Of a stretch of 64,000 nucleotides of DNA, positions 1 to 64,000 are shown piece after piece. A model generated the notes under the pieces. It did no database searches, was not told the origin of the DNA, and worked only from the letters and a program-made list of their open reading frames with translations. The DNA lies in the NCBI GenBank assembly GCA_949127775.1, contig CASBQF010000019.1, positions 1 through 64,000 on the forward strand, read 5' to 3'. The translations under genes and the position numbers were made by a program. Source of the stretch: Oscillatoriales cyanobacterium PMM_0080 (GTDB lineage Bacteria; Cyanobacteriota; Cyanobacteriia; Cyanobacteriales; Microcoleaceae). Each line of letters begins with the position of its first letter. The first letter of the stretch is position 1.

Positions 1-230
1 ACAGTATCTCCAGGTGTTAAAGTGATTTGGCGATCGCACCGTGCGGGCCACCAGCTACCTTGGAAGCGGACGCGACCTGTTTGATTCGGATAAATCGATT
101 CATCGACGACTGCTTCTTCGTTGAAATAGACAAAATTGGTGTTGATGTAGTTGTCGATTAACATATTATTTGATGTGCTGTATGCTTGAGTGGAAAAAAT
201 AGAACCGAAAGCTTTTACTACGTTGAACAT
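1..230 (-). CDS. NfeD-like C-terminal domain protein (partial, runs off the left edge)
   Basis: Reverse-strand translation from ATG at 230: [77 protein letters not shown]-x-VRFxGxxWxA pattern of NfeD-type OB folds. Confidence 0.55.
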
Positions 231-936
231 GATATTTGCTCCTGTTGTGTTAAAATATGTGGATGTGTAATTGTCTGTTTTTGCAATTTGAAAGGCTGCA
301 TTTCCTTTGTTTGAGATTGATTGATTGCCCTGATATTTCATTCTTCTTGTCCTTCATCGTTATATCAGGATAAAAGACTAAAAATTTTTGAAATATTGAG
401 GGGATTTGAGAAGCGGTTGCGGCGAGTCTAAATCCAGTAATTTAGAGGTATTGAATTCAGCATTTAGTGGTTGAGCCGTTAGCGGGATTTACCTTAAGGC
501 TGGATGTTGCTAGCTACATTAGCGATTGGTTGATTCCGCATTACTGCTGCTGTGAAGATGTTTCATTTTTGGGTTTGATTTTTGGGTTTGATTTTGTGAC
601 TCGGTGGTGAGTCGTTTGCTTGACACTTACTAATTTGCCAGGAATCGAATGTCTTTTGTCCGATCGACATTCCAGTTTACCTATCTGGTATTGGCACAGG
701 ACACTTTTTCACCGATAACTAACGATTTATCAAGGGTTTCAGCCAAAAACTGTAGCTAGTAGCTGTGCCAATTCAGCAAAGTGGACTACCGCTGTCTGTG
801 AAATCTGAACTTACGCAATGTCGATCGCCCCATCAGGAAAATCCGTAGATATCCAGTCTGTGACTCATAGCATCTCCGGTAAAAATACCCGTTATACGTT
901 TGATAGATCGGAATGCAAGTCCTCAGAGTCCTCAGA

Positions 937-2439
937 GGACTCAAGTCCAATGGCACTGAAAAAGGCTTAATCACGCCCTCAGTTTAGCTTTCAAGACAGA
1001 GCGAGGTTCCTGCATTCGAGGATAGGGTTTCGGTCTGCGTTTCAAAACTCTAGGCTCAGAACGCTCAGGTCGAATCGTGAGTAAATTAGTTGCCACCTGC
1101 TCTAACAGCAATTGATGCCATTGTCGCTGTTGGCGTTTCCCTGTAGTTGCCAACAGCGTTAATAACAGATTAAATTGCTGTCTTGTCGATTGGAATGATA
1201 TCTGAAAAGCTGTATGTTCAGAGGAAGATACTGCCTGCCATATAATGGTACGTAATAAAGTGTAAGCTAGTAAGTGTGTCCAGATTTCCTTTCTCACCAT
1301 GACCGGAGTTTTAGCTGTTAACATCTCCATTTTTAAGGTAGTTTTGAGATAGCGTAAATTCACTTCGGCTGCTGACCAACGTAGCCCATATAAAAGAGTT
1401 AACTGTTGAACACTATACTGTTTGGCATCAAGTAATGTTGTCACTATAATTATCCGCTTGTCTCGAAAACCACGCTGTTTAATACGCAAGCAGACTTCCC
1501 GAACAATGAAATTATCCGGCAATCCTTCAAATTCCTCATTACTCATGTGTTTGGGGCACTGTTGGGGTTTATTCCAGACTACCTGATGGTCACCAATTCC
1601 TAACTTTTTACCCCGTCGAAAGTCCGTCTTACGGAGATGATTTTTATGGAAAACAGCATCCGCTCCTTGCTGTTTCACCAAAACCAAATCGACATAATTG
1701 CCATAAGCTCGATCCGCTAATATCACATCGTCTGGGAGTAAATTTGCATAAAGCAAACGGCCGATCACAAGTTCACTGGTCGCCAAGGAAGCTATACCAG
1801 CAGATACCACAGCCCCAGTCAGCAATGAAAAGAGTACCACTATTTTAGCGATGGGAAATCCACACCCAGGTTTTTGATTGGTATGTTGCGGATACTCGGC
1901 TTGATTTGCAGCAGTATCGCTCATCAACACAGTTGTTCCGTCGCAAACTCGCACTCGCCGTCCACGCCATTGTTGTTCTGTTGGAACTTGCTTTTCTAAT
2001 TCCTCTGCCACGAACGGTACTAACTGTTGAGCAAGTCTCGATGGTAGTCTTTGGCGAGCTTTACTGTATGCCCCTGTATCTGAAGAAGGAGGCACTGCTC
2101 CGGCGGAACTCAGCCAGATACCCATACGCTTCACGGCTTGACTCAAACTTTTGTCTGGAGAGAGCACCTGGGATATCATCGCCCATAAGGTCACTATCGG
2201 TGTGTAGACGCTGCTGTAATACGTCACGTTCTCGTTCGCTAGAAGCTCTTGGACTTTAGACTCTGGTAGCAGCCCCTCCCACGGCAAGGCAATGCTCTGC
2301 AAAAATTGTTGTTTGAGAATAGACGCACGATTTGGCATAATGGAAATAGATTTTTGTGTTTGTAAGGCAATGATCTATATATATATTGCCTTACAGATTT
2401 TTTTTTGCTGACTTTTTCAGTGCCATTGGACTCAAGTCC
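937..2439. mobile_element. Complete IS4-type insertion sequence (949-2427) with flanking 12-bp TSD
   Basis: 16-bp terminal inverted repeats AATGGCACTGAAAAAG at 949 and ending at 2427; identical 12-bp flanks GGACTCAAGTCC at 937-948 and 2428-2439; transposase ORF fills the interior. Confidence 0.93.
971..2338 (-). CDS. IS4-type DDE transposase
   Basis: 455-aa intact ORF; IS4-like features (SDTGAYSKARQRLP, DGTTVLMSDTAANQAEYPQ, LADRAYGNYVDL, YGLRWSAAEVNLRYLKTTLKMEML). Confidence 0.92.
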   Translation of the reverse strand: MPNRASILKQQFLQSIALPWEGLLPESKVQELLANENVTYYSSVYTPIVTLWAMISQVLSPDKSLSQAVKRMGIWLSSAGAVPPSSDTGAYSKARQRLPSRLAQQLVPFVAEELEKQVPTEQQWRGRRVRVCDGTTVLMSDTAANQAEYPQHTNQKPGCGFPIAKIVVLFSLLTGAVVSAGIASLATSELVIGRLLYANLLPDDVILADRAYGNYVDLVLVKQQGADAVFHKNHLRKTDFRRGKKLGIGDHQVVWNKPQQCPKHMSNEEFEGLPDNFIVREVCLRIKQRGFRDKRIIIVTTLLDAKQYSVQQLTLLYGLRWSAAEVNLRYLKTTLKMEMLTAKTPVMVRKEIWTHLLAYTLLRTIIWQAVSSSEHTAFQISFQSTRQQFNLLLTLLATTGKRQQRQWHQLLLEQVATNLLTIRPERSEPRVLKRRPKPYPRMQEPRSVLKAKLRA

Positions 2440-2615
2440 TTACTACAGACCAATCTTGGCTGCTTGAGTGTATACAATGCACCTTGAGACTGACTCAAAT
2501 ATCGCGACTAGGAGTTTTCGATGAATGTAGCTCGATCGCACCCGCTCGATCGCAATTATTAAACAAGTCGAACTTAAAATCAATTCATAAATTCAGAATC
2601 TTAAACTCATAAAAG

Positions 2616-3092
2616 TCATAACTCTATAAAACCTGCTTGATACTGCATAATTGTTACAGGAATTCTGAATAAAGTTTTACCTAATTGAGACAAACCGAAC
2701 TTGAATTTAAGCGACTGCGGCAACTCTTGTACGGAAACTTCTGTGAAGCCAAAGCGAGTATAAAATGATGCGAGTCCTTTTCCCAAACATTCTAGATATA
2801 GCGGTTTCGTAGCTTGTTCAATTAAATATTTTGTGAGGTAGCTTCCCAAACCTCGATCGCGCCAATCCTTCATCACCACCAAACTGCCCAATTCTTGCGC
2901 GCCCGCAAAGTTCCGCAACTGTCCGCAAGCAGCCAATTTTCCGCTGCATTCCATCACCCAAAATTGCTCCCAGCGCAACTGAGTTGGGTCAAGTTTGGCG
3001 CTCCACACTAACATTCTAATTGATTTGATGTCGTGAGATGAGGCTGGGCGGATGGCGCATTCTGACGGCAAGGAACAAGAATTCTGACTCAT
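2616..3092 (-). CDS. GNAT family N-acetyltransferase
   Basis: Start re-set to MSQNSCSLPSECAIRPAS because the longer ORF overlaps the convincing gene on the other strand; DWRDRGLGSYLTKYLIEQA acetyl-CoA loop. Confidence 0.8.
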   Translation of the reverse strand: MSQNSCSLPSECAIRPASSHDIKSIRMLVWSAKLDPTQLRWEQFWVMECSGKLAACGQLRNFAGAQELGSLVVMKDWRDRGLGSYLTKYLIEQATKPLYLECLGKGLASFYTRFGFTEVSVQELPQSLKFKFGLSQLGKTLFRIPVTIMQYQAGFIEL

Positions 3093-3128
3093 TAGTTTTG
3101 ATATAATTATAAAAAGCCCATAAATATT

Positions 3129-3569
3129 ATGCCAATTTATTTCTACAGCACTCGCAACGAATACGGCAGTTTTTCTAATTTCTCTGCTCACGGCTTCGAG
3201 TTGGATGGAGAATACTGGCCGACTACCGAACATTACTTTCAAGCACAAAAGTTTCCGGGTACGCCTGAAGTCGATCGAATTCGCCAAGTAAAAACGCCAA
3301 AAGATGCAGCAAAAATGGGGCGCTCTCGTCAACTTCCCCTCCGGCAAGATTGGGAACAAGTCAAAGATGATCTGATGCGAAAAGCTGTACTCCGCAAATT
3401 TGAAACTCATGCCGATATTCGCGAAATTTTACTCGCAACGGCTGATGAAGAAATCGTCGAAAATGCCCCGGGAGATTACTATTGGGGTTGCGGCAAAGAT
3501 GGCAGCGGCAAAAATATGTTGGGACATATTTTGATGGAAGTGCGCGAGATGTTACGAAAATCCACGTAG
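3129..3569 (+). CDS. NADAR family protein (YbiA-like)
   Basis: FYSTRNEYGSFSNFSAHGFELDGEYWPTTEHYFQAQKF and YYWGCGKDGSGKNMLGHILMEVRE match the NADAR family. Confidence 0.92.
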   Translation: MPIYFYSTRNEYGSFSNFSAHGFELDGEYWPTTEHYFQAQKFPGTPEVDRIRQVKTPKDAAKMGRSRQLPLRQDWEQVKDDLMRKAVLRKFETHADIREILLATADEEIVENAPGDYYWGCGKDGSGKNMLGHILMEVREMLRKST

Positions 3570-3591
3570 CGAGTAAAACAGAACTTACCAG

Positions 3592-3795
3592 TTAGTAGTG
3601 AGGACTGAAGTCCTTTCTTTCTCGGCGTTGCTGAATTCAGGTATGATTCACCTAGCGAAGGTAATCCCTGAAATTTAGAGTAGGGGCAATTCATGAATTG
3701 CCCCTACTCTAAATTTCGGAAGCAAATCATACTCCAAATCAGCAACGCCTCTTTCTAGATACAAGAAAGAGGACTGAAGTCCTTATTACGAACCT
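3592..3795. repeat. REP-like palindrome (GTAGTGAGGACTGAAGTCC...GGACTGAAGTCCTTATTACGAACC) carrying an internal hairpin element at about 3623-3749
   Basis: Outer inverted arms; the internal element has ends ggcgttgctga/tcagcaacgcc and is flanked by 7-bp direct repeats TCTTTCT (3616-3622, 3750-3756). Confidence 0.75.
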
Positions 3796-4367
3796 ATAAT
3801 CAAACAGGACTCACTTAACCGTAAGTCCTGCAAAGCTCATAAACGAGCATTTTTTTCTTTTTTTAAACAGTTAGATCAAAAATCCAGTCTACAGACTATC
3901 GAATTCTGTGTCAATCTCCTCAGGCTGTTCTAGTAGAGGGTTTCGCCTCTCCTCGGAGACTGCAAAGCAGGGGAAACGGTAAAAACCCTGCACCACTTTT
4001 TTTTTCACAGTTAATGTCGATCGCAATCAACTTTTATGGTGATTAGTACAGCATTGTTTGCCAGTCGCCTTCCGGACACTGTTCTCCTTGGGTTGGCGAT
4101 TCACAGGTAAAACAACAAAACTCCTGTTCTGGGTAAGGTTGATTTTTTATTTATGCTGTATGTTTCTATTCTCTGCTATTTCTCTAAAGTGTGACCTTTT
4201 GTACAGAATTCTTTACACTTTTTTGATCGCAAAGATGCTTTTCTGGCCTTAATAAAAGGATCGATTGCACTTTTGGAATCCTCCCTCAGACTTATGTTTG
4301 GGGATCGCAGCTTAAGAGAGTTTCAACCGAATTCTAAGATTGCTAACAGACAGTTAAGATGTTTGAG

Positions 4368-5072
4368 TTATTTGGCTATATTCACGCCAAACTGACGCTT
4401 TTGCTGTTGAATTCGGTTGAATTCTTTCTGTTCTTCGCACAGTAAAGTATTATCGATCGGCGATCGCATATCCCACTGCAACTCTGACAGTAACAGCAAA
4501 CATCCGGCCATAATTATGCCTGTGGTTAGATATTGCCAAGGGGTAACGAAGGTTAATAGAGGTATGCTAAATAGATGAGTTAGCCCGATCGCCATAAAAG
4601 CGCGCGATCGCAAACCAAGTCCAGTACAAAAATAGCCGATCGCGCTCAACCCCAGCCACAAATCGCACAGATGCAGCAACAAACCACTCCAACCGGCAAA
4701 AATACTGCAATCCGTCAGCACCAAACCAGAAATCATCAAAATCGCCCAAGCATAAAGAATCCAGCTAACCCGCTCAACCTTTACCCAAAACAAAGTCAAA
4801 ACCGCCATGATCACAGTGCCAATTAGAGTCACTGTTGACCACAAAATCGCCTGAAAGCTCCAACTAAGCGGGACAAACTGAGCCGTAAAAAAAATCCCCG
4901 CCGTCACGACAGCCCAAAGCAAAAAAGTTTGGTCAATGCGGGTATAAAATCCTGAGAAAAGAGTAATATTTCCGACTTGCCAGCGGAGGCGCAAGAGGCC
5001 TGCGAGGTCTTGTACGTCGAGATGTTCTTGTTTGGAGCGGATGAGGGGTTCACAGGGGTTGAAGAAGGTCAT
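4368..5072 (-). CDS. Conserved multi-pass membrane protein of unknown function
   Basis: 234-aa ORF with several hydrophobic segments. Confidence 0.7.
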   Translation of the reverse strand: MTFFNPCEPLIRSKQEHLDVQDLAGLLRLRWQVGNITLFSGFYTRIDQTFLLWAVVTAGIFFTAQFVPLSWSFQAILWSTVTLIGTVIMAVLTLFWVKVERVSWILYAWAILMISGLVLTDCSIFAGWSGLLLHLCDLWLGLSAIGYFCTGLGLRSRAFMAIGLTHLFSIPLLTFVTPWQYLTTGIIMAGCLLLLSELQWDMRSPIDNTLLCEEQKEFNRIQQQKRQFGVNIAK

Positions 5073-5284
5073 TCCGTATAGTTTAAAATATCAAGTTTTG
5101 CGTATTGTAACAAAACGTCAAGAAGATTTTGCAGATTTTAATATACTTTTTTTTTATTCTCCGGCTCTGCCTGGGGAGGTAGATCCGGAGGCTCTGCCTC
5201 GATTCCCAACAAGTGAGGCAGAAGGCTGCGTTAAGCTTGGACTAACGCAGCCTTGAGGTTTAGGTTTAAGTAAGTCTCCAATAC

Positions 5285-5536
5285 TTATCTTTTCTTTGGA
5301 TCGTAAATAAAGTAAACATCCACACGAATTGGTCTATCATTTTTGCCTGTCAAGTGTACTTGCCACGTACCTGTGGGAACCTTGCGAAAATATGATTTAC
5401 CATTCTGTATCTGGTAGATTGGCCTTGTTGAGCGATCTACTAATTTTGCGGCACGTTCAACAGTGCAGCCCATTTCCACCGGAACTGCGATCGGCTGGTT
5501 GAACAGATTGAACTCTTCGCTGTTATAATTAGTCAT
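5285..5536 (-). CDS. Hypothetical small protein
   Basis: 83-aa ORF with start and stop; no family recognised. Confidence 0.5.
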   Translation of the reverse strand: MTNYNSEEFNLFNQPIAVPVEMGCTVERAAKLVDRSTRPIYQIQNGKSYFRKVPTGTWQVHLTGKNDRPIRVDVYFIYDPKKR

Positions 5537-5874
5537 GAGAAGTCCTCGTTCTAAATAAACGATAAATTACAGAGTGCTACTGGTTGCTGCCAGTGGCTCC
5601 CCAAAACTGATAAGCGTAAAGCGTCTCTAGTACCACCTAGGGCGCTTGTTTGCTTAAAGGCAGTGTAACACTGCTTTTAAAAATATACAATAAAAATAAT
5701 GTACATTTTGCGATACGTATGGTAAATTAGACGTATGAAGCAAAAAAGCCTTGTATAACAAGCATTTCCTTGTTTCCCAGTTCTAGATCCCGTAAGTCTC
5801 AGATAAGGGAGGCAGAGCCTCTGGATATCGATTCTCCAGATCTGCCTGAGAACCAGTTAAACCCAATAAACATT

Positions 5875-8800
5875 ATGAAAAATACATTTATCTCTCGATT
5901 TAGTCCGAGTTTAATGGAACCCGAAACCCTCGAAGCCATCCTCGTACAGCGTCACGCATTAGCAGAAAATTTAGTAGAGCTAATCCGGGTGAGCGCCCTA
6001 ACAGATAACAAGCATTTTCAACTGCTAATTGGGCCGCGTGGCATTGGCAAAACCCACTTGGTTTCCCTGATTTATTATCGGGTAGCTAAGATGGAGGATT
6101 TGCAGAATAAATTGCTAATTGCGTGGCTGCACGAAGAGGAATGGGGGATGATTGCGTCTTTTTTTGATTTATTGCGGGGAATATTCCGGGCTATTGCTAA
6201 AAAATATAAAGCAGAATATGAAGCTGAGTTACATGATGATGTTGAAAAGCTTTATGATTTGTCGCCGGAGAAAGCTGAATTTAAGGCAGCCGAATTACTG
6301 AGAGACTTTGTTGGCAAGCGGGTGCTATTGTTGATTGTCGAAAATTTAGAGGACGTGTTTAGCGGCTTGGGGGATTTCGGGCAGAAGCAGTTGATGGCGT
6401 ACATTAAAAATTATTCGTTTTTGACAATTTTGGCAACATCACAAAGCTTGTTTGATGGAGTCAAGCTTTCTAATAATCCTTTTTATGATTTTTTTGATTT
6501 ACATACATTAAATGAGTTTAAGGTTGATGATGCTGTAGATTTGTTAAATCACATTGCTAAGTTAGAAGGAAATAATGATTTAGCATCTTTTATTCAAACT
6601 CCCAGAGGGCGCGATCGTATTAAAGGTGTCCATTACCTTTCTGGTGGCATTCCTCGCGTCTATATTGCTTTTTCGGCTTTTCTGATGACGGCTGAATCGC
6701 TAAATAAATTAGTAGAACCATTCATGGAAATGCTGGATAGTCTCACGCCATACTATCAGGATAAGATGAAATATATTTCACCTCAGCAACGAAAGATTGT
6801 TGACTTTTTGTGCGATCGAGGTGGCGCTGTACGAGTAAAAGAAATTGCTAAACGATGTTTTATAGAGCAGCGAACTGTATCTAGCCAACTTAAAGATTTG
6901 CGAGATAAGGGTTATGTTAAAGCTGAAGAAATTGGACGTGAGTCTTGGTATGAATTGCGGGAACCATTGATGCGTTTTTGCCTAGAAGTAAAAAAGCAGC
7001 GAAATAAACCTATTAGATTAATTGTGGATTTTATTCGGGTTTTGTATACGCGGCAAGAGTTGCAGCAGCGATTGGGATTGAAGATGGTAGATGTGGATTT
7101 TGCGGACAAGGAAAGTCTCTTTGAGTATAGGCAAAATTTGGAACTAATTCCAACTGATGCTGTGATGGAACGAGAATATTATGCGCGGGCGCTGGAGGCT
7201 ATTGAGAGAAATGAGGAAGATCCGCGTCTGAAGGCTTATTTTGATGAGATTGAATATTGTCGCGAACAAGAAGATGATGTTTCTGCTTTAGCATATGCGG
7301 AAAAATTGGTAACAAGTCGCGGCGAGGCAAAGGATTGGTCGGAAAAGGGAAGTTGTTTGAATAGGCTTAAACGCTACGATGAAGCTTTGGAATGTTTAGA
7401 CAAAGCTATTGAAATTGACTCCAATTATGCGAGCGCTTGGACTAATAAAGGTAATGTACTCTACAACCTCAAACGCTATGATGAAGCATTAGAATCCTTT
7501 GATATGGCGATCGAACTTGATACCAATTATCACTTAAATTGGGGTATAAGAGGGGATGTACTTAAAAATCTGAAACGCTATGAAGAAGCATTAGGATCTT
7601 ATGATAGAGCGATTGAACTTTATGACAATCATCACTTACCTTGGGCTTTACGAGGCGATATACTCAACACCCTCAAACGGTATGATGAAGCATTAAAATC
7701 CTTCGATTGGGCGATCGAACTAGATACAAATTATCAGTGGGCTTGGAGTCAAAGAGGCAATATACTCTACAACCTCAAACGGTATGATGAAGCTTTAGAA
7801 TCTTACGATCGGGCGATCGAACTTGATGTCAACGATAAGTGGACTTGGGTTTTACGAGGTGGTGTACTCGACAACCTCAAACGGTATGATGAAGCTTTAG
7901 AATCTTACGATCGGGCGATCGAACTTGATGTCAACGATAAGTGGACTTGGTACTTGCGAGGTGATGTACTAAACAACCTCAAACGCTATGATGAAGCCTT
8001 AGTATCTTACGATCGTGCGATCGAACTAGATGCCAATGATCAGTCGGCTTGGGCTAATCGAGGCAATCTACTCAACAACCTCAAACGCTATGACGAAGCC
8101 TTAGTATCTTTCGGTCGCGCGATCGAACTTGATCCTAATTATCAGTGGGCTTGGGCTAACCGAGGCAATGTACTCAACAATCTCAAACGCTACGACGAAG
8201 CATTAGGATCTTATGATAGAGCGATCGCACTTGACGACAATCATAAGTGGTATTGGTATTGGCGAGGCGATGTACTCGACAACCTCAAACGCTACGATGA
8301 AGCATTAGCATCTTACGAGCGGGTGATCGAACTTGACCCGAATGATCAGTGGTATTGGACTAAGAGAGGCGATGTGCTCAACAGCCTCGAACGCTATGAA
8401 GAAGCTTTAGAGTCCTGGGATAAAATGATCGATATCCTTCCAAACGATCACTTGTTTTGGGTTAAACGAGTCCCTGTACTCAACAACCTCGAACGCTATG
8501 AAGAAGCCTTAGCATCCTGCGAAAAAGCGATCCACCTTGTATCAAATTATGCAAGTATTTGGCATATTCGGGGTCATGTACTCAATAACCTCAAACAGTA
8601 TGAAGAAGCCTTAGTATCTTTTGATAAAGCGATCGAACTTGATGCCAATTATCAGTCGGCTTTGGCTAGGAGAGGTAATGTACTTATCAACCTCAAACGC
8701 CATGAAGAAGCCTTGGTATCTTTAAATCTGGCGCTCAAACTTGATGCCAATTATCAGTGGGTTTGGGTTTTACGAGGTGGTGTACTCATGATCCTCAAAC

Positions 8801-9543
8801 GGTATGATGAAGCTTTAGTATCCTTAAATCGGGCGATCGAACTTGATGCAAATGATCAGTTGGCTTGGGCTTTACGAGGTGGTATACTCATTATCCTCAA
8901 ACGCTATGATGAAGCCTTAGTATCTTTCGATCGCGCGATCGAACTAGATGCCAATAATCAGTCGGCTTGGGTTTTACGAGGCAATGTACTCAACAACCTC
9001 AAACGCTACGATGAAGCTTTAGCATCCTTAGATAGAGCGATCGCACTTGGCGATCAAGATTCACCTGTCTTCTTCAATCGCGCCATTGCCATTCTCGGAT
9101 TGAATCGTTGGAATGAAGGCATCACCGCCTTAGACGACGCATTTAAACGCCTAGAACTCGATAATGAAGCAGATTCAGATGATGCCGAATTAATTATCAG
9201 AAACCTGTTCGCGCACACCAACGATCCAGCGATATCTCAGACTCGCATCGCCAGCCTAATTGCAGTTTACGAAAAACACAAAAATCTCTCAGTCTTAGGA
9301 CAGGGAATCGTCCGAAACATCCCCGCGCTAATGTCAGAAATGGTCAGCGACAAAGCCGCCCGCACTTGGTTAGAATTGTGGCAAGAACAAACCAGCAACT
9401 ACGAACAATTCCAAATTCCCATCCGCCTGCTGAATGCGGCTGTCCGCTATAAGGAAACCAAGGGCGACAGACGAGTTTTGCTAGAACTTCCCATTGAAGA
9501 ACGCACTTTATTAGAACCGTTGGTGTCAGGAAAAGTAGAATAA
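5875..9543 (+). CDS. AAA/STAND-like ATPase with winged-helix segment and long TPR array
   Basis: Walker A GPRGIGKTHL, Walker B-like RVLLLIVENLED, wHTH-like VKEIAKRCFIEQRTVSSQLKDLRDKGYV, then 17 consecutive 34-aa TPRs (consensus AWxxRGNVLNNLKRYDEALxSYDRAIELDxNxx). ATG at 5875 preferred over 5770. Confidence 0.88.
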   Translation: MKNTFISRFSPSLMEPETLEAILVQRHALAENLVELIRVSALTDNKHFQLLIGPRGIGKTHLVSLIYYRVAKMEDLQNKLLIAWLHEEEWGMIASFFDLLRGIFRAIAKKYKAEYEAELHDDVEKLYDLSPEKAEFKAAELLRDFVGKRVLLLIVENLEDVFSGLGDFGQKQLMAYIKNYSFLTILATSQSLFDGVKLSNNPFYDFFDLHTLNEFKVDDAVDLLNHIAKLEGNNDLASFIQTPRGRDRIKGVHYLSGGIPRVYIAFSAFLMTAESLNKLVEPFMEMLDSLTPYYQDKMKYISPQQRKIVDFLCDRGGAVRVKEIAKRCFIEQRTVSSQLKDLRDKGYVKAEEIGRESWYELREPLMRFCLEVKKQRNKPIRLIVDFIRVLYTRQELQQRLGLKMVDVDFADKESLFEYRQNLELIPTDAVMEREYYARALEAIERNEEDPRLKAYFDEIEYCREQEDDVSALAYAEKLVTSRGEAKDWSEKGSCLNRLKRYDEALECLDKAIEIDSNYASAWTNKGNVLYNLKRYDEALESFDMAIELDTNYHLNWGIRGDVLKNLKRYEEALGSYDRAIELYDNHHLPWALRGDILNTLKRYDEALKSFDWAIELDTNYQWAWSQRGNILYNLKRYDEALESYDRAIELDVNDKWTWVLRGGVLDNLKRYDEALESYDRAIELDVNDKWTWYLRGDVLNNLKRYDEALVSYDRAIELDANDQSAWANRGNLLNNLKRYDEALVSFGRAIELDPNYQWAWANRGNVLNNLKRYDEALGSYDRAIALDDNHKWYWYWRGDVLDNLKRYDEALASYERVIELDPNDQWYWTKRGDVLNSLERYEEALESWDKMIDILPNDHLFWVKRVPVLNNLERYEEALASCEKAIHLVSNYASIWHIRGHVLNNLKQYEEALVSFDKAIELDANYQSALARRGNVLINLKRHEEALVSLNLALKLDANYQWVWVLRGGVLMILKRYDEALVSLNRAIELDANDQLAWALRGGILIILKRYDEALVSFDRAIELDANNQSAWVLRGNVLNNLKRYDEALASLDRAIALGDQDSPVFFNRAIAILGLNRWNEGITALDDAFKRLELDNEADSDDAELIIRNLFAHTNDPAISQTRIASLIAVYEKHKNLSVLGQGIVRNIPALMSEMVSDKAARTWLELWQEQTSNYEQFQIPIRLLNAAVRYKETKGDRRVLLELPIEERTLLEPLVSGKVE
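7320..9060 (+). repeat. In-frame 102-bp (34-aa) tandem repeats encoding TPRs
   Basis: Repeated LKRYDEAL...RAIELD; a 78-bp stretch is identical at 7771-7848 and 7873-7950; GCGATCG-containing segment recurs in many units. Confidence 0.93.
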
Positions 9544-9690
9544 GTAAAACAGGATTTACGGACTCCGACAAAGAAACCGGGTTTTTCACCTAATCTGCGG
9601 GTTCAACCAACTATTTTCGTAAAAAACCCCGGTTTCTGAGTCCCTATGCGTAAAATAGAAATTGATGATACTAGCAAAGGACTCATCCCC

Positions 9691-10386
9691 ATGACGGCAA
9701 CAATTCCCACAAAAACCTCATCAGAAATCATCTACCCGGACAGCGACGGCAAACCCATGTCTGACAATACCAAACAGTTTGAACTAATTGTCACCATTCA
9801 AGGGGGAATAGATGCTTTATACAAAGATAACGAAAATGTCTTTGTAGCAGGTGACTTGCTGTGGTATCCAGTCGAAGGAGATAACAAAACTCGCGTCGCA
9901 CCTGATACGATGGTAGTGTTTGGCAGACCGAAAGGTTACAGAGGTTCTTATCAACAGTGGTTTGAAGACAATATCCCTCCGCAAGTTGTCTTTGAAATCC
10001 TCTCACCGGGAAAGCGCATGGGAAAAATATTTGAGCTGTTTAATTTCTATGATAATTATGGAGTCGAAGAATGTTATATTTACGATCCAAAAGATAATGA
10101 GTTAATGGGTTTTCTGCGAAGTAATGGAGAACTAAACTATATTGAATTAATGGATGGTTGGGTGAGTCCGCGTTTGCAGATCCGTTTTCAAACTGCATCG
10201 GGAGACTTGGAAATTTATCGGCCTGATGGAAAGAAGTTTTTGTCCTATGTGGAGTTGTCAAGACAACAGGAGTTAGCACAGCAACAAATGGAACTAACAC
10301 AGCAACAAATGGAACTAACACAGCAAAAAGCCGATCGCCTTTCCGACAAATTGCGAGAAATGGGCATAAATCCAGAGGAGATTTGA
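9691..10386 (+). CDS. Uma2 family (DUF820) PD-(D/E)XK-like protein
   Basis: APDTMVVFG, PPQVVFEILSPGKRMGK, FYDNYGVEECYIYDP; C-terminal QQMELTQ repeats; ATG at 9691 preferred. Confidence 0.9.
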   Translation: MTATIPTKTSSEIIYPDSDGKPMSDNTKQFELIVTIQGGIDALYKDNENVFVAGDLLWYPVEGDNKTRVAPDTMVVFGRPKGYRGSYQQWFEDNIPPQVVFEILSPGKRMGKIFELFNFYDNYGVEECYIYDPKDNELMGFLRSNGELNYIELMDGWVSPRLQIRFQTASGDLEIYRPDGKKFLSYVELSRQQELAQQQMELTQQQMELTQQKADRLSDKLREMGINPEEI

Positions 10387-10468
10387 ACTAAGAAGACGAG
10401 GCGGTTAAAACCGCTGTCTTATGACAACCGTCCGTTTTAGGAAACGTTGTTTATTATTAACCAAATTT

Positions 10469-10654
10469 GTAGGGGCGGGTTCGCCAACAATTTACGATAA
10501 AAATGAATAATTTCATAAACCCGCCCCCGCCCACCAACAATACAAATGTACGATCAATTTATTGGTAAAATGTTCATATAAATAATCGCGGGGATGGGGC
10601 GGGTTTATGAGATATTTGTCTGTTTCAGAGATGGTTGGTGAACCCGCCCCTACA
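10469..10654. repeat. Inverted-repeat element with arms tgtaggggcgggttcgccaac / gttggtgaacccgcccctaca
   Basis: Complementary arms about 150 bp apart, further GCGGGT stems inside. Confidence 0.75.
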
Positions 10655-10774
10655 AGATTTTGGAATTGGTTATGAAGCTATATCTTCGTGTCTGTAGACG
10701 CGATTTCAATCGCCGTAATTTCTATTTTCAATCCTCAGACAACCTATAATAACTTGACATATAACCAACCAGCC

Positions 10775-12115
10775 ATGCAAAATCCTCGCCAAATAGCCTT
10801 TCTCGCACTCCGCGAAGTCCACCGCCGAGGTGCATTCGCAGACGCCGCCCTCGATCGCACTTTCCGCAATTCCCAACTCAGCGACCTCGATCGCCGTTTA
10901 GTCACAGAATTAGTCTATGGTAGCGTCAGGAGAATGCGCGCGATCGACTTCATCATCGACAAACTAGCCACCAAAAAATCCTCCCAACAGCCGCCGGATC
11001 TCCGTACAATCCTACATTTAGGCCTATATCAACTCCAATATCTCAACAATATTCCCCCCTCCGCCGCCGTCAACACCACCGTTCAACTAGCAAAAGAAAA
11101 CAAATTGTCAGGACTCAGCAGTTTTGTCAACGGTTTACTGCGACAATACATCCGTTTAACAGAAACCGACTTAAACCCATTAACAATTACTAAGTATAAA
11201 TCATCAGTCGAACGCCTCGGAATTCTGCACAGCTTCCCCGACTGGCTAGTAGAATTGTGGAACGAACAAATAGGCGAAACCGAAACCGAACAACTCTGTG
11301 AATGGTTCAATCAATCTCCCACAATTCACCTCAGAATCAATCCCTTAAAAAGCTCGATCGCCCAAATCGAGACTGCCTTCCAAGCCCAGAACATCTCAAC
11401 CAGCAGAATCCCTCATTTACCCCAAGCATTAAGACTAAATGGTAGCACTGGCGCAATCCAAAACCTCCCCGGATATGGCGAAGGTTGGTGGACAATCCAA
11501 GACAGCAGCGCTCAATTAGTCACCCATTTACTCGATCCACAGCCCGGGGAAATCATCATCGATGCCTGCGCCGCACCGGGAGGGAAAACCACCCACAGCG
11601 CTGAATTAATGCAGGATATAGGCACTATTTACGCCTGCGATAAAACCGCTAGCCGACTGAAAAAACTTGCTGAAAATGCCGATCGACTCCAGATGAAATC
11701 CATTAAAATTCATACCGGAGACAGCCGCCACTTCCCAGAATTTATCAACCTAGCAGACAGAGTATTATTAGACGCACCTTGTTCCGGCCTCGGAACCCTG
11801 CACCGCCGCGCTGACGCCCGCTGGCGACACACACCCGAAAATATTCAACAACAATCGCAACTGCAATCGGAATTATTAGCAAATGCAGCGACTTTTGTCA
11901 AGTCCGGCGGCGTCTTAGTTTACGCAACTTGCACGATTCATCCCTTGGAAAATGAACAGGTTGTGCGATCGTTCTTAGACACCAATCCAGACTGGCAAAT
12001 CGAACCGCCAACCATTGATTTACCCATTCAACCGTCACCCGAAGGATGGGTGAAAGTTTGGCCGCACAAGCATCAAATGGATGGCTTTTTTATGGTTCGG
12101 CTGAAACGAGATTAA
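10775..12115 (+). CDS. rsmB: 16S rRNA (cytosine(967)-C(5))-methyltransferase
   Basis: NusB-like N-terminus (PRQIAFLALREVHRRGAFADAALDRTF), DACAAPGGKTTHSAELM, DAPCSGLGTLHRRADARW, YATCTIHPLENE. Confidence 0.95.
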   Translation: MQNPRQIAFLALREVHRRGAFADAALDRTFRNSQLSDLDRRLVTELVYGSVRRMRAIDFIIDKLATKKSSQQPPDLRTILHLGLYQLQYLNNIPPSAAVNTTVQLAKENKLSGLSSFVNGLLRQYIRLTETDLNPLTITKYKSSVERLGILHSFPDWLVELWNEQIGETETEQLCEWFNQSPTIHLRINPLKSSIAQIETAFQAQNISTSRIPHLPQALRLNGSTGAIQNLPGYGEGWWTIQDSSAQLVTHLLDPQPGEIIIDACAAPGGKTTHSAELMQDIGTIYACDKTASRLKKLAENADRLQMKSIKIHTGDSRHFPEFINLADRVLLDAPCSGLGTLHRRADARWRHTPENIQQQSQLQSELLANAATFVKSGGVLVYATCTIHPLENEQVVRSFLDTNPDWQIEPPTIDLPIQPSPEGWVKVWPHKHQMDGFFMVRLKRD

Positions 12116-12118
12116 GAA

Positions 12119-12277
12119 GAATTCAACCCAATACGGTTCACTTAAGACAGATCCCCCCTAACCCCCCCTTAAAAAAGGGGGGGACAAGAATTCTCTCAAA
12201 GTCCCCCTTCTTAAGGGGGATTTAGGGGGATCTCCGGCGCATAAATAGTGTTCAGTGAACTGTATTGGAATTCAACC
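12119..12277. mobile_element. MITE A (12129-12267) with 10-bp TSD GAATTCAACC
   Basis: TIRs CAATACGGTTCACTT / revcomp CAATACAGTTCACTG; direct repeat GAATTCAACC at 12119-12128 and 12268-12277; internal G-run/C-run stem. Confidence 0.85.
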
Positions 12278-12335
12278 TGCGGAGGCAGGTTTTGTTTGTA
12301 TAGACGCGGTTTCAACCGCCGTCTTCTTTCAGAGT

Positions 12336-15152
12336 TTAATATCTCGGTTCTTCATAACGTTCGGGTTCTTGATAAGCCGGCTCTTTGTAAGCTGGTTCTT
12401 GATAAGCTGGTTCTTGATAAGCTGGTTCGCGATGCTTCGGTTCGGGATTAGGATTGTAAGGGACGATCGCACCATCGTCATTCACAATCATCCCCCGAAT
12501 AATCTCATTCGGCTTCACTGGTTGCGCCTTAATACTGCCTTTGCGGCCTTCCAACTTAGGCAACTTGGGGAACTCCTGAACCGGCATTCCCTTCACAGCT
12601 TGACTCATAAAATCGCGCCAATTGTAAGCCGCAGTACCGCTAGTTCCCCCCGTCGGATAATTGTCATCATTCCCCAGCCAAACCCCAGTCACAACCTGCG
12701 GAATGTAACCGATAAACCATAAATCCCGCACCTTTTCCGAAGTACCAGTTTTGCCAGCCACAGCCCGATCGCCCAAAGCAGCAGGCCCGCCCGTACCACC
12801 AGTCACCACACCTTGCAACATCCAAGTAGTAATCGCCGCACTATCCTTATCCAAAACCCGCTTCGGTTTAAAATCAGCCTGATAAATCACATCTCCCCGC
12901 TGATTAATCACCTTAGTAATTCCGTGCGCTTCAATAAAATTACCTTCCGACGCTAAAGTACCGTAAGCATTAGTTAACTCCAGCAAATTCACCTCAGACG
13001 AGCCCAAAGCCAGGGAATAAATCGGACTTAATTTAGACTTAATTCCCATATCCTTGGCTAATTTCATCGCCGGTTCAAACCCGACATCCATCAACACCTT
13101 CACCGCCACCACATTTACCGAACTCGTCAAAGCATCAGAGATCGATCGCCAACCGCTAAACTTTTTGCCGTAATTATTCGGTTGATAGCCATCGATAATA
13201 ATTGGCGCATCCTCATAGCTGTCGTAGGGCGACAAACCCGCAGCCATCGCCGCCGCATAAACCAACCCCTTAAAAGTCGATCCGGGCTGCCGCAAAGCCT
13301 GCGTAGCGCGATTAAACTGACTGTCTTTAAAATTTCCGCCGCCGACTAGCGCCTTAACTTGTCCTGTTTTAGCTTCTATTGAAACCAAAGCTGCTTGTTC
13401 AAAACCCTGACGGCGGCCATCAACTTCGATCGCATCTTTAACCACCTTTTCCGCTATTTTTTGCCACTTCAAATCCACCGTCGTCTCGACAGTCAAACCG
13501 CCCGATTCCAAAGCATCCTTAGAAACATAGCGCGGCAATTCCTTCCGAATGTAACTAGCAAAATAAGGCGCAACTACTTTAAATCGCTTCGGCGCACTTG
13601 GTTTAACCGTCATCGGTTCTGCCATCGCCTCCTTCGCTTGAGCCTCCGTAATTACCTTCGCTTCCTGCATTTGTTTCAGCACAATATTGCGACGTTGCTT
13701 AGCAATATTCGGATTAACCAAAGGCGAATATTCGCTCGGTGCTGGCGGCAAACCCGCCAAAGTTGCCATCTCTGCCAAAGTTAATTTATCGACTGTTTTG
13801 CTAAAGAAAACCAAAGCCGCATCAGCTACCCCGTAAGCATCAGAACCCAAATAAACCAAATTTAAATAACGTTCTAAAACTTGTTCCTTATTCAACTCTC
13901 GCTCAATTTTCTGAGCTAAAAGAGCCTCTCGAACTTTCCGCCGAACACTTCTTTCTTGATTGAGAAAAACCACCCGAGCCAATTGTTGTGTAATTGTACT
14001 ACCGCCCTGCACCAAATCTCTGGCGGCTACATTAGAAGCGATCGATCGCGCAATACCTTGATAATCCACCCCGCGATGTTCGTAAAAACGGCGGTCTTCT
14101 ATCGCAATAAAAGCTTTAGTCAACAGTTCGGGAATTTCCTTAAGTTTCAGCTTATCTCTAGTTGCCGGCCCCGACTGCGACAAAATCGTATTGTCTGCCG
14201 CCTTAATTGTCAGCGTTCCATCGCGGTTAAAAGCCGACAAATCGTTAACACTTGGCAAACCTTTGTCTAAGGTGTATAAAATCCACAAACCGTAGATTAA
14301 AGCGCCACTTCCTATACTAAGAATACCTAAACCGATCCAAAATCTCGGGCGGCGGGAGATTCGTTTTTTAGTATTTTCCTGCGGTGCACTATCTTCCTGC
14401 GGTGCAATACTTTCCTGTAGTTCGGTATTTATTTGCAGTTCGGTGTTCTGCGGTGCGCTAATTTCCTGTAGTTCGGTATTTATTTGCAGTTCGGTATTTT
14501 GCGGTGCAATACTTTTCTGTATTTCTGTATTTATTTGCAGTTCGGTATTCTGCGGTGCAATACTTTTCTGTAGTTCCGTATTTATTTGCAGTTCGGTATT
14601 TTCAGATACAATACTTTCCTGTAGTTCTATATTTTGAAGAACACTATTTTGAGGTGCAATATTTTCCTGTATTTCCGGATTTATTTGCAGTTCGGTATTT
14701 TGCGGTGCGCTATTTTCCGACAACTCCCTACTCTGGGATTTTTCGGGTAACTTAGTTCCCAGCATACTCAATCCCGGCCGCAATAATTCCTTTCCTTTCT
14801 CTTGCAAGCTGGTAACTTGAGGTTCAATTTCTAACCAAACGATTAAGCGCCTCAAGCCTTCCCAATCGCGCTTAACTATGGGATATTCATCATGTTCTGA
14901 GTCGGAATATTCCGATGCTAATTCTGACTCTTCTGGAGGTTCACCATCTTCTAATATCACATACTCCGATCGCACATCCGTCGTCTTTGCAGACAATTGA
15001 GCCGGAGATTCTGGCGAGTTTAGCCCGGTGCTATTGGCAACATTCGGCGATTCGCGATCGGAATTACCGCCTACTGCCTTAGTGACTTTGCTCAATTTAT
15101 CCTTAATATTTGAGAAAAATTCTGCCACGTTCAGACCTTCAAACCTCATCAA
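12336..15152 (-). CDS. PBP1A-family bifunctional penicillin-binding protein (transglycosylase/transpeptidase)
   Basis: AIEDRRFYEHRGVDYQGIARSI, QGGSTITQQLARVVFLNQERS, RQPGSTFKGLVYAAAMAAG, SSVNVVAVK, AGKTGTSEKVRDLWFIGY. Confidence 0.95.
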   Translation of the reverse strand: MMRFEGLNVAEFFSNIKDKLSKVTKAVGGNSDRESPNVANSTGLNSPESPAQLSAKTTDVRSEYVILEDGEPPEESELASEYSDSEHDEYPIVKRDWEGLRRLIVWLEIEPQVTSLQEKGKELLRPGLSMLGTKLPEKSQSRELSENSAPQNTELQINPEIQENIAPQNSVLQNIELQESIVSENTELQINTELQKSIAPQNTELQINTEIQKSIAPQNTELQINTELQEISAPQNTELQINTELQESIAPQEDSAPQENTKKRISRRPRFWIGLGILSIGSGALIYGLWILYTLDKGLPSVNDLSAFNRDGTLTIKAADNTILSQSGPATRDKLKLKEIPELLTKAFIAIEDRRFYEHRGVDYQGIARSIASNVAARDLVQGGSTITQQLARVVFLNQERSVRRKVREALLAQKIERELNKEQVLERYLNLVYLGSDAYGVADAALVFFSKTVDKLTLAEMATLAGLPPAPSEYSPLVNPNIAKQRRNIVLKQMQEAKVITEAQAKEAMAEPMTVKPSAPKRFKVVAPYFASYIRKELPRYVSKDALESGGLTVETTVDLKWQKIAEKVVKDAIEVDGRRQGFEQAALVSIEAKTGQVKALVGGGNFKDSQFNRATQALRQPGSTFKGLVYAAAMAAGLSPYDSYEDAPIIIDGYQPNNYGKKFSGWRSISDALTSSVNVVAVKVLMDVGFEPAMKLAKDMGIKSKLSPIYSLALGSSEVNLLELTNAYGTLASEGNFIEAHGITKVINQRGDVIYQADFKPKRVLDKDSAAITTWMLQGVVTGGTGGPAALGDRAVAGKTGTSEKVRDLWFIGYIPQVVTGVWLGNDDNYPTGGTSGTAAYNWRDFMSQAVKGMPVQEFPKLPKLEGRKGSIKAQPVKPNEIIRGMIVNDDGAIVPYNPNPEPKHREPAYQEPAYQEPAYKEPAYQEPERYEEPRY
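14380..14720 (-). repeat. In-frame degenerate repeats encoding ENTELQINTELQ(E/K)SIAPQ
   Basis: Repeated gcagttcggtattttgcggtgcaatacttttctgtag units on + strand; repeated peptide in the PBP N-terminal cytoplasmic region. Confidence 0.9.
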
Positions 15153-15306
15153 TTTAAATTAAAAATTAAAAATTAAAAAGGCTAGACCTCTTCAATTTTT
15201 AATTTTTAACTTGATATTTTGTATTCAACAGCACTGTTAACTATTTTGAGTTATGTATTTTGAATTAAAAACTATTTAACTCAAAATTCACAACTCAAAA
15301 TTCTGC

Positions 15307-16317
15307 TTAACCAGCATGACCTAGTGCCAAAGCGGCTACTAGCATACCCAAAACCAGGAAAGGCTGAGCACTTGCCTGATATTTAACATCATTTTCCAGG
15401 GGATTGCGCAAAAAGTACATATCCTGAAAAGTGATTTGCGGCACAATTAGCAGCACGAGAATGACCGCGTACAGGTTTTGGTGAATGCTAATCAGGTAGC
15501 CTGCAATCCCTGCTTGAAATATGTCGATCATCAACACGCAAATCCAAGCTGCGGTGCCAATGCCAAACATCACTGGCAAAGATTTTAACCCTAATTGCCG
15601 ATCGCCCTCAACACTTTTGAAATCATTAACGATCGCAATTCCCAGCCCTGCCAAACTGTAAAACAGAGTCAAAACCATAATCGTGGGATCTAGTGTACCA
15701 AACAAAGCTTGACCAGCCCACCAAGGCAGGGCAATGTAGCTAGCACCCAACGCATAATTTCCCAACCAACCATTTTGCTTGAGTTTCAGCGGTGGCGCAG
15801 AGTAGATGTAAGCCAAAAATGCGCCGCCGAGAGTCAAAACCGTCATGATGGGGAATTCATGACCAGCCCACAAGTCTAGAGCATAGGATACCGCAATGCC
15901 TGCGGCTAATAATACCAAAATTTGGGTAACTACTTGGGGAATCGAGATAATCCCCGACGGAATCGGACGGTAGGGCTCATTAATGGCGTCGATGTCGCGA
16001 TCGTAAAAATCGTTCAAAGTTTGAGTGTAGCCAGCCAGCAGAGGCCCTGACATCAACATACAAGCTGCGGCGATCGAGAAATTCTCTAAATTCCAAACAT
16101 AGTTTCCAGAAGAAGCCGCCCCGCACACCACGCCCCAAATTAAGGGAATCCAGGTAATCGGTTTCATCAGTTGCAAGCGAATCTTCCAGATGGAAGTTTC
16201 CCCGCTAGCGGCCCCTTTCATACCCAACAGTTGCCGAGCTTTCGCACTGCGGTTTTCGGTAGCAGCGCTTTCGGGTGAGGGTTCTGGGGTGATTTGAGAT
16301 GGAGGAGAGTCAGACAT
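15307..16317 (-). CDS. chlG: Chlorophyll synthase ChlG
   Basis: UbiA-type NDFYDRDIDAINEPYRPIPSG, WIPLIWGVVCGAASSGNY, LPWWAGQALFG, IAIVNDFKSVEGDRQLGLKSLPVMFG. Confidence 0.97.
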   Translation of the reverse strand: MSDSPPSQITPEPSPESAATENRSAKARQLLGMKGAASGETSIWKIRLQLMKPITWIPLIWGVVCGAASSGNYVWNLENFSIAAACMLMSGPLLAGYTQTLNDFYDRDIDAINEPYRPIPSGIISIPQVVTQILVLLAAGIAVSYALDLWAGHEFPIMTVLTLGGAFLAYIYSAPPLKLKQNGWLGNYALGASYIALPWWAGQALFGTLDPTIMVLTLFYSLAGLGIAIVNDFKSVEGDRQLGLKSLPVMFGIGTAAWICVLMIDIFQAGIAGYLISIHQNLYAVILVLLIVPQITFQDMYFLRNPLENDVKYQASAQPFLVLGMLVAALALGHAG

Positions 16318-16613
16318 AATTTGATGTGAGCGGTACTGCTACTATTGTGTCGTTTTGAGTTTCAATAATAATTCTGATAGGATACCACTGATATTTAAGG
16401 CGTAGTCTTGAAAACTTACCCTGGCTTGGAGTTGAAGAAGAGAGAAAAATCTAAGTTTTACCACGATATTTTAATATCATTATTTTCTGTAAATGTCAAG
16501 ATAATCAATAGTTTTTTTTAATAATTTTGCGATCGCCCTGCTGGGGGAGATTTGGTCAGCGGGTGCATTTAAGGTAGATTACTGGGATCTGCGCGATCGG
16601 GCTTTTGGCCATA

Positions 16614-17096
16614 CTACTCTGCGATCGTCTCATCGGGCAAAAACTCTGGCCAAAAGTCAGAATCTAGAACCTCGACAGCAGAATAAATACATAATTGCGG
16701 AAACATTTCTACAGACAATCCAGTTTCAGCACTTGCTTGTTCTACTGCATCCGCATAACATTCAACTAACACCTCTTCAAGATATAGTTTTAGACTGGGG
16801 GAATCTTTTAGGGTTTTGCGAATGCGTCTGCGATGTTCAACAATGCTACCTTTCCAACTACCACTTCTCTGATCCGATTGAAATTGCCACTTCAGCAAGT
16901 GCAGGATAATTACCACAAGATTACTTTCTAAACTCCTGCGTTCACTTCGCCCCATGTCTTCTATTTCTGCAATCAAGTTTTCCCAATCGATGTTTGAGTA
17001 GTCGCGAGTCCGCAACTTTTCCACAGTGGTTTCAATCCATCTGAGGTAATCTGTATCATACAATTTATGTCGATTCACTTCTAATTTTGTTGTCAT
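16614..17096 (-). CDS. DUF29 family protein
   Basis: YDTDYLRWIETTVEKLRTRDYSNIDWENLIAEIEDMGRSERRSLESNLVVIILHLLKWQFQ. Confidence 0.9.
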   Translation of the reverse strand: MTTKLEVNRHKLYDTDYLRWIETTVEKLRTRDYSNIDWENLIAEIEDMGRSERRSLESNLVVIILHLLKWQFQSDQRSGSWKGSIVEHRRRIRKTLKDSPSLKLYLEEVLVECYADAVEQASAETGLSVEMFPQLCIYSAVEVLDSDFWPEFLPDETIAE

Positions 17097-17334
17097 AAGC
17101 TGTTCCTAATTCACCAATTCGGACAGTTTCATTGCTGACGCACGGGGGTCAAGAAACCCGGTTTCTAGGAGTTTTGTGTCGAGCAGCGAGAAATCTAGGA
17201 AGAAACCGGGTTTCTGAGGTCTGCGTGCGTTAAACTCTTGTGGGTAGACATCCGGCTCGCCCGAAATATGCAATTTAAATACGCCGCGCCGAATCCAAAA
17301 TCTAAATGAGTCACAGCTTAACAACTGCAAATTA

Positions 17335-18042
17335 TTAACAACAAATATGGCGGTAGGAATCAAAGGGCAATCCCGTGCGCCGCTTGACATCAACAACTGA
17401 TTTGTATACGCCTTTGCTTTGCCTTTCTGTAACTATTGTTTCGGCAACGAGTCGATCTAAACCGTTTTCGATCAACTCTTCCGGCGAAAGACTATTTAAT
17501 CGTTTCCAACTAAACTGCGATTCTTTTTGATAATTGTAACTGAAGCAAATCATCGGGGCGATGCGTCTGACGTGACTTTCGGGAACTCCGGCGATTTCCG
17601 ATAACTCTTCGGCGTGGGTAAAAAGGTAGCCTTCGTTTTGCAAAGATTCAATATCGTTAGCATAGACGATCGGCAAACCCAAGATTCTGACCATATCATC
17701 TTTGGTGCACTCGTTAATATCTATTTGGCCGCGCACGTTTGCCAATTCTTCGGCATTTGTCGCAGTTGCAGGAACCAGCAAGCCTCTGGGTGCGGTTTTG
17801 ATCAAATAACGCTTTTTCAAAGTAAAAGCAGTAACAATTTGAGCGATCCAAACCAGCGTGCCAAAATTAGCAGAAGAAGATAGGGCTATTGCTGCTAAAG
17901 TAAAGCCAGCACCCCATCCAATCCAACTGCGCATATTTATTTTTTGGCCTGCATAACAAATTGACAATCCACCGAAGTAGGGAATAAAAGAATACCATAC
18001 CCAGCTTGGAGTTTGACGCAGCCAGTATAAATCTTGAGACAC
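17335..18042 (-). CDS. Helix-hairpin-helix protein with N-terminal membrane segments
   Basis: HHH-like INECTKDDMVRILGLPIVYANDIESLQNEGYLFTHAEELSEIAGVPESHVRRIAPMI after hydrophobic N-terminus. Confidence 0.65.
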   Translation of the reverse strand: MSQDLYWLRQTPSWVWYSFIPYFGGLSICYAGQKINMRSWIGWGAGFTLAAIALSSSANFGTLVWIAQIVTAFTLKKRYLIKTAPRGLLVPATATNAEELANVRGQIDINECTKDDMVRILGLPIVYANDIESLQNEGYLFTHAEELSEIAGVPESHVRRIAPMICFSYNYQKESQFSWKRLNSLSPEELIENGLDRLVAETIVTERQSKGVYKSVVDVKRRTGLPFDSYRHICC

Positions 18043-18073
18043 TTTAGTTCTATCCTCGCTCGATTTTAGGTTT

Positions 18074-18213
18074 CAATACGGTTCACTTAAAAATGTTTAT
18101 TCCCCGGAGATCCCCCTAAATCCCCCGGATAGTCGGGGGACTTTGAGAATATCTTGTTCCCCCCTTTTTTAAGGGGGTTAGGGGGGATCTCCCTGCCTAA
18201 CTGAAGCGTATTG
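18074..18213. mobile_element. MITE B, same family as MITE A, opposite internal orientation
   Basis: Ends CAATACGGTTCACTTAA and taactgaagcgtattg; internal GGAGATCCCCCTAAATCCCCC/GGGGGGTTAGGGGGGATCTCC; no clean TSD seen. Confidence 0.7.
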
Positions 18214-18304
18214 GTTTATATTTGACTATTGTGGAAACCCCACTCTTTTCATAGTGGCTTCCCTTCTTGCTTAAATCCGTTACAGAATCCGTTGCCGAAC
18301 TTTC

Positions 18305-18652
18305 TTACAATTCTCGCAGTAGTTTTTGACGTTTTTCTTCATATTCTTCGGCGGTAATGGCGCCCATGTCGTAAAGTCCTTTCAAATCTGCGATCGCCCC
18401 AGTCACATCTTTTGCTGCTCTAAGCATATACCCAGACTGTAACATACCCGGATTGTACTGTGCATCAAAAGCTGGTTCCGACATCATCAGTAAGCCTAGA
18501 AAATCGAAAAATGCAATCAGTGAAGGAATTAATGTCCAGGAAAAAATCAAATATAATACTCCTGCTGTGTTGTTACCCAAATAAAATTTGTGAATTCCGA
18601 AACCTCCAACAAAGAAAACTAATAGAATTGCTACTGCTTTATCTTTTACCAT
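18305..18652 (-). CDS. TM2 domain protein with C-terminal SHOCT-like motif
   Basis: AILLVFFVGGFGIHKFYLGNNTAGVLYLIFSW; LKGLYDMGAITAEEYEEKRQKLL. Confidence 0.88.
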   Translation of the reverse strand: MVKDKAVAILLVFFVGGFGIHKFYLGNNTAGVLYLIFSWTLIPSLIAFFDFLGLLMMSEPAFDAQYNPGMLQSGYMLRAAKDVTGAIADLKGLYDMGAITAEEYEEKRQKLLREL

Positions 18653-18718
18653 TTTTCTGTTTCTCCAGTTTTTTAAAGTTGCAGTTTTCCGATCGCCCTA
18701 GATAATACTAATATTCGC

Positions 18719-18949
18719 TTATTTTTTTTTGTTTGTGCGAAGCTTAGACATCGCAAAATACAGGATAACTATACCGGCTTGAGCCTGTAGAATGACCGAG
18801 TAGCCTCTCAAGAAATAATTGAGTTCGCTACCGGAATTGACAGAAAATATTAAAATGCCTAGGGCTGCGTAGGGTGCGAAACGCATCCAACTCGGCGTTC
18901 CCTCTAATTTGCGGCTGTTAAAATTGTTCATTGGTTTCACCATCCACAA
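18719..18949 (-). CDS. Hypothetical small membrane protein
   Basis: 76-aa ORF with hydrophobic segments. Confidence 0.45.
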   Translation of the reverse strand: MWMVKPMNNFNSRKLEGTPSWMRFAPYAALGILIFSVNSGSELNYFLRGYSVILQAQAGIVILYFAMSKLRTNKKK

Positions 18950-19022
18950 AAACCGGACAAGATATTACTACTATTTTAAGACAAGTTTTTCCGTTTAACT
19001 TCAATATTTAGGACTAAATTTA

Positions 19023-19053
19023 AGATCCGGTGCGCGCTGTGCGCACCGGATCT
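19023..19053. repeat. Perfect hairpin agatccggtgcgc-gctgt-gcgcaccggatct
   Basis: 13-bp complementary stem with 5-nt loop, between the CPBP gene end and the 18949 gene start. Confidence 0.8.
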
Positions 19054-19115
19054 CGTCGTTTATCAAACTTGCGAAAAAAGCAAGGTTAATTCACAATTAT
19101 TGACAACCGCCAGAA

Positions 19116-20717
19116 TTAACTCGCGCTCCCGCCCAAAAGAAACAGACTTAGGAGAGTTCCGCTATTCCAAAGACTGTGGAGAAGCATGGGGGCGAGGAGA
19201 TTGCGCGATCGCGTGTACACAAACCCCAACACTGCACCCAAAGTCGCCAAAGGCAGAATCTCCGAGACACTCAAGTGAGCCACCGCAAACAACAAAGCCG
19301 AAGCTGCGATCGCCCCCGAAACAGGCAAATAGCGAGTCAGAGAAGGCAGCAGAAAGCCCCGAAACACGATTTCCTCAAAAACCGGAGCGGCGATCGCAGC
19401 AGTGCCGAAAAACACCGCCAGAGCCACGTTGTCTCTACCTTCAAGGACGATCGGCAAAATCGGATTACTGCCACCTTGTCCCTGCCAGAATTGCTGATTG
19501 ATCAGCGACACCGCAACCACCAAAGGCAAAGCTACAAAATAGCCACCAAAGCCCCACCAAAACCAATTCCCTCGCCAATTAATCCGAAACCAGCTATCAG
19601 GTAAAGGCAAAAAAGGCTTGACCGAAAAATACAGTACCGAAAGCCCACCAGCCGAAAGCAACAAATAAGTAGCAAAGATATAAAAGGCTTTTTCGCGCGG
19701 GTCAAAAGTAGCAGGATTCAGCTTTAAAACAGCCAGAGAAACTGGCAGCAACAAATAGGGAATTAAGATTTGGCCGACAAAGAAAAAGCCGACCACCAGC
19801 ACCTGCCAAACAATCTCGCCATCCCAAGGCACATCCCAAGTCAAGCTTGCATTTCGCGCCAACAGCGGCCCGGAACCTGGTGCATCTAACTGTTTTTGTT
19901 GCAACCGCCACTGTACCAGCCACTGTATAGTCAAACCAACTAGCAAAACCGTGCCAATACAAAGCGATATAGTCGGAATCCCGACAATAATTGCCAACTT
20001 TTCTACAGCTTGCTCAGCCGTTGCTTGCTCTGTTGCTTGCAGTGCCACTAGCTCCTTAGAACGTTCTTGCAGCTTGTAAAGTTGAGCGAGAGCGCGATAG
20101 CGAAACCAGCCATCCAAAGACTTTTGAATGCGCGGCTCGGCATCCGGCAGTAGTTGAGCCGGATTGCTCCAAATTCCGGTTAAAACTTGAGCAGTTGCCG
20201 CCGAAGGAGCATCAATTTGAGTTTTTTGCCGATCGACTAAATTGTTCCAAGTTTGAAGCGCAGCATCGGTTTTATCGCTGCTTGCCTGCAAAATTCCTAG
20301 GCGCAAGTCAAGTTCATTTTGCAGCGATGACTGTTCATCGATCGACTCTTTTAAAGCCTTTTGTTGAGCAATCTTTAGATTACCATCTTCCGATTTAGAG
20401 TCGATAGTAGACTGAATTGCTTTCAATTGTGTTTGAGTTGTTTCGACATTTTTTCGAGTCGAGTTTTGGGCGTCTTGATATTGTGTCAAAGCCGTCTTTA
20501 AAGGATCTGTACCGACAATATTGTTGCGCGCCGAACTTAAATTAGCACTTTGATTACTTTCAGGTTGCCACTCCGAGGCGTGAAGCAACAAATTCGTCTG
20601 GTAGAGTTCCAACCGACTTTGAATTTGTGGCTGGTTCCAACTAGCAAGTAAAGATAAACCGACCAGGGCGATCGCGATCGCTGTTAAAATACCTAAAATT
20701 ACCCGCTTCAGTGTCAT
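19116..20717 (-). CDS. CPBP family intramembrane glutamic endopeptidase
   Basis: APVFEEIVFRGFLLPSL, FAVAHLSVSEILPLATLGAVLGFVYTRSRNLLAPMLLHSLWNSGTL. Confidence 0.92.
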   Translation of the reverse strand: MTLKRVILGILTAIAIALVGLSLLASWNQPQIQSRLELYQTNLLLHASEWQPESNQSANLSSARNNIVGTDPLKTALTQYQDAQNSTRKNVETTQTQLKAIQSTIDSKSEDGNLKIAQQKALKESIDEQSSLQNELDLRLGILQASSDKTDAALQTWNNLVDRQKTQIDAPSAATAQVLTGIWSNPAQLLPDAEPRIQKSLDGWFRYRALAQLYKLQERSKELVALQATEQATAEQAVEKLAIIVGIPTISLCIGTVLLVGLTIQWLVQWRLQQKQLDAPGSGPLLARNASLTWDVPWDGEIVWQVLVVGFFFVGQILIPYLLLPVSLAVLKLNPATFDPREKAFYIFATYLLLSAGGLSVLYFSVKPFLPLPDSWFRINWRGNWFWWGFGGYFVALPLVVAVSLINQQFWQGQGGSNPILPIVLEGRDNVALAVFFGTAAIAAPVFEEIVFRGFLLPSLTRYLPVSGAIAASALLFAVAHLSVSEILPLATLGAVLGFVYTRSRNLLAPMLLHSLWNSGTLLSLFLLGGSAS

Positions 20718-20894
20718 TCCTGCTTTTCCGTCCCGCGCGAATCTGTGGCTAAGTCTTTCCTGTCTCTAATCATAGGTCGTTGCAGGCGATCGTGTCCCCA
20801 CAACTGGTAAGATTTCTACTGGCGGATCTTTTGAATCGTTTTAAGCCCTGGACTTATCCGCAGGCTAAATCTAAAATCTAAAATCTAAAATCGA

Positions 20895-22244
20895 ATGACT
20901 CGCATTATCCTAGTCCGTCACGGCAAAAGCACATACAATCAAGAGCGTCGCATCCAAGGCCGCCTCGATAAATCAGTTTTGACAGAAGCAGGCCGCGCCG
21001 GCGCAAAGCAAGTAGGCGACATCCTCAGCAGTATCACCTTTGATGCCGCCTATACAAGTCCCCTGCAACGAGCCAAAGAAACAGCCGAAATCATCCTGTC
21101 GCGCTTGACAAATCCGCCACAACTCCAACCAACTGATAAATTGATGGAAATCGATTTGCCTTTGTGGGAAGGAATGCTGCGTCAAGAGGCGATCGACCAA
21201 TTCCCCGAAGCATATCAGGAATGGCAACAACATCCCGACAAATTTTCCATGAAACTACCTTCCCCCGAAGGAGAAATCGAACACTTTCCGGTACTAGCCG
21301 TTTTTGCTAGCGCCCGCAAGTTTTGGAAAGAACTTTTATCACACCACACTTCTGGTACGATTTTAGTAGTAGGTCACAACGGAATTAATCGCGCCCTCAT
21401 CGCCACAGCCTCAGAAATTGCCCCAGATTACTATCAATCAATTCAACAATCAAATTGTGGAATTAGCGTCATCAATTTTGGATTTACAGATGACCAAACA
21501 GAATCCAACCAGAAAATTGCAGTTCAATTTGAATCCTTGAATTTAACCGCCCATACCGGAGAAATCTTCCCCAAACCGAGGGACAAACATAGCGGGCCGC
21601 GCTTATTGCTAGTACGTCACGGCGAAACAGACTGGAATAGAGCAGGTAAATTTCAAGGACAAATAGACGTACCACTCAACGATAACGGCCGCGAACAAGC
21701 TCGGCAAGCCGCAGAATTTCTGAAAGATGTAAAATTAGATTTTGCGATTAGCAGTTCCATGCTACGCCCGAAAGAAACAGCGGAAATTATTCTCAAATAT
21801 CACAGCGATTTGCAACTAGAACTCCGCGAGGAATTGAGAGAAATCAGCCACGGACTTTGGGAAGGAAAATTTGAATCAGAAATAGAACAATCCTATCCGG
21901 GTTTGCTCGATGAATGGAAAACATCTCCTGAAAAAGTGCAAATGCCAGAAGGAGAAAATTTAGAACAAGTTTCCGATCGGGCGATCGCAGCGTGGCGAGA
22001 AATTGTACAATCAGTATCAGGTACCGGAATAGTCGTTGCCCACGATGCCGTCAACAAAGCCCTTCTCTGCCACCTCTTCAATTTAGAACCCGAACATTTC
22101 TGGAAATTCAAACAAGGAAACGGTGCCGTTAGCGTCATCGACTATCCCCACGGCCCCGATGGCTTGCCAGTATTACAAGCAATGAATATCACAACCCATT
22201 TAAGTGGCAGCATTTTCGATCAAACAGCAGCCGGAGCACTGTAA
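20895..22244 (+). CDS. Two-domain histidine phosphatase (phosphoglycerate mutase-like)
   Basis: RHGKSTYNQERRIQGRLD and RHGETDWNRAGKFQGQID; second His motifs VVGHNGINRALI and VVAHDAVNKALL. Confidence 0.93.
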   Translation: MTRIILVRHGKSTYNQERRIQGRLDKSVLTEAGRAGAKQVGDILSSITFDAAYTSPLQRAKETAEIILSRLTNPPQLQPTDKLMEIDLPLWEGMLRQEAIDQFPEAYQEWQQHPDKFSMKLPSPEGEIEHFPVLAVFASARKFWKELLSHHTSGTILVVGHNGINRALIATASEIAPDYYQSIQQSNCGISVINFGFTDDQTESNQKIAVQFESLNLTAHTGEIFPKPRDKHSGPRLLLVRHGETDWNRAGKFQGQIDVPLNDNGREQARQAAEFLKDVKLDFAISSSMLRPKETAEIILKYHSDLQLELREELREISHGLWEGKFESEIEQSYPGLLDEWKTSPEKVQMPEGENLEQVSDRAIAAWREIVQSVSGTGIVVAHDAVNKALLCHLFNLEPEHFWKFKQGNGAVSVIDYPHGPDGLPVLQAMNITTHLSGSIFDQTAAGAL

Positions 22245-22456
22245 TTTGTAAAGTTATCGGCAGGAAGTATAGCAACGAAAATTCTCTATGCTATACTTCC
22301 CCAGCCGCACAAATGTCAAAACTTTTATAACCGAAACCCTTACTTTAATTCCCTCTTCCCTCTTCCCTCTTCCTTCGTGTCCTTAGCGTCTTCGCGGTTC
22401 GTTACTCCCTCTTCCCTCTTCCCTCTTCCTTCTTCCCTCTTCCCTCTTCCTTCTTT

Positions 22457-23767
22457 ATGAATCGCGAACTGCTACAAAATGTAAGGATACTAGATCCAGT
22501 TTCAAAGATCGATCGCACCGCTGACATTCTAATTACCGAAAATCAGATCGCAGCAATAGAAGAAAACATCACCGAAATTCCCGCCGACACAGAAGTCCGG
22601 GATTGCCAAGGACTAATTTTAGGGCCAGGATTAACCGATATTTATAGTCATAGCGGAGAACCAGGTTTTGAGGAACGAGAAACCCTAGAATCCTTAATGC
22701 AGGCTGCGGCGGCTGGCGGTTTTACCCGCGTAGCGATTTTGCCCGATACCTCGCCACCCGTGGACAATTTAGCCGGTTTAGCCTTGTTGCAGCAACATAT
22801 CCGCAACTTATCGCCCTCCCTACCACGCTTGTATTTTTGGGGGGCGCTGACAGCGGGCGTTAAAGGGGAACAGATGGCTGAGTTGGGCGAGCTGGCATCC
22901 TCTCCAGTAGTGGGATTTGCGGACGGTTTATCTCTGTCAAATCCGGCTCTGGTGAGGCGTTTGCTGGAGTATATCCAGCCTTTGCATAAGTTAGTTGCTT
23001 TGTGGCCGTGCGATCGAACTTTAGCCGGAAATGGTGCAATGCGGGAAGGTGCAGTCTCCGTGCGCTTAGGTTTACCAGGAATTCCGGCAAGTGCCGAAAC
23101 ATCAGCTTTGGCGACAATCCTAGAATTGGTCTCATCTGGAGGCACTCCGGTACATATTATGCGCGTTTCCACCGCCCGCAGCGTGGAATTGATTCGAGAT
23201 GCCAAGGCGCGGGGTTTGCCCGTAACTGCGAGTGTGACTTGGATGCACTTGCTGTTGAATGTCGGCGCAATCTCAGGCAACTCTCAAGATTCCGGTGGCA
23301 AAAACGCTCTAACTGCTTCGGTTCCCTACGATCCGAATTTACACCTCGAACCGCCGTTGGGCAATCTCAGCGACCAATTAGCCTTAATTCAAGCGGTGAA
23401 AGATGGCGTAATTGATGCGATCGCGATCGACCACAGCCCCCATACTTATGAGGAGAAAACCGTGGCTTTTGCCGATAGTCCGCCCGGGGCGATCGGCTTA
23501 GAATTCGCGTTACCTTTGTTATGGCACGGACTCGTCGAAACAGGCAAAATTTCCGCTTTAGAACTGTGGCGAGTGTTAAGTACAGCCCCCGCCGTTTGTC
23601 TCGGACAAACCCCCGCTACGGTTACGCTGGGTGTGTCTGCTGAGCTAATTTTGTTCGACCCGCTCATGAGTTGGACTGTTGATAGGTATAGTCTGAAATC
23701 GCGATCGGCAAACACACCTTGGTTCGGACAACAATTAGCGGGAAAAGTTTTACAAACTTGGGTTTAA
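22457..23767 (+). CDS. Dihydroorotase-like amidohydrolase homologue, probably non-catalytic
   Basis: Dihydroorotase architecture (GPGLTDIYSHSGEPGFEERETLES, AIDHSPHTYEEK) but most metal-binding His replaced. Confidence 0.85.
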   Translation: MNRELLQNVRILDPVSKIDRTADILITENQIAAIEENITEIPADTEVRDCQGLILGPGLTDIYSHSGEPGFEERETLESLMQAAAAGGFTRVAILPDTSPPVDNLAGLALLQQHIRNLSPSLPRLYFWGALTAGVKGEQMAELGELASSPVVGFADGLSLSNPALVRRLLEYIQPLHKLVALWPCDRTLAGNGAMREGAVSVRLGLPGIPASAETSALATILELVSSGGTPVHIMRVSTARSVELIRDAKARGLPVTASVTWMHLLLNVGAISGNSQDSGGKNALTASVPYDPNLHLEPPLGNLSDQLALIQAVKDGVIDAIAIDHSPHTYEEKTVAFADSPPGAIGLEFALPLLWHGLVETGKISALELWRVLSTAPAVCLGQTPATVTLGVSAELILFDPLMSWTVDRYSLKSRSANTPWFGQQLAGKVLQTWV

Positions 23768-23842
23768 GGACAGCAGGGAGAAGGGGAGAGGGGGAGAGTG
23801 GGAAAATTACCAATTACCCATTACCCCATTACCCCATTACCA

Positions 23843-25180
23843 TCAAAAAAAATCCGACTTACCGGAAGGTAATCTCAACTGCATTTCCTGAGAGCGTTTT
23901 AGGTAATTTTCTGCTACGCGATCGAGCGGGTTTTTGCGCACGCACTCACCAAACAGTTGTGTTGCTTCTTTATGTTTACTCGCACTATAGTTCCACAAAG
24001 CTTCTAAAAATATGTTAAAAGTCGCTAACTTGCCCTCTTTCACTTCCGGCGGATCGGCATCAAATACTTCATGAATTGTCACCAACTCTGCTTTCCCTTT
24101 AACTCGAACGCGACCAATATTTCTGATTGCATATTTCGGGCATTCATTTACCTTTAACTGTAAAAAAGTATTGCCAGTAATTAACATCGACACCCCGTAA
24201 CTTTTCGTCATGCTTTCCACGCGGGAGGCTAAATTCACCGCATCGCTAATCACCGTACTGTCCATCCTTGTTGTCCCCCCAACTGTCCCCAGCATCAGCG
24301 TACCCGTATTGATACCGATGCCAATTTTGATAGGTGCAAAGCCCTCTCTAGTGCGATGTTGATTGTAATCGTCGAGACGGTATAGCATAGAAATTCCAGC
24401 ATTCACAGCATCGCTGGCACTGTGACGGAACAAAGCCATAATTGCATCGCCAATATACTTATCAATAAAACCGTTATTTTCAATAATAGTTGGCTCCATG
24501 CGACTCAAATAAGAATTAATAAACTTGAAATTGTCCTGGGGAGTCATGCCCTCAGAAAGAGTCGTAAAATCCCGAATATCGGAAAAGAAAACAGACATTT
24601 CCTTTTCCACGCTGTCGCCGAGTTTAACATCGACTAAGCTTTCACGGCTTAGCAGCGAGACAAATTCATTCGGCACAAAGCGTCGGGCAGCATTAGTTAA
24701 TTGTGATTGCAGTTCCAAGGCTAATTCTAACCTCTCATTTACTTTTCGCAACTCGGCATTTTGTTCTGCCAATTTTTTATCCTGACTGTAGCTGTGGACG
24801 GCTTCTGTCACGGTCAATTTCAAGTCTTCAGTTTGCCAAGGCTTACCGATATAGCGGTATAGTTTGGCGTACTTGATCGCACTTCCGACAGCTTCAATTG
24901 TCGCCTGACCTGTTAGCATCACCTTCAGAGTTTTGGGAGAGATTTCATGAACCCGCCTCAATAATTCATCTCCTTTCATGTCAGGCATTACGTAGTCGGA
25001 GATAATTAACGGAATCTCTTCTCCATCTGCTATTAGTTCAGCAACTAACTCCAAAGCATCCTCACCTCCTTCCGCAATTTCAATCCGGTAACTATTGCCT
25101 AAAGCATCTTTTAATTCAGCTTTGAGGCTTTTCAGAACCGTGGTTTCGTCATCCACGCAAATAATCACTTGTTTGCTCAT
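23843..25180 (-). CDS. Response regulator receiver - class III nucleotidyl cyclase
   Basis: N-terminal REC (ICVDDE...IISDYVMPDMKGDELL...KPWQ); cyclase VFFSDIRDFTTLSE, DKYIGDAIMALF, DAVNLASRVES. Confidence 0.95.
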   Translation of the reverse strand: MSKQVIICVDDETTVLKSLKAELKDALGNSYRIEIAEGGEDALELVAELIADGEEIPLIISDYVMPDMKGDELLRRVHEISPKTLKVMLTGQATIEAVGSAIKYAKLYRYIGKPWQTEDLKLTVTEAVHSYSQDKKLAEQNAELRKVNERLELALELQSQLTNAARRFVPNEFVSLLSRESLVDVKLGDSVEKEMSVFFSDIRDFTTLSEGMTPQDNFKFINSYLSRMEPTIIENNGFIDKYIGDAIMALFRHSASDAVNAGISMLYRLDDYNQHRTREGFAPIKIGIGINTGTLMLGTVGGTTRMDSTVISDAVNLASRVESMTKSYGVSMLITGNTFLQLKVNECPKYAIRNIGRVRVKGKAELVTIHEVFDADPPEVKEGKLATFNIFLEALWNYSASKHKEATQLFGECVRKNPLDRVAENYLKRSQEMQLRLPSGKSDFF

Positions 25181-25569
25181 AGCGATAAAGCCGTTTTAAT
25201 GGTTTCGATTAACTCTTCTTCCGACCAAGGTTTATGCAAACAGCGGTGCAAGTCAGCTTCGTCAAATGCTCTTTGAACAGCATCTTCATCTGCTTGGCCC
25301 GTCAGCATCACTTTAACTATCTTCGGAAACTTTTGATGAACGCGAATTAGGAATTCATCTCCTTTCATTCCCGGCATCAACCAATCAGAAACAATCAAGA
25401 TAATCGCTGTATCATCGTCATTAAATTCATCTAGCAATTCTAAAGCATCGGCGGGATTTTCCGCTAATTCATAAACATAGGCATTGCCAAAGGCAGATTT
25501 TAGTTGAGTTTTGAGACTTTTCAAAACTACTTTTTCGTCGTCAACGCACAGGATAACAGGTTTAGACAT
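25177..25569 (-). CDS. Single-domain response regulator receiver
   Basis: MSKPVILCVDDEKVVLKSLKTQL, IVSDWLMPGMKGDEFLIRVH, VMLTGQ, HKPWSEEEL; start at 25569; 4-bp overlap with next gene. Confidence 0.93.
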   Translation of the reverse strand: MSKPVILCVDDEKVVLKSLKTQLKSAFGNAYVYELAENPADALELLDEFNDDDTAIILIVSDWLMPGMKGDEFLIRVHQKFPKIVKVMLTGQADEDAVQRAFDEADLHRCLHKPWSEEELIETIKTALSL

Positions 25570-25703
25570 ACTTTTTTCTCTCAGCCGTTCATTGTTTGCC
25601 ATTGAGTGTATCCTCTAGTTTATTAGGCAGGCACTGCCTGCAAAAAGACTCATAACGCAAGTTGCAAAAGCGATACTAGCAATGCCTACTTTATTGAGTG
25701 AGC

Positions 25704-28481
25704 TTATCCGGGATTGACGGGTATAGAAACGGTAAAATTCGTTTTACCAGGAACCGATGCAGCTTCGATTGTCCCGCGATGTTTTTCAATTATTTTTCTG
25801 ACAATATCAAGTCCTAAACCTGTGCCTTCTCCCGGTGGCTTAGTTGTGAAAAAAGGCTCGAATATTTTCGACATAACTTCTTCAGGAATTCCCTTACCGC
25901 TATCCGTGACTGCGACTTTGACACGATTGCTTTCTTGAAAGACATCCAGAGTCAATGTGCCTTTATTGTCCATCGCTTGCAGGGCATTATGTATGAGATT
26001 TGTCCACACCTGATTTAGTTGATCGGGGTAGCAAAGCACCGGTTCAATTTTTTGGAAATTTCGCAATACTTCTACCCCGTGTTTCAGATTGTTTTGATAA
26101 AGGGTGAGTACCGTTTCTATGCCTTCAACTAAATCCGATTGAATCATCACTTCTGAGGAGTCATGCCGCGCATAATTTTTGAGAGCAAAGACGACTTTTG
26201 ATGCTCGATCCGTTGCGATATTAATTGTTTGGGTTCCGCGCTGGATTTCTGTGAGTTTGTAAGCCATCTCTAAGATTAGATCGCGATCGGTTTTTTGCAG
26301 CAAAGACATAAAGTCATCCGCTTCATAAATCCCCATATCTACTAAGGTGTCGGCGATATCATCAGCTTCGTCAATGTTTTTGTCTTCGAGTTGACCGACT
26401 AAAGTTCGCCTTAATTTCCTTTCTTCTTTGGCTGTCAAAGTTATATCTTTTTGCAGCGATTGATTGAGTAACATGAAGAAATTATTAGCTTCTTCGGCAG
26501 ATAACGATTGAAAAAGTGCAGGCAAGTTGGACAGGGTTTGTCCCAAGAATTTGCTCATATTTCCGGCACTCGAACGAATCGCACCTAGCGGAGTATTCAG
26601 TTCGTGGGCAACTCCCGCTACTAATTGTCCTAAAGCCGCCATTTTTTCTGAATGAACTAACTCTTGTTGAGTGGTTTGTAGGTGGTCTAATGCTGTTGTG
26701 AGTTCTTGCGTTCTTTCGGTAACTTCAACTTCGAGAGTGCGGTTGTATTCGGCTACTAATTTTTCGGATTCTTTGCGTTGGGTAATGTCGGTAAAAGCTG
26801 CAATCGCATAATTCACCTTTCCTTTGTCATCATAAATTGGCGTTCCCCAAACTTCGATCGGAATAGTCCTGTTTGAGTGGTGAATTTCTATGTCGTCAGC
26901 GTTGACACTTGCTCCTCGAAAAGCACAAAGTATCGGGTGTTTTTCTGGAGGGTATATTTCCCCGCTATCGGCGAGATAAATTTGATATACCTCTCCAATT
27001 TCTGCGGATTTGATATCATCAACTATGCCTTTCCCAAGCAAGAATTGAGCCCGAGAATTAACATAGTAGGGTTTGCCGCTGGGTTCTGCTACAAATATCC
27101 CGATCGGCACGGCTTCTAAAATTTGATTGAGTCGGCTTTTACTCTCGGACAATTCAGCATTCAAACTTTGCATTTCCGCAAAAGAAAATTTTAGTTGTTC
27201 TGCCATACTTTGAAATGAGTTAGCAAGTTCGCCAACTTCATCATTGCGGTTAATTGCTACAGTTTTTCCCCACTGACCTTTAGTAATATTTTTGGCTGCT
27301 TCATTCAAATATAAAATTGGCTTTGTTACCCATCTAGCTGTGAGTACGCCGACAATTATAGCTGCTGCTAAGGCTGCAACACACAGCAAAACTGTAGTTT
27401 TGTTGTTGGCATTAATTTGTTCCAAGAAATCTGATTCTGGAATAACTACTACAATCAGCCAGTCCAAACCTTTATCATCTTTTAGGGGAGTAACTTGCAT
27501 GAATTGTAGCTCGTCTTTAATCTTAAAGCTAAGCTGTTGGGTTTGCTGAATATTGTTCAGGTTGCCAAAGTGTTCTTGCAGGTATTTAGTAGTGAGGCTG
27601 ATGGCGGCGTTTTGACTAGCAGTTGCCTGAATTCTTTCTGTCTCTTCACCCTTGATTAGATATACCGGATCTTGAGTCGATGTCGTAATTAATTCGCCCG
27701 ATCGCTCTAGAATAAATGTCTGCCCAGATTTGCCAATTTTTAACTTCTGGAGGAACTCATTAACTCGCGAAAACAGTAAATCAGTGCCGAAAACTGCCTG
27801 CAACTGTCCCGATTCGTCGTATAATGGTTGCGCCGCTGTAATTCCCAGTCCTTTGCTGGTAAAGTCGGCGTAAATTTTGCTCCAAGTTGCCGTTTGTGCT
27901 TCGGTGGCTGCTGTGTACCAGGGACGGACTCGCGGGTCAAATTTAGGTTTAACTTTAACTAAGTTAGTTGGTTCACCTCGGTTGTTTGCAGCATAATAAT
28001 TCATATTGCCATCTGTAAGTTCGCTGCGTTCTTGCAATAAAAAATTACCCTCATTGGTACGCCGCGCGGCAATAAATTTTCCTTCAGGAGTGGCAAGATA
28101 TGTAACGCTTACTGTATCAAAAGTTTGCAGTTGCTTCCAGAAGTGGCGCTGTATTTTCGGAGTGTCTTGCAAGTTGAGATCCCCCAGTTCAAAAGCATTG
28201 GCTTTGAATTGATTGAGTTGGTGGGGAAATGTCATGTATGATTGGACTCGTTCGGAGATGCGATCGCTAATTTCTTGCTGTAATTTGGTAGCAACTTCGT
28301 TAACCGCTTGCTGTCCGTTGCGAAATGACAAATACCCCACAACTCCCACTGCTATGAAGATTTGCAAGACGAAGGGAACTATCAGAACTGTTCGCAAAGG
28401 GAGGGAGCGAACTGTTTTTGCCACTAATCTGCAAGAAGATTTGGTTGGCTGTAAAACTTTGATGTTTGAGGGAGTAGTCAT
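25704..28481 (-). CDS. Sensor histidine kinase (periplasmic Cache-like domain, HAMP, PAS, HisKA/HATPase)
   Basis: Extracellular domain between two TM segments; HAMP ITKGQWGKTVAINRNDEVGELANSF; PAS; H-box AGVAHELNTPLGAIRSS; HATPase DSGKGIPEEVMSKIFEPFFTTKPPGEGTGLGLDIV. Confidence 0.95.
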   Translation of the reverse strand: MTTPSNIKVLQPTKSSCRLVAKTVRSLPLRTVLIVPFVLQIFIAVGVVGYLSFRNGQQAVNEVATKLQQEISDRISERVQSYMTFPHQLNQFKANAFELGDLNLQDTPKIQRHFWKQLQTFDTVSVTYLATPEGKFIAARRTNEGNFLLQERSELTDGNMNYYAANNRGEPTNLVKVKPKFDPRVRPWYTAATEAQTATWSKIYADFTSKGLGITAAQPLYDESGQLQAVFGTDLLFSRVNEFLQKLKIGKSGQTFILERSGELITTSTQDPVYLIKGEETERIQATASQNAAISLTTKYLQEHFGNLNNIQQTQQLSFKIKDELQFMQVTPLKDDKGLDWLIVVVIPESDFLEQINANNKTTVLLCVAALAAAIIVGVLTARWVTKPILYLNEAAKNITKGQWGKTVAINRNDEVGELANSFQSMAEQLKFSFAEMQSLNAELSESKSRLNQILEAVPIGIFVAEPSGKPYYVNSRAQFLLGKGIVDDIKSAEIGEVYQIYLADSGEIYPPEKHPILCAFRGASVNADDIEIHHSNRTIPIEVWGTPIYDDKGKVNYAIAAFTDITQRKESEKLVAEYNRTLEVEVTERTQELTTALDHLQTTQQELVHSEKMAALGQLVAGVAHELNTPLGAIRSSAGNMSKFLGQTLSNLPALFQSLSAEEANNFFMLLNQSLQKDITLTAKEERKLRRTLVGQLEDKNIDEADDIADTLVDMGIYEADDFMSLLQKTDRDLILEMAYKLTEIQRGTQTINIATDRASKVVFALKNYARHDSSEVMIQSDLVEGIETVLTLYQNNLKHGVEVLRNFQKIEPVLCYPDQLNQVWTNLIHNALQAMDNKGTLTLDVFQESNRVKVAVTDSGKGIPEEVMSKIFEPFFTTKPPGEGTGLGLDIVRKIIEKHRGTIEAASVPGKTNFTVSIPVNPG

Positions 28482-29340
28482 ACTTGGAAAAACTTGTTGT
28501 TTGGGAAAGACTTTCTCGATTTAATTAGTTGCACCCAACAAGCTATGGATTGGTTATCCAGCACCCTGATTTTGAACTTGGCATTGCTATAATGCAGGCA
28601 AGCAATTTCGACTGCACCGCAGCAAATCGTCTGCAAATAGCGATCGCACCGTCTAATACTTCTTTATTGACGCGCCCAAAAACGGATACAAACCCCGGAC
28701 ACTCCTGAGCGATCAGCCCAAAATTTTAGATTAAGCTTCAAGCTCCCAGATTCATCTGTGGAGTAAATCTAAAATCTAAAATCGACTGACTGTGTTACAA
28801 CTCTAGTTTCGGTGGCCGACATCCACCTAAAAAATTGGATGCCTACTCGCAAGCATCACAATACAGTATTTCCCTTTTCCTCAGTGCTCCCAAAAAAATG
28901 ATGCTGTAAATGCGGTGGCAGTTATACTGGCGATTGCCTACAAAAAATCCACAAATTCTTGAGACTTGCTATAGCGATCGCAATTTATGTGACAAAATGA
29001 ATCAAAGGAAAACAACTGTATTTAGTTCTACAAAAAAATAGAGTGAATATCCGGATTGTTTGGGAATTTGTTGAATTTGCAGGACTTAAGCAAAGCTTCT
29101 ATTTTTAGGGTTCGGTGTCCATCACCTTACTTGCTATGACTAGCGTGTAAAATTACTTTTTGGTCTAAATTCTAAGTTGTTAAATTGTACATTCCACCTC
29201 AGCAACAGCTTTGCCCCGATCGCTCGCAGAAAAAATATTTACTTTACCCCTATTGAATCTACCGTTTTTTGCGATAAAAATGGGGAAAATGCGGCAGTTT
29301 TCAAGGGGAATTGGGAGCGGATAACCAGATTGTGAGAATT

Positions 29341-29443
29341 CCTAAAAAATATCGACAATTTAACAGCAACGCACCTGTCTTTACAGGGTCATTGTAAACA
29401 AACACAACATTTATTGTGTAGCAATCTTTTGTCAAAATGGTAT
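29341..29443. repeat. Intact copy of a repeat later interrupted at 29592-29923
   Basis: cctaaaaaatatcgacaatttaacagcaacgcacctgtctttacagggtcattgtaaacaaacacaac...caaaatggtat. Confidence 0.85.
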
Positions 29444-29533
29444 TAGCCCGTCTCTGCTCGGACGAAAGTTTTTGTAGGAGCGGTTTCAACCGCTAAAGTT
29501 TTATCAAAGGGTTTCCCACCAAAATTTAGAATA

Positions 29534-29923
29534 ATACCAATTTGTCAAATTAATGCAACAGTAGTCGTAGGGTGTGTCGCCATCAACAATCCCTAAAAAA
29601 TATCGACAATTTAATGGCGACGCACCTGTCTTTACAGCAATACGGTTCACTTAACGCTTTTTTGTCATTGCGAACGTCAACGCGCGGCAATCATAGTGTA
29701 TATTTTTCACATGATTTTATAGACTGAACAGTCTTCAGTAAACCATATTGGTCTTTATACCATTTTTCTAAAGATCAGATAGAGATGGAGGACGACAAGA
29801 CATGGTAATTTATCCACTTTCCCTGTTTGGCAAGTCTGTCATAACTTTAAAAAAATGGTATTACAGGGTCATTGTAAACAAACACAACATTTATTGTGTA
29901 GCAATCTTTTGTCAAAATGGTAT
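29534..29923. mobile_element. Inverted-repeat element E with two MITEs inserted in sequence (C at 29638-29750, D at 29758-29860)
   Basis: Ends ATACCAATTTGTCAAA / revcomp ATACCATTTTGACAAA; MITE C flanked by GTCTTTACAG, whose right copy is split by MITE D with 3-bp TSD TTA. Confidence 0.75.
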
Positions 29924-29934
29924 GACTTATTAGC

Positions 29935-30336
29935 TCATCTAGTTTTAAGCCCAGATTTAATAATCTCAATTAACTCAGATTCTAACCAAGGTTTATACAA
30001 GCATGAATGAAGGTTTGCTTCTTTTTTCACTCTGGCAATAGCGGCTTCATCAGCTTGACCAGTCAGCATTACTTTTACAGTATTAGGGAATTTTTGGTGG
30101 ATGCGAATCAGCAATTCGTCCCCCTTCATCCCCGGCATCAACCAATCCGACACAATCACCAGAACTTGAATATCCTCTTCAATAAACTCCTCTAGCATTT
30201 CTAGAGCATCGATCGCATTTTCGGCAAGTTCATAACAATATTCACTCCCAAAAGCTGACTTAAGTTGTGCTTTCAGACTCTCCAATACAGCGATTTCATC
30301 GTCAACACATAAAATTACAGGCTTAGGCATTTTCAA
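29935..30336 (-). CDS. Single-domain response regulator receiver
   Basis: PKPVILCVDDEIAVLESLKAQLKSAFGSEYCYEL, IVSDWLMPGMKGDELL, VMLTGQ, YKPW. Confidence 0.93.
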   Translation of the reverse strand: MKMPKPVILCVDDEIAVLESLKAQLKSAFGSEYCYELAENAIDALEMLEEFIEEDIQVLVIVSDWLMPGMKGDELLIRIHQKFPNTVKVMLTGQADEAAIARVKKEANLHSCLYKPWLESELIEIIKSGLKTR

Positions 30337-30416
30337 TTCAAAAATAAAAAAATAGAGCTTAGCAGAGAAAAATATCTTAGGTTTGTAGTGAGGACTTTAG
30401 TCCTTCAACACTCTGA

Positions 30417-30531
30417 GGACTAAAGTCCAATGGCACTGAAATTTGGTAAATCACGGAGGTTCAAACCATTGGAAACTCATTGTCTACCAGCCAATAATCC
30501 AGACTTTTTCAGTGCCATTTGACTAAAGTCC
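30417..30531. mobile_element. 91-bp MITE (30429-30519) with ends of the IS4-type element at 949
   Basis: TIR AATGGCACTGAAA at both ends; flanks GGACTAAAGTCC (30417-30428) and TGACTAAAGTCC (30520-30531); no transposase. Confidence 0.85.
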
Positions 30532-30553
30532 TCACTACAAACCAATTGTGTTA

Positions 30554-31999
30554 TTAATTTTTCGGCACATAAACAATAAACGTAGTTTGTCCAGGAACTG
30601 ATGCAACTTCTATTTTACCTTGATGTTTGTCAATTATTTGCTTAACAATATGTAGCCCTAAACCGCTACCTTCCCCCAAAGGCTTAGTAGTAAAAAATGG
30701 CTCAAAAATTTTCTGTTGAATCTCCAACGGTATACCCTTACCTGTATCAGTCATGGTAATCTTAATTTGCTCGTCTTCCTCGATCGCATCAATAGTTAAA
30801 GTACCTTGATAGTCCATAGCGTGCAAAGCATTGTGCACAATATTTGTCCACACCTGATTGAGTTCGTCAGGATAGCAAAGTATAGGCGGTAGTTCTGGAA
30901 AGTTCAGCACTACATTTACTCCGTGTTTGATTTGATTATGATAGAGAGTCAACACCGTTTCTATACCATCAGATATCTTCGCTAAACTCTTCTGGCTCGA
31001 AGGTTTGCCACCCGTGTACTCTTTGAGAGCGAATATTATTTTTGCTGCTCTATCTGCTGCTGTTTCTATAGTTTGCATACCTCTTTGCATACCTGAAATT
31101 TTATAAGCTATTTCTAAAATATATAAACCATCAGGTTTTTTTAACAGCGGCAAGAAAAGCTCTATGTTATTATAAATCCTCATGTCCACAATCGTATCAG
31201 CCAAATCTTCGGCTTTTTCAACTCTTTCCGATTTTAATTTCTCCACTAACAACCTCTTTACTTTGCGGTCTTCTTTCGCAGAGAAACTTGGCTTTTCTTG
31301 GAGCGACCTATTGAGTAATGCTACAAAATTTTCCGCTTCTTCTGGAGATAAAGATTGAAACAGTGCAGGTAACTCCTCCAGCGATTGATTTAAAAACTTA
31401 AAACTGTTCCCCACCGAAGAGCGTATCGCTCCCAGGGGAGTATTAATTTCGTGAGCAATTCCTGCTATTAATTGTCCCAAAGCAGCCATTTTTTCCGAAT
31501 GCACCAGCTCTGTTTGAGTAGCTTTTAATTCTAGCAAAGTAGCATTCAATCGTTCATTAGTTTTCGCTAGCTCATCATTTTTTGATTGCAGATTGTTTTG
31601 CAGATTTTGCAAACTCAAGTGAGTTTCGACGCGAGCCAAAACTTCTTCCACTTGAAAAGGTTTGGTAATGTAGTCTACTCCCCCCACGCCAAAAGCTTTG
31701 ATTTTATCGAGCACGTCGCTCAAAGCACTGATGAAGATAACGGGTATGGCGCGAGTGTTCGGATTCGCTTTAAGCTTTTCGCAGACTTCATAGCCATCCA
31801 TTATCGGCATATTAATATCCAGCAAAATTAAATCAAAAGCAATGGTTTGGGTAATTGATAGAGCTTGGTTTCCATCCCTTGCGGGTCTAATATTGTATCC
31901 TTGTTGTATCAAAATCCCAGCGAGAAGCCGCAAATTAGCTGGAGTATCGTCAACTACAAGAATATTCGCCGTTGCTGGGGCTATTTGCTGGCTGTTCAT
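30554..31999 (-). CDS. Receiver-histidine kinase hybrid
   Basis: N-terminal REC (ILVVDDTPANLRLLAGIL, LLDINMPIMDGYEVCEKLK); H-box AGIAHEINTPLGAIRSS; HATPase DTGKGIPLEIQQKIFEPFFTTKPLGEGSGLGLHIVKQII. Confidence 0.95.
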   Translation of the reverse strand: MNSQQIAPATANILVVDDTPANLRLLAGILIQQGYNIRPARDGNQALSITQTIAFDLILLDINMPIMDGYEVCEKLKANPNTRAIPVIFISALSDVLDKIKAFGVGGVDYITKPFQVEEVLARVETHLSLQNLQNNLQSKNDELAKTNERLNATLLELKATQTELVHSEKMAALGQLIAGIAHEINTPLGAIRSSVGNSFKFLNQSLEELPALFQSLSPEEAENFVALLNRSLQEKPSFSAKEDRKVKRLLVEKLKSERVEKAEDLADTIVDMRIYNNIELFLPLLKKPDGLYILEIAYKISGMQRGMQTIETAADRAAKIIFALKEYTGGKPSSQKSLAKISDGIETVLTLYHNQIKHGVNVVLNFPELPPILCYPDELNQVWTNIVHNALHAMDYQGTLTIDAIEEDEQIKITMTDTGKGIPLEIQQKIFEPFFTTKPLGEGSGLGLHIVKQIIDKHQGKIEVASVPGQTTFIVYVPKN

Positions 32000-32412
32000 G
32001 ATTGTTTAAAGTATATTGTGTTATTTTTTAGAGCACTCAATTAAAATTACTATATTATCGCAGTTAAACTTATTTGCCAACATATTCCAGGCTTAGATTA
32101 ACTGAGACTTTTCTTTTCTTTACAATCGCCGACACCGAACACTCATTAACCCAGTTGATAAGTGTATTTATCGTTACTAAACTCAGGATCTTTCGGAGAA
32201 ACCGAATTTATCACCCAGAGATTAAAAAAATCGGTTTTTTTAGTTAAGATTATTGACTAAAATGCCTAATTTTCGTTTTTATTCCCGGTTTATTCATAAC
32301 TTTTGCGTGCAGAACTGTATTAGACATTTCCAATAATTCTTGTGGAACAGGCATCCTGGCTGTTCTAAACTGGCAATTCTTGCGATGTCTATTAAATAAA
32401 GTCCGATCGACT

Positions 32413-33723
32413 TTAGGGCAGTATTACCTGCATTTCCTGACAGCGTTCCAGATAATTTTGAGCCACCTTATCCAGGGGATTCTTGCGCACGCAATCAGCA
32501 AACAGTTCTGCTGCTTCTTGATGTTTAGCAGCAGCGTAGTTGTACAGTGCTTCTAAAAATACGGACAAAGTTGCTAACTTACCCTCTTTTAGTTCAGGTG
32601 CATCGGCATCAAACACTTCATGAATCGTCACCAAATCCGACTTTCCTTTCACTCGAACACAGCCGATATTTCGGATTGAGTAACTTGCCGAATCGGTCAA
32701 CTCTAAAAAAGTATTTTGAGTAATCAGCATCGACACTCCGTAACTTTTAGTCAAACTTTCTACCCGCGAGGCTAAATTTACTGCATCGCCAATAACCGTA
32801 CTGTCCATCCTGTTAGTTGACCCAACAGTTCCTAACATCAATGAACCCGTATTGATGCCAATCCCAATTTTAATAGGTGCGTAGCTGCGACTAATGCGAT
32901 GTTGATTGTATTCGGTGAGATTTTGCAGCATAGAAATACCGGCCTTGACTGCATCGTCTGCACTGTGGCCGAACAAAGCCATAATTGCATCGCCAATATA
33001 TTTATCAATAAAGCCATGATTTTGAATAATACTTGGCTCCATTATCCTCAAATAGGAATTAATAAAATTGAAATTTTCCTGCGGGGTCATGAGTTCAGAA
33101 AGAGCCGTAAAGTCCCGAATATCGGAAAACAATATTGACATTTCTTTTTCCACGCTGTCGCCGAGTCGAACGTCGCTCAAGCTATGGTGACTTAGCAGCG
33201 AGACAAATTCATTCGGCACAAAGCGTTTAGCAGCTTCTGTTAATTTTAATTGCTGTGACAGGGAAACTTCTAACTCCTGATTGATGCTCCGAAGTTCGGC
33301 ATTTTGTTCTCCTAGTTTTTTATCTTGACTGTAGCTGTGGACGGCTTCTGTCACCGTCAATTTTAAGTCTTCTGTTTGCCAAGGTTTACCTATATAACGG
33401 TAAAGTTTGGAGTATTTGATAGCATTTCCTACCGCCTCAATAGTCGCCTGACCGGTCAGCATCACCTTGAGAGTTTTGGGAGAAATTTCGTGAACTAGCC
33501 GCAACAATTCATCTCCTTTCATGTCAGGCATTACATAATCGGAGATAATTAAAGGGATTTCATAGCCATCTTCGAGCAATTCAGCAACTAATTCTAAGGC
33601 ATCTCTACCTCCTTCGGCAATTTCGATCCGATAAGTATTGCCCAAAGCTTCTTTTAATTCAGTCTTAAGACTTTTTAGAATTGTTTTTTCATCGTCAACG
33701 CAAATAATGACTTGTTTTGTCAT
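32413..33723 (-). CDS. Response regulator receiver - class III nucleotidyl cyclase (paralogue of 23843-25180)
   Basis: REC plus LFSDIRDFTALSE, DKYIGDAIMALFGHSADDAV, STVIGDAVNLASRVES. Confidence 0.95.
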   Translation of the reverse strand: MTKQVIICVDDEKTILKSLKTELKEALGNTYRIEIAEGGRDALELVAELLEDGYEIPLIISDYVMPDMKGDELLRLVHEISPKTLKVMLTGQATIEAVGNAIKYSKLYRYIGKPWQTEDLKLTVTEAVHSYSQDKKLGEQNAELRSINQELEVSLSQQLKLTEAAKRFVPNEFVSLLSHHSLSDVRLGDSVEKEMSILFSDIRDFTALSELMTPQENFNFINSYLRIMEPSIIQNHGFIDKYIGDAIMALFGHSADDAVKAGISMLQNLTEYNQHRISRSYAPIKIGIGINTGSLMLGTVGSTNRMDSTVIGDAVNLASRVESLTKSYGVSMLITQNTFLELTDSASYSIRNIGCVRVKGKSDLVTIHEVFDADAPELKEGKLATLSVFLEALYNYAAAKHQEAAELFADCVRKNPLDKVAQNYLERCQEMQVILP

Positions 33724-34112
33724 AGCGATAAGGCCGTTTTAATGGTTTCGATTAGCTCTGATTCTGACCAAGGTTTCTGCAAACACCGATGGAGGTTAGC
33801 TTCCTCAAATGCCCTGTTCACGGCTTTTTCATCAGCTTGACCTGTCAGCATGATCTTTACTATTTTCGGAAATTTTTGATGGACGCGAATTAGAAATTCA
33901 TCTCCTTTCATTCCTGGCATTAACCAATCCGATACAATCAAAAGGATCGGAATTTCATCGTCATTCAATTCATCAATCAACTCTAACGCATCGGCAGGAG
34001 TTTCTGCCATTTCATAAATGTAAGCATTCCCAAAAGCTGATTTTAATTGGGCTTTGAGGCTTTTTAAAACTACTTTTTCGTCGTCAACACATAGGATGAT
34101 TGGTTTAGACAT
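33720..34112 (-). CDS. Single-domain response regulator receiver (paralogue of 25177-25569)
   Basis: MSKPIILCVDDEKVVLKSLKAQLKSAFGNAYIYEM, IVSDWLMPGMKGDEFLIRVH. Confidence 0.93.
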   Translation of the reverse strand: MSKPIILCVDDEKVVLKSLKAQLKSAFGNAYIYEMAETPADALELIDELNDDEIPILLIVSDWLMPGMKGDEFLIRVHQKFPKIVKIMLTGQADEKAVNRAFEEANLHRCLQKPWSESELIETIKTALSL

Positions 34113-34249
34113 AATTGTGACCTTAATTAATGGTTTGCCAGAAAGAATTGGTTGAAAGCCTCTCCCCTAAAGGCGAGAAATTAAAATCAGACGATTCATT
34201 ACTCCAATCCTCTTCCTTTTAGGTAGAGGTAGCTGTCAACTGTCAACTG

Positions 34250-37012
34250 TCAACTGAATGAAGGGAGATTGATAGGCAGAACAACTGTAAATGTGGTTTT
34301 GCCTGGAACCGATTCAACTTCTATTTTACCGCGATGTTTGTCAATAATTTTTTTGACTATATCGAGCCCCAGACCGCTGCCTTCTCCGGGCGGTTTAGTT
34401 GTGAAGAAGGGAGCGAATATTTTGGGCATGACTTCTGGGGGAATTCCTGTTCCGCTATCGGTAACGCTGATTTTGATATCGTTGCCTTCCTGAACGATAT
34501 CTAGAGTTAATGTGCCTTGATTGTCCATTGCTTGCAGAGCGTTATGAATTAGATTTGTCCATACCTGATTTAGTTGGTCTACATAACATAGTACGGGCGG
34601 TATTTTGGGGAAATTTCGGTGTACTTCTACGCCGTGTTTTAGGTTGTTTTGATATAGGGTGAGTACGGTTTCTATGCCTTCAGTGATGTTAGACTGAACC
34701 ATCGTTTCTGATGAGTCGTAACGGGCGTAGGTTTTCAGGGCAAAGACGACTTTAGAAGCTCGATCGGCTGCGGTGTTAATTATTTGGGTTCCTCGCTGGA
34801 TTTCGGAGAGTTTGTAAGCTATTTCTAGGATGCGATCGCGATCGACCTTTTGCAGCAGAGACAGAAAATCGTCAGCCTCGTAAATTCCCATATCCACCAA
34901 GGTGTCGGCGATATCATCCGCTTCGTCAATGTCTCGATCTTCGAGTTGACTAATCAAAGCCCGCTTTAACTTCCTTTCTTCTCTAGCTGTTAAAGTCATA
35001 TCTTTTTGTAGCGAACGATACATTAGTTCGCCGAAATTTTCAGATTCTGCGGGGGAAAGCGACTGAAAAAGTGAGGGTAAGTTGGTGAGAGTTTGACCCA
35101 AAAATGTAGTCATAGTTCCAGCGCTCGATCGAATTGCACCCAACGGAGTATTCAATTCGTGAGCAACTCCGGCGACTAATTGACCTAAAGCTGCCATTTT
35201 TTCGGATTGAATCAGCTCTTCCTGAGTGGTTTGCAGGTTTTCTAGTGCTGTTTTGAGCTCTTGCGTCCTTTCGGCGACTTGGACTTCGAGAGTGCGGTTG
35301 TATTCCGCTACCAATTTTTCGGCTTGTTTGCGTTGAGTGATGTCTGCAAAAGCTGAGATCGCATAACTCACATTTCCTTTGTCATCATAGATGGGCGTGC
35401 CCCAAACCTCGATCGGAATAATCTTGTCTGGCTGGCGAATTTCCATATCATCAACATTAATACTATCCCCTTTAAAAGCATTGATAATTGGATCTTTTTC
35501 AGCCGGATAAATTTCGTTGCTACCTGCAAGATAAATTTGATAAGTCTCGCGAATTTCGTCAGAAGTAGTAGCGATGATACCTTTACCTAATAAATCCTGA
35601 GCGCGAGAATTAACATAATAAGGTTTGCCGCTCGAATCGGCGACAAATATCCCCACTGGGACGGCTTCTAAAATTTGATTGAGCCGACTTTCACTCTCAG
35701 ACAATTCGGCATTCAGAGCTTGCATTTCTGTAAAAGACACTTGTAGTTGTGTCGCCATACTATTAAATGAGTTTGCCAGTTCACCGACTTCATCGTCGCG
35801 GTTAATTATGACACTTTTGCCCCATTCACCTTGAGCAATATTTTTAGCAGCATGGTTCAAAGATAAAATCGGTTTTGTCACCCATCTTGCCGTAATAATG
35901 CCAACAATTATCGCCGCTATCGAAGCAGCAGCGCATAACAAAATTGTCGTCGTATTATTGGCATTAATTTGTGCCATAAAATCCGCTTCTGGCACAACTA
36001 CTACAATCAACCAATCCAATCCTTTGTCATCTTGCCAAGGCAGAACTTGTAAAAATTGTTTCTTACCCTGAACGTCAAATTCTAGCGATTGCGAAGTTTT
36101 CAGAGATTGAAACTCGTTAAAATTGGCTGCTAAATATTTAGCCGTGGTTTTAGTGAAAGTATTTTCACTATCAATTGCTTTAACTCGTTCGGCTCCATAG
36201 TCTTTGTTGACTGCATGATACGGTGTTTCTCCTGTGGAAGTTGCGACCAACATTCCCGATCGTTCGACAATAAAAACTTGTCCAGTTTCGCCAATTTTCA
36301 AGTTTTGGAGAAACTTACCAATGGTGGACAAATTAATATTAGTTAGTAGCACACCTTGCAATTTGCCTTGTTTGTCGTAGAAAGGCATGGATGCACCGAG
36401 ATAAGCCGTGATACCTGCTGTATTCGGATAAATCTGACTCCAAGTAGGTTTGCCAGCAGCTACCGCAGCTTTGTACCACGGGCGAGTGCGCGGATCGAAA
36501 TTAGTTTTGTTGTTTAATAATTGACCGACTTCGCCGGATTTATTGGTAGCATAGGTGCGAAAATCATACTTACTTGCTGCTGTCGATATTCTCAAAGTCA
36601 GGGAGCCGTTATCGAGCCTTTCGGCGCCTAAGTTGTCTCTTTGTTCTAAACCTAAACCCGTAAAGGTGAGGGTGTCAAATATCTGAAGCTGCCGCCAAAA
36701 ATGACGCTGTAAAATAGGTAAATCTTGCAGGTTCAGGGTTCCGAGTTCGATCGCCGTAGCATTGATTTGGTTAACCTGATGGGGTACAGTCAGGTAAGTA
36801 CCCAGATTCTGTTCGACGCGGCTACCTACTTCTGCCATTAGTCGATCGGCAATTTCGTTGACTGCCTTTTGTCCGTTTTTAAACGAGAGATATCCTACGA
36901 GTCCCACCGTCGCAAAAATTTGCAAGACGAAGGGAACTATCAAAACTGTTCGCAGGGTTCGGGATCGAACAGTTTTGGCTGCTAAGGGGCCAGTAGATTC
37001 GGTTTGGTTCAC
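34250..37012 (-). CDS. Sensor histidine kinase (paralogue of 25704-28481)
   Basis: Same domain order; AGVAHELNTPLGAIRSS, DSGTGIPPEVMPKIFAPFFTTKPPGEGSGLGLDIVKKII. Confidence 0.95.
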   Translation of the reverse strand: MNQTESTGPLAAKTVRSRTLRTVLIVPFVLQIFATVGLVGYLSFKNGQKAVNEIADRLMAEVGSRVEQNLGTYLTVPHQVNQINATAIELGTLNLQDLPILQRHFWRQLQIFDTLTFTGLGLEQRDNLGAERLDNGSLTLRISTAASKYDFRTYATNKSGEVGQLLNNKTNFDPRTRPWYKAAVAAGKPTWSQIYPNTAGITAYLGASMPFYDKQGKLQGVLLTNINLSTIGKFLQNLKIGETGQVFIVERSGMLVATSTGETPYHAVNKDYGAERVKAIDSENTFTKTTAKYLAANFNEFQSLKTSQSLEFDVQGKKQFLQVLPWQDDKGLDWLIVVVVPEADFMAQINANNTTTILLCAAASIAAIIVGIITARWVTKPILSLNHAAKNIAQGEWGKSVIINRDDEVGELANSFNSMATQLQVSFTEMQALNAELSESESRLNQILEAVPVGIFVADSSGKPYYVNSRAQDLLGKGIIATTSDEIRETYQIYLAGSNEIYPAEKDPIINAFKGDSINVDDMEIRQPDKIIPIEVWGTPIYDDKGNVSYAISAFADITQRKQAEKLVAEYNRTLEVQVAERTQELKTALENLQTTQEELIQSEKMAALGQLVAGVAHELNTPLGAIRSSAGTMTTFLGQTLTNLPSLFQSLSPAESENFGELMYRSLQKDMTLTAREERKLKRALISQLEDRDIDEADDIADTLVDMGIYEADDFLSLLQKVDRDRILEIAYKLSEIQRGTQIINTAADRASKVVFALKTYARYDSSETMVQSNITEGIETVLTLYQNNLKHGVEVHRNFPKIPPVLCYVDQLNQVWTNLIHNALQAMDNQGTLTLDIVQEGNDIKISVTDSGTGIPPEVMPKIFAPFFTTKPPGEGSGLGLDIVKKIIDKHRGKIEVESVPGKTTFTVVLPINLPSFS

Positions 37013-37138
37013 AACTTTAATATTTGATAATATAGCAGGAAGTTCGGCAACGGATTTTGTAACGGATGTAACGGATGTTAGTAAGAAGGCGAAGCTGAGC
37101 GGGTAACAAAATGGAAGAAGAAAGATGTAACAATCGTA

Positions 37139-37282
37139 GGGTGCACACTAGACCTCTTGCAAAAATAGCTAGGACGGGCTATCCGGCCCATCCCACAAAA
37201 AATTTTTTCTTGTGGAATGGGCCGGATAGCCCGTTCCAAAATTTGATTAAAAGGACTTTTGCAATCTTGTCTACTGCACACC
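37139..37282. repeat. Long hairpin element
   Basis: Core stem ggacgggctatccggcccatcccacaa / ttgtggaatgggccggatagcccgttcc with outer arms ggtgcacactagac...gtctactgcacacc. Confidence 0.85.
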
Positions 37283-37327
37283 TTACCCCGACGGACACCA
37301 TAAAGATCGATCGATTGCAAGTCCTAA

Positions 37328-39586
37328 CTAAGTCAGTCGTTGCGAAGTCACCCGCCGAATCGCCACCACCGCAGGTTGAGGCGGATTGTTAACTTTTTTC
37401 CCCGGCCAATTAGAGCCTACAGGCACTTTTCGAGTCTGCATAAACTCCTTACCATCAATAGTTTTCATGGCTAGATTGCGGTTGTCTGCTGCCATATCCT
37501 TCCGCATTCCGTTGACTTCTCCCGGATGCTGAATCGCCAAAAACAAAGTTTTTTCATCCTCTGTAAAAAATGGCCCAGTAGTTTCGCATTCCATCGGCCC
37601 AATTCCAAACAAGAAAGCCTCGCCAGCACTCGGGCCAGAAGCGGGTAAAAACCAAATTGCATTGTTGCCGTACAAACCGCGTAAACTAGACTGGCTAATC
37701 GGTTTTCTATCCTTATCAACTCGGCCAGCAGCAACAGCCCCATTGAGTTTGTCGGAAGACATATCATTAACCATCCAAACATTGCCGCTCTTATCAATTA
37801 CCAAATTATCGGGATTAGCAAAACCCAACCCACCCTCAGCCGGTTCGCCGCCCGTCGCAAACATTTTCCACTGAAAACTCATCGCAGACGGCTCGTTACC
37901 ATCTTCAACTAAGCGCATAATCCAGCCGTATTCGTAAGGTTTACCGTCCTTACCTTTAAAAATTCGTAAATCTGGGCCGCCATCGGTGTCGCTTGCAGAA
38001 CCGGAAGTAAAGGCAATGTAGAGAGAACCGTCAGGAGCAATTTCGGTATCTTCGGGACGAGCAGTGCAAGTAGCTCCTGCCGCACTTGCGGCATAATGAG
38101 CGTCTATTAAAATTGCGCCTTGTTTTTCATTAGCTGTACCTTCATATAAATCGTCTAAAGTCTTAAATTTCTTTTTGAAAGCAACTGCTGCTGCATCTTT
38201 TTCTACTTTGAAAAAACCGCCTTCGGGCCGCTGTGGCAAATTAATTATTCCGCCTGCGTGAATGCTAGGTAAATCTGGATTGACAGGGGTGTCAGTTTTT
38301 AAGGCAATCCACTTACCGGTGCCGTCAGCATTGAATTTGGCAGCATAAAGCATTCCGTCTGTCAATAGTTTAGAATTAGCTTTATCCTTGGGGTCTTTAA
38401 CTGCGTCTTTGCTGACGAATTTGTAAATATGTCCGCTGCGTCGATCGCACCCAGAGTAAAATGCTAATGGTTTGTTTGCAACCACTCGAATACCGACGGC
38501 TTCGTGGCGGTAGCGTCCGAGCCAAGTGTGTTTGGTGCCGTAGTCGGTGGGGTTAGCGGGGTCTACTTCAACCATCCAGCCGTATTTATTCCCCGCTAAG
38601 CCGAAGACATTGCCCAAACCGCCAATTTCTTCGGCATCGATGTAGAAGTTTTTCTTGCTTGGATCGAAAGATGTACCGTCGGCAAATACAGGTTCCGGCA
38701 CGAAATTCTGGATGTTTTCTTCAGCACTAAAAACCGTTCCCCAAGGCGTTGTCCCGCCCGCACAGTTGTTAAAAGTGCCGATGATTTTGTCGCCCAACTT
38801 GTCTAGGTAGCCTTTACCTTTTTTGTTGAATACAGCTACTGCTGGGCCGGTGGATTTCAGGTAGCGCCCGTCTTCTAGCCCGGAAATGCCAGTGATTCGG
38901 CGATCGGCTGGAGAATTGGTTCTTACCCATTTGCCGTCATCGTTTCTGATCACAGAAATTACTCCAATGCCCACGTCAATTAATGCTGCTTTGGCTACTT
39001 CACGAACCATTTTGGCGATCGGGTCTTTTTGGGGCACAGCAAAGACATTAATTCCGGCTTTTCCGGCGGGCGTAACTGCCTCTTCTAGCTCAGCAAAAGG
39101 CAGAGATTTGCCAATGACTTTTTGATAAGTTTGAATCCAAGGCTTGGCGCTGATGTACTCGAAATTAACTGTCAACAATCCCTCACCTTTGCCAGTTTCT
39201 ACAAAGGAGAGATAGTCATTGTTGTAGCCGAAGTGAGAATCGCCTACTTTGTCTCCCCAAGCAGCTATGATATCGTAGGTAAAGCCTTCTGGAAGTACGA
39301 GGTCGTCTGCTACTTCATAGGCGCTGAAAGCTTGCGCTTGCTGCTGAGCGGATGCGGTGCTAATGGGGATTAATTTTCCGGCTTCTGCTACGGCGCTGCT
39401 AGTTGGCAAAGGTATCGGCCCTTTGACTGGTTTGAAGTTGATGCCTCCTGCAATATTTTCCGCATCTTTCGCAGAATTAGCACCATCTGAGAAGGGCATG
39501 GAAAATTTTTGTTGGCAAGAATTGAGGGCAACACTACCTGCTGTTGCACCCAAGAAAAGTAGGAATTCTCGACGCTTGATAGTCAT
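37328..39586 (-). CDS. PhoX family (DUF839) protein with Tat-type signal
   Basis: MTIKRREFLLFLGATAGSVALNSC; NNCAGGTTPWGTVFSAEEN, KHTWLGRYRHEAVGI, GATCTARPEDTEIAPDGSLYIAFT, NPDNLVIDKSGNVWMVND. Confidence 0.9.
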   Translation of the reverse strand: MTIKRREFLLFLGATAGSVALNSCQQKFSMPFSDGANSAKDAENIAGGINFKPVKGPIPLPTSSAVAEAGKLIPISTASAQQQAQAFSAYEVADDLVLPEGFTYDIIAAWGDKVGDSHFGYNNDYLSFVETGKGEGLLTVNFEYISAKPWIQTYQKVIGKSLPFAELEEAVTPAGKAGINVFAVPQKDPIAKMVREVAKAALIDVGIGVISVIRNDDGKWVRTNSPADRRITGISGLEDGRYLKSTGPAVAVFNKKGKGYLDKLGDKIIGTFNNCAGGTTPWGTVFSAEENIQNFVPEPVFADGTSFDPSKKNFYIDAEEIGGLGNVFGLAGNKYGWMVEVDPANPTDYGTKHTWLGRYRHEAVGIRVVANKPLAFYSGCDRRSGHIYKFVSKDAVKDPKDKANSKLLTDGMLYAAKFNADGTGKWIALKTDTPVNPDLPSIHAGGIINLPQRPEGGFFKVEKDAAAVAFKKKFKTLDDLYEGTANEKQGAILIDAHYAASAAGATCTARPEDTEIAPDGSLYIAFTSGSASDTDGGPDLRIFKGKDGKPYEYGWIMRLVEDGNEPSAMSFQWKMFATGGEPAEGGLGFANPDNLVIDKSGNVWMVNDMSSDKLNGAVAAGRVDKDRKPISQSSLRGLYGNNAIWFLPASGPSAGEAFLFGIGPMECETTGPFFTEDEKTLFLAIQHPGEVNGMRKDMAADNRNLAMKTIDGKEFMQTRKVPVGSNWPGKKVNNPPQPAVVAIRRVTSQRLT

Positions 39587-40086
39587 AGTTCATTCAGTTA
39601 ACAGTTGACAGTTGACAGTTGACAAAAGAAGGAAGAGGATTGGATTAATGAATAGTCTGATTTGAAGTTCTCCTTAAAAGGTAAAGGCTTTAAACCAATT
39701 GTTTATGGTAAAAAATTGGTTAACGACTGAGCATCCGCAGGTTCAAAACTAAATTGATTGTAAGTTTTTTTGAATCTGGGGGCGAGAAATGTCTTTTTGC
39801 TTTCTCTACGGGGTCAACTTCCCCTCCTCGCGCTCAAACCCCAATCTCTCACCTTTTGTAACACAAGTTGCTCGACTTAAGTATATATCCCGATCGTTGG
39901 AGAGTCGATCGTACCCAAAATTTGCGTAAAAATAACTAGACTAGCTGGATATGATTGTATCATATCGTTTCCGGTTGCATCAGAATGACAAGCGAGGAAA
40001 CAGCACGCGCCCTTGGACTACAATTAATCTGGCGCGCCAGAAACGGCATCTTGAGTGTCCTGATTCAGTAATATTAATTGCGGGCT

Positions 40087-40175
40087 TTGCTGATTTGAAG
40101 TATGAATTGCCCCTACTCTAAATTTCAGGGATTGCCTTCGCTAGGTGAATCATACCTAAATTCAGCAACTAATTG
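40087..40175. repeat. Partial second copy of the hairpin repeat at 3623-3749, inverse orientation
   Basis: gctgatttgaagtatgaattgcccctactctaaatttcagggattgccttcgctaggtgaatcatacctaaattcagcaac. Confidence 0.8.
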
Positions 40176-40347
40176 CGACCCTACACAACTAGACATCGAC
40201 CATATTTCTTGTCGAATAGGCTTTCGAGCCTGTTCAAAATTTGCTTTTCTGAAGATTTCTACTGCACATACAAATAAGGACACAACAGTGTTGTGTCCCT
40301 ACGTCAGATTTAACTGCAAATTGCACCCCTAGAACTAATCTAAAAAT

Positions 40348-41088
40348 TTAACCAAATCGATAGCCGAATCCGCGTACTGTAATGATGTAGTCCGGTTGGC
40401 TCGGATCGATTTCCAATTTTTCGCGCAGCCAGCGGATGTGAACATCAACTGTTTTGCTGTCTCCGATAAAATCTTGACCCCAAATTTTTTCCAGCAATTG
40501 ATCGCGAGACCAAACTCGCCGGGGATTACTCATAAATAGTTCTAGTAAGCGAAACTGTTTAGGAGAAAATTTCACTTCAATGCCGCGAACCAATACGCGG
40601 CATTCTTCAGGATACAGAGTTATGCCCTTATATTGCAGCATCATCGGTTCTGGTAACTGACCGAGGCGTTGGCGACGCATCAGCGCCCGACAGCGGGCGA
40701 TAAACTCCCGCATTCCAAAAGGCTTGGTGAGATAATCATCTGATCCGGCTTCTAGATAAAAAGCGCAATTGTTCGCACTTCCTCTAGCACCGATAATCAA
40801 AATAGGTACGGGATTTCCTTGATGCCGTAACATCCGACACAGATCCAAACCGTTGATTGAATCCATAATTAACAGGTTAAACCCAAATTCACCGTGGTAT
40901 GACGAGGAAGTCTGCACAGGGGGCAGAGCGTTGCGCCCGTCGCTAGTAACCACCACCTCATAGCCCTGTTCTTTCAGGGCTAAAGCTAGCATTTCGCGCA
41001 ACAGGTCTTCACCTTCCAATAACAGGATGCGGCCGACTTGTCCAACAGCCAGCCTTGAAGGACTTTCGCTTAATTCAGCAGAAAACAT
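40348..41088 (-). CDS. OmpR-type response regulator with atypical receiver
   Basis: Receiver-like N-terminus; winged helix VKFSPKQFRLLELFMSNPRRVWSRDQLLEKIWG...VDVHIRWLREKLEIDPSQPDYIITVRGFGYRF. Confidence 0.92.
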   Translation of the reverse strand: MFSAELSESPSRLAVGQVGRILLLEGEDLLREMLALALKEQGYEVVVTSDGRNALPPVQTSSSYHGEFGFNLLIMDSINGLDLCRMLRHQGNPVPILIIGARGSANNCAFYLEAGSDDYLTKPFGMREFIARCRALMRRQRLGQLPEPMMLQYKGITLYPEECRVLVRGIEVKFSPKQFRLLELFMSNPRRVWSRDQLLEKIWGQDFIGDSKTVDVHIRWLREKLEIDPSQPDYIITVRGFGYRFG

Positions 41089-41864
41089 AAATATCAGTGG
41101 GAGTTATGTTGGTATGTAGCTAGCGGGAGGTGCTTTCTTCAGTAGCTGAGGCACTCTCGCGCTGCGATCGCTTTTTATGAACGATCGACTATTCAATCAC
41201 TTATAATCTTTCACCAGTCCATCCGACAGACATACGCTCGACTGTTTCTACTTGCTCGTGCAAGAAATATAGCCGTTGAGCAGTTGCGATAGCTGCGCTG
41301 TCTGCCTCAGTCCAGGCGTTAGAAGCCTGGTCATTGTTAGGGGTCGGTATTACTTTGTAAAACATTGCCCGTTTTAAATTGACCAGGTAACCCCCAATTT
41401 ATGGGAGATGGCTTTATCGTACAGATAAAAGGTTATCAAAAGGTAAAGCTTTAGTAAATAAATGGTTAATTTATTTAAGAATCTATAATGTTGCTTTTCA
41501 AGTCTAACCGAACGCTACAGCTTTGTCAAAAGATACAATCTCGATCGGCTCTACGCTCCGAAACCAGGTAACTTGAAAAATATGGTGCTAAATTAACTAT
41601 AAATCTGGGAATCTGACGGGTTTTTGAGGAATAGTAGACTTCTTGGCCTTAGTCTTTGATTGATAGAACAACCGCAGATGTTAGGCAGATAAACACAGAT
41701 AAACGCAGATAATTTCAAGATATTTTGTGACTTATGCAAGAAGTTTAGTGTTTTGTGGGTTGGACGCGAGTGGGGACGATCGCACTAAAAGCAGATCGCC
41801 CTACAAATGACTTATTCCCGCTACGATCGACAATAGTAAGTGAAAATTCTATAAACTGCCTATA

Positions 41865-42611
41865 ATGTTGCTGCACTTGAGTACCTGGCCCGAAGTAGAA
41901 GCTTATCTAGAGAGCTCCCGAGGCATAATTATCCCGATCGGCTCCACCGAACAACACGGGCCCACCGGTTTAATCGGAACTGACGCCATTGCTGCTGAGG
42001 CGATCGGCCGCAGTGTCGGCGAAGCAGCCAATGCCTTAGTCGGGCCGACAATTAATGTCGGGATGGCTTTGCACCATACGAGCTTTCCTGGGAGCATCAG
42101 CCTCCGACCGCAGACGCTGATTCTGGTAATTAGGGATTATATCACATCTTTAGCAAAAGCGGGATTTGAGAAATACTTCTTTATTAACGGTCACGGTGGC
42201 AATATTGCGACGATGAAAGCAGCATTTTCCGAGACTTACGCGCATTTGTCGGACTTAAATGTACCAAATGCCGATCGAATCCAGTGTCAAATCGGCAACT
42301 GGTTCATGTGCGGTTCAGTCTACAAACTCGCCAAAGAATTGTACGGAAACCAAGAAGGTTCCCACGCCACCCCCAGCGAAATCGCCTTAACCCAGTACCT
42401 TTATCCAGAAGCAATCAAGCAAGCACCGCTTTCAGAAGAAGTTGCATCCGGGTACAAAATTTATAGTGCTGCTGACTTCCGCCGCCGATTTCCCGACGGG
42501 AGAATGGGTTCAAATCCAGCCTTAGCAACTCCCGAACATGGCCAGCAATTTCACGAATTAGCAGTCAAAGAATTGACTAATAATTATTTGGAGTTTTTGA
42601 ACTCAGATTAA
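41865..42611 (+). CDS. Creatininase family protein
   Basis: IIIPIGSTEQHGPTGLIGTDAIAAEAIG, FFINGHGGNIATMKAAF, EGSHATPSEIALTQYL. Confidence 0.95.
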   Translation: MLLHLSTWPEVEAYLESSRGIIIPIGSTEQHGPTGLIGTDAIAAEAIGRSVGEAANALVGPTINVGMALHHTSFPGSISLRPQTLILVIRDYITSLAKAGFEKYFFINGHGGNIATMKAAFSETYAHLSDLNVPNADRIQCQIGNWFMCGSVYKLAKELYGNQEGSHATPSEIALTQYLYPEAIKQAPLSEEVASGYKIYSAADFRRRFPDGRMGSNPALATPEHGQQFHELAVKELTNNYLEFLNSD

Positions 42612-42646
42612 CCTTTTTGCCGATCGTTACCAGGAAGAGCCTGGTA

Positions 42647-42782
42647 ATATCGTTTCCGGTAGCGTCGAAATTATTAGCCAAAATTAGGAGACGGCAGTGC
42701 CGTGTCCCTACAATATTATTTTCGGTAGGGACACGGCACTGCCGTGTCCTCTATATCATTCCGATGCAACCGGATTTGATAT
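42647..42782. repeat. Inverted-repeat element with internal GGACACGGCACTGCCGTGTCC stem
   Basis: Outer ends atatcgtttccggtagcgtcgaaat / revcomp atatcaaatccggttgcatcggaat; a half-copy of the end occurs near 39964. Confidence 0.75.
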
Positions 42783-42802
42783 AACGACCAAAAAAACTTG
42801 TT

Positions 42803-43144
42803 TTAAGCAGCGACTTCGGCTTCAGCTTCAGCTTCAGCTTCAGGTGCATCTGGAACATCTTGCTTGATCGTCAAATAGCGAATTACTTCTTCGCTCAGGC
42901 GCATCGCGCGCTCCATCGGAAAAATTGCAGCGCCGGGAGCTGTATAGTTCATTTGAACGTATACTCCGTCGCGGTGCTTGCCGATTTCGTAAGCCAAGCG
43001 ACGCTTGCCGCGGTGCTGAGTTTCGATATTTTCAGCACCTTGATCGCGCAAAATTGTTTGATATTTCGCGATCGCCTGGTCAGTCATTTCTTCACCCAAA
43101 TCTGGGCGCAGAATGTACATTGTTTCGTAAATAAACGGTTTCAT
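42803..43144 (-). CDS. rpsF: 30S ribosomal protein S6
   Basis: [63 protein letters not shown]-terminal [10 protein letters not shown] tail. Confidence 0.97.
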
Positions 43145-43210
43145 GGCAATAATCCCTTATGGACAAACAAGGCTTCTGATGAAGCAAGGACTTATTATCA
43201 TATCCCAACT

Positions 43211-44077
43211 ATGAACAATCTCAAAACTAAAAAATCAAATTCCCCCAACAGCCGTCCCTCGCGGTGGATCGCGCTGTGCACCTATGGGATGATGAGTGCG
43301 ATCGGACTTTTAATGCTGTTTCCCCTGCTGTGGCTGCTCAGTACCTCCCTCAAATCCCCCAGCGAAAACATCTTCCAATATCCCCCGCAACTGTGGCCGC
43401 AACACCCAACCCTCGAAAACTTCATAAAAGTCTGGCAAACCAACCCCTTCGGCCGTTACCTGTTCAACAGCAGCCTGATTGCGGGCCTCACAGTTAGCAT
43501 CAATGTTTTGTTTTGCGCCCTCGCCGCTTACCCCTTAGCCAGACTCAACTTTCGTGGCCGCGAAGCCATCTTAATTACGATCGTTTCCACAATCATGATT
43601 CCCTTCCAAATCGTGATGATTCCCCTGTACGTCTTGACAGTACAACTCGGACTAAAAAATAGTTATTTAGGTGTAATCTTTCCCGGATTAGCATCAGCAT
43701 TCGGCATATTTTTATTGAGGCAAGCATTCCTCGGAGTTCCCAAAGAACTAGAAGAAGCCGCCCGCATCGACGGCTGTTCAGAATTAGGCATTTGGTGGCA
43801 CGTGATGATTCCGGCAATTAAGCCGGCTTTAGTCACTTTAGGAATTTTTGTATTTATCGGTTCTTGGAGTGACTTTTTGTGGCCGCTGCTAGTTTTAGAC
43901 AGACCAGAATATTACACTTTGCCTTTAGGAGTTGCTAATTTAGCTGGGACATTTTCTTTGGATTGGCGTTTGGTAGCGGCGGGTTCTATCATTTCCATTA
44001 TTCCAGTTTTAGGACTGTTTTTGCTGTTGCAAAAATACATTGTTCCGACTGAAACTGCCGCCGGAGTCAAGGGATAG
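43211..44077 (+). CDS. Carbohydrate ABC transporter permease (MalG/CUT1-like)
   Basis: TSLKSPSENIFQYPPQLWPQHPTLENF, EEAARIDGCSELGIWWHVMIPAIKPALVTLGIFVFIGSWSDFLWPL; start at MNNLKTKK. Confidence 0.95.
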   Translation: MNNLKTKKSNSPNSRPSRWIALCTYGMMSAIGLLMLFPLLWLLSTSLKSPSENIFQYPPQLWPQHPTLENFIKVWQTNPFGRYLFNSSLIAGLTVSINVLFCALAAYPLARLNFRGREAILITIVSTIMIPFQIVMIPLYVLTVQLGLKNSYLGVIFPGLASAFGIFLLRQAFLGVPKELEEAARIDGCSELGIWWHVMIPAIKPALVTLGIFVFIGSWSDFLWPLLVLDRPEYYTLPLGVANLAGTFSLDWRLVAAGSIISIIPVLGLFLLLQKYIVPTETAAGVKG

Positions 44078-44203
44078 AATGAGGGAATTGGGAATTGGGC
44101 ATTGGGCATTGTCAGTATAAAATTTTTCCTTCTTCCTTCTTCCTTCTTCCTTCTTCCTTCTTCCTTCTTCCTTCTGTTATACAACTCACAAAATTTATTT
44201 TTT

Positions 44204-44674
44204 ATGTACGAAATGCCCGAAATCCGCTGGATTGTTGAGCGCGCTGCGATCGTAGATGCGATCGTAGCAGTTGCAAATGCGTTCGATGCCAAAGACTGGC
44301 AAAAAGTGCGATCGTACCTAGCCGACGAAATAGATATCGACTATTCGGAATTCAGAAGTGAAACTCCCAGACGAGTAACCGCAGAAGCATACATAAAACA
44401 GCGGGTAGAGGGACTTGCCGGTTTGCGAACGCTCCACGTCAGCACGAATCACGAAGTAACAATTAACAATAATACTGCCGAATGCCAGTCTGCATACCAA
44501 ATTTATCGAGTTGACTCCACTCGCGAGTCACAGAATCGGTTTGATACAGCAGGAAACTATTTTCACTCCTTGATTAAAACAGACAAACATTGGCTAATCG
44601 CAGGAATCAAGCAAACCGTGGTGATTGTCAGTGGCAATTCTCAAGTTCACGGTAGCCTGCGCGGTACATCTTAA
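44204..44674 (+). CDS. SnoaL-like / nuclear transport factor 2-fold protein
   Basis: AIVDAIVAVANAFDAKDWQKVRSYLADEIDIDYSEF; conserved-looking C-terminal part HSLIKTDKHWLIAGIKQTV. Confidence 0.8.
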   Translation: MYEMPEIRWIVERAAIVDAIVAVANAFDAKDWQKVRSYLADEIDIDYSEFRSETPRRVTAEAYIKQRVEGLAGLRTLHVSTNHEVTINNNTAECQSAYQIYRVDSTRESQNRFDTAGNYFHSLIKTDKHWLIAGIKQTVVIVSGNSQVHGSLRGTS

Positions 44675-44716
44675 ACCATTTTATATTTGAAATTTGCGGA
44701 TGATGTAACCTCAAAT

Positions 44717-44937
44717 AGGTTCGTAGTGAGGACTTCAGTTCGCATCAAAACCGAGGAATAGCCTTCCTAAAGCTTTAAAAAAAAACCATTAAATAGTTTC
44801 ATAGTGATGACTTCAGTTCGTATTAAAGAAGGACTAAAGTCCTCACTACGAACCTATTCGTATCAAAGAAGGACTAAAGTCCTCACTACGAACCTGTCCG
44901 TTTCAAAGAAGGACTAAAGTCCTCACTACGAACCTAT
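44717..44937. repeat. REP-like palindromic repeat array, three copies at exact 40-bp spacing plus inverted half-copies
   Basis: GAAGGACTAAAGTCCTCACTACGAACCT with cores starting at 44831, 44871 and 44911; inverted halves aggttcgtagtgaggacttcag near 44717. Confidence 0.92.
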
Positions 44938-44989
44938 AAACTGTATTTTTATCATAAACTATCTATCCTAAAATCTAAATTTTAAGTCT

Positions 44990-47542
44990 CTACCTCGGAG
45001 TAAAAACTGCACTAGGATAAGCAATCCGCTTGTGATTGAACTGTTCCCAAACTCGCACAAAAATTTCCGCAATTAGAGACATATCCTCCCGCGTCAAACC
45101 CGAATCAATCAACTGATTATCCTGCCAGCGAGCCTTCAAAATCCGATTAACCATATTCAAAGCTTCCTCGTGAGTAGCATCCTTGAGCGATCGCAAAGCA
45201 GCCTCACAAGAATCCGCCAACATCAAAATTCCGGTTTCCCGCGACTGCGGAATCGGCCCGTCGTAGCGAAAATCTTGCTCCCTCACTTCCCGAATTTCGA
45301 TTGTTAACTTTGAATGATCCGCATCTACTAAAGAAATGTTTAAATCTTCTGGTTCTTTGGTAGCCAGTTGCTGCGCTTGGTGGTAGAAGTAAGCAATTAA
45401 CATTGTGCCTTGATGTTCAGGAATAAATGCCTGAATCGCCTTCGGTAATCGATGCTTACGCGCCATGATCAACCCTTCGCTAACGTGCTTTTTAATAATC
45501 TCGGCGCTCGTCCAAGGGTTATTAATTTCATCGTGTTTGTTACCCCCGCCCATTTGATTTTCGCAAAATCCGTTCGGGTCGTGCATCTTTCCGATATCGT
45601 GGTATAGTGTTCCAGTTCTGACCAGCTCAACATTGCAGCCGAGTTCCCTCGCCGCAGCCTCCGCCAAACTAGCTACAAACAGCGTGTGCTGAAAAGTCCC
45701 CGGAGCTTCGGCAGCCAATCTCTTTAATAGCGGGCGGTTGGGGTTGGCAAGTTCCGCCAGCCGGATCGGGGTAATTAGGTCAAAAACGTGTTCCAAATAA
45801 GGGCTGATGCCGATCGCCACAACGCTCCAAGCCAAACCAGCCAAACTTTGCGCCCCCACCGTACCCAGAACCACGTACCAAATCGCACCGGCAGCCGCGC
45901 TAGCAATCAGAGTCCCCACCAAATACACCATGCCCTGAGTCAAGCCGACACCCACGCCCAAAAGAGCCAATTCCTCGCGCGATCGCAGCCGCCCAGCCGT
46001 AAAAGCACCTAGCAATCCCCCCGCCGCGCTAGCCACCAAATGAATCAACTCCACATCCAAGCCAATGGGCAGGAGTGCCGACAGCAGCCCCACTACAGTT
46101 ACCCCCACCGCCGAACCGTAGAAGCCGCCGGCCAAAATCCCGATCGCAGGCAAAGTCGTCCAAGGCAGCCCCAAACTCACCAGCACCGGCGCGCTCAAAG
46201 TCAGCAGCAGCAACAGCAAATGATCTCTCCGGCGCAAGCGGTAGTGCTTTTCCACCAGCAGTACGATCGCAATTGCCCCACCGACTAAACAAACAAAACC
46301 CGCCAGCCCTAGCCAATTCACCCCCCGCCGGCTCAAGCCAAAATAGTCCAGCAACACGAAATCTTGCTGCCTAATTTCTTTTCCTTCGGCAACAATTATG
46401 TCGCCCTGCTCTACTTGAATCCTTACCGGTTTCACCTTTTGCGCAGCCAATTCAGCTAGCTGTTTGGTTTCTTCGGGATCTCTCACCAGATTTGGCTGCA
46501 AAATCGCTGTTAAACTGACAACCGCCAAAGCTTGAGACTCTAACGGCACTTCATCAGCCAGTTGCAGCTTCACAGCTTCTTTCAAAATCTCTTTTGGCAA
46601 CCCCTGCGGGATACCTTGAGTCAGGATCATTTTTGCCGCCCGACTCATACCCGTTTGAGTTTTCTGCCAAGCTTCATCCGACAAATCAAACAGCGAAGTA
46701 TCGTAAATCAGTCGCAGCACAGAAACCGAGGGTTTTTCAAGCGCCTCCACAGCATTGAGATAGCGTCGCCGAGCCTCGGAAATACTGTCTGTGAGATTTT
46801 CAAAGTCTGATTTTGAGACCGATCGGCTGTAAGCTTGCAGTTGAGCGATCGCCTCCTGCTGAGACTTGTTATCTGTCGGCGCAGCACTCGCCGACGAATC
46901 TAAACTCAGCCGCTCGGAAGTTACACTGTTGTCCCCGGATTGCGCCAAAATCGATCGCCACTCCCACTCTGGACAGCCCCGCAAGTAAAGCTGAGCCGCA
47001 TTTGAGAGAGCCTGTGGCTCCGCAAACGGAAACGGGCCTACTGCCCGCCGCAGTTCGTTCCCCTCTTGCCAAAATTGTTGCAATTCTCGATTGATTTGTC
47101 GATCGACCGTACGATCGAGCATTAATATGGCTACAGCCCCGCTCCGCGCTGCTTTCCGCTGTTCTTCAGTAGTTTTATAATCGGGAATACTAACACTAGC
47201 AGGAGCCTTAATCGTCTGAGGAGCTTTTGTCCCCACATCCAGTTTCGGCTGGTTGTAGAAGCGGTGGCCCAGAGTGCTGCTGAGGGAAACTACCGCCACC
47301 AGCACCAACATAGGGGAACGAGCTTGATTTTTGAGGCCCGAAGAAGAGGTTTTAGTTCTAAATCTAATAAAAGTCTCGGGTAGATCCCATTTTTTAGCCG
47401 ATAAACGGCTAAGGAAATGCCCACCAGGGCGATCGGGATCTGCTTTGCGATCGCCATTTTGCACTTTAGCAATATGTTGGCGTAGTGAGCGCGCAGCCCC
47501 TAGCTGCTCAATCTGCCGCATCAATGAGGAGAGCGTATTCAT
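44990..47542 (-). CDS. 7TM-HD (PgpH-like) HD phosphohydrolase
   Basis: Extracellular 7TMR-HDED-like region, multiple TM helices, HD motif LVRTGTLYHDIGKMHDPNGFCENQM. Confidence 0.93.
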   Translation of the reverse strand: MNTLSSLMRQIEQLGAARSLRQHIAKVQNGDRKADPDRPGGHFLSRLSAKKWDLPETFIRFRTKTSSSGLKNQARSPMLVLVAVVSLSSTLGHRFYNQPKLDVGTKAPQTIKAPASVSIPDYKTTEEQRKAARSGAVAILMLDRTVDRQINRELQQFWQEGNELRRAVGPFPFAEPQALSNAAQLYLRGCPEWEWRSILAQSGDNSVTSERLSLDSSASAAPTDNKSQQEAIAQLQAYSRSVSKSDFENLTDSISEARRRYLNAVEALEKPSVSVLRLIYDTSLFDLSDEAWQKTQTGMSRAAKMILTQGIPQGLPKEILKEAVKLQLADEVPLESQALAVVSLTAILQPNLVRDPEETKQLAELAAQKVKPVRIQVEQGDIIVAEGKEIRQQDFVLLDYFGLSRRGVNWLGLAGFVCLVGGAIAIVLLVEKHYRLRRRDHLLLLLLTLSAPVLVSLGLPWTTLPAIGILAGGFYGSAVGVTVVGLLSALLPIGLDVELIHLVASAAGGLLGAFTAGRLRSREELALLGVGVGLTQGMVYLVGTLIASAAAGAIWYVVLGTVGAQSLAGLAWSVVAIGISPYLEHVFDLITPIRLAELANPNRPLLKRLAAEAPGTFQHTLFVASLAEAAARELGCNVELVRTGTLYHDIGKMHDPNGFCENQMGGGNKHDEINNPWTSAEIIKKHVSEGLIMARKHRLPKAIQAFIPEHQGTMLIAYFYHQAQQLATKEPEDLNISLVDADHSKLTIEIREVREQDFRYDGPIPQSRETGILMLADSCEAALRSLKDATHEEALNMVNRILKARWQDNQLIDSGLTREDMSLIAEIFVRVWEQFNHKRIAYPSAVFTPR

Positions 47543-47940
47543 TTGTGTCGAAGATATATCACTGTTATTCAGCAGATGAGTCAGAAATTCTGACTGTGCA
47601 TCTTGATTGAGTTTATCCGAACAGTAGTCCCTGAATACTTAATTACGAAGGCTACTTTAGCTGATTCTCGCCAAAATTTGGGTTTGCTAACTTCCGTTGT
47701 CCATTTTTAACACAACTCGCGGTTGAGGGCTAAAAACCCAGTTTCTCAGTAGATTCCTGGTTTCCCAACCCAATATTTTCATAGAAACCGGGTTTTTTGA
47801 GGCCACCACGTCCGATTTCATTTTTCACCTTTTCATCTTTAATGTCGCTTTCCTTCCACTTTCGTTTTTGACTTGTTAATTGCTAATTGTTCAGGCTCGC
47901 GAATTAAATAACTTACAATTTTAATTGTTATTGTGAAACA

Positions 47941-48101
47941 GGCCCGAAAGCCAGGGCTGTTTCACAATAAAACGATAATTTTGTAGGGGTCGTGCCCCCG
48001 TGCCGACCTTCTTCATCGACATTTTGTATGTGTTTGAGGGCTCGGGCGGGCACGGGGGCACCGCCCCTACAAGAGAATGAAATAGCCCTGGCCCGAAAGC
48101 C
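47941..48101. mobile_element. 137-bp MITE (47953-48089) with 12-bp TSD GGCCCGAAAGCC
   Basis: TIRs AGGGCTGTTTCA / revcomp AGGGCTATTTCA; identical GGCCCGAAAGCC at 47941-47952 and 48090-48101. Confidence 0.85.
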
Positions 48102-48305
48102 TGTGCAAGACGGGCGGGACATCCCACAAGCTTGTGGAAGTTATTTAATACTCATTCCTAAGCTGTTGGGCACTTAAATTGATTAAAAAACAATCAAACA
48201 ATGAGTGGAGTGGTCTCTTGTAGCCCGCCCTAAATATACAATTTAAATGCGGAAGAGCTTAATTGCTAATTTCTAGTTTCAGATCCCTATTAAAAGCTCA
48301 AAACT

Positions 48306-49448
48306 TTATACTTTACGAGGCCTAATCACATAAGGCGCAGCCACCGATCGCGCTAACGCTGCGGAGTCTAGACTGGCTGAAGGGTTGTAAACTCCAGCCC
48401 AAACAGCAAACAGGTTATTTGCTAACTCCACAAGTTTTAACTCGCTGTCGGTTCCCCAGACTAAGGGTTCTTGCCCCTCGACTAGCGGTGCCAATTCAAC
48501 CGCCGAAGATAGCTGTCGCCATTCTACAGGAATCGCAGTAGCACCGTTGTACGCTCCAGACAAAGCTCCCGTCAAAGCGCAGGTGAGTTGTCCAGCTATG
48601 CCGCAGCGAGCAGCACGCACCACTGACAAGCGCAAGTCTTCTGGGGTGTTTAAGAAGCAGTAGAAAGCTAGGGCAATGGGAATAAAATTTTCAGGGTTGA
48701 CAATTGACTTTGTTTGTGATTTTTTATCGCCCTCGCCCTGTTTTTCTCGCAAAGCTGTGGCGCTTTTACATAGGTGAGTTGTGGCTGTTTCTAAATCTGC
48801 TCCCTGTTGTAGTAATATTTGTACTTGCAGCAGCAATTCTGTTAAGGCATTATCTGTTTTTACGTAAGCAATTGTTTGTTCGATCGCTGTGGCGGGGTCA
48901 AGTCTTTGTTTGAGCGATCGGGCGATCGCAAATCCTACCGCTAAAACTCCTGTCTCATATTCTTGCCCGTTTTGTTTCTGCCAAACCTCTGTCGCCAGCA
49001 TGATTTTTTCTCGCAGCTTGGCTTTATTCTCATGAAAAAACATCGCTATCGGCAGAGTCGCAATCGCAGATTCACCAGGATTAAGCAGGCTTTGAAACTC
49101 AGTCCTTTGTGGATGGTAAATTTCCGACTTGGCAAAACCTGACCAAGTATTGCGCCAATCATTTAAATCTAAACCGTTACACCGAATTAAGCTCTGAATC
49201 CACGCCACCGCCAGTCTCCCACATCCAGACGAGTGTTGGTCAATTGGGATTTTGCTGGGAGAATTCAACGCCAATGTTGCCCGACTCAAAGTCAATTGTT
49301 GATATTTAGTCAGTTGTAAAATCGGTAGTAAGTCTTTTGTTTGGGCGGGAATACCTACCAGTTGCCTTTGATATTGCAGCCCGATAACGTTTCCTAAAAC
49401 TGCCCCCAGAATTGTTCCTTGAAACTTACTTAACAGGGAATGCCGCAT
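48306..49448 (-). CDS. ADP-ribosylglycohydrolase-fold protein, metal motifs degenerate
   Basis: SKFQGTILGAVLGNVIGL and ALTGALSGAYNGATAIPVEW resemble the family; canonical Asp motifs missing. Confidence 0.7.
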   Translation of the reverse strand: MRHSLLSKFQGTILGAVLGNVIGLQYQRQLVGIPAQTKDLLPILQLTKYQQLTLSRATLALNSPSKIPIDQHSSGCGRLAVAWIQSLIRCNGLDLNDWRNTWSGFAKSEIYHPQRTEFQSLLNPGESAIATLPIAMFFHENKAKLREKIMLATEVWQKQNGQEYETGVLAVGFAIARSLKQRLDPATAIEQTIAYVKTDNALTELLLQVQILLQQGADLETATTHLCKSATALREKQGEGDKKSQTKSIVNPENFIPIALAFYCFLNTPEDLRLSVVRAARCGIAGQLTCALTGALSGAYNGATAIPVEWRQLSSAVELAPLVEGQEPLVWGTDSELKLVELANNLFAVWAGVYNPSASLDSAALARSVAAPYVIRPRKV

Positions 49449-49665
49449 TTTAATTTAACTCAATTTGCTAGTCATTAGTCATTAGTCATTAGTCATTAGT
49501 CATTGGTCATTTTTTGCTTCCCCATTACCAATTTCCAATTCCCCATTACCAATTCCCAATTACTCATTACCATTCTTCTGATTATTTTCAATTATACCCA
49601 AACATATAAGGGCTGGTTCTTTAGCTAAAACCGACCCTTATCCGATCGCAATAATCGGTGAATTT

Positions 49666-50106
49666 TTAATTTTTAATCAAGTGACTAACTAGAGCTTGTA
49701 GCCCCAGCAGGTAACTTTCCGAGCCAAAACCGCTGATTTGCCCGATCGCCACCGCTGCGATAAACGAGTGGTGTCGAAAAGCTTCCCGGCGGTAAATATT
49801 GCTCAAATGAACTTCCACAGCAGGGATATTCACTCCTGCGATCGCGTCTCTAATTGCCACACTCGTATGAGTATAAGCTCCAGCATTAATCAATAAGCCT
49901 TGGTGCTGCCCTAACATCGAGTGAATTGCATCCACCAAAACCCCTTCATGATTCGACTGCTGAATGGAGACTGTCACCTGGAGAGCTTGCGCTTCTTGTT
50001 CTAGCAACTCGTTGATATCATTTAAAGTCGCAGAACCGTAAACTCCAGGTTCTCGCTGACCCAATAGATTTAGATTGGGGCCGTGAAGTACCAGGATATT
50101 TAACAA
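49666..50106 (-). CDS. aroQ: Type II 3-dehydroquinate dehydratase
   Basis: [68 protein letters not shown]. Confidence 0.97.
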
Positions 50107-50208
50107 TTTTTAAAATTCCAGCGTAACAAAATATCTGAGTTTTGACTTGGATTTAGAACCAAATTCAAACCTCAAACCTCAAATTTCAAACCTGAATTCC
50201 AGTCCCAA

Positions 50209-50439
50209 CTATCGACGATGCCTTGGTTGGTTCACTGGAATAGGAATCGGTTGTAATTCCGGTTGAGCTTCTGGATCTAGAAGTCCTTCTATCAACTTGC
50301 GAACCCATTCTTCAATTTGTTCCAGCACCTTTCCAATGTTTTCCATTGAACGGATAGCTCCTTTTTTATAGTCTAAACTACTGAACCGACGGCTAAATAT
50401 CTGAAAATAAGCGAGCGCTACTTTGGAACCAAAGGTCAA
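50209..50439 (-). CDS. Hypothetical small protein
   Basis: 76-aa ORF, possible shorter start MENIGKVLEQIEEWVRKLIEGLL. Confidence 0.4.
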   Translation of the reverse strand: MTFGSKVALAYFQIFSRRFSSLDYKKGAIRSMENIGKVLEQIEEWVRKLIEGLLDPEAQPELQPIPIPVNQPRHRR

Positions 50440-50645
50440 GCTGGCTTTCTCGATCGCTAGTTATTTTGAGCAAGGGAGATCATCAGTATATTTGCCAATC
50501 AGTCTTACCTTATTATCATAACGAATCTTTACAGATAATCAATAGGTAATTGGAAAATTGCGGAACTATCTACGATCGCACTGTCTTAAATAAATCTTAA
50601 GCTTACGGATGACTCTTGACAATTGACAATAGAGTGGATTTTTTT

Positions 50646-51896
50646 CTACATTTTTGCCAATAATTTACGTCGCAGCCGATCGAGCGCCGTACAGCTACTC
50701 AGATTCCGAATCCAATCACGGCTTCGCGCATCGCCAAACCGGTATTCAAAACTTTCTACCTCGCCGTCGCCCGCCAAACCGATATAAACCAGTCCGACAG
50801 GTTTAGCATCCGTGCCGCCTCCGGGCCCGGCAATACCTGTAATGCTCAATCCCCAATTGGTGTTGAGACTCGCGCGTACTCCCGCAGCCATTTGTTTGGC
50901 GACTTGATGGCTGACTGCCCCAAATTCGGCTAAATCTCGGGGATTAACACCTAATAATCGTTCCTTAACCCGATCGTCATAGGAAATAATTCCACCCAAG
51001 AAGTAGGAAGAACTACCGGCAACACCAGTCAGCATCGCTCCCAACCCGCCTCCCGTGCATGATTCAGCCACGCTGAGAGTTTCGCCAGTGGGCAGCAGCA
51101 ATTTACCGACAGTCGAAGGAAGGGTATCGGTATCGGCACCGTAACAGTCTAAACCGGCGATTTGTAGCAACTGTTGTTCGATCGGCTCAATTAACTTTTT
51201 AGCAGCAACTTCCGACTTGGCGCAGGCCGAAATTCGCAGTTTGACTTCGCCGTGATTGGCGTAGGGAGCCACAGTAGGATTAGTTAAATTCAGAAAACTA
51301 TCGACTTTTTCTGCCAATGCAGACTCAGCAATTCCCCAAAATTTCAAGGTGCGACTGCAAATAGTTTCGGTGCACCAACCTCCATTTTTCAGATAAGGAA
51401 CGGCGATTTCTGCCCACATCAACTGCATTTCCGCAGGTACGCCAGGAAAAGTCATGATTGTGACATTGGGAACAGGCTGCCAAATAATCCCCGGTGCAGA
51501 ACCTGTGCGGTTGGCCAAAATATCCGCGCCTTCGGGAATCAAAGCTTGTTTGCGGTTGCTGGGACTCATGGTGCGTCCCCGCTGAGCAAATTTTTGTTCG
51601 ATATCAGCGATAATTTCCGGTTTTTCGATGAGGGGAACACCAAAATAATCGGCGATAGTTTCGACTGTGAGGTCATCTGGTGTGGGCCCGAGCCCTCCGG
51701 TGAAAAGCAAAAGCTGCGATCGACCTACAGCTATTTCTAACACTTGTTTAAGGCGATCGGGATTGTCGCCCACCACTGTTTGATAGTAGTGAGGAATTCC
51801 CAAACTCGCTAATTCTTTAGCTAAAAACTGGGAATTGCTATTAAGAATATCGCCTAACAGCAATTCAGTGCCAACACAAATAATTTCAGCAACCAT
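50646..51896 (-). CDS. cinA: CinA family protein
   Basis: EIICVGTELLLGDILNSNSQFLAKEL, LFTGGLGPTPDDLTVETIA, VAESCTGGGLGAMLTGVAGSSSYFLGGIISY, GIAGPGGGTDAKPVGLVYIGL. Confidence 0.96.
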   Translation of the reverse strand: MVAEIICVGTELLLGDILNSNSQFLAKELASLGIPHYYQTVVGDNPDRLKQVLEIAVGRSQLLLFTGGLGPTPDDLTVETIADYFGVPLIEKPEIIADIEQKFAQRGRTMSPSNRKQALIPEGADILANRTGSAPGIIWQPVPNVTIMTFPGVPAEMQLMWAEIAVPYLKNGGWCTETICSRTLKFWGIAESALAEKVDSFLNLTNPTVAPYANHGEVKLRISACAKSEVAAKKLIEPIEQQLLQIAGLDCYGADTDTLPSTVGKLLLPTGETLSVAESCTGGGLGAMLTGVAGSSSYFLGGIISYDDRVKERLLGVNPRDLAEFGAVSHQVAKQMAAGVRASLNTNWGLSITGIAGPGGGTDAKPVGLVYIGLAGDGEVESFEYRFGDARSRDWIRNLSSCTALDRLRRKLLAKM

Positions 51897-52109
51897 TATT
51901 CGATTTTAGATTTTGGATTGGGCATGGGAAATTAGTTATTGGTTATTGGTTATTGGTTATTACCCGCAATCAGGAGACGGCAATGCCGTTTCCCTACCCG
52001 AAAATAACCTTGCAGGGAGACAGTATTGCCGTCTCCTCCTCGCTAACCAGTAACAAATAACAAATAACAACTAACAACTAACCATTGACTAATGACTACT
52101 GACTAATGA

Positions 52110-53165
52110 CTATCGAGCGTGTCTCCAAACTTTCCAGCTAGCGTATCCCAACAAACTTGTCGCACCCATAGCATAAATAATGCCGCTGGGAACCGAAAAA
52201 GCCAGGGCTAAACTTCCTACCCAAAGTGTCAGGGCGTAAATAAACAAAACCGCAAATCGATGGGATAATCCTGCATCCAGCAATCGGTGGTGGAGGTGGC
52301 GTTTGTCAGCAATAAACGGTGATTTGCCGTTACGGAGTCGATCGAGAATCACCGCCGACATATCTAAAATCGGTACAGCTAAAATTAAATATGGCAGCAA
52401 CACAGAAGTAACAGCCGTAGTTTTAACTAACCCAATTACTCCGACTCCAGCCAGAGTAAACCCGATAAAATAAGCCCCGCCATCTCCCATAAAAATTTGA
52501 GCCGGATTGAAATTGTAGCGCAGAAAACCCAAGGCCCCGCCAGCTAAAGCCGCTGCAATTAAGGCCGCAGCCGGTTGGTGCATTGATAAACTGACAATCA
52601 GCATTACAACTGCTGCAATCCCTGAAACTCCGGCTGCTAAACCGTCCAAACCATCAATCCAGTTGATGGCGTTGGCCATACCGACGAGCCAAATCACGGT
52701 AATTGGCAAGCTCAGCCAGCCAAGATTCGTCATTCCCAGGGAGGGAACTGTCAAAAACTCGATTTGTACGCCTGCCATCCAAGCGATGCTGGATACTCCA
52801 ATTTGCATGAGCAAGCGTTTTATGGCTGAGAGTGAAAATAGGTCGTCTGCTAAACCGATGAGGAAGAATCCGATGCCGCCGAGGGTGACTCCCCAAATTT
52901 GGTATTCATCTTTGGGATTGAGAACTTGCCCGCTAGCATCGATGAAGCCTCCACAGAGCCAGACAATTAAAAGAGCAAGGATAGTGCCTAGAAAGATGGA
53001 TACTCCTCCCAAGCGCACCATTGGGCGCTGGTGGACTTTTCGATCGCCTGGTCGATCGACTCGCCCGCTTTTGAGACCAATGGTTTTGACTATTGGCGTA
53101 CTCCAGAGGACGAAGATCGCAGAAACCAGAAAGGCTAGTAAGTGGTAGAACAGATGGTGGGGCAT
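52110..53165 (-). CDS. MraY/WecA-family phospho-sugar transferase
   Basis: GRVDRPGDRKVHQRPMVRLGGVSIFLG, NAINWIDGLDGLAAGVSGIAA, IFMGDGGAYFIGFTLAG, DKRHLHHRLLDAG. Confidence 0.94.
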   Translation of the reverse strand: MPHHLFYHLLAFLVSAIFVLWSTPIVKTIGLKSGRVDRPGDRKVHQRPMVRLGGVSIFLGTILALLIVWLCGGFIDASGQVLNPKDEYQIWGVTLGGIGFFLIGLADDLFSLSAIKRLLMQIGVSSIAWMAGVQIEFLTVPSLGMTNLGWLSLPITVIWLVGMANAINWIDGLDGLAAGVSGIAAVVMLIVSLSMHQPAAALIAAALAGGALGFLRYNFNPAQIFMGDGGAYFIGFTLAGVGVIGLVKTTAVTSVLLPYLILAVPILDMSAVILDRLRNGKSPFIADKRHLHHRLLDAGLSHRFAVLFIYALTLWVGSLALAFSVPSGIIYAMGATSLLGYASWKVWRHAR

Positions 53166-53725
53166 CTGAAATTAATTTTAAATAGTGCGGACAATTATAC
53201 TGTCAGGCAGAGTCTACTACATTTCAGATGGCTTATCACAAGGAAGCATCTTTAAGTGCGACTGGGGGTTTGGGAGCCGGAGATTTACCGGAGTGGAAGT
53301 TGCAGGATCGGAAATTGTGAGGTTTTTAACTTACAGCAGGTTGCAAGTTTATGAGGTACTATCAATATCCCGTAGGGACACGGCAATGCCGTGTCCCCAC
53401 AAGAGCTACGTACCTCACATACCCGAACATTGCTGTATAACTCTCGAATTAAGGGCTAGTAAATCGATCTTTCGATCGCGAAATAGTCGATCGATATTTA
53501 GCAAACGAGCCTAGTTGAATGGTATTTTTCACGATCGACAAATACCATTACTCAAACCAGCCCCGCCCGACAAATATCTTCAGTAAAAAACGCCTTTCGC
53601 GAGCGATGTTTTTGGTCAAAACCGCCGATCGAGATCGCTACCCACCACTTTCAATCTTTTGTGGCTCTTTTACCTTTTTACCCGTACACTTCCAACTACC
53701 AATTCCCCGTCATGGATCAGGAAAA

Positions 53726-55009
53726 TTAAGCTAGTGCTGGCACTCTCAAGGACAAGTGCGGATATAACGGGAAGCGACCGCAAAGTGCCGCAACTCGCCG
53801 CAGACAATCGGCGGCGACGCTTTCATCTTCGGGATTCAGGAGTCGATCGGCAATAATATTACCAATCTCGGTAAATTCAGGAGTTCCCATTCCCCTCGTC
53901 GTCATCGCCGCCGAACCGAGTCTCAAACCGCTGGTGACAAAAGGCGATGCCGGATCGAAAGGCACGGTATTTTTATTAGCAGTAATGTTCACACCGCTGA
54001 CTAATCGATCGGCTACTTTGCCTGTCATATTGACCGATTGCAAATCAATTAACATTAAGTGATTGTCAGTGCCACCGGAAACGAGTTTTAAACCCCGCTT
54101 CTGCAACTGTGCAGCTAAAGCGCGCGCATTTTCAATTACTTGACCGGAATAAGTTGTAAATTCTGGCTTTAATGCTTCACCGAAAGCTACTGCTTTGCCC
54201 GCAATCACGTGTTCCAAAGGCCCACCCTGAGAGCCAGGAAACACAGCTTTATCAAACTTTTTGCCTAGTTCTATGTCATTTGTCAAAATCAAGCCACCAC
54301 GGGGGCCGCGCAGGGTTTTGTGAGTGGTAGTTGTGACTGCATGACAGTGCTGAATCGGGCTGGGGTGGTGGCCTGTGGCGACTAACCCGGCGATGTGGGC
54401 GATATCGGCGAGCAGATAAGCTCCAATTTCGTCCGCGATCGCTCTAAACTTCTCAAAGTTGATAATTCGCGAATAAGCTGAATAGCCGCAAATTAGCAAT
54501 TTTGGTCGGTTTGCTTTGGCCTGTGCCAAAATTTCGTCGTAGTCTAACTGTTCTGTTTCTTTGCTGACACCGTAGTGAAAAGCTTTGAACCATTTACCAG
54601 ATACGTTGACCGGCGAACCGTGAGTCAAGTGTCCGCCGTGGGACAAATCCATGCCCATAATGCCGTCCCCTGGCTCTAGCAAACTCAAAAACACTGCAAA
54701 GTTAGCTTGAGCACCGGAGTGGGGCTGGACGTTGGCGTGAGCGGCTCCAAAAAGCTGTTTGGCGCGATCGATCGCAATTTGCTCGATGCCGTCAATAAAT
54801 TCACAGCCGCCGTAGTAGCGTTTGGTTGGGAGTCCTTCGGCGTACTTATTTGTTAGCACAGAGCCTTGAGCTGCCATTACCGCTGCGGAGGTAAAGTTTT
54901 CGCTGGCGATGAGCTCTAGGTGATCTCGCTGGCGCCCGAGCTCTTGCCCGATTAAATCAGCAATTAGCGGATCGGTTTTGGAAAGAAAGTCAAAGTTAGA
55001 GTCCGTCAC
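53726..55009 (-). CDS. glyA: Serine hydroxymethyltransferase
   Basis: [71 protein letters not shown]-type motif; GTG start at 55009 preferred. Confidence 0.97.
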
Positions 55010-55178
55010 AATAATCAACCTCTTAAGAAATTTGGGGATTGGGAATTGGCGATCTTGTACCATACTATGGATTTCGCACCAGTGACCGAAATATTACGTT
55101 GTGTTCAGGTTAAGCTCTTTGTCCCAAACTCCTGACCTACAATGAAACTACTGGTGTGAAACCTGTCGAAGGTATCAA

Positions 55179-55376
55179 ATGTTAGTCATTTTAATGGAAA
55201 ATCAGATGATTTCCCCTCAGTGTGTTTGCCAAGGTTGTTTGTTGGCCGATCGCACGGGCCAACCGCGCTGGAGCGGTGGAGAGCTTCGCTGTGGCCATCC
55301 AGTTGCCAAACCTACAGAAAATTTGCCCGATCGATACGAGTGTCAAATGGGCTTCGTCATTGCCAATATTAAATAA
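55179..55376 (+). CDS. Hypothetical small Cys-rich protein
   Basis: CVCQGC...LRCGHP...YEC pattern; 65-aa ORF. Confidence 0.45.
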   Translation: MLVILMENQMISPQCVCQGCLLADRTGQPRWSGGELRCGHPVAKPTENLPDRYECQMGFVIANIK

Positions 55377-55574
55377 TTATGGGGCATCGAGCATCAGCCT
55401 GCACAGGGCATGGGCATGGGCAGTGACTATTGAAGCCGACTTGATATAAATACCTCTGAATCTACTCGGCTTGCTCGTGTGGGAAAATTCCGGGCGAGTC
55501 GGAACTGAGCCTACTGCGTTATGCTGAATTTAATAGGAATTAATAGTTCACCGATCGACTCAGGAGAGTTCATT

Positions 55575-56048
55575 ATGACTTGGCGCGGGTCTACAACTGT
55601 TCCAGACCGAATTTTTGCTTCTTTGCCTTACTTGCTACCGCTGATTGACGGGCTTGCCTTTGGCAGGTATCTGTTTACACAGTTTCCTGTCCTACAACTG
55701 TTGTTGATACCGCTATCTCCATTGATTCAAATTTATAGTTTGCCCTTTGCTAGCTTGATTATTTTCTTTGCCCTGTATTTAGGGGTAGTTAGAAACGAAA
55801 ACATTAGTCACTTCATTCGTTTTAATGCGATGCAGGCGATTCTTTTAGACATTGTTTTGATGCTATGCGGTCTAGTTTTGCCAATTTTTTCAAAAGGCTT
55901 CCAAGTCGCATTTATTGCAGAAACTCTGTATAATATGGTGTTTTTAGGCGCTTTGGCTGCATTTTTCTATGCAGTTATTCAGTCGGCATTGGGACGCTAT
56001 GCAGAAATTCCGCCGCTTTCGGATGCTGTTTATATGCAGGTACGATAG
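55575..56048 (+). CDS. Tic20 family protein
   Basis: RIFASLPYLLPLIDGLAFGRYLF, ISHFIRFNAMQAILLDI. Confidence 0.9.
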   Translation: MTWRGSTTVPDRIFASLPYLLPLIDGLAFGRYLFTQFPVLQLLLIPLSPLIQIYSLPFASLIIFFALYLGVVRNENISHFIRFNAMQAILLDIVLMLCGLVLPIFSKGFQVAFIAETLYNMVFLGALAAFFYAVIQSALGRYAEIPPLSDAVYMQVR

Positions 56049-56175
56049 TCAGTAGTTATTGGTTATTTGTTGGTTGTTATTTGTTGGTTGTTATTTGTTG
56101 GTTGTTATTTGTTATTCGGATCGAAACTAATAACCAATAACTAATAACCAATAACCAATAACTAATAACCAATAA

Positions 56176-56949
56176 CTAATAACTAATGACTGTATTTTCC
56201 AGACTACCAATGCCTTCTATTTCAATGCGAACTCGATCGCCTATTTGCAGCGGCCCTACTCCTTGGGGCGTTCCAGTCAGAATCACATCGCCGGGATTTA
56301 GGGTCATGATTTGACTGATGTAGGAGACGAGAAAGTCTGGGCAAAATACCATGCGATCGATCGCAGATGACTGTACCGGTCGATCGCTCCCATTGACAAA
56401 AGTCTGCAATTGTGCAGCGGGACTGAGTTCGCGGACAATCCAAGGCCCCAAGGGACAAAACGTATCGAAACCTTTGGCCCGAACCCATTGATTATCCCGC
56501 TTTTGCAAATCTCTAGCTGTTACGTCATTGGCGATCGTATAGCCCCAAATTTTGCCATGTGCTTGTTCGGGAGTGCAGTTGACGCAATGTTCGCCAATCA
56601 CCAGGGCTAATTCTCCTTCATAGTCTATCCTTTCCGACTGCTGCGGATAGCGAATCGCTGCACCTGCTGCGATGACAGCACTGGGCGGCTTGAAAAACAG
56701 CAGAGGTTCAGCAGGTACGGAACTACCCATTTCCGCGGCATGATCGCTATAATTTTTGCCGACGCCGATAATTTTTGAGGGAGAGCACGGGGCGAGAATT
56801 TGGTAACTCTCTGGTGAAAGTTCCAAATCAGTTGGTTGTCCTTGTAACCAGGGAGGTGCATCAAATACTTGAACGTTACGGCTCAGTTGCAGTAAACCGT
56901 AATGGATGTTTCCTTTTGTTGTTTTAACTCGAACATAGCGTTTTGCCAT
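56176..56949 (-). CDS. Fumarylacetoacetate hydrolase family protein
   Basis: KIIGVGKNYSDHAAEMGSSVPAEPLLFFKPPSAVI, DYEGELALVIG, GYTIANDVTARDLQ, GDVILTGTPQGVGPLQIGD. Confidence 0.95.
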   Translation of the reverse strand: MAKRYVRVKTTKGNIHYGLLQLSRNVQVFDAPPWLQGQPTDLELSPESYQILAPCSPSKIIGVGKNYSDHAAEMGSSVPAEPLLFFKPPSAVIAAGAAIRYPQQSERIDYEGELALVIGEHCVNCTPEQAHGKIWGYTIANDVTARDLQKRDNQWVRAKGFDTFCPLGPWIVRELSPAAQLQTFVNGSDRPVQSSAIDRMVFCPDFLVSYISQIMTLNPGDVILTGTPQGVGPLQIGDRVRIEIEGIGSLENTVISY

Positions 56950-56962
56950 AATATTTTAGATT

Positions 56963-57577
56963 TTAGATTTTGGATTTTAGATTACCACTTTCTGTGCAAA
57001 TTCCGTGCAGCGGTTTGTCCCAGGAGTCAACTGGTAGTTTGGCGAGCAAGGCAAATTCAAAGATAATGCCGATCGCCATTTTTGATTCCCACTCAGCTAA
57101 ACTGAGCATTCTGTCATAGTAGCCACCGCCGTAGCCCAAGCGATAGCCGCGAACATCGCAACCTACAGCCGGTACGAGGATTAAATCTACTTCTGAGTGG
57201 TCTATTTTAGGAGCATCAGGCAGCGGTTCTTGGATGCCATAAGCGACCGTATGTAAAGCATCTCCGGGCTGCCAGATGTGCCAGGATAGCTGTTTGCCGA
57301 CACAGCGTGGAAATCCCCATTTTTTGGGGATGGTAAATAGAGGACTTAAATCTGGTTCTTGGCGAAAGCTAAAGTAGGCAAGAATTGTTTTTGCTTGGGT
57401 AAATAGGGGCGAGTTTTGTAGGTGGTTGCAAAGTCGATCGCTCTTTTCTCTCCATTCTTGTGCTGATAGGGATTTGCGGGTGTTCAGGAGCGATTTTCTT
57501 AATTCGGTTTTAGTTAATGAAGGTTCAGGAGTATTCATCATACAGTCATGAAAAATCGTTGGTAGTGAGGAATGCAA
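56963..57577 (-). CDS. 5-formyltetrahydrofolate cyclo-ligase
   Basis: ILAYFSFRQEPDLSPLF, LILVPAVGCDVRGYRLGYGGGYYDRML. Confidence 0.92.
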   Translation of the reverse strand: MHSSLPTIFHDCMMNTPEPSLTKTELRKSLLNTRKSLSAQEWREKSDRLCNHLQNSPLFTQAKTILAYFSFRQEPDLSPLFTIPKKWGFPRCVGKQLSWHIWQPGDALHTVAYGIQEPLPDAPKIDHSEVDLILVPAVGCDVRGYRLGYGGGYYDRMLSLAEWESKMAIGIIFEFALLAKLPVDSWDKPLHGICTESGNLKSKI

Positions 57578-57644
57578 GTCCTTGAATTTTAAGGACTTGC
57601 ATTCCGAAATATCGAGCCAATCTTATTATGGTAGTTTGATTTGT

Positions 57645-59003
57645 CTAGGATTTGCGATCGAGACGAATCGCTTGTTCCAAAGCAGTTTTTTCCCTGGATC
57701 TCCGCACGTAAGGCTGCAACTTAGCAACATCCCAGCCAGTCAAAATCTGCATATCTTCCAAATTCATCCCCCGCATTAACATCTCCACGCACCAGGTTTG
57801 TTGAGTTTGTTCGATCGCGATTGCCTCTGCTTCAACACCAACTAATCCCGCAATCAATTCTTCCCACAACTCTACTAAATCATTTTCCGACAGCGGTTTT
57901 CCAGTTCGATTTAAAAACAAAGCTGACTCGCTGTCTTTCCGGCTTTTCAACCACTGAGTCAGCGGATTGTTAGTATAAGAACCGTAGCGCTTGCCCAAAA
58001 TCCACTGATTGACGGGAACTTGCCGCCCCAAACCTTGGGTGACTTGCAGCAGTTGTTGGTGAGAATCGCTGATGTGGTGCGATCGCCCCAACCCAACAAT
58101 CTCATTTGCACTCAATCCCGATCCAAACAAAACATATACTAAAGCATATTGTGGCATTCCCAGCTTTTTAGCCCGCTGCAAAATACTGCCGACTAAATTT
58201 GCTGGCAAATCTGACACATTTTCCCCAGCAGTTTTTTTAGTCGTTAACTCCGATTTAATAGTAGATTGATTCTGGGCGATCGGGCGATCGAGAATTTGAG
58301 CATCCACCCCACCAGACGACAAAATCGTAGCTTCCACCTTCCGATCCTCACTCAAAAAACTAACATTCTCCTTTTCTTCCTTCTCATCAAAAGACGATAC
58401 AGCCCCGTGCAAAAACAGCGTGACCAAATTTTCCAAAAAATCCTCCCGATCCTGCCAAAGTTCGTGAAATTCGCTAGTAAACTCAATCACCGCATATCCC
58501 ACCAACATCCCATTGAGTAAACTCGCCAGCTTTTCGGCGCTCAAATTCGTGTGCAACTTCTCGCGATCGATCGCAGCAGCAAAATATTCCGCTGCGTAGC
58601 GGTTGACTTCCGTAAAGCCTCTACCCAAAGCCGCCCGATTTTCTGCGGGGTACTTTCCTGCTTCGCCCACCACCGATCGCACGACTTCGGGAACCCTTTC
58701 TAGGGATTCCAAACACGCAATAGCGTAGTCTTTGAGGGCTTCGTGAATGCTGCTAGTCTGATTTGTCCGATCGACTAAACTTTCACCCAACTTAGTAAAT
58801 ACGGCAGCCTCTTCAATGACTGCCAAAAGCAAGCCGTGCTTGCTTCCAAACTGCCGAAATAGCGTTACCTCATTAACTTCAGCTAATTCTGCAATTTGCT
58901 TAGTCGTGGTTTCGGTAACTCCCCGAGAGACAAATAACTCTAGCGCTGCACCGATTAAACGCTGCCGAGTTGGATTCCGTTGAGCGGCCATAATAAATTG
59001 CAA
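57645..59003 (-). CDS. TetR/AcrR-type regulator with C-terminal tyrosine-recombinase-like domain
   Basis: TetR HTH RQRLIGAALELFVSRGVTETTTKQIAELAEVNEVTLFRQFGSKHGLL; C-terminus ALVYVLFGSGLSANEIVGLGRS...ALFLNRTGKPLSENDLVELWEEL...TWCVEMLMRGMNLEDMQILTGWDVAKLQPYVRRS. Confidence 0.88.
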   Translation of the reverse strand: MQFIMAAQRNPTRQRLIGAALELFVSRGVTETTTKQIAELAEVNEVTLFRQFGSKHGLLLAVIEEAAVFTKLGESLVDRTNQTSSIHEALKDYAIACLESLERVPEVVRSVVGEAGKYPAENRAALGRGFTEVNRYAAEYFAAAIDREKLHTNLSAEKLASLLNGMLVGYAVIEFTSEFHELWQDREDFLENLVTLFLHGAVSSFDEKEEKENVSFLSEDRKVEATILSSGGVDAQILDRPIAQNQSTIKSELTTKKTAGENVSDLPANLVGSILQRAKKLGMPQYALVYVLFGSGLSANEIVGLGRSHHISDSHQQLLQVTQGLGRQVPVNQWILGKRYGSYTNNPLTQWLKSRKDSESALFLNRTGKPLSENDLVELWEELIAGLVGVEAEAIAIEQTQQTWCVEMLMRGMNLEDMQILTGWDVAKLQPYVRRSREKTALEQAIRLDRKS

Positions 59004-59176
59004 GCGTTACTTGCATAAAAAGGAAACGCCTGTTAAGCTAAATATGTAAGTAAAACTTGCACTTCCTGTTCCACCTGTAACCGTATGCTTTCGCGAGCAT
59101 CAGTTTTAACCAGTGTATAGGGGAAGGCAGATCGATGTTTTGTCAGCAGAGCGCCGTTATCTAAAATAAAGACTTC

Positions 59177-60037
59177 ATGACTTATAATTCCGTCGAAACG
59201 GCCCTTGAGGGCAAACAGTCGATCGCATTTAACTGGACGACTGCGGCATTTTTTGGGATAATACACGGCTTAGCATTATTAGCCCCCTGGTTTTTTTCTT
59301 GGTCTGCTTTAGGTGTAGCGATATTTCTGCACTGGCTGTTTGGCAGCATTGGGATTTGCTTGGGATATCACCGAATGTTAACTCATCGTAGCTTCCAAGT
59401 GCCTAAATGGCTAGAATATGCGATCGTCACAATAGGTGCTTTAGCCTTACAAGGCGGGCCAATTTTTTGGGTTTCTGGGCATCGGCAGCATCACCTTTAT
59501 ACAGAAGATAACGATCAAGATCCTTACTCCGCACGGCGCGGTTTTTGGTGGAGTCATATGATATGGATCTTTTACCCGCACCAAAAGTTTTTTGATTACG
59601 AAACTTACAAAAAATACGCTCCAGATTTAGCGAAAGATCCATTTTACCGCTGGTTAGATCGCAACTTTTTGATACTACAAATTCCTGTAGGAATCTTGCT
59701 GTACCTAATTGGTGGTTGGTCATTTGTGATTTACGGCGTATTTCTCAGGGCCGTTTTGCTGTGGCATAGCACTTGGTTAATCAACTCTGCCAGCCATATG
59801 ACAGGCTACCGCACATTCAAGTCCCAAGACAATTCTCGAAACCTTTGGTGGGCAGCAATTCTCACCTACGGAGAAGGCTGGCACAACAACCATCACGCTT
59901 ATCCGAACGTAGCAAAAGCTGGATGGAAATGGTGGGAAATTGATATGACTTGGTGGGCGATTAAAATTTTGCAAGTGCTGGGTTTAGCCAAGAAAGTGAT
60001 ACTGCCACCACGAATTGCTACCGATTCAAAGTTTTAA
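59177..60037 (+). CDS. Acyl-lipid/acyl-CoA desaturase (DesC/delta-9-like)
   Basis: His boxes GYHRMLTHRSF, GHRQHHLYTEDNDQDPYSA, GEGWHNNHHAYP. Confidence 0.93.
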   Translation: MTYNSVETALEGKQSIAFNWTTAAFFGIIHGLALLAPWFFSWSALGVAIFLHWLFGSIGICLGYHRMLTHRSFQVPKWLEYAIVTIGALALQGGPIFWVSGHRQHHLYTEDNDQDPYSARRGFWWSHMIWIFYPHQKFFDYETYKKYAPDLAKDPFYRWLDRNFLILQIPVGILLYLIGGWSFVIYGVFLRAVLLWHSTWLINSASHMTGYRTFKSQDNSRNLWWAAILTYGEGWHNNHHAYPNVAKAGWKWWEIDMTWWAIKILQVLGLAKKVILPPRIATDSKF

Positions 60038-60197
60038 TTTTTAGTCGCGATGCAGCAACAGTAATTTAGTTGATAAACCCGGTTGATTTAATCAATTGGG
60101 TTGATCGGATTTTGGGTATTGCGACTTAGTTTTCTGATAACCTTATATCAAAAGCATCTTTTTGGTCTAAAAGGCGATCGCCCTAATTATTCTTCAC

Positions 60198-60455
60198 TCA
60201 AACTATTTCCGAAGCTAAAAGCCTACCATCAACTCGCTCATATTCATCTTCCAGTAGCCACGAATGAGCCTCATCGTAACTTGAACCTAAAAACAGCAGT
60301 TTATAATTCGGCGATGGCTCGTAAATACCACACTTACTATTTTTGCCACCCACTAACATCAGAATCCGAGGCGGGAAAACAATCGGATCAACCCACAACT
60401 CGATAAATTCCCAATCATTGACTTGTTCGACGAGGCTTTGTGCGGGGGATAACAT
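60198..60455 (-). CDS. Hypothetical small acidic protein overlapping the upstream gene
   Basis: 85-aa ORF; start overlaps the end of 60415-60777 by about 41 bp. Confidence 0.6.
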   Translation of the reverse strand: MLSPAQSLVEQVNDWEFIELWVDPIVFPPRILMLVGGKNSKCGIYEPSPNYKLLFLGSSYDEAHSWLLEDEYERVDGRLLASEIV

Positions 60456-60777
60456 GGTAATTATCAGTTCCTTTGATGATTTTAATTTCTGCGTAATATA
60501 GCGGAATGCGACTGCCGTCGGCTCTGATTTGATGACCTATAGGATAATCAAAGTATAGCCCGTAGCGATCGTAGTCATCGGTTTCATCCTCAATCCCTGT
60601 AAGCTCTCCTCTATCTATAATAGCTTGTATCACTAAATCCATTGTGGCTCTGTCATTAAAAACATGAGCTTTTTCTTCTTTTCTCAGCAGTCTTTGTACC
60701 TGTGGCGTTTCGGGAAGATGTTTGTCAAATAAACTGGTTCTTGGGTCTGGTGTTAGTTCGCGGTTAATGCCACTCAT
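60415..60777 (-). CDS. Hypothetical protein resembling polymorphic-toxin-type C-terminal domains
   Basis: HVFNDRATMDLVIQAIIDRGELTGIED...DRYGLYFDYPIGHQIRADGSRIPLYYAEIKIIKGTDNYHVIPRTKP; similarity is from memory. Confidence 0.6.
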   Translation of the reverse strand: MSGINRELTPDPRTSLFDKHLPETPQVQRLLRKEEKAHVFNDRATMDLVIQAIIDRGELTGIEDETDDYDRYGLYFDYPIGHQIRADGSRIPLYYAEIKIIKGTDNYHVIPRTKPRRTSQ

Positions 60778-60886
60778 TAACTAATTATATAGGATACTCG
60801 CAATTGATCCTACCATAACCTTATATCAAAAGCGCCCTGAATTGAATTGAGGAGCGAGCGCTTTTAAATAACAGAACACAGGATAT

Positions 60887-61741
60887 TTAAGCACTTGCCT
60901 CGATTAAATCTGCTTCAGCATCCCGCCGTCTATTCATCCCTTTTTCGATGCTCGTTCCCAGCCAAATTCGTTTCATTTTGCGAATTTGTTCGGCAATTTT
61001 ATTCACATTCTTTTTCGTAACCAAATCGCGAACTACACGCATTTCTAGGCGACGGTTTCCCTGCATACTCGTGCCGCGATTGAACACCAAACTTACCAAT
61101 CCTCCTTGAACATCTGCGGGCAATTGTTCAAAACCGGGAAATGCTTCTTTTGTCAGATTGTAAAATTTCGGCACTGTGACAATATTAAAAACTTCCCAAG
61201 CTAATTCCCAGGGAACAATGATGTCTCTAACACTAGCTAAATGTTCTTTTGCTGCATCCTCTCTCAACCCGCAGCAGTTACTCAAACGCTGTTGCTCGAC
61301 ATCTGGTAATTTGTGCCAATCTTGGTTGAAAACTTCTACTGTGTTGTAACCTAGATCGTAGCCGATGCCGATCGTAATTCCCGATGCTCCTTCCGGCCAA
61401 GTTGGACGCTGCAACAGGCTTTCGTAGTATTCCCGCCCGCCGCCGACCTCGAATTGTAAGATTAGCTCGATCGCCCTGTATGATAAAAGTGACGAGCCCA
61501 AAAGTTCCCCAGGGAACAAAGCAGCGAGGGTTTTGGGGCCTGCGATGCCGTCTGCCAAAATTTTTTGATTAGTCTGAAATTGTTTGAGGGAAGCTTGAGT
61601 TTTCGGCCCAAACTTACCGTCAGCACTCCCTGAATTCAGATCTAACTCCAGCAAGCGTTGTTGAAGTTTCACAACATCGGAACCCGATGCACCTAATTTT
61701 AGAGTTTGCATAACCTGTTTTCCTGTAATGCGAGTCAGCAC
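60887..61741 (-). CDS. Peptidoglycan-binding (PG_binding_1) protein with lysozyme/pesticin-like domain
   Basis: LKLGASGSDVVKLQQRLLELDLNSGSADGKFGPKTQASLKQFQ; LQFEVGGGREYYESLLQRPTWPEGASGITIGIGYDLGYN. Confidence 0.82.
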   Translation of the reverse strand: MLTRITGKQVMQTLKLGASGSDVVKLQQRLLELDLNSGSADGKFGPKTQASLKQFQTNQKILADGIAGPKTLAALFPGELLGSSLLSYRAIELILQFEVGGGREYYESLLQRPTWPEGASGITIGIGYDLGYNTVEVFNQDWHKLPDVEQQRLSNCCGLREDAAKEHLASVRDIIVPWELAWEVFNIVTVPKFYNLTKEAFPGFEQLPADVQGGLVSLVFNRGTSMQGNRRLEMRVVRDLVTKKNVNKIAEQIRKMKRIWLGTSIEKGMNRRRDAEADLIEASA

Positions 61742-61788
61742 AATAATTTTTGCCTCACATTATACCACAACCAGGATTTCGCAAGCTA

Positions 61789-62331
61789 TTAGATTAATTC
61801 GGCCTCAGTCAGCAGAGCAAAATCGTGTGGATTTTGTAGCACGAAACAGTCATTTTCTTTAATTAAATCACCAAAACACGTTACAGGCGATCGGGCTTCA
61901 TAAGCCTTGAGGGCCAACAGATAATCTGATCCGTTCAATTCCAGATGAATTTTTCTCAGCTTCCCCACCACAAATCCCATTAATGTAATTTTGTAAGTTG
62001 CCGATTCTGCCTCCTGTACTTTATTAATCCATCCTGAGATTGCCACATTAGGTAAAACCGTGATTAAATCACTGAGAATATCTAGCTGAGAACGATTTTC
62101 TACCACTTCTAGCGTCTTGAAAGCTTCAGCAATAAGCTGAGGAGCATCAAATTCTTGTCTCACAGGCTGCTTGATTTCAAAAATCTGACCCGCATCATTC
62201 TTTTTGTGCCAAATCCAAGTATTTTCATAGACTAAAGCAATTTTTTGCCAGTCATTACTCTCTAAGTGTGCCGCTAGCACATTGGGATCTATAGTTTGGA
62301 AAATTTCCTTGTCTTTTACAGTTACTTTCAC
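61789..62331 (-). CDS. Hypothetical protein, operon partner of DUF4365-like gene
   Basis: 180-aa ORF; 4-bp overlap with 62328-62822. Confidence 0.7.
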   Translation of the reverse strand: MKVTVKDKEIFQTIDPNVLAAHLESNDWQKIALVYENTWIWHKKNDAGQIFEIKQPVRQEFDAPQLIAEAFKTLEVVENRSQLDILSDLITVLPNVAISGWINKVQEAESATYKITLMGFVVGKLRKIHLELNGSDYLLALKAYEARSPVTCFGDLIKENDCFVLQNPHDFALLTEAELI

Positions 62332-62822
62332 GGTAAACCTCCTTGACTAAGACGCTGCATAATAGACTTGAGAGCCTCTACTGTAAACTGATTAGAGCGG
62401 GATAACTCAACTGTTACATTCGCTGTATTGAGTCTTTCGGGCTGTCCCCGCAGCGACACCCAGTAGGCGCAATACCTCATGCACATTTCGTCTTCAGACT
62501 GCTGCAACCAATTTTCTAGATTTTCCGGTACTAAAACTACTACTAACAGGCGCGGAACCTGGGAATTGATGATCAAATCCCTGTAGTTTTTTATCCTCAC
62601 CGGATATCGAATGAACTGCCCGTCGAGTACATCCCTTGAGGTACATTTTAATTGTAAGTTAAGCTCAGGGGAAAAAACTACTCCCTCACCGCCTCTTGCC
62701 ACAATCTTCAAATCAATGCTGTCGTCATCTACTTCTGGCTGACTGACAGAAAAACCTCCTACTGCTGCAATGGCACGTACATAAGCTTTGCTCAAAAGCT
62801 CTTTCTGCTGGTTCAATTCCAT
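62328..62822 (-). CDS. DUF4365-like protein (PD-(D/E)XK-type nuclease fold candidate)
   Basis: VRAIAAVGGFSVSQPEVDDDSIDLKIVARGG...LNLQLKCTS. Confidence 0.75.
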   Translation of the reverse strand: MELNQQKELLSKAYVRAIAAVGGFSVSQPEVDDDSIDLKIVARGGEGVVFSPELNLQLKCTSRDVLDGQFIRYPVRIKNYRDLIINSQVPRLLVVVLVPENLENWLQQSEDEMCMRYCAYWVSLRGQPERLNTANVTVELSRSNQFTVEALKSIMQRLSQGGLP

Positions 62823-62951
62823 TCCAAAATAAACCTATTGTGAAAATAATTTATTTTACAATAAACGTGTTCCAAAAGGAATTTTTGCCGGAGAATCCGC
62901 CTCTGATGCCTATCGATTGGTATAATTTCTTATTCTTAGAATCGAAAATTA

Positions 62952-63053
62952 AATAATTTACAATTTTAATTGTTATTGTGGAACAGGCATCCTGCCTGTT
63001 CAAGACGGGCGGGACATCCCACAAACTTGTGGAAGTTATTTAATTCTCATTTC
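62952..63053. repeat. Intergenic repeat sharing ends with 47907-48165
   Basis: acaattttaattgttattgtggaacaggc...caagacgggcgggacatcccacaaacttgtggaagttatttaat. Confidence 0.85.
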
Positions 63054-63117
63054 TTAGTCCGCGCACCATCCGGACATCGTTTGTGTAGTCGCGGTTTCAA
63101 CCGCCGATTCTTATCTA

Positions 63118-63156
63118 AAAAAAATCCCATTTTCTTCAAGAAAATGGGATTTTTTA
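63118..63156 (-). terminator. Probable intrinsic terminator of the GDP-L-fucose synthase gene
   Basis: aaaatcccattttctt-caag-aaaatgggattttt hairpin with A/T tracts, just past the stop at 63160. Confidence 0.8.
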
Positions 63157-63159
63157 CAC

Positions 63160-63999
63160 TTAAACCGCGTGTTTGCGATACCAATCAATCGTATTTTTCA
63201 ACCCTTCCTTAAACTCCACTTCAGCCACAAAACCAAACCTTTCCTTAGCTCTTTGCGTGTCCAAACAACGGCGCGGTTGCCCGTTTGGCTTATCTGTTTC
63301 CCAAACAATTTCTCCCTGATATCCCATCAATTCGCAAATTGTTTCCACTAATTGGCGAATTTTAACTTCGCTATTTGTTCCCAAATTAACTGGATCAGAT
63401 TCGTTGTAAGATTGAGCAGCCATCACAATGCCGCGCGCCGCATCTGTGGAATACAAAAACTCGCGGCTGGGGCTACCGTCTCCCCAAACTGGTAATGTTT
63501 TGTCTCCCCTTTCTTGGGCTTCGTGGACTTTGCGAATTAATGCGGGGATGACGTGGGAACTTTTCGTGTCAAAGTTGTCTTCCGGGCCGTACAGATTGAC
63601 TGGTAGCAAGTAGATACCGTTGAATCCATACTGCTGGCGGTAGGATTGCAGTTGCACTAATAGGGCTTTCTTTGCTATGCCGTAAGGTGCGTTAGTTACT
63701 TCTGGATAGCCGTTCCAGAGGTCGTCTTCTTTGAAGGGAACTGGGGTTAAGTTGGGATAGGCGCAAATTGTGCCGACGCAGACGAATTTTTCGACTCCTG
63801 CTTCGTAGGCTGCGTGGATTAGTTGCACGCCCATCATCAAATTGTCGTAAAATAGTTCTGCTGGTTTAATTAGGTTTAAACCGATGCCGCCGACGTGGGC
63901 TGCAAGGTGTATGATGATGTCTTGTTCGCTGACGGCGCGTTTGCAGTTTTCCATGACGCGGAGGTCGCAGTCGATCGATCGACTAACTGAAATTTTATC
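63160..63999 (-). CDS. GDP-L-fucose synthase (5' end beyond the window)
   Basis: [56 protein letters not shown]; frame stays open upstream ([15 protein letters not shown]). Confidence 0.95.
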
Positions 64000-64000
64000 G

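Follow-up and report, generated by a model that had tools for sequence, protein, structure and literature searches.

A cyanobacterial fusion of a TetR regulator with a catalytically dead tyrosine-recombinase domain, linked to a fatty acid desaturase gene

This study revealed that Oscillatoriales cyanobacterium PMM_0080 encodes a protein in which a TetR regulator is joined to a catalytically dead tyrosine-recombinase domain, and that its gene is divergent from a fatty acid desaturase gene, with two predicted operators between them. The window analysed was the stretch of 64,000 nucleotides at positions 1 to 64,000 of contig CASBQF010000019.1. The fusion, the fold, the catalytic loss, the purifying selection, the linkage to the desaturase and the operator footprint were all computed directly. 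The combination of known parts, a recombinase-fold repressor and a TetR desaturase regulator, is real, conserved and apparently new: no report of a TetR-recombinase fusion, or of a TetR regulator of cyanobacterial desaturases, was found in the open-licence literature. In this fusion, which is chromosomal and occurs across the cyanobacteria, selection has maintained a recombinase catalytic domain attached to a TetR regulator; the presumed target and the operators of the fusion are predicted at single-base resolution. It is a direct candidate for controlling the transcription of a DesC-type desaturase in these bacteria, and it offers a clean setting in which to study the function of a recombinase domain after recombination ceases.

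Domain architecture and fold

The fusion gene occupies positions 57645..58991 on the minus strand, stop codon included, and encodes 448 amino acids. The sequence-only reading had described a TetR regulator carrying a catalytically dead tyrosine-recombinase domain, and this description is borne out by Pfam matches to both domains, an XerA-like fold and the loss of the catalytic residues. TetR_N (PF00440) was found at residues 12-58 (E 5.3e-12, 45.8 bits against a cut-off of 24) and Phage_integrase (PF00589) at residues 266-430 (E 4.1e-9, 36.9 bits against a cut-off of 27.1). The start had been placed at a TTG at 59003; that codon falls within the predicted proximal operator, and the start conserved among relatives is the ATG at 58991.

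The TetR domain (residues 1-200; 58392..58991, minus strand) comprises a helix-turn-helix (HTH) at about residues 1-60 and an all-helical core of the ligand-binding type, as delimited by TetR_N and Foldseek. The N-terminal part is a member of the TetR family, as its HTH scores above the cut-off, a helical ligand and dimer domain follows, and the predicted operators are palindromic. TetR structures matched over about 200 residues, with a TMt of up to 0.78. The top match of the full-length model, lying over the TetR part, was the FadR of T. thermophilus in complex with lauroyl-CoA (3anp), and XerA ranked about equally. The FadR match had an E value of about 2e-6 and many other TetR structures scored about as well, so that no orthology is claimed. 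FadR (3anp/3ang) resembles the TetR part, but it has no C-terminal domain.

Residues 201-256 (58224..58391, minus strand) form a variable, disordered linker, delimited by a pLDDT below 50 and a dN/dS of 0.28-0.72. In the full-length model, which reached a pTM of 0.47, residues 203-256 had a pLDDT below 50. No core-binding domain precedes the catalytic-fold domain: the N-terminus is the TetR domain and residues 203-256 are modelled as disordered linker.

The dead domain itself spans residues 257-448 (57648..58223, minus strand), as defined by PF00589, by profile and model matches to XerA and by dN/dS. The C-terminal domain is a member of the tyrosine-recombinase family by both fold and sequence homology. 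A comparison with XerD and Cre had been suggested as a check of the fold. The profile of the domain matched the solved structures of XerA (4a8e, E 3.9e-9), Tn1549 Int and XerD. An AlphaFold2 model of the isolated domain (mean pLDDT 93.4, pTM 0.90) found XerA (5hxy) as its best Foldseek match, with an E value of 2.1e-8 and a TM score of 0.73 by query length, followed by Tn1549 Int, XerH, Cre, XerD and lambda Int; an unrelated fold was not found. The domain thus shares the catalytic-domain fold and detectable sequence homology with XerA, XerC and XerD, whereas it lacks their catalytic constellation and core-binding domain, has an acidic recognition helix and carries an insertion of about nine residues relative to XerA.

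Loss of the catalytic residues

The catalytic site was compared in 121 relatives and in active integrases. The first catalytic arginine was correctly read as serine: Ser294 (58110..58112, minus strand) stands at the Arg-I position, where serine was found in 94 of the 121 relatives and arginine in 3. The loss of the HxxR segment was likewise upheld, with Glu394 in place of the histidine and Gln397 in place of the arginine. Across the 121 relatives, the His-II column contained glutamate in 82 and histidine in none, and the Arg-II column contained glutamine in 96 and arginine in 23. The H/W position, Trp420 in the window protein, was tryptophan in 82 and cysteine in 25. The same columns of the alignable active integrases, used as a control, gave Arg 17/17, His 17/18, Arg 18/18 and His 18/18. 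No relative held the full R-K-H-R-H/W-Y set (0/121), and the commonest state, observed in 58/121, retained only the H/W-position residue and the tyrosine.

The tyrosine that had been assigned to the nucleophile position is indeed kept as Tyr428 (57708..57710, minus strand), and its column holds tyrosine in 115 relatives and phenylalanine in the other 6. The assignment to that position was only partly correct, since the distance from the H/W residue to the tyrosine is 8 residues in the fusion family versus 9 in active enzymes, so that the residue is nucleophile-like rather than exactly at nucleophile spacing. A residual recombinase, nuclease or topoisomerase activity acting through Tyr428 could be argued from the near conservation of this tyrosine and from two relatives (L130 and L009) in which Arg-I, Arg-II, Trp and Tyr are all held. 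These two are nested among catalytically poor members, however, and their Arg-I therefore looks like an apparent convergence or re-gain. Given the absence of any member with the full set, the many members reduced to two residues, the replacements of tyrosine by phenylalanine and the spacing that is one residue off, we consider such activity very improbable and have rejected it.

Conservation and selection

The sequence-only reading had suggested looking for the same fusion in other cyanobacteria, and had named a frameshift or assembly join as the circumstance that would undo it. The fusion was found to be widespread. A search with the C-terminal domain only matched 41 of 386 cyanobacterial genomes, and the match always lay inside an open frame of 399-496 codons. 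The genome collection yielded 305 relatives. The best 80 were retained; all were cyanobacterial, and both domains lay in a single open reading frame in 79 of these 80 loci. The sole split gene was that of L095, a metagenome-assembled genome (MAG) locus. A frameshift or assembly join is ruled out by these single frames.

Between close relatives, the TetR part had a dN/dS of 0.13-0.15, the recombinase part one of 0.20-0.23 and the linker one of 0.28-0.72. The value for the recombinase part indicates that the domain is under purifying selection and is maintained rather than decaying. The split gene in L095 is the one observation that would fit an artefact of annotation or assembly, a frameshift or a pseudogene in decay; set against the single frames in 79/80 database loci and in 41/41 matching genomes, and against the selection on the integrase part, this explanation is practically out of the question.

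The divergent desaturase and the predicted operators

The presumed target is a DesC-like fatty acid desaturase gene at 59177..60037 on the plus strand (PF00487, E 4e-22), for an enzyme that introduces double bonds into membrane lipids. A PF00487 desaturase was the adjoining divergent gene in 98 of 101 loci, and the remaining three (L103, L121 and L153) end at contig ends before the position of the desaturase, so that the linkage holds in 98/98 informative loci. The desaturase was the only conserved neighbour, with no other gene common to the loci. Its histidine motifs, HRMLTHRSF, GHRQHH and GEGWHNNHHA, are DesC-like by sequence when compared with those in PMC4390868. In its own genome, the linked desaturase is the third such paralogue, with 50-52% identity to the other two. 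Some genomes that contain an orthologue of the linked desaturase (72-75% identity) lack both the fusion and the operators beside it; such orthologues were seen at loci L176-L182 (genomes G003, G005, G007, G027, G013, G011 and G038).

The space between the two genes contains a pair of 17-bp palindromes, TGCAAGTnnnACTTGCA and a variant ending in TTACA. The proximal predicted operator, O2, is TGCAAGCGTTACTTGCA on the plus strand (58999..59015) and is flanked by the putative promoter of the fusion gene on one side and by its ATG on the other. The distal predicted operator, O1, is TGTAAGTAAAACTTGCA on the plus strand (59045..59061), adjoins the putative -10 element of the fusion gene and is on the desaturase side. 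Both were delimited by a phylogenetic footprint of 113 loci, in which the half-site bases were nearly invariant, and the rest of the intergenic DNA was only weakly conserved. Complete loci that had initially been scored as operator-less proved to have the operators further upstream. In the relatives, HTH residues N40-E41-V42-T43, F45, R46, F48 and K51 are invariant, a pattern that matches the invariant half-site. The centres of O1 and O2 are 46 or 47 bp apart in 97 of the 113 loci and 43-54 bp apart in nearly all the rest. As this range spans a full helical turn, two dimers need not be strictly phased.

Next to O1 is a conserved -10-like element of the fusion gene, and O2 separates this element from the start codon. 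The promoter assignment is a putative one, read from the bases, and a consensus scanner made no promoter call for the fusion gene. Within its own genome, the operator pattern matched the two sites and, more weakly, one site in a coding region, and 15 other genomes contained 2-4 matches each; the reversed pattern, used as a control, gave zero matches in each of these genomes. A large regulon was rejected, as the pattern is nearly unique to the locus in all 16.

A further repeat lies downstream of the fusion gene. Positions 57569-57605 contain a perfect 15-bp inverted repeat, GGAATGCAAGTCCTT...AAGGACTTGCATTCC, with TGCAAGT and ACTTGCA half-sites 15 bp apart. Two close relatives retain part of this repeat, and others lack it. 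It is probably an intergenic hairpin and not an operator.

Proposed function of the regulator

The fusion is very probably a regulator of the divergent desaturase. This function is suggested by the divergent desaturase gene and the paired operators, both of which were absent from the earlier description of the locus. More specifically, we are inclined to regard it as a locus-dedicated, autoregulated TetR repressor of an acyl-lipid desaturase, carrying a domesticated recombinase domain. TetR dimers would bind both predicted operators in the shared promoter region, and the bound protein would be expected to block its own promoter and probably that of the desaturase too. Release would be brought about by a ligand. 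An acyl thioester is plausible here, given the analogy to MadR (PMC8872791) and the FadR match; by the same analogy, the TetR domain is probably acyl-sensing. The recombinase domain, having lost recombination, would have been kept for a non-enzymatic job, either joining dimers on O1 and O2 or holding the dimer.

Such a function has precedents. DesT and FabR are TetR-family regulators of desaturase genes. MadR is likewise a TetR-family desaturase regulator (PMC8872791). The fusion resembles these three in being a TetR regulator tied to a fatty acid desaturase gene, and acyl-CoA-type ligands act in those known cases. All three consist of a plain TetR protein, whereas the fusion also bears a recombinase domain.

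Role of the dead recombinase domain

With regard to the C-terminal domain, the sequence-only reading had proposed a DNA-binding or oligomerisation module. Of these, canonical DNA binding is disfavoured by the charge of the domain and by an acidic helix, while oligomerisation or another protein contact has become likelier. The helix in question is taken to be equivalent to the one that meets the major groove in Cre and Xer structures. Its net charge is -2.5 in the fusion family versus +2.8 in active enzymes, and that of the whole domain averages +2.7 versus about +7, the active-enzyme charge mean being slightly low and including two unaligned rows. Because the net charge is lowered and this helix is acidic, protein-protein bridging is favoured over canonical DNA binding. 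We tentatively propose that the dead domain serves in bridging or oligomerisation, a possibility that falls somewhat short of probable.

The family also has a specific basic segment, residues 329-354 (about 57930-58007, minus strand), with a mean charge of +4.1, which could contact DNA. It is the best-conserved stretch of the dead domain (GKRYGSYxxNPLxxWLKSRKD) and includes a family-specific insertion of about nine residues relative to XerA, after strand 3.

The closest precedent is MrpR (YopR), the master repressor of prophage SPbeta and a transcriptional repressor with a recombinase fold (PMC10516654). In MrpR, Arg-I is replaced by valine or serine and the histidine by asparagine, whereas the lysine and the tyrosine are kept, and the tyrosine matters for DNA binding and stability; its authors suggested that such recruitment of the recombinase fold may be more widespread (PMC10516654). 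The fusion likewise has a recombinase fold without recombination, Arg-I and His lost and Tyr kept. MrpR, however, consists of a core-binding and a catalytic domain and binds DNA via that fold, whereas the HTH of the fusion comes from TetR; the context of MrpR is a prophage and that of the fusion a host metabolic gene. The example of MrpR, the retention of Tyr428 in 115/121 relatives and the basic segment would all fit a role as a second DNA-binding module, clamping the DNA that lies between the operators or next to them. Nevertheless, we consider such a clamp unlikely, given the low charge of the domain, the acidic helix, the weak conservation of the intergenic DNA outside the palindromes and the lack of the core-binding domain that MrpR has.

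A sensor or partner-docking domain, which might, for example, respond to a ligand or dock to a kinase or a membrane-linked protein and would affect DNA indirectly, appears similarly doubtful. It would account for the conservation of the family-specific residues R323, N328, Y336-G337, N342-P343-L344, R351, W376, Q395 and T399-W400 despite the lost catalysis, and it has a parallel in TnsF, the target selector of Tn6022, whose partial catalytic domain is predicted to contact TniQ, with support from mutants (PMC10293859). TnsF too is an inactivated and re-used recombinase catalytic domain, but it is fused to zinc fingers and serves targeting or docking as a transposon component, whereas the fusion is a TetR regulator. 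Against a docking role, the desaturase is the sole conserved partner gene. A more speculative and rather improbable idea is that the dead domain ties repression to the shape of the DNA: by subunit contacts like those of recombinases, it would keep O1 and O2 in a complex that is looped or depends on supercoiling. The desaturase would then be released upon a change in DNA topology, for example in the cold. If true, this would be a metabolic repressor that uses a recombinase synapse without recombination.

Origin and plasmid copy

A free-standing ancestor of the dead domain was sought by a profile search of 386 cyanobacterial genomes and rejected: the fused family had E values below 1e-72, followed by a gap to ordinary integrases at E 4e-9 or weaker, and no close family without the TetR part was found in these genomes. 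A scan of viral contigs yielded no relative that would indicate a viral origin. Spread by plasmids was rejected as well: the only plasmid copy, again adjoining the desaturase gene, is that of Gloeothece citriformis PCC 7424. This copy (L197) lies on pP742403, a 29-kb mobilizable plasmid bearing the pair of desaturase and TetR-recombinase genes, and its product is annotated as a TetR regulator only. The pair adjoins a gene for an orange-carotenoid-protein N-terminal domain and an ssl1498-type light-harvesting-like gene.
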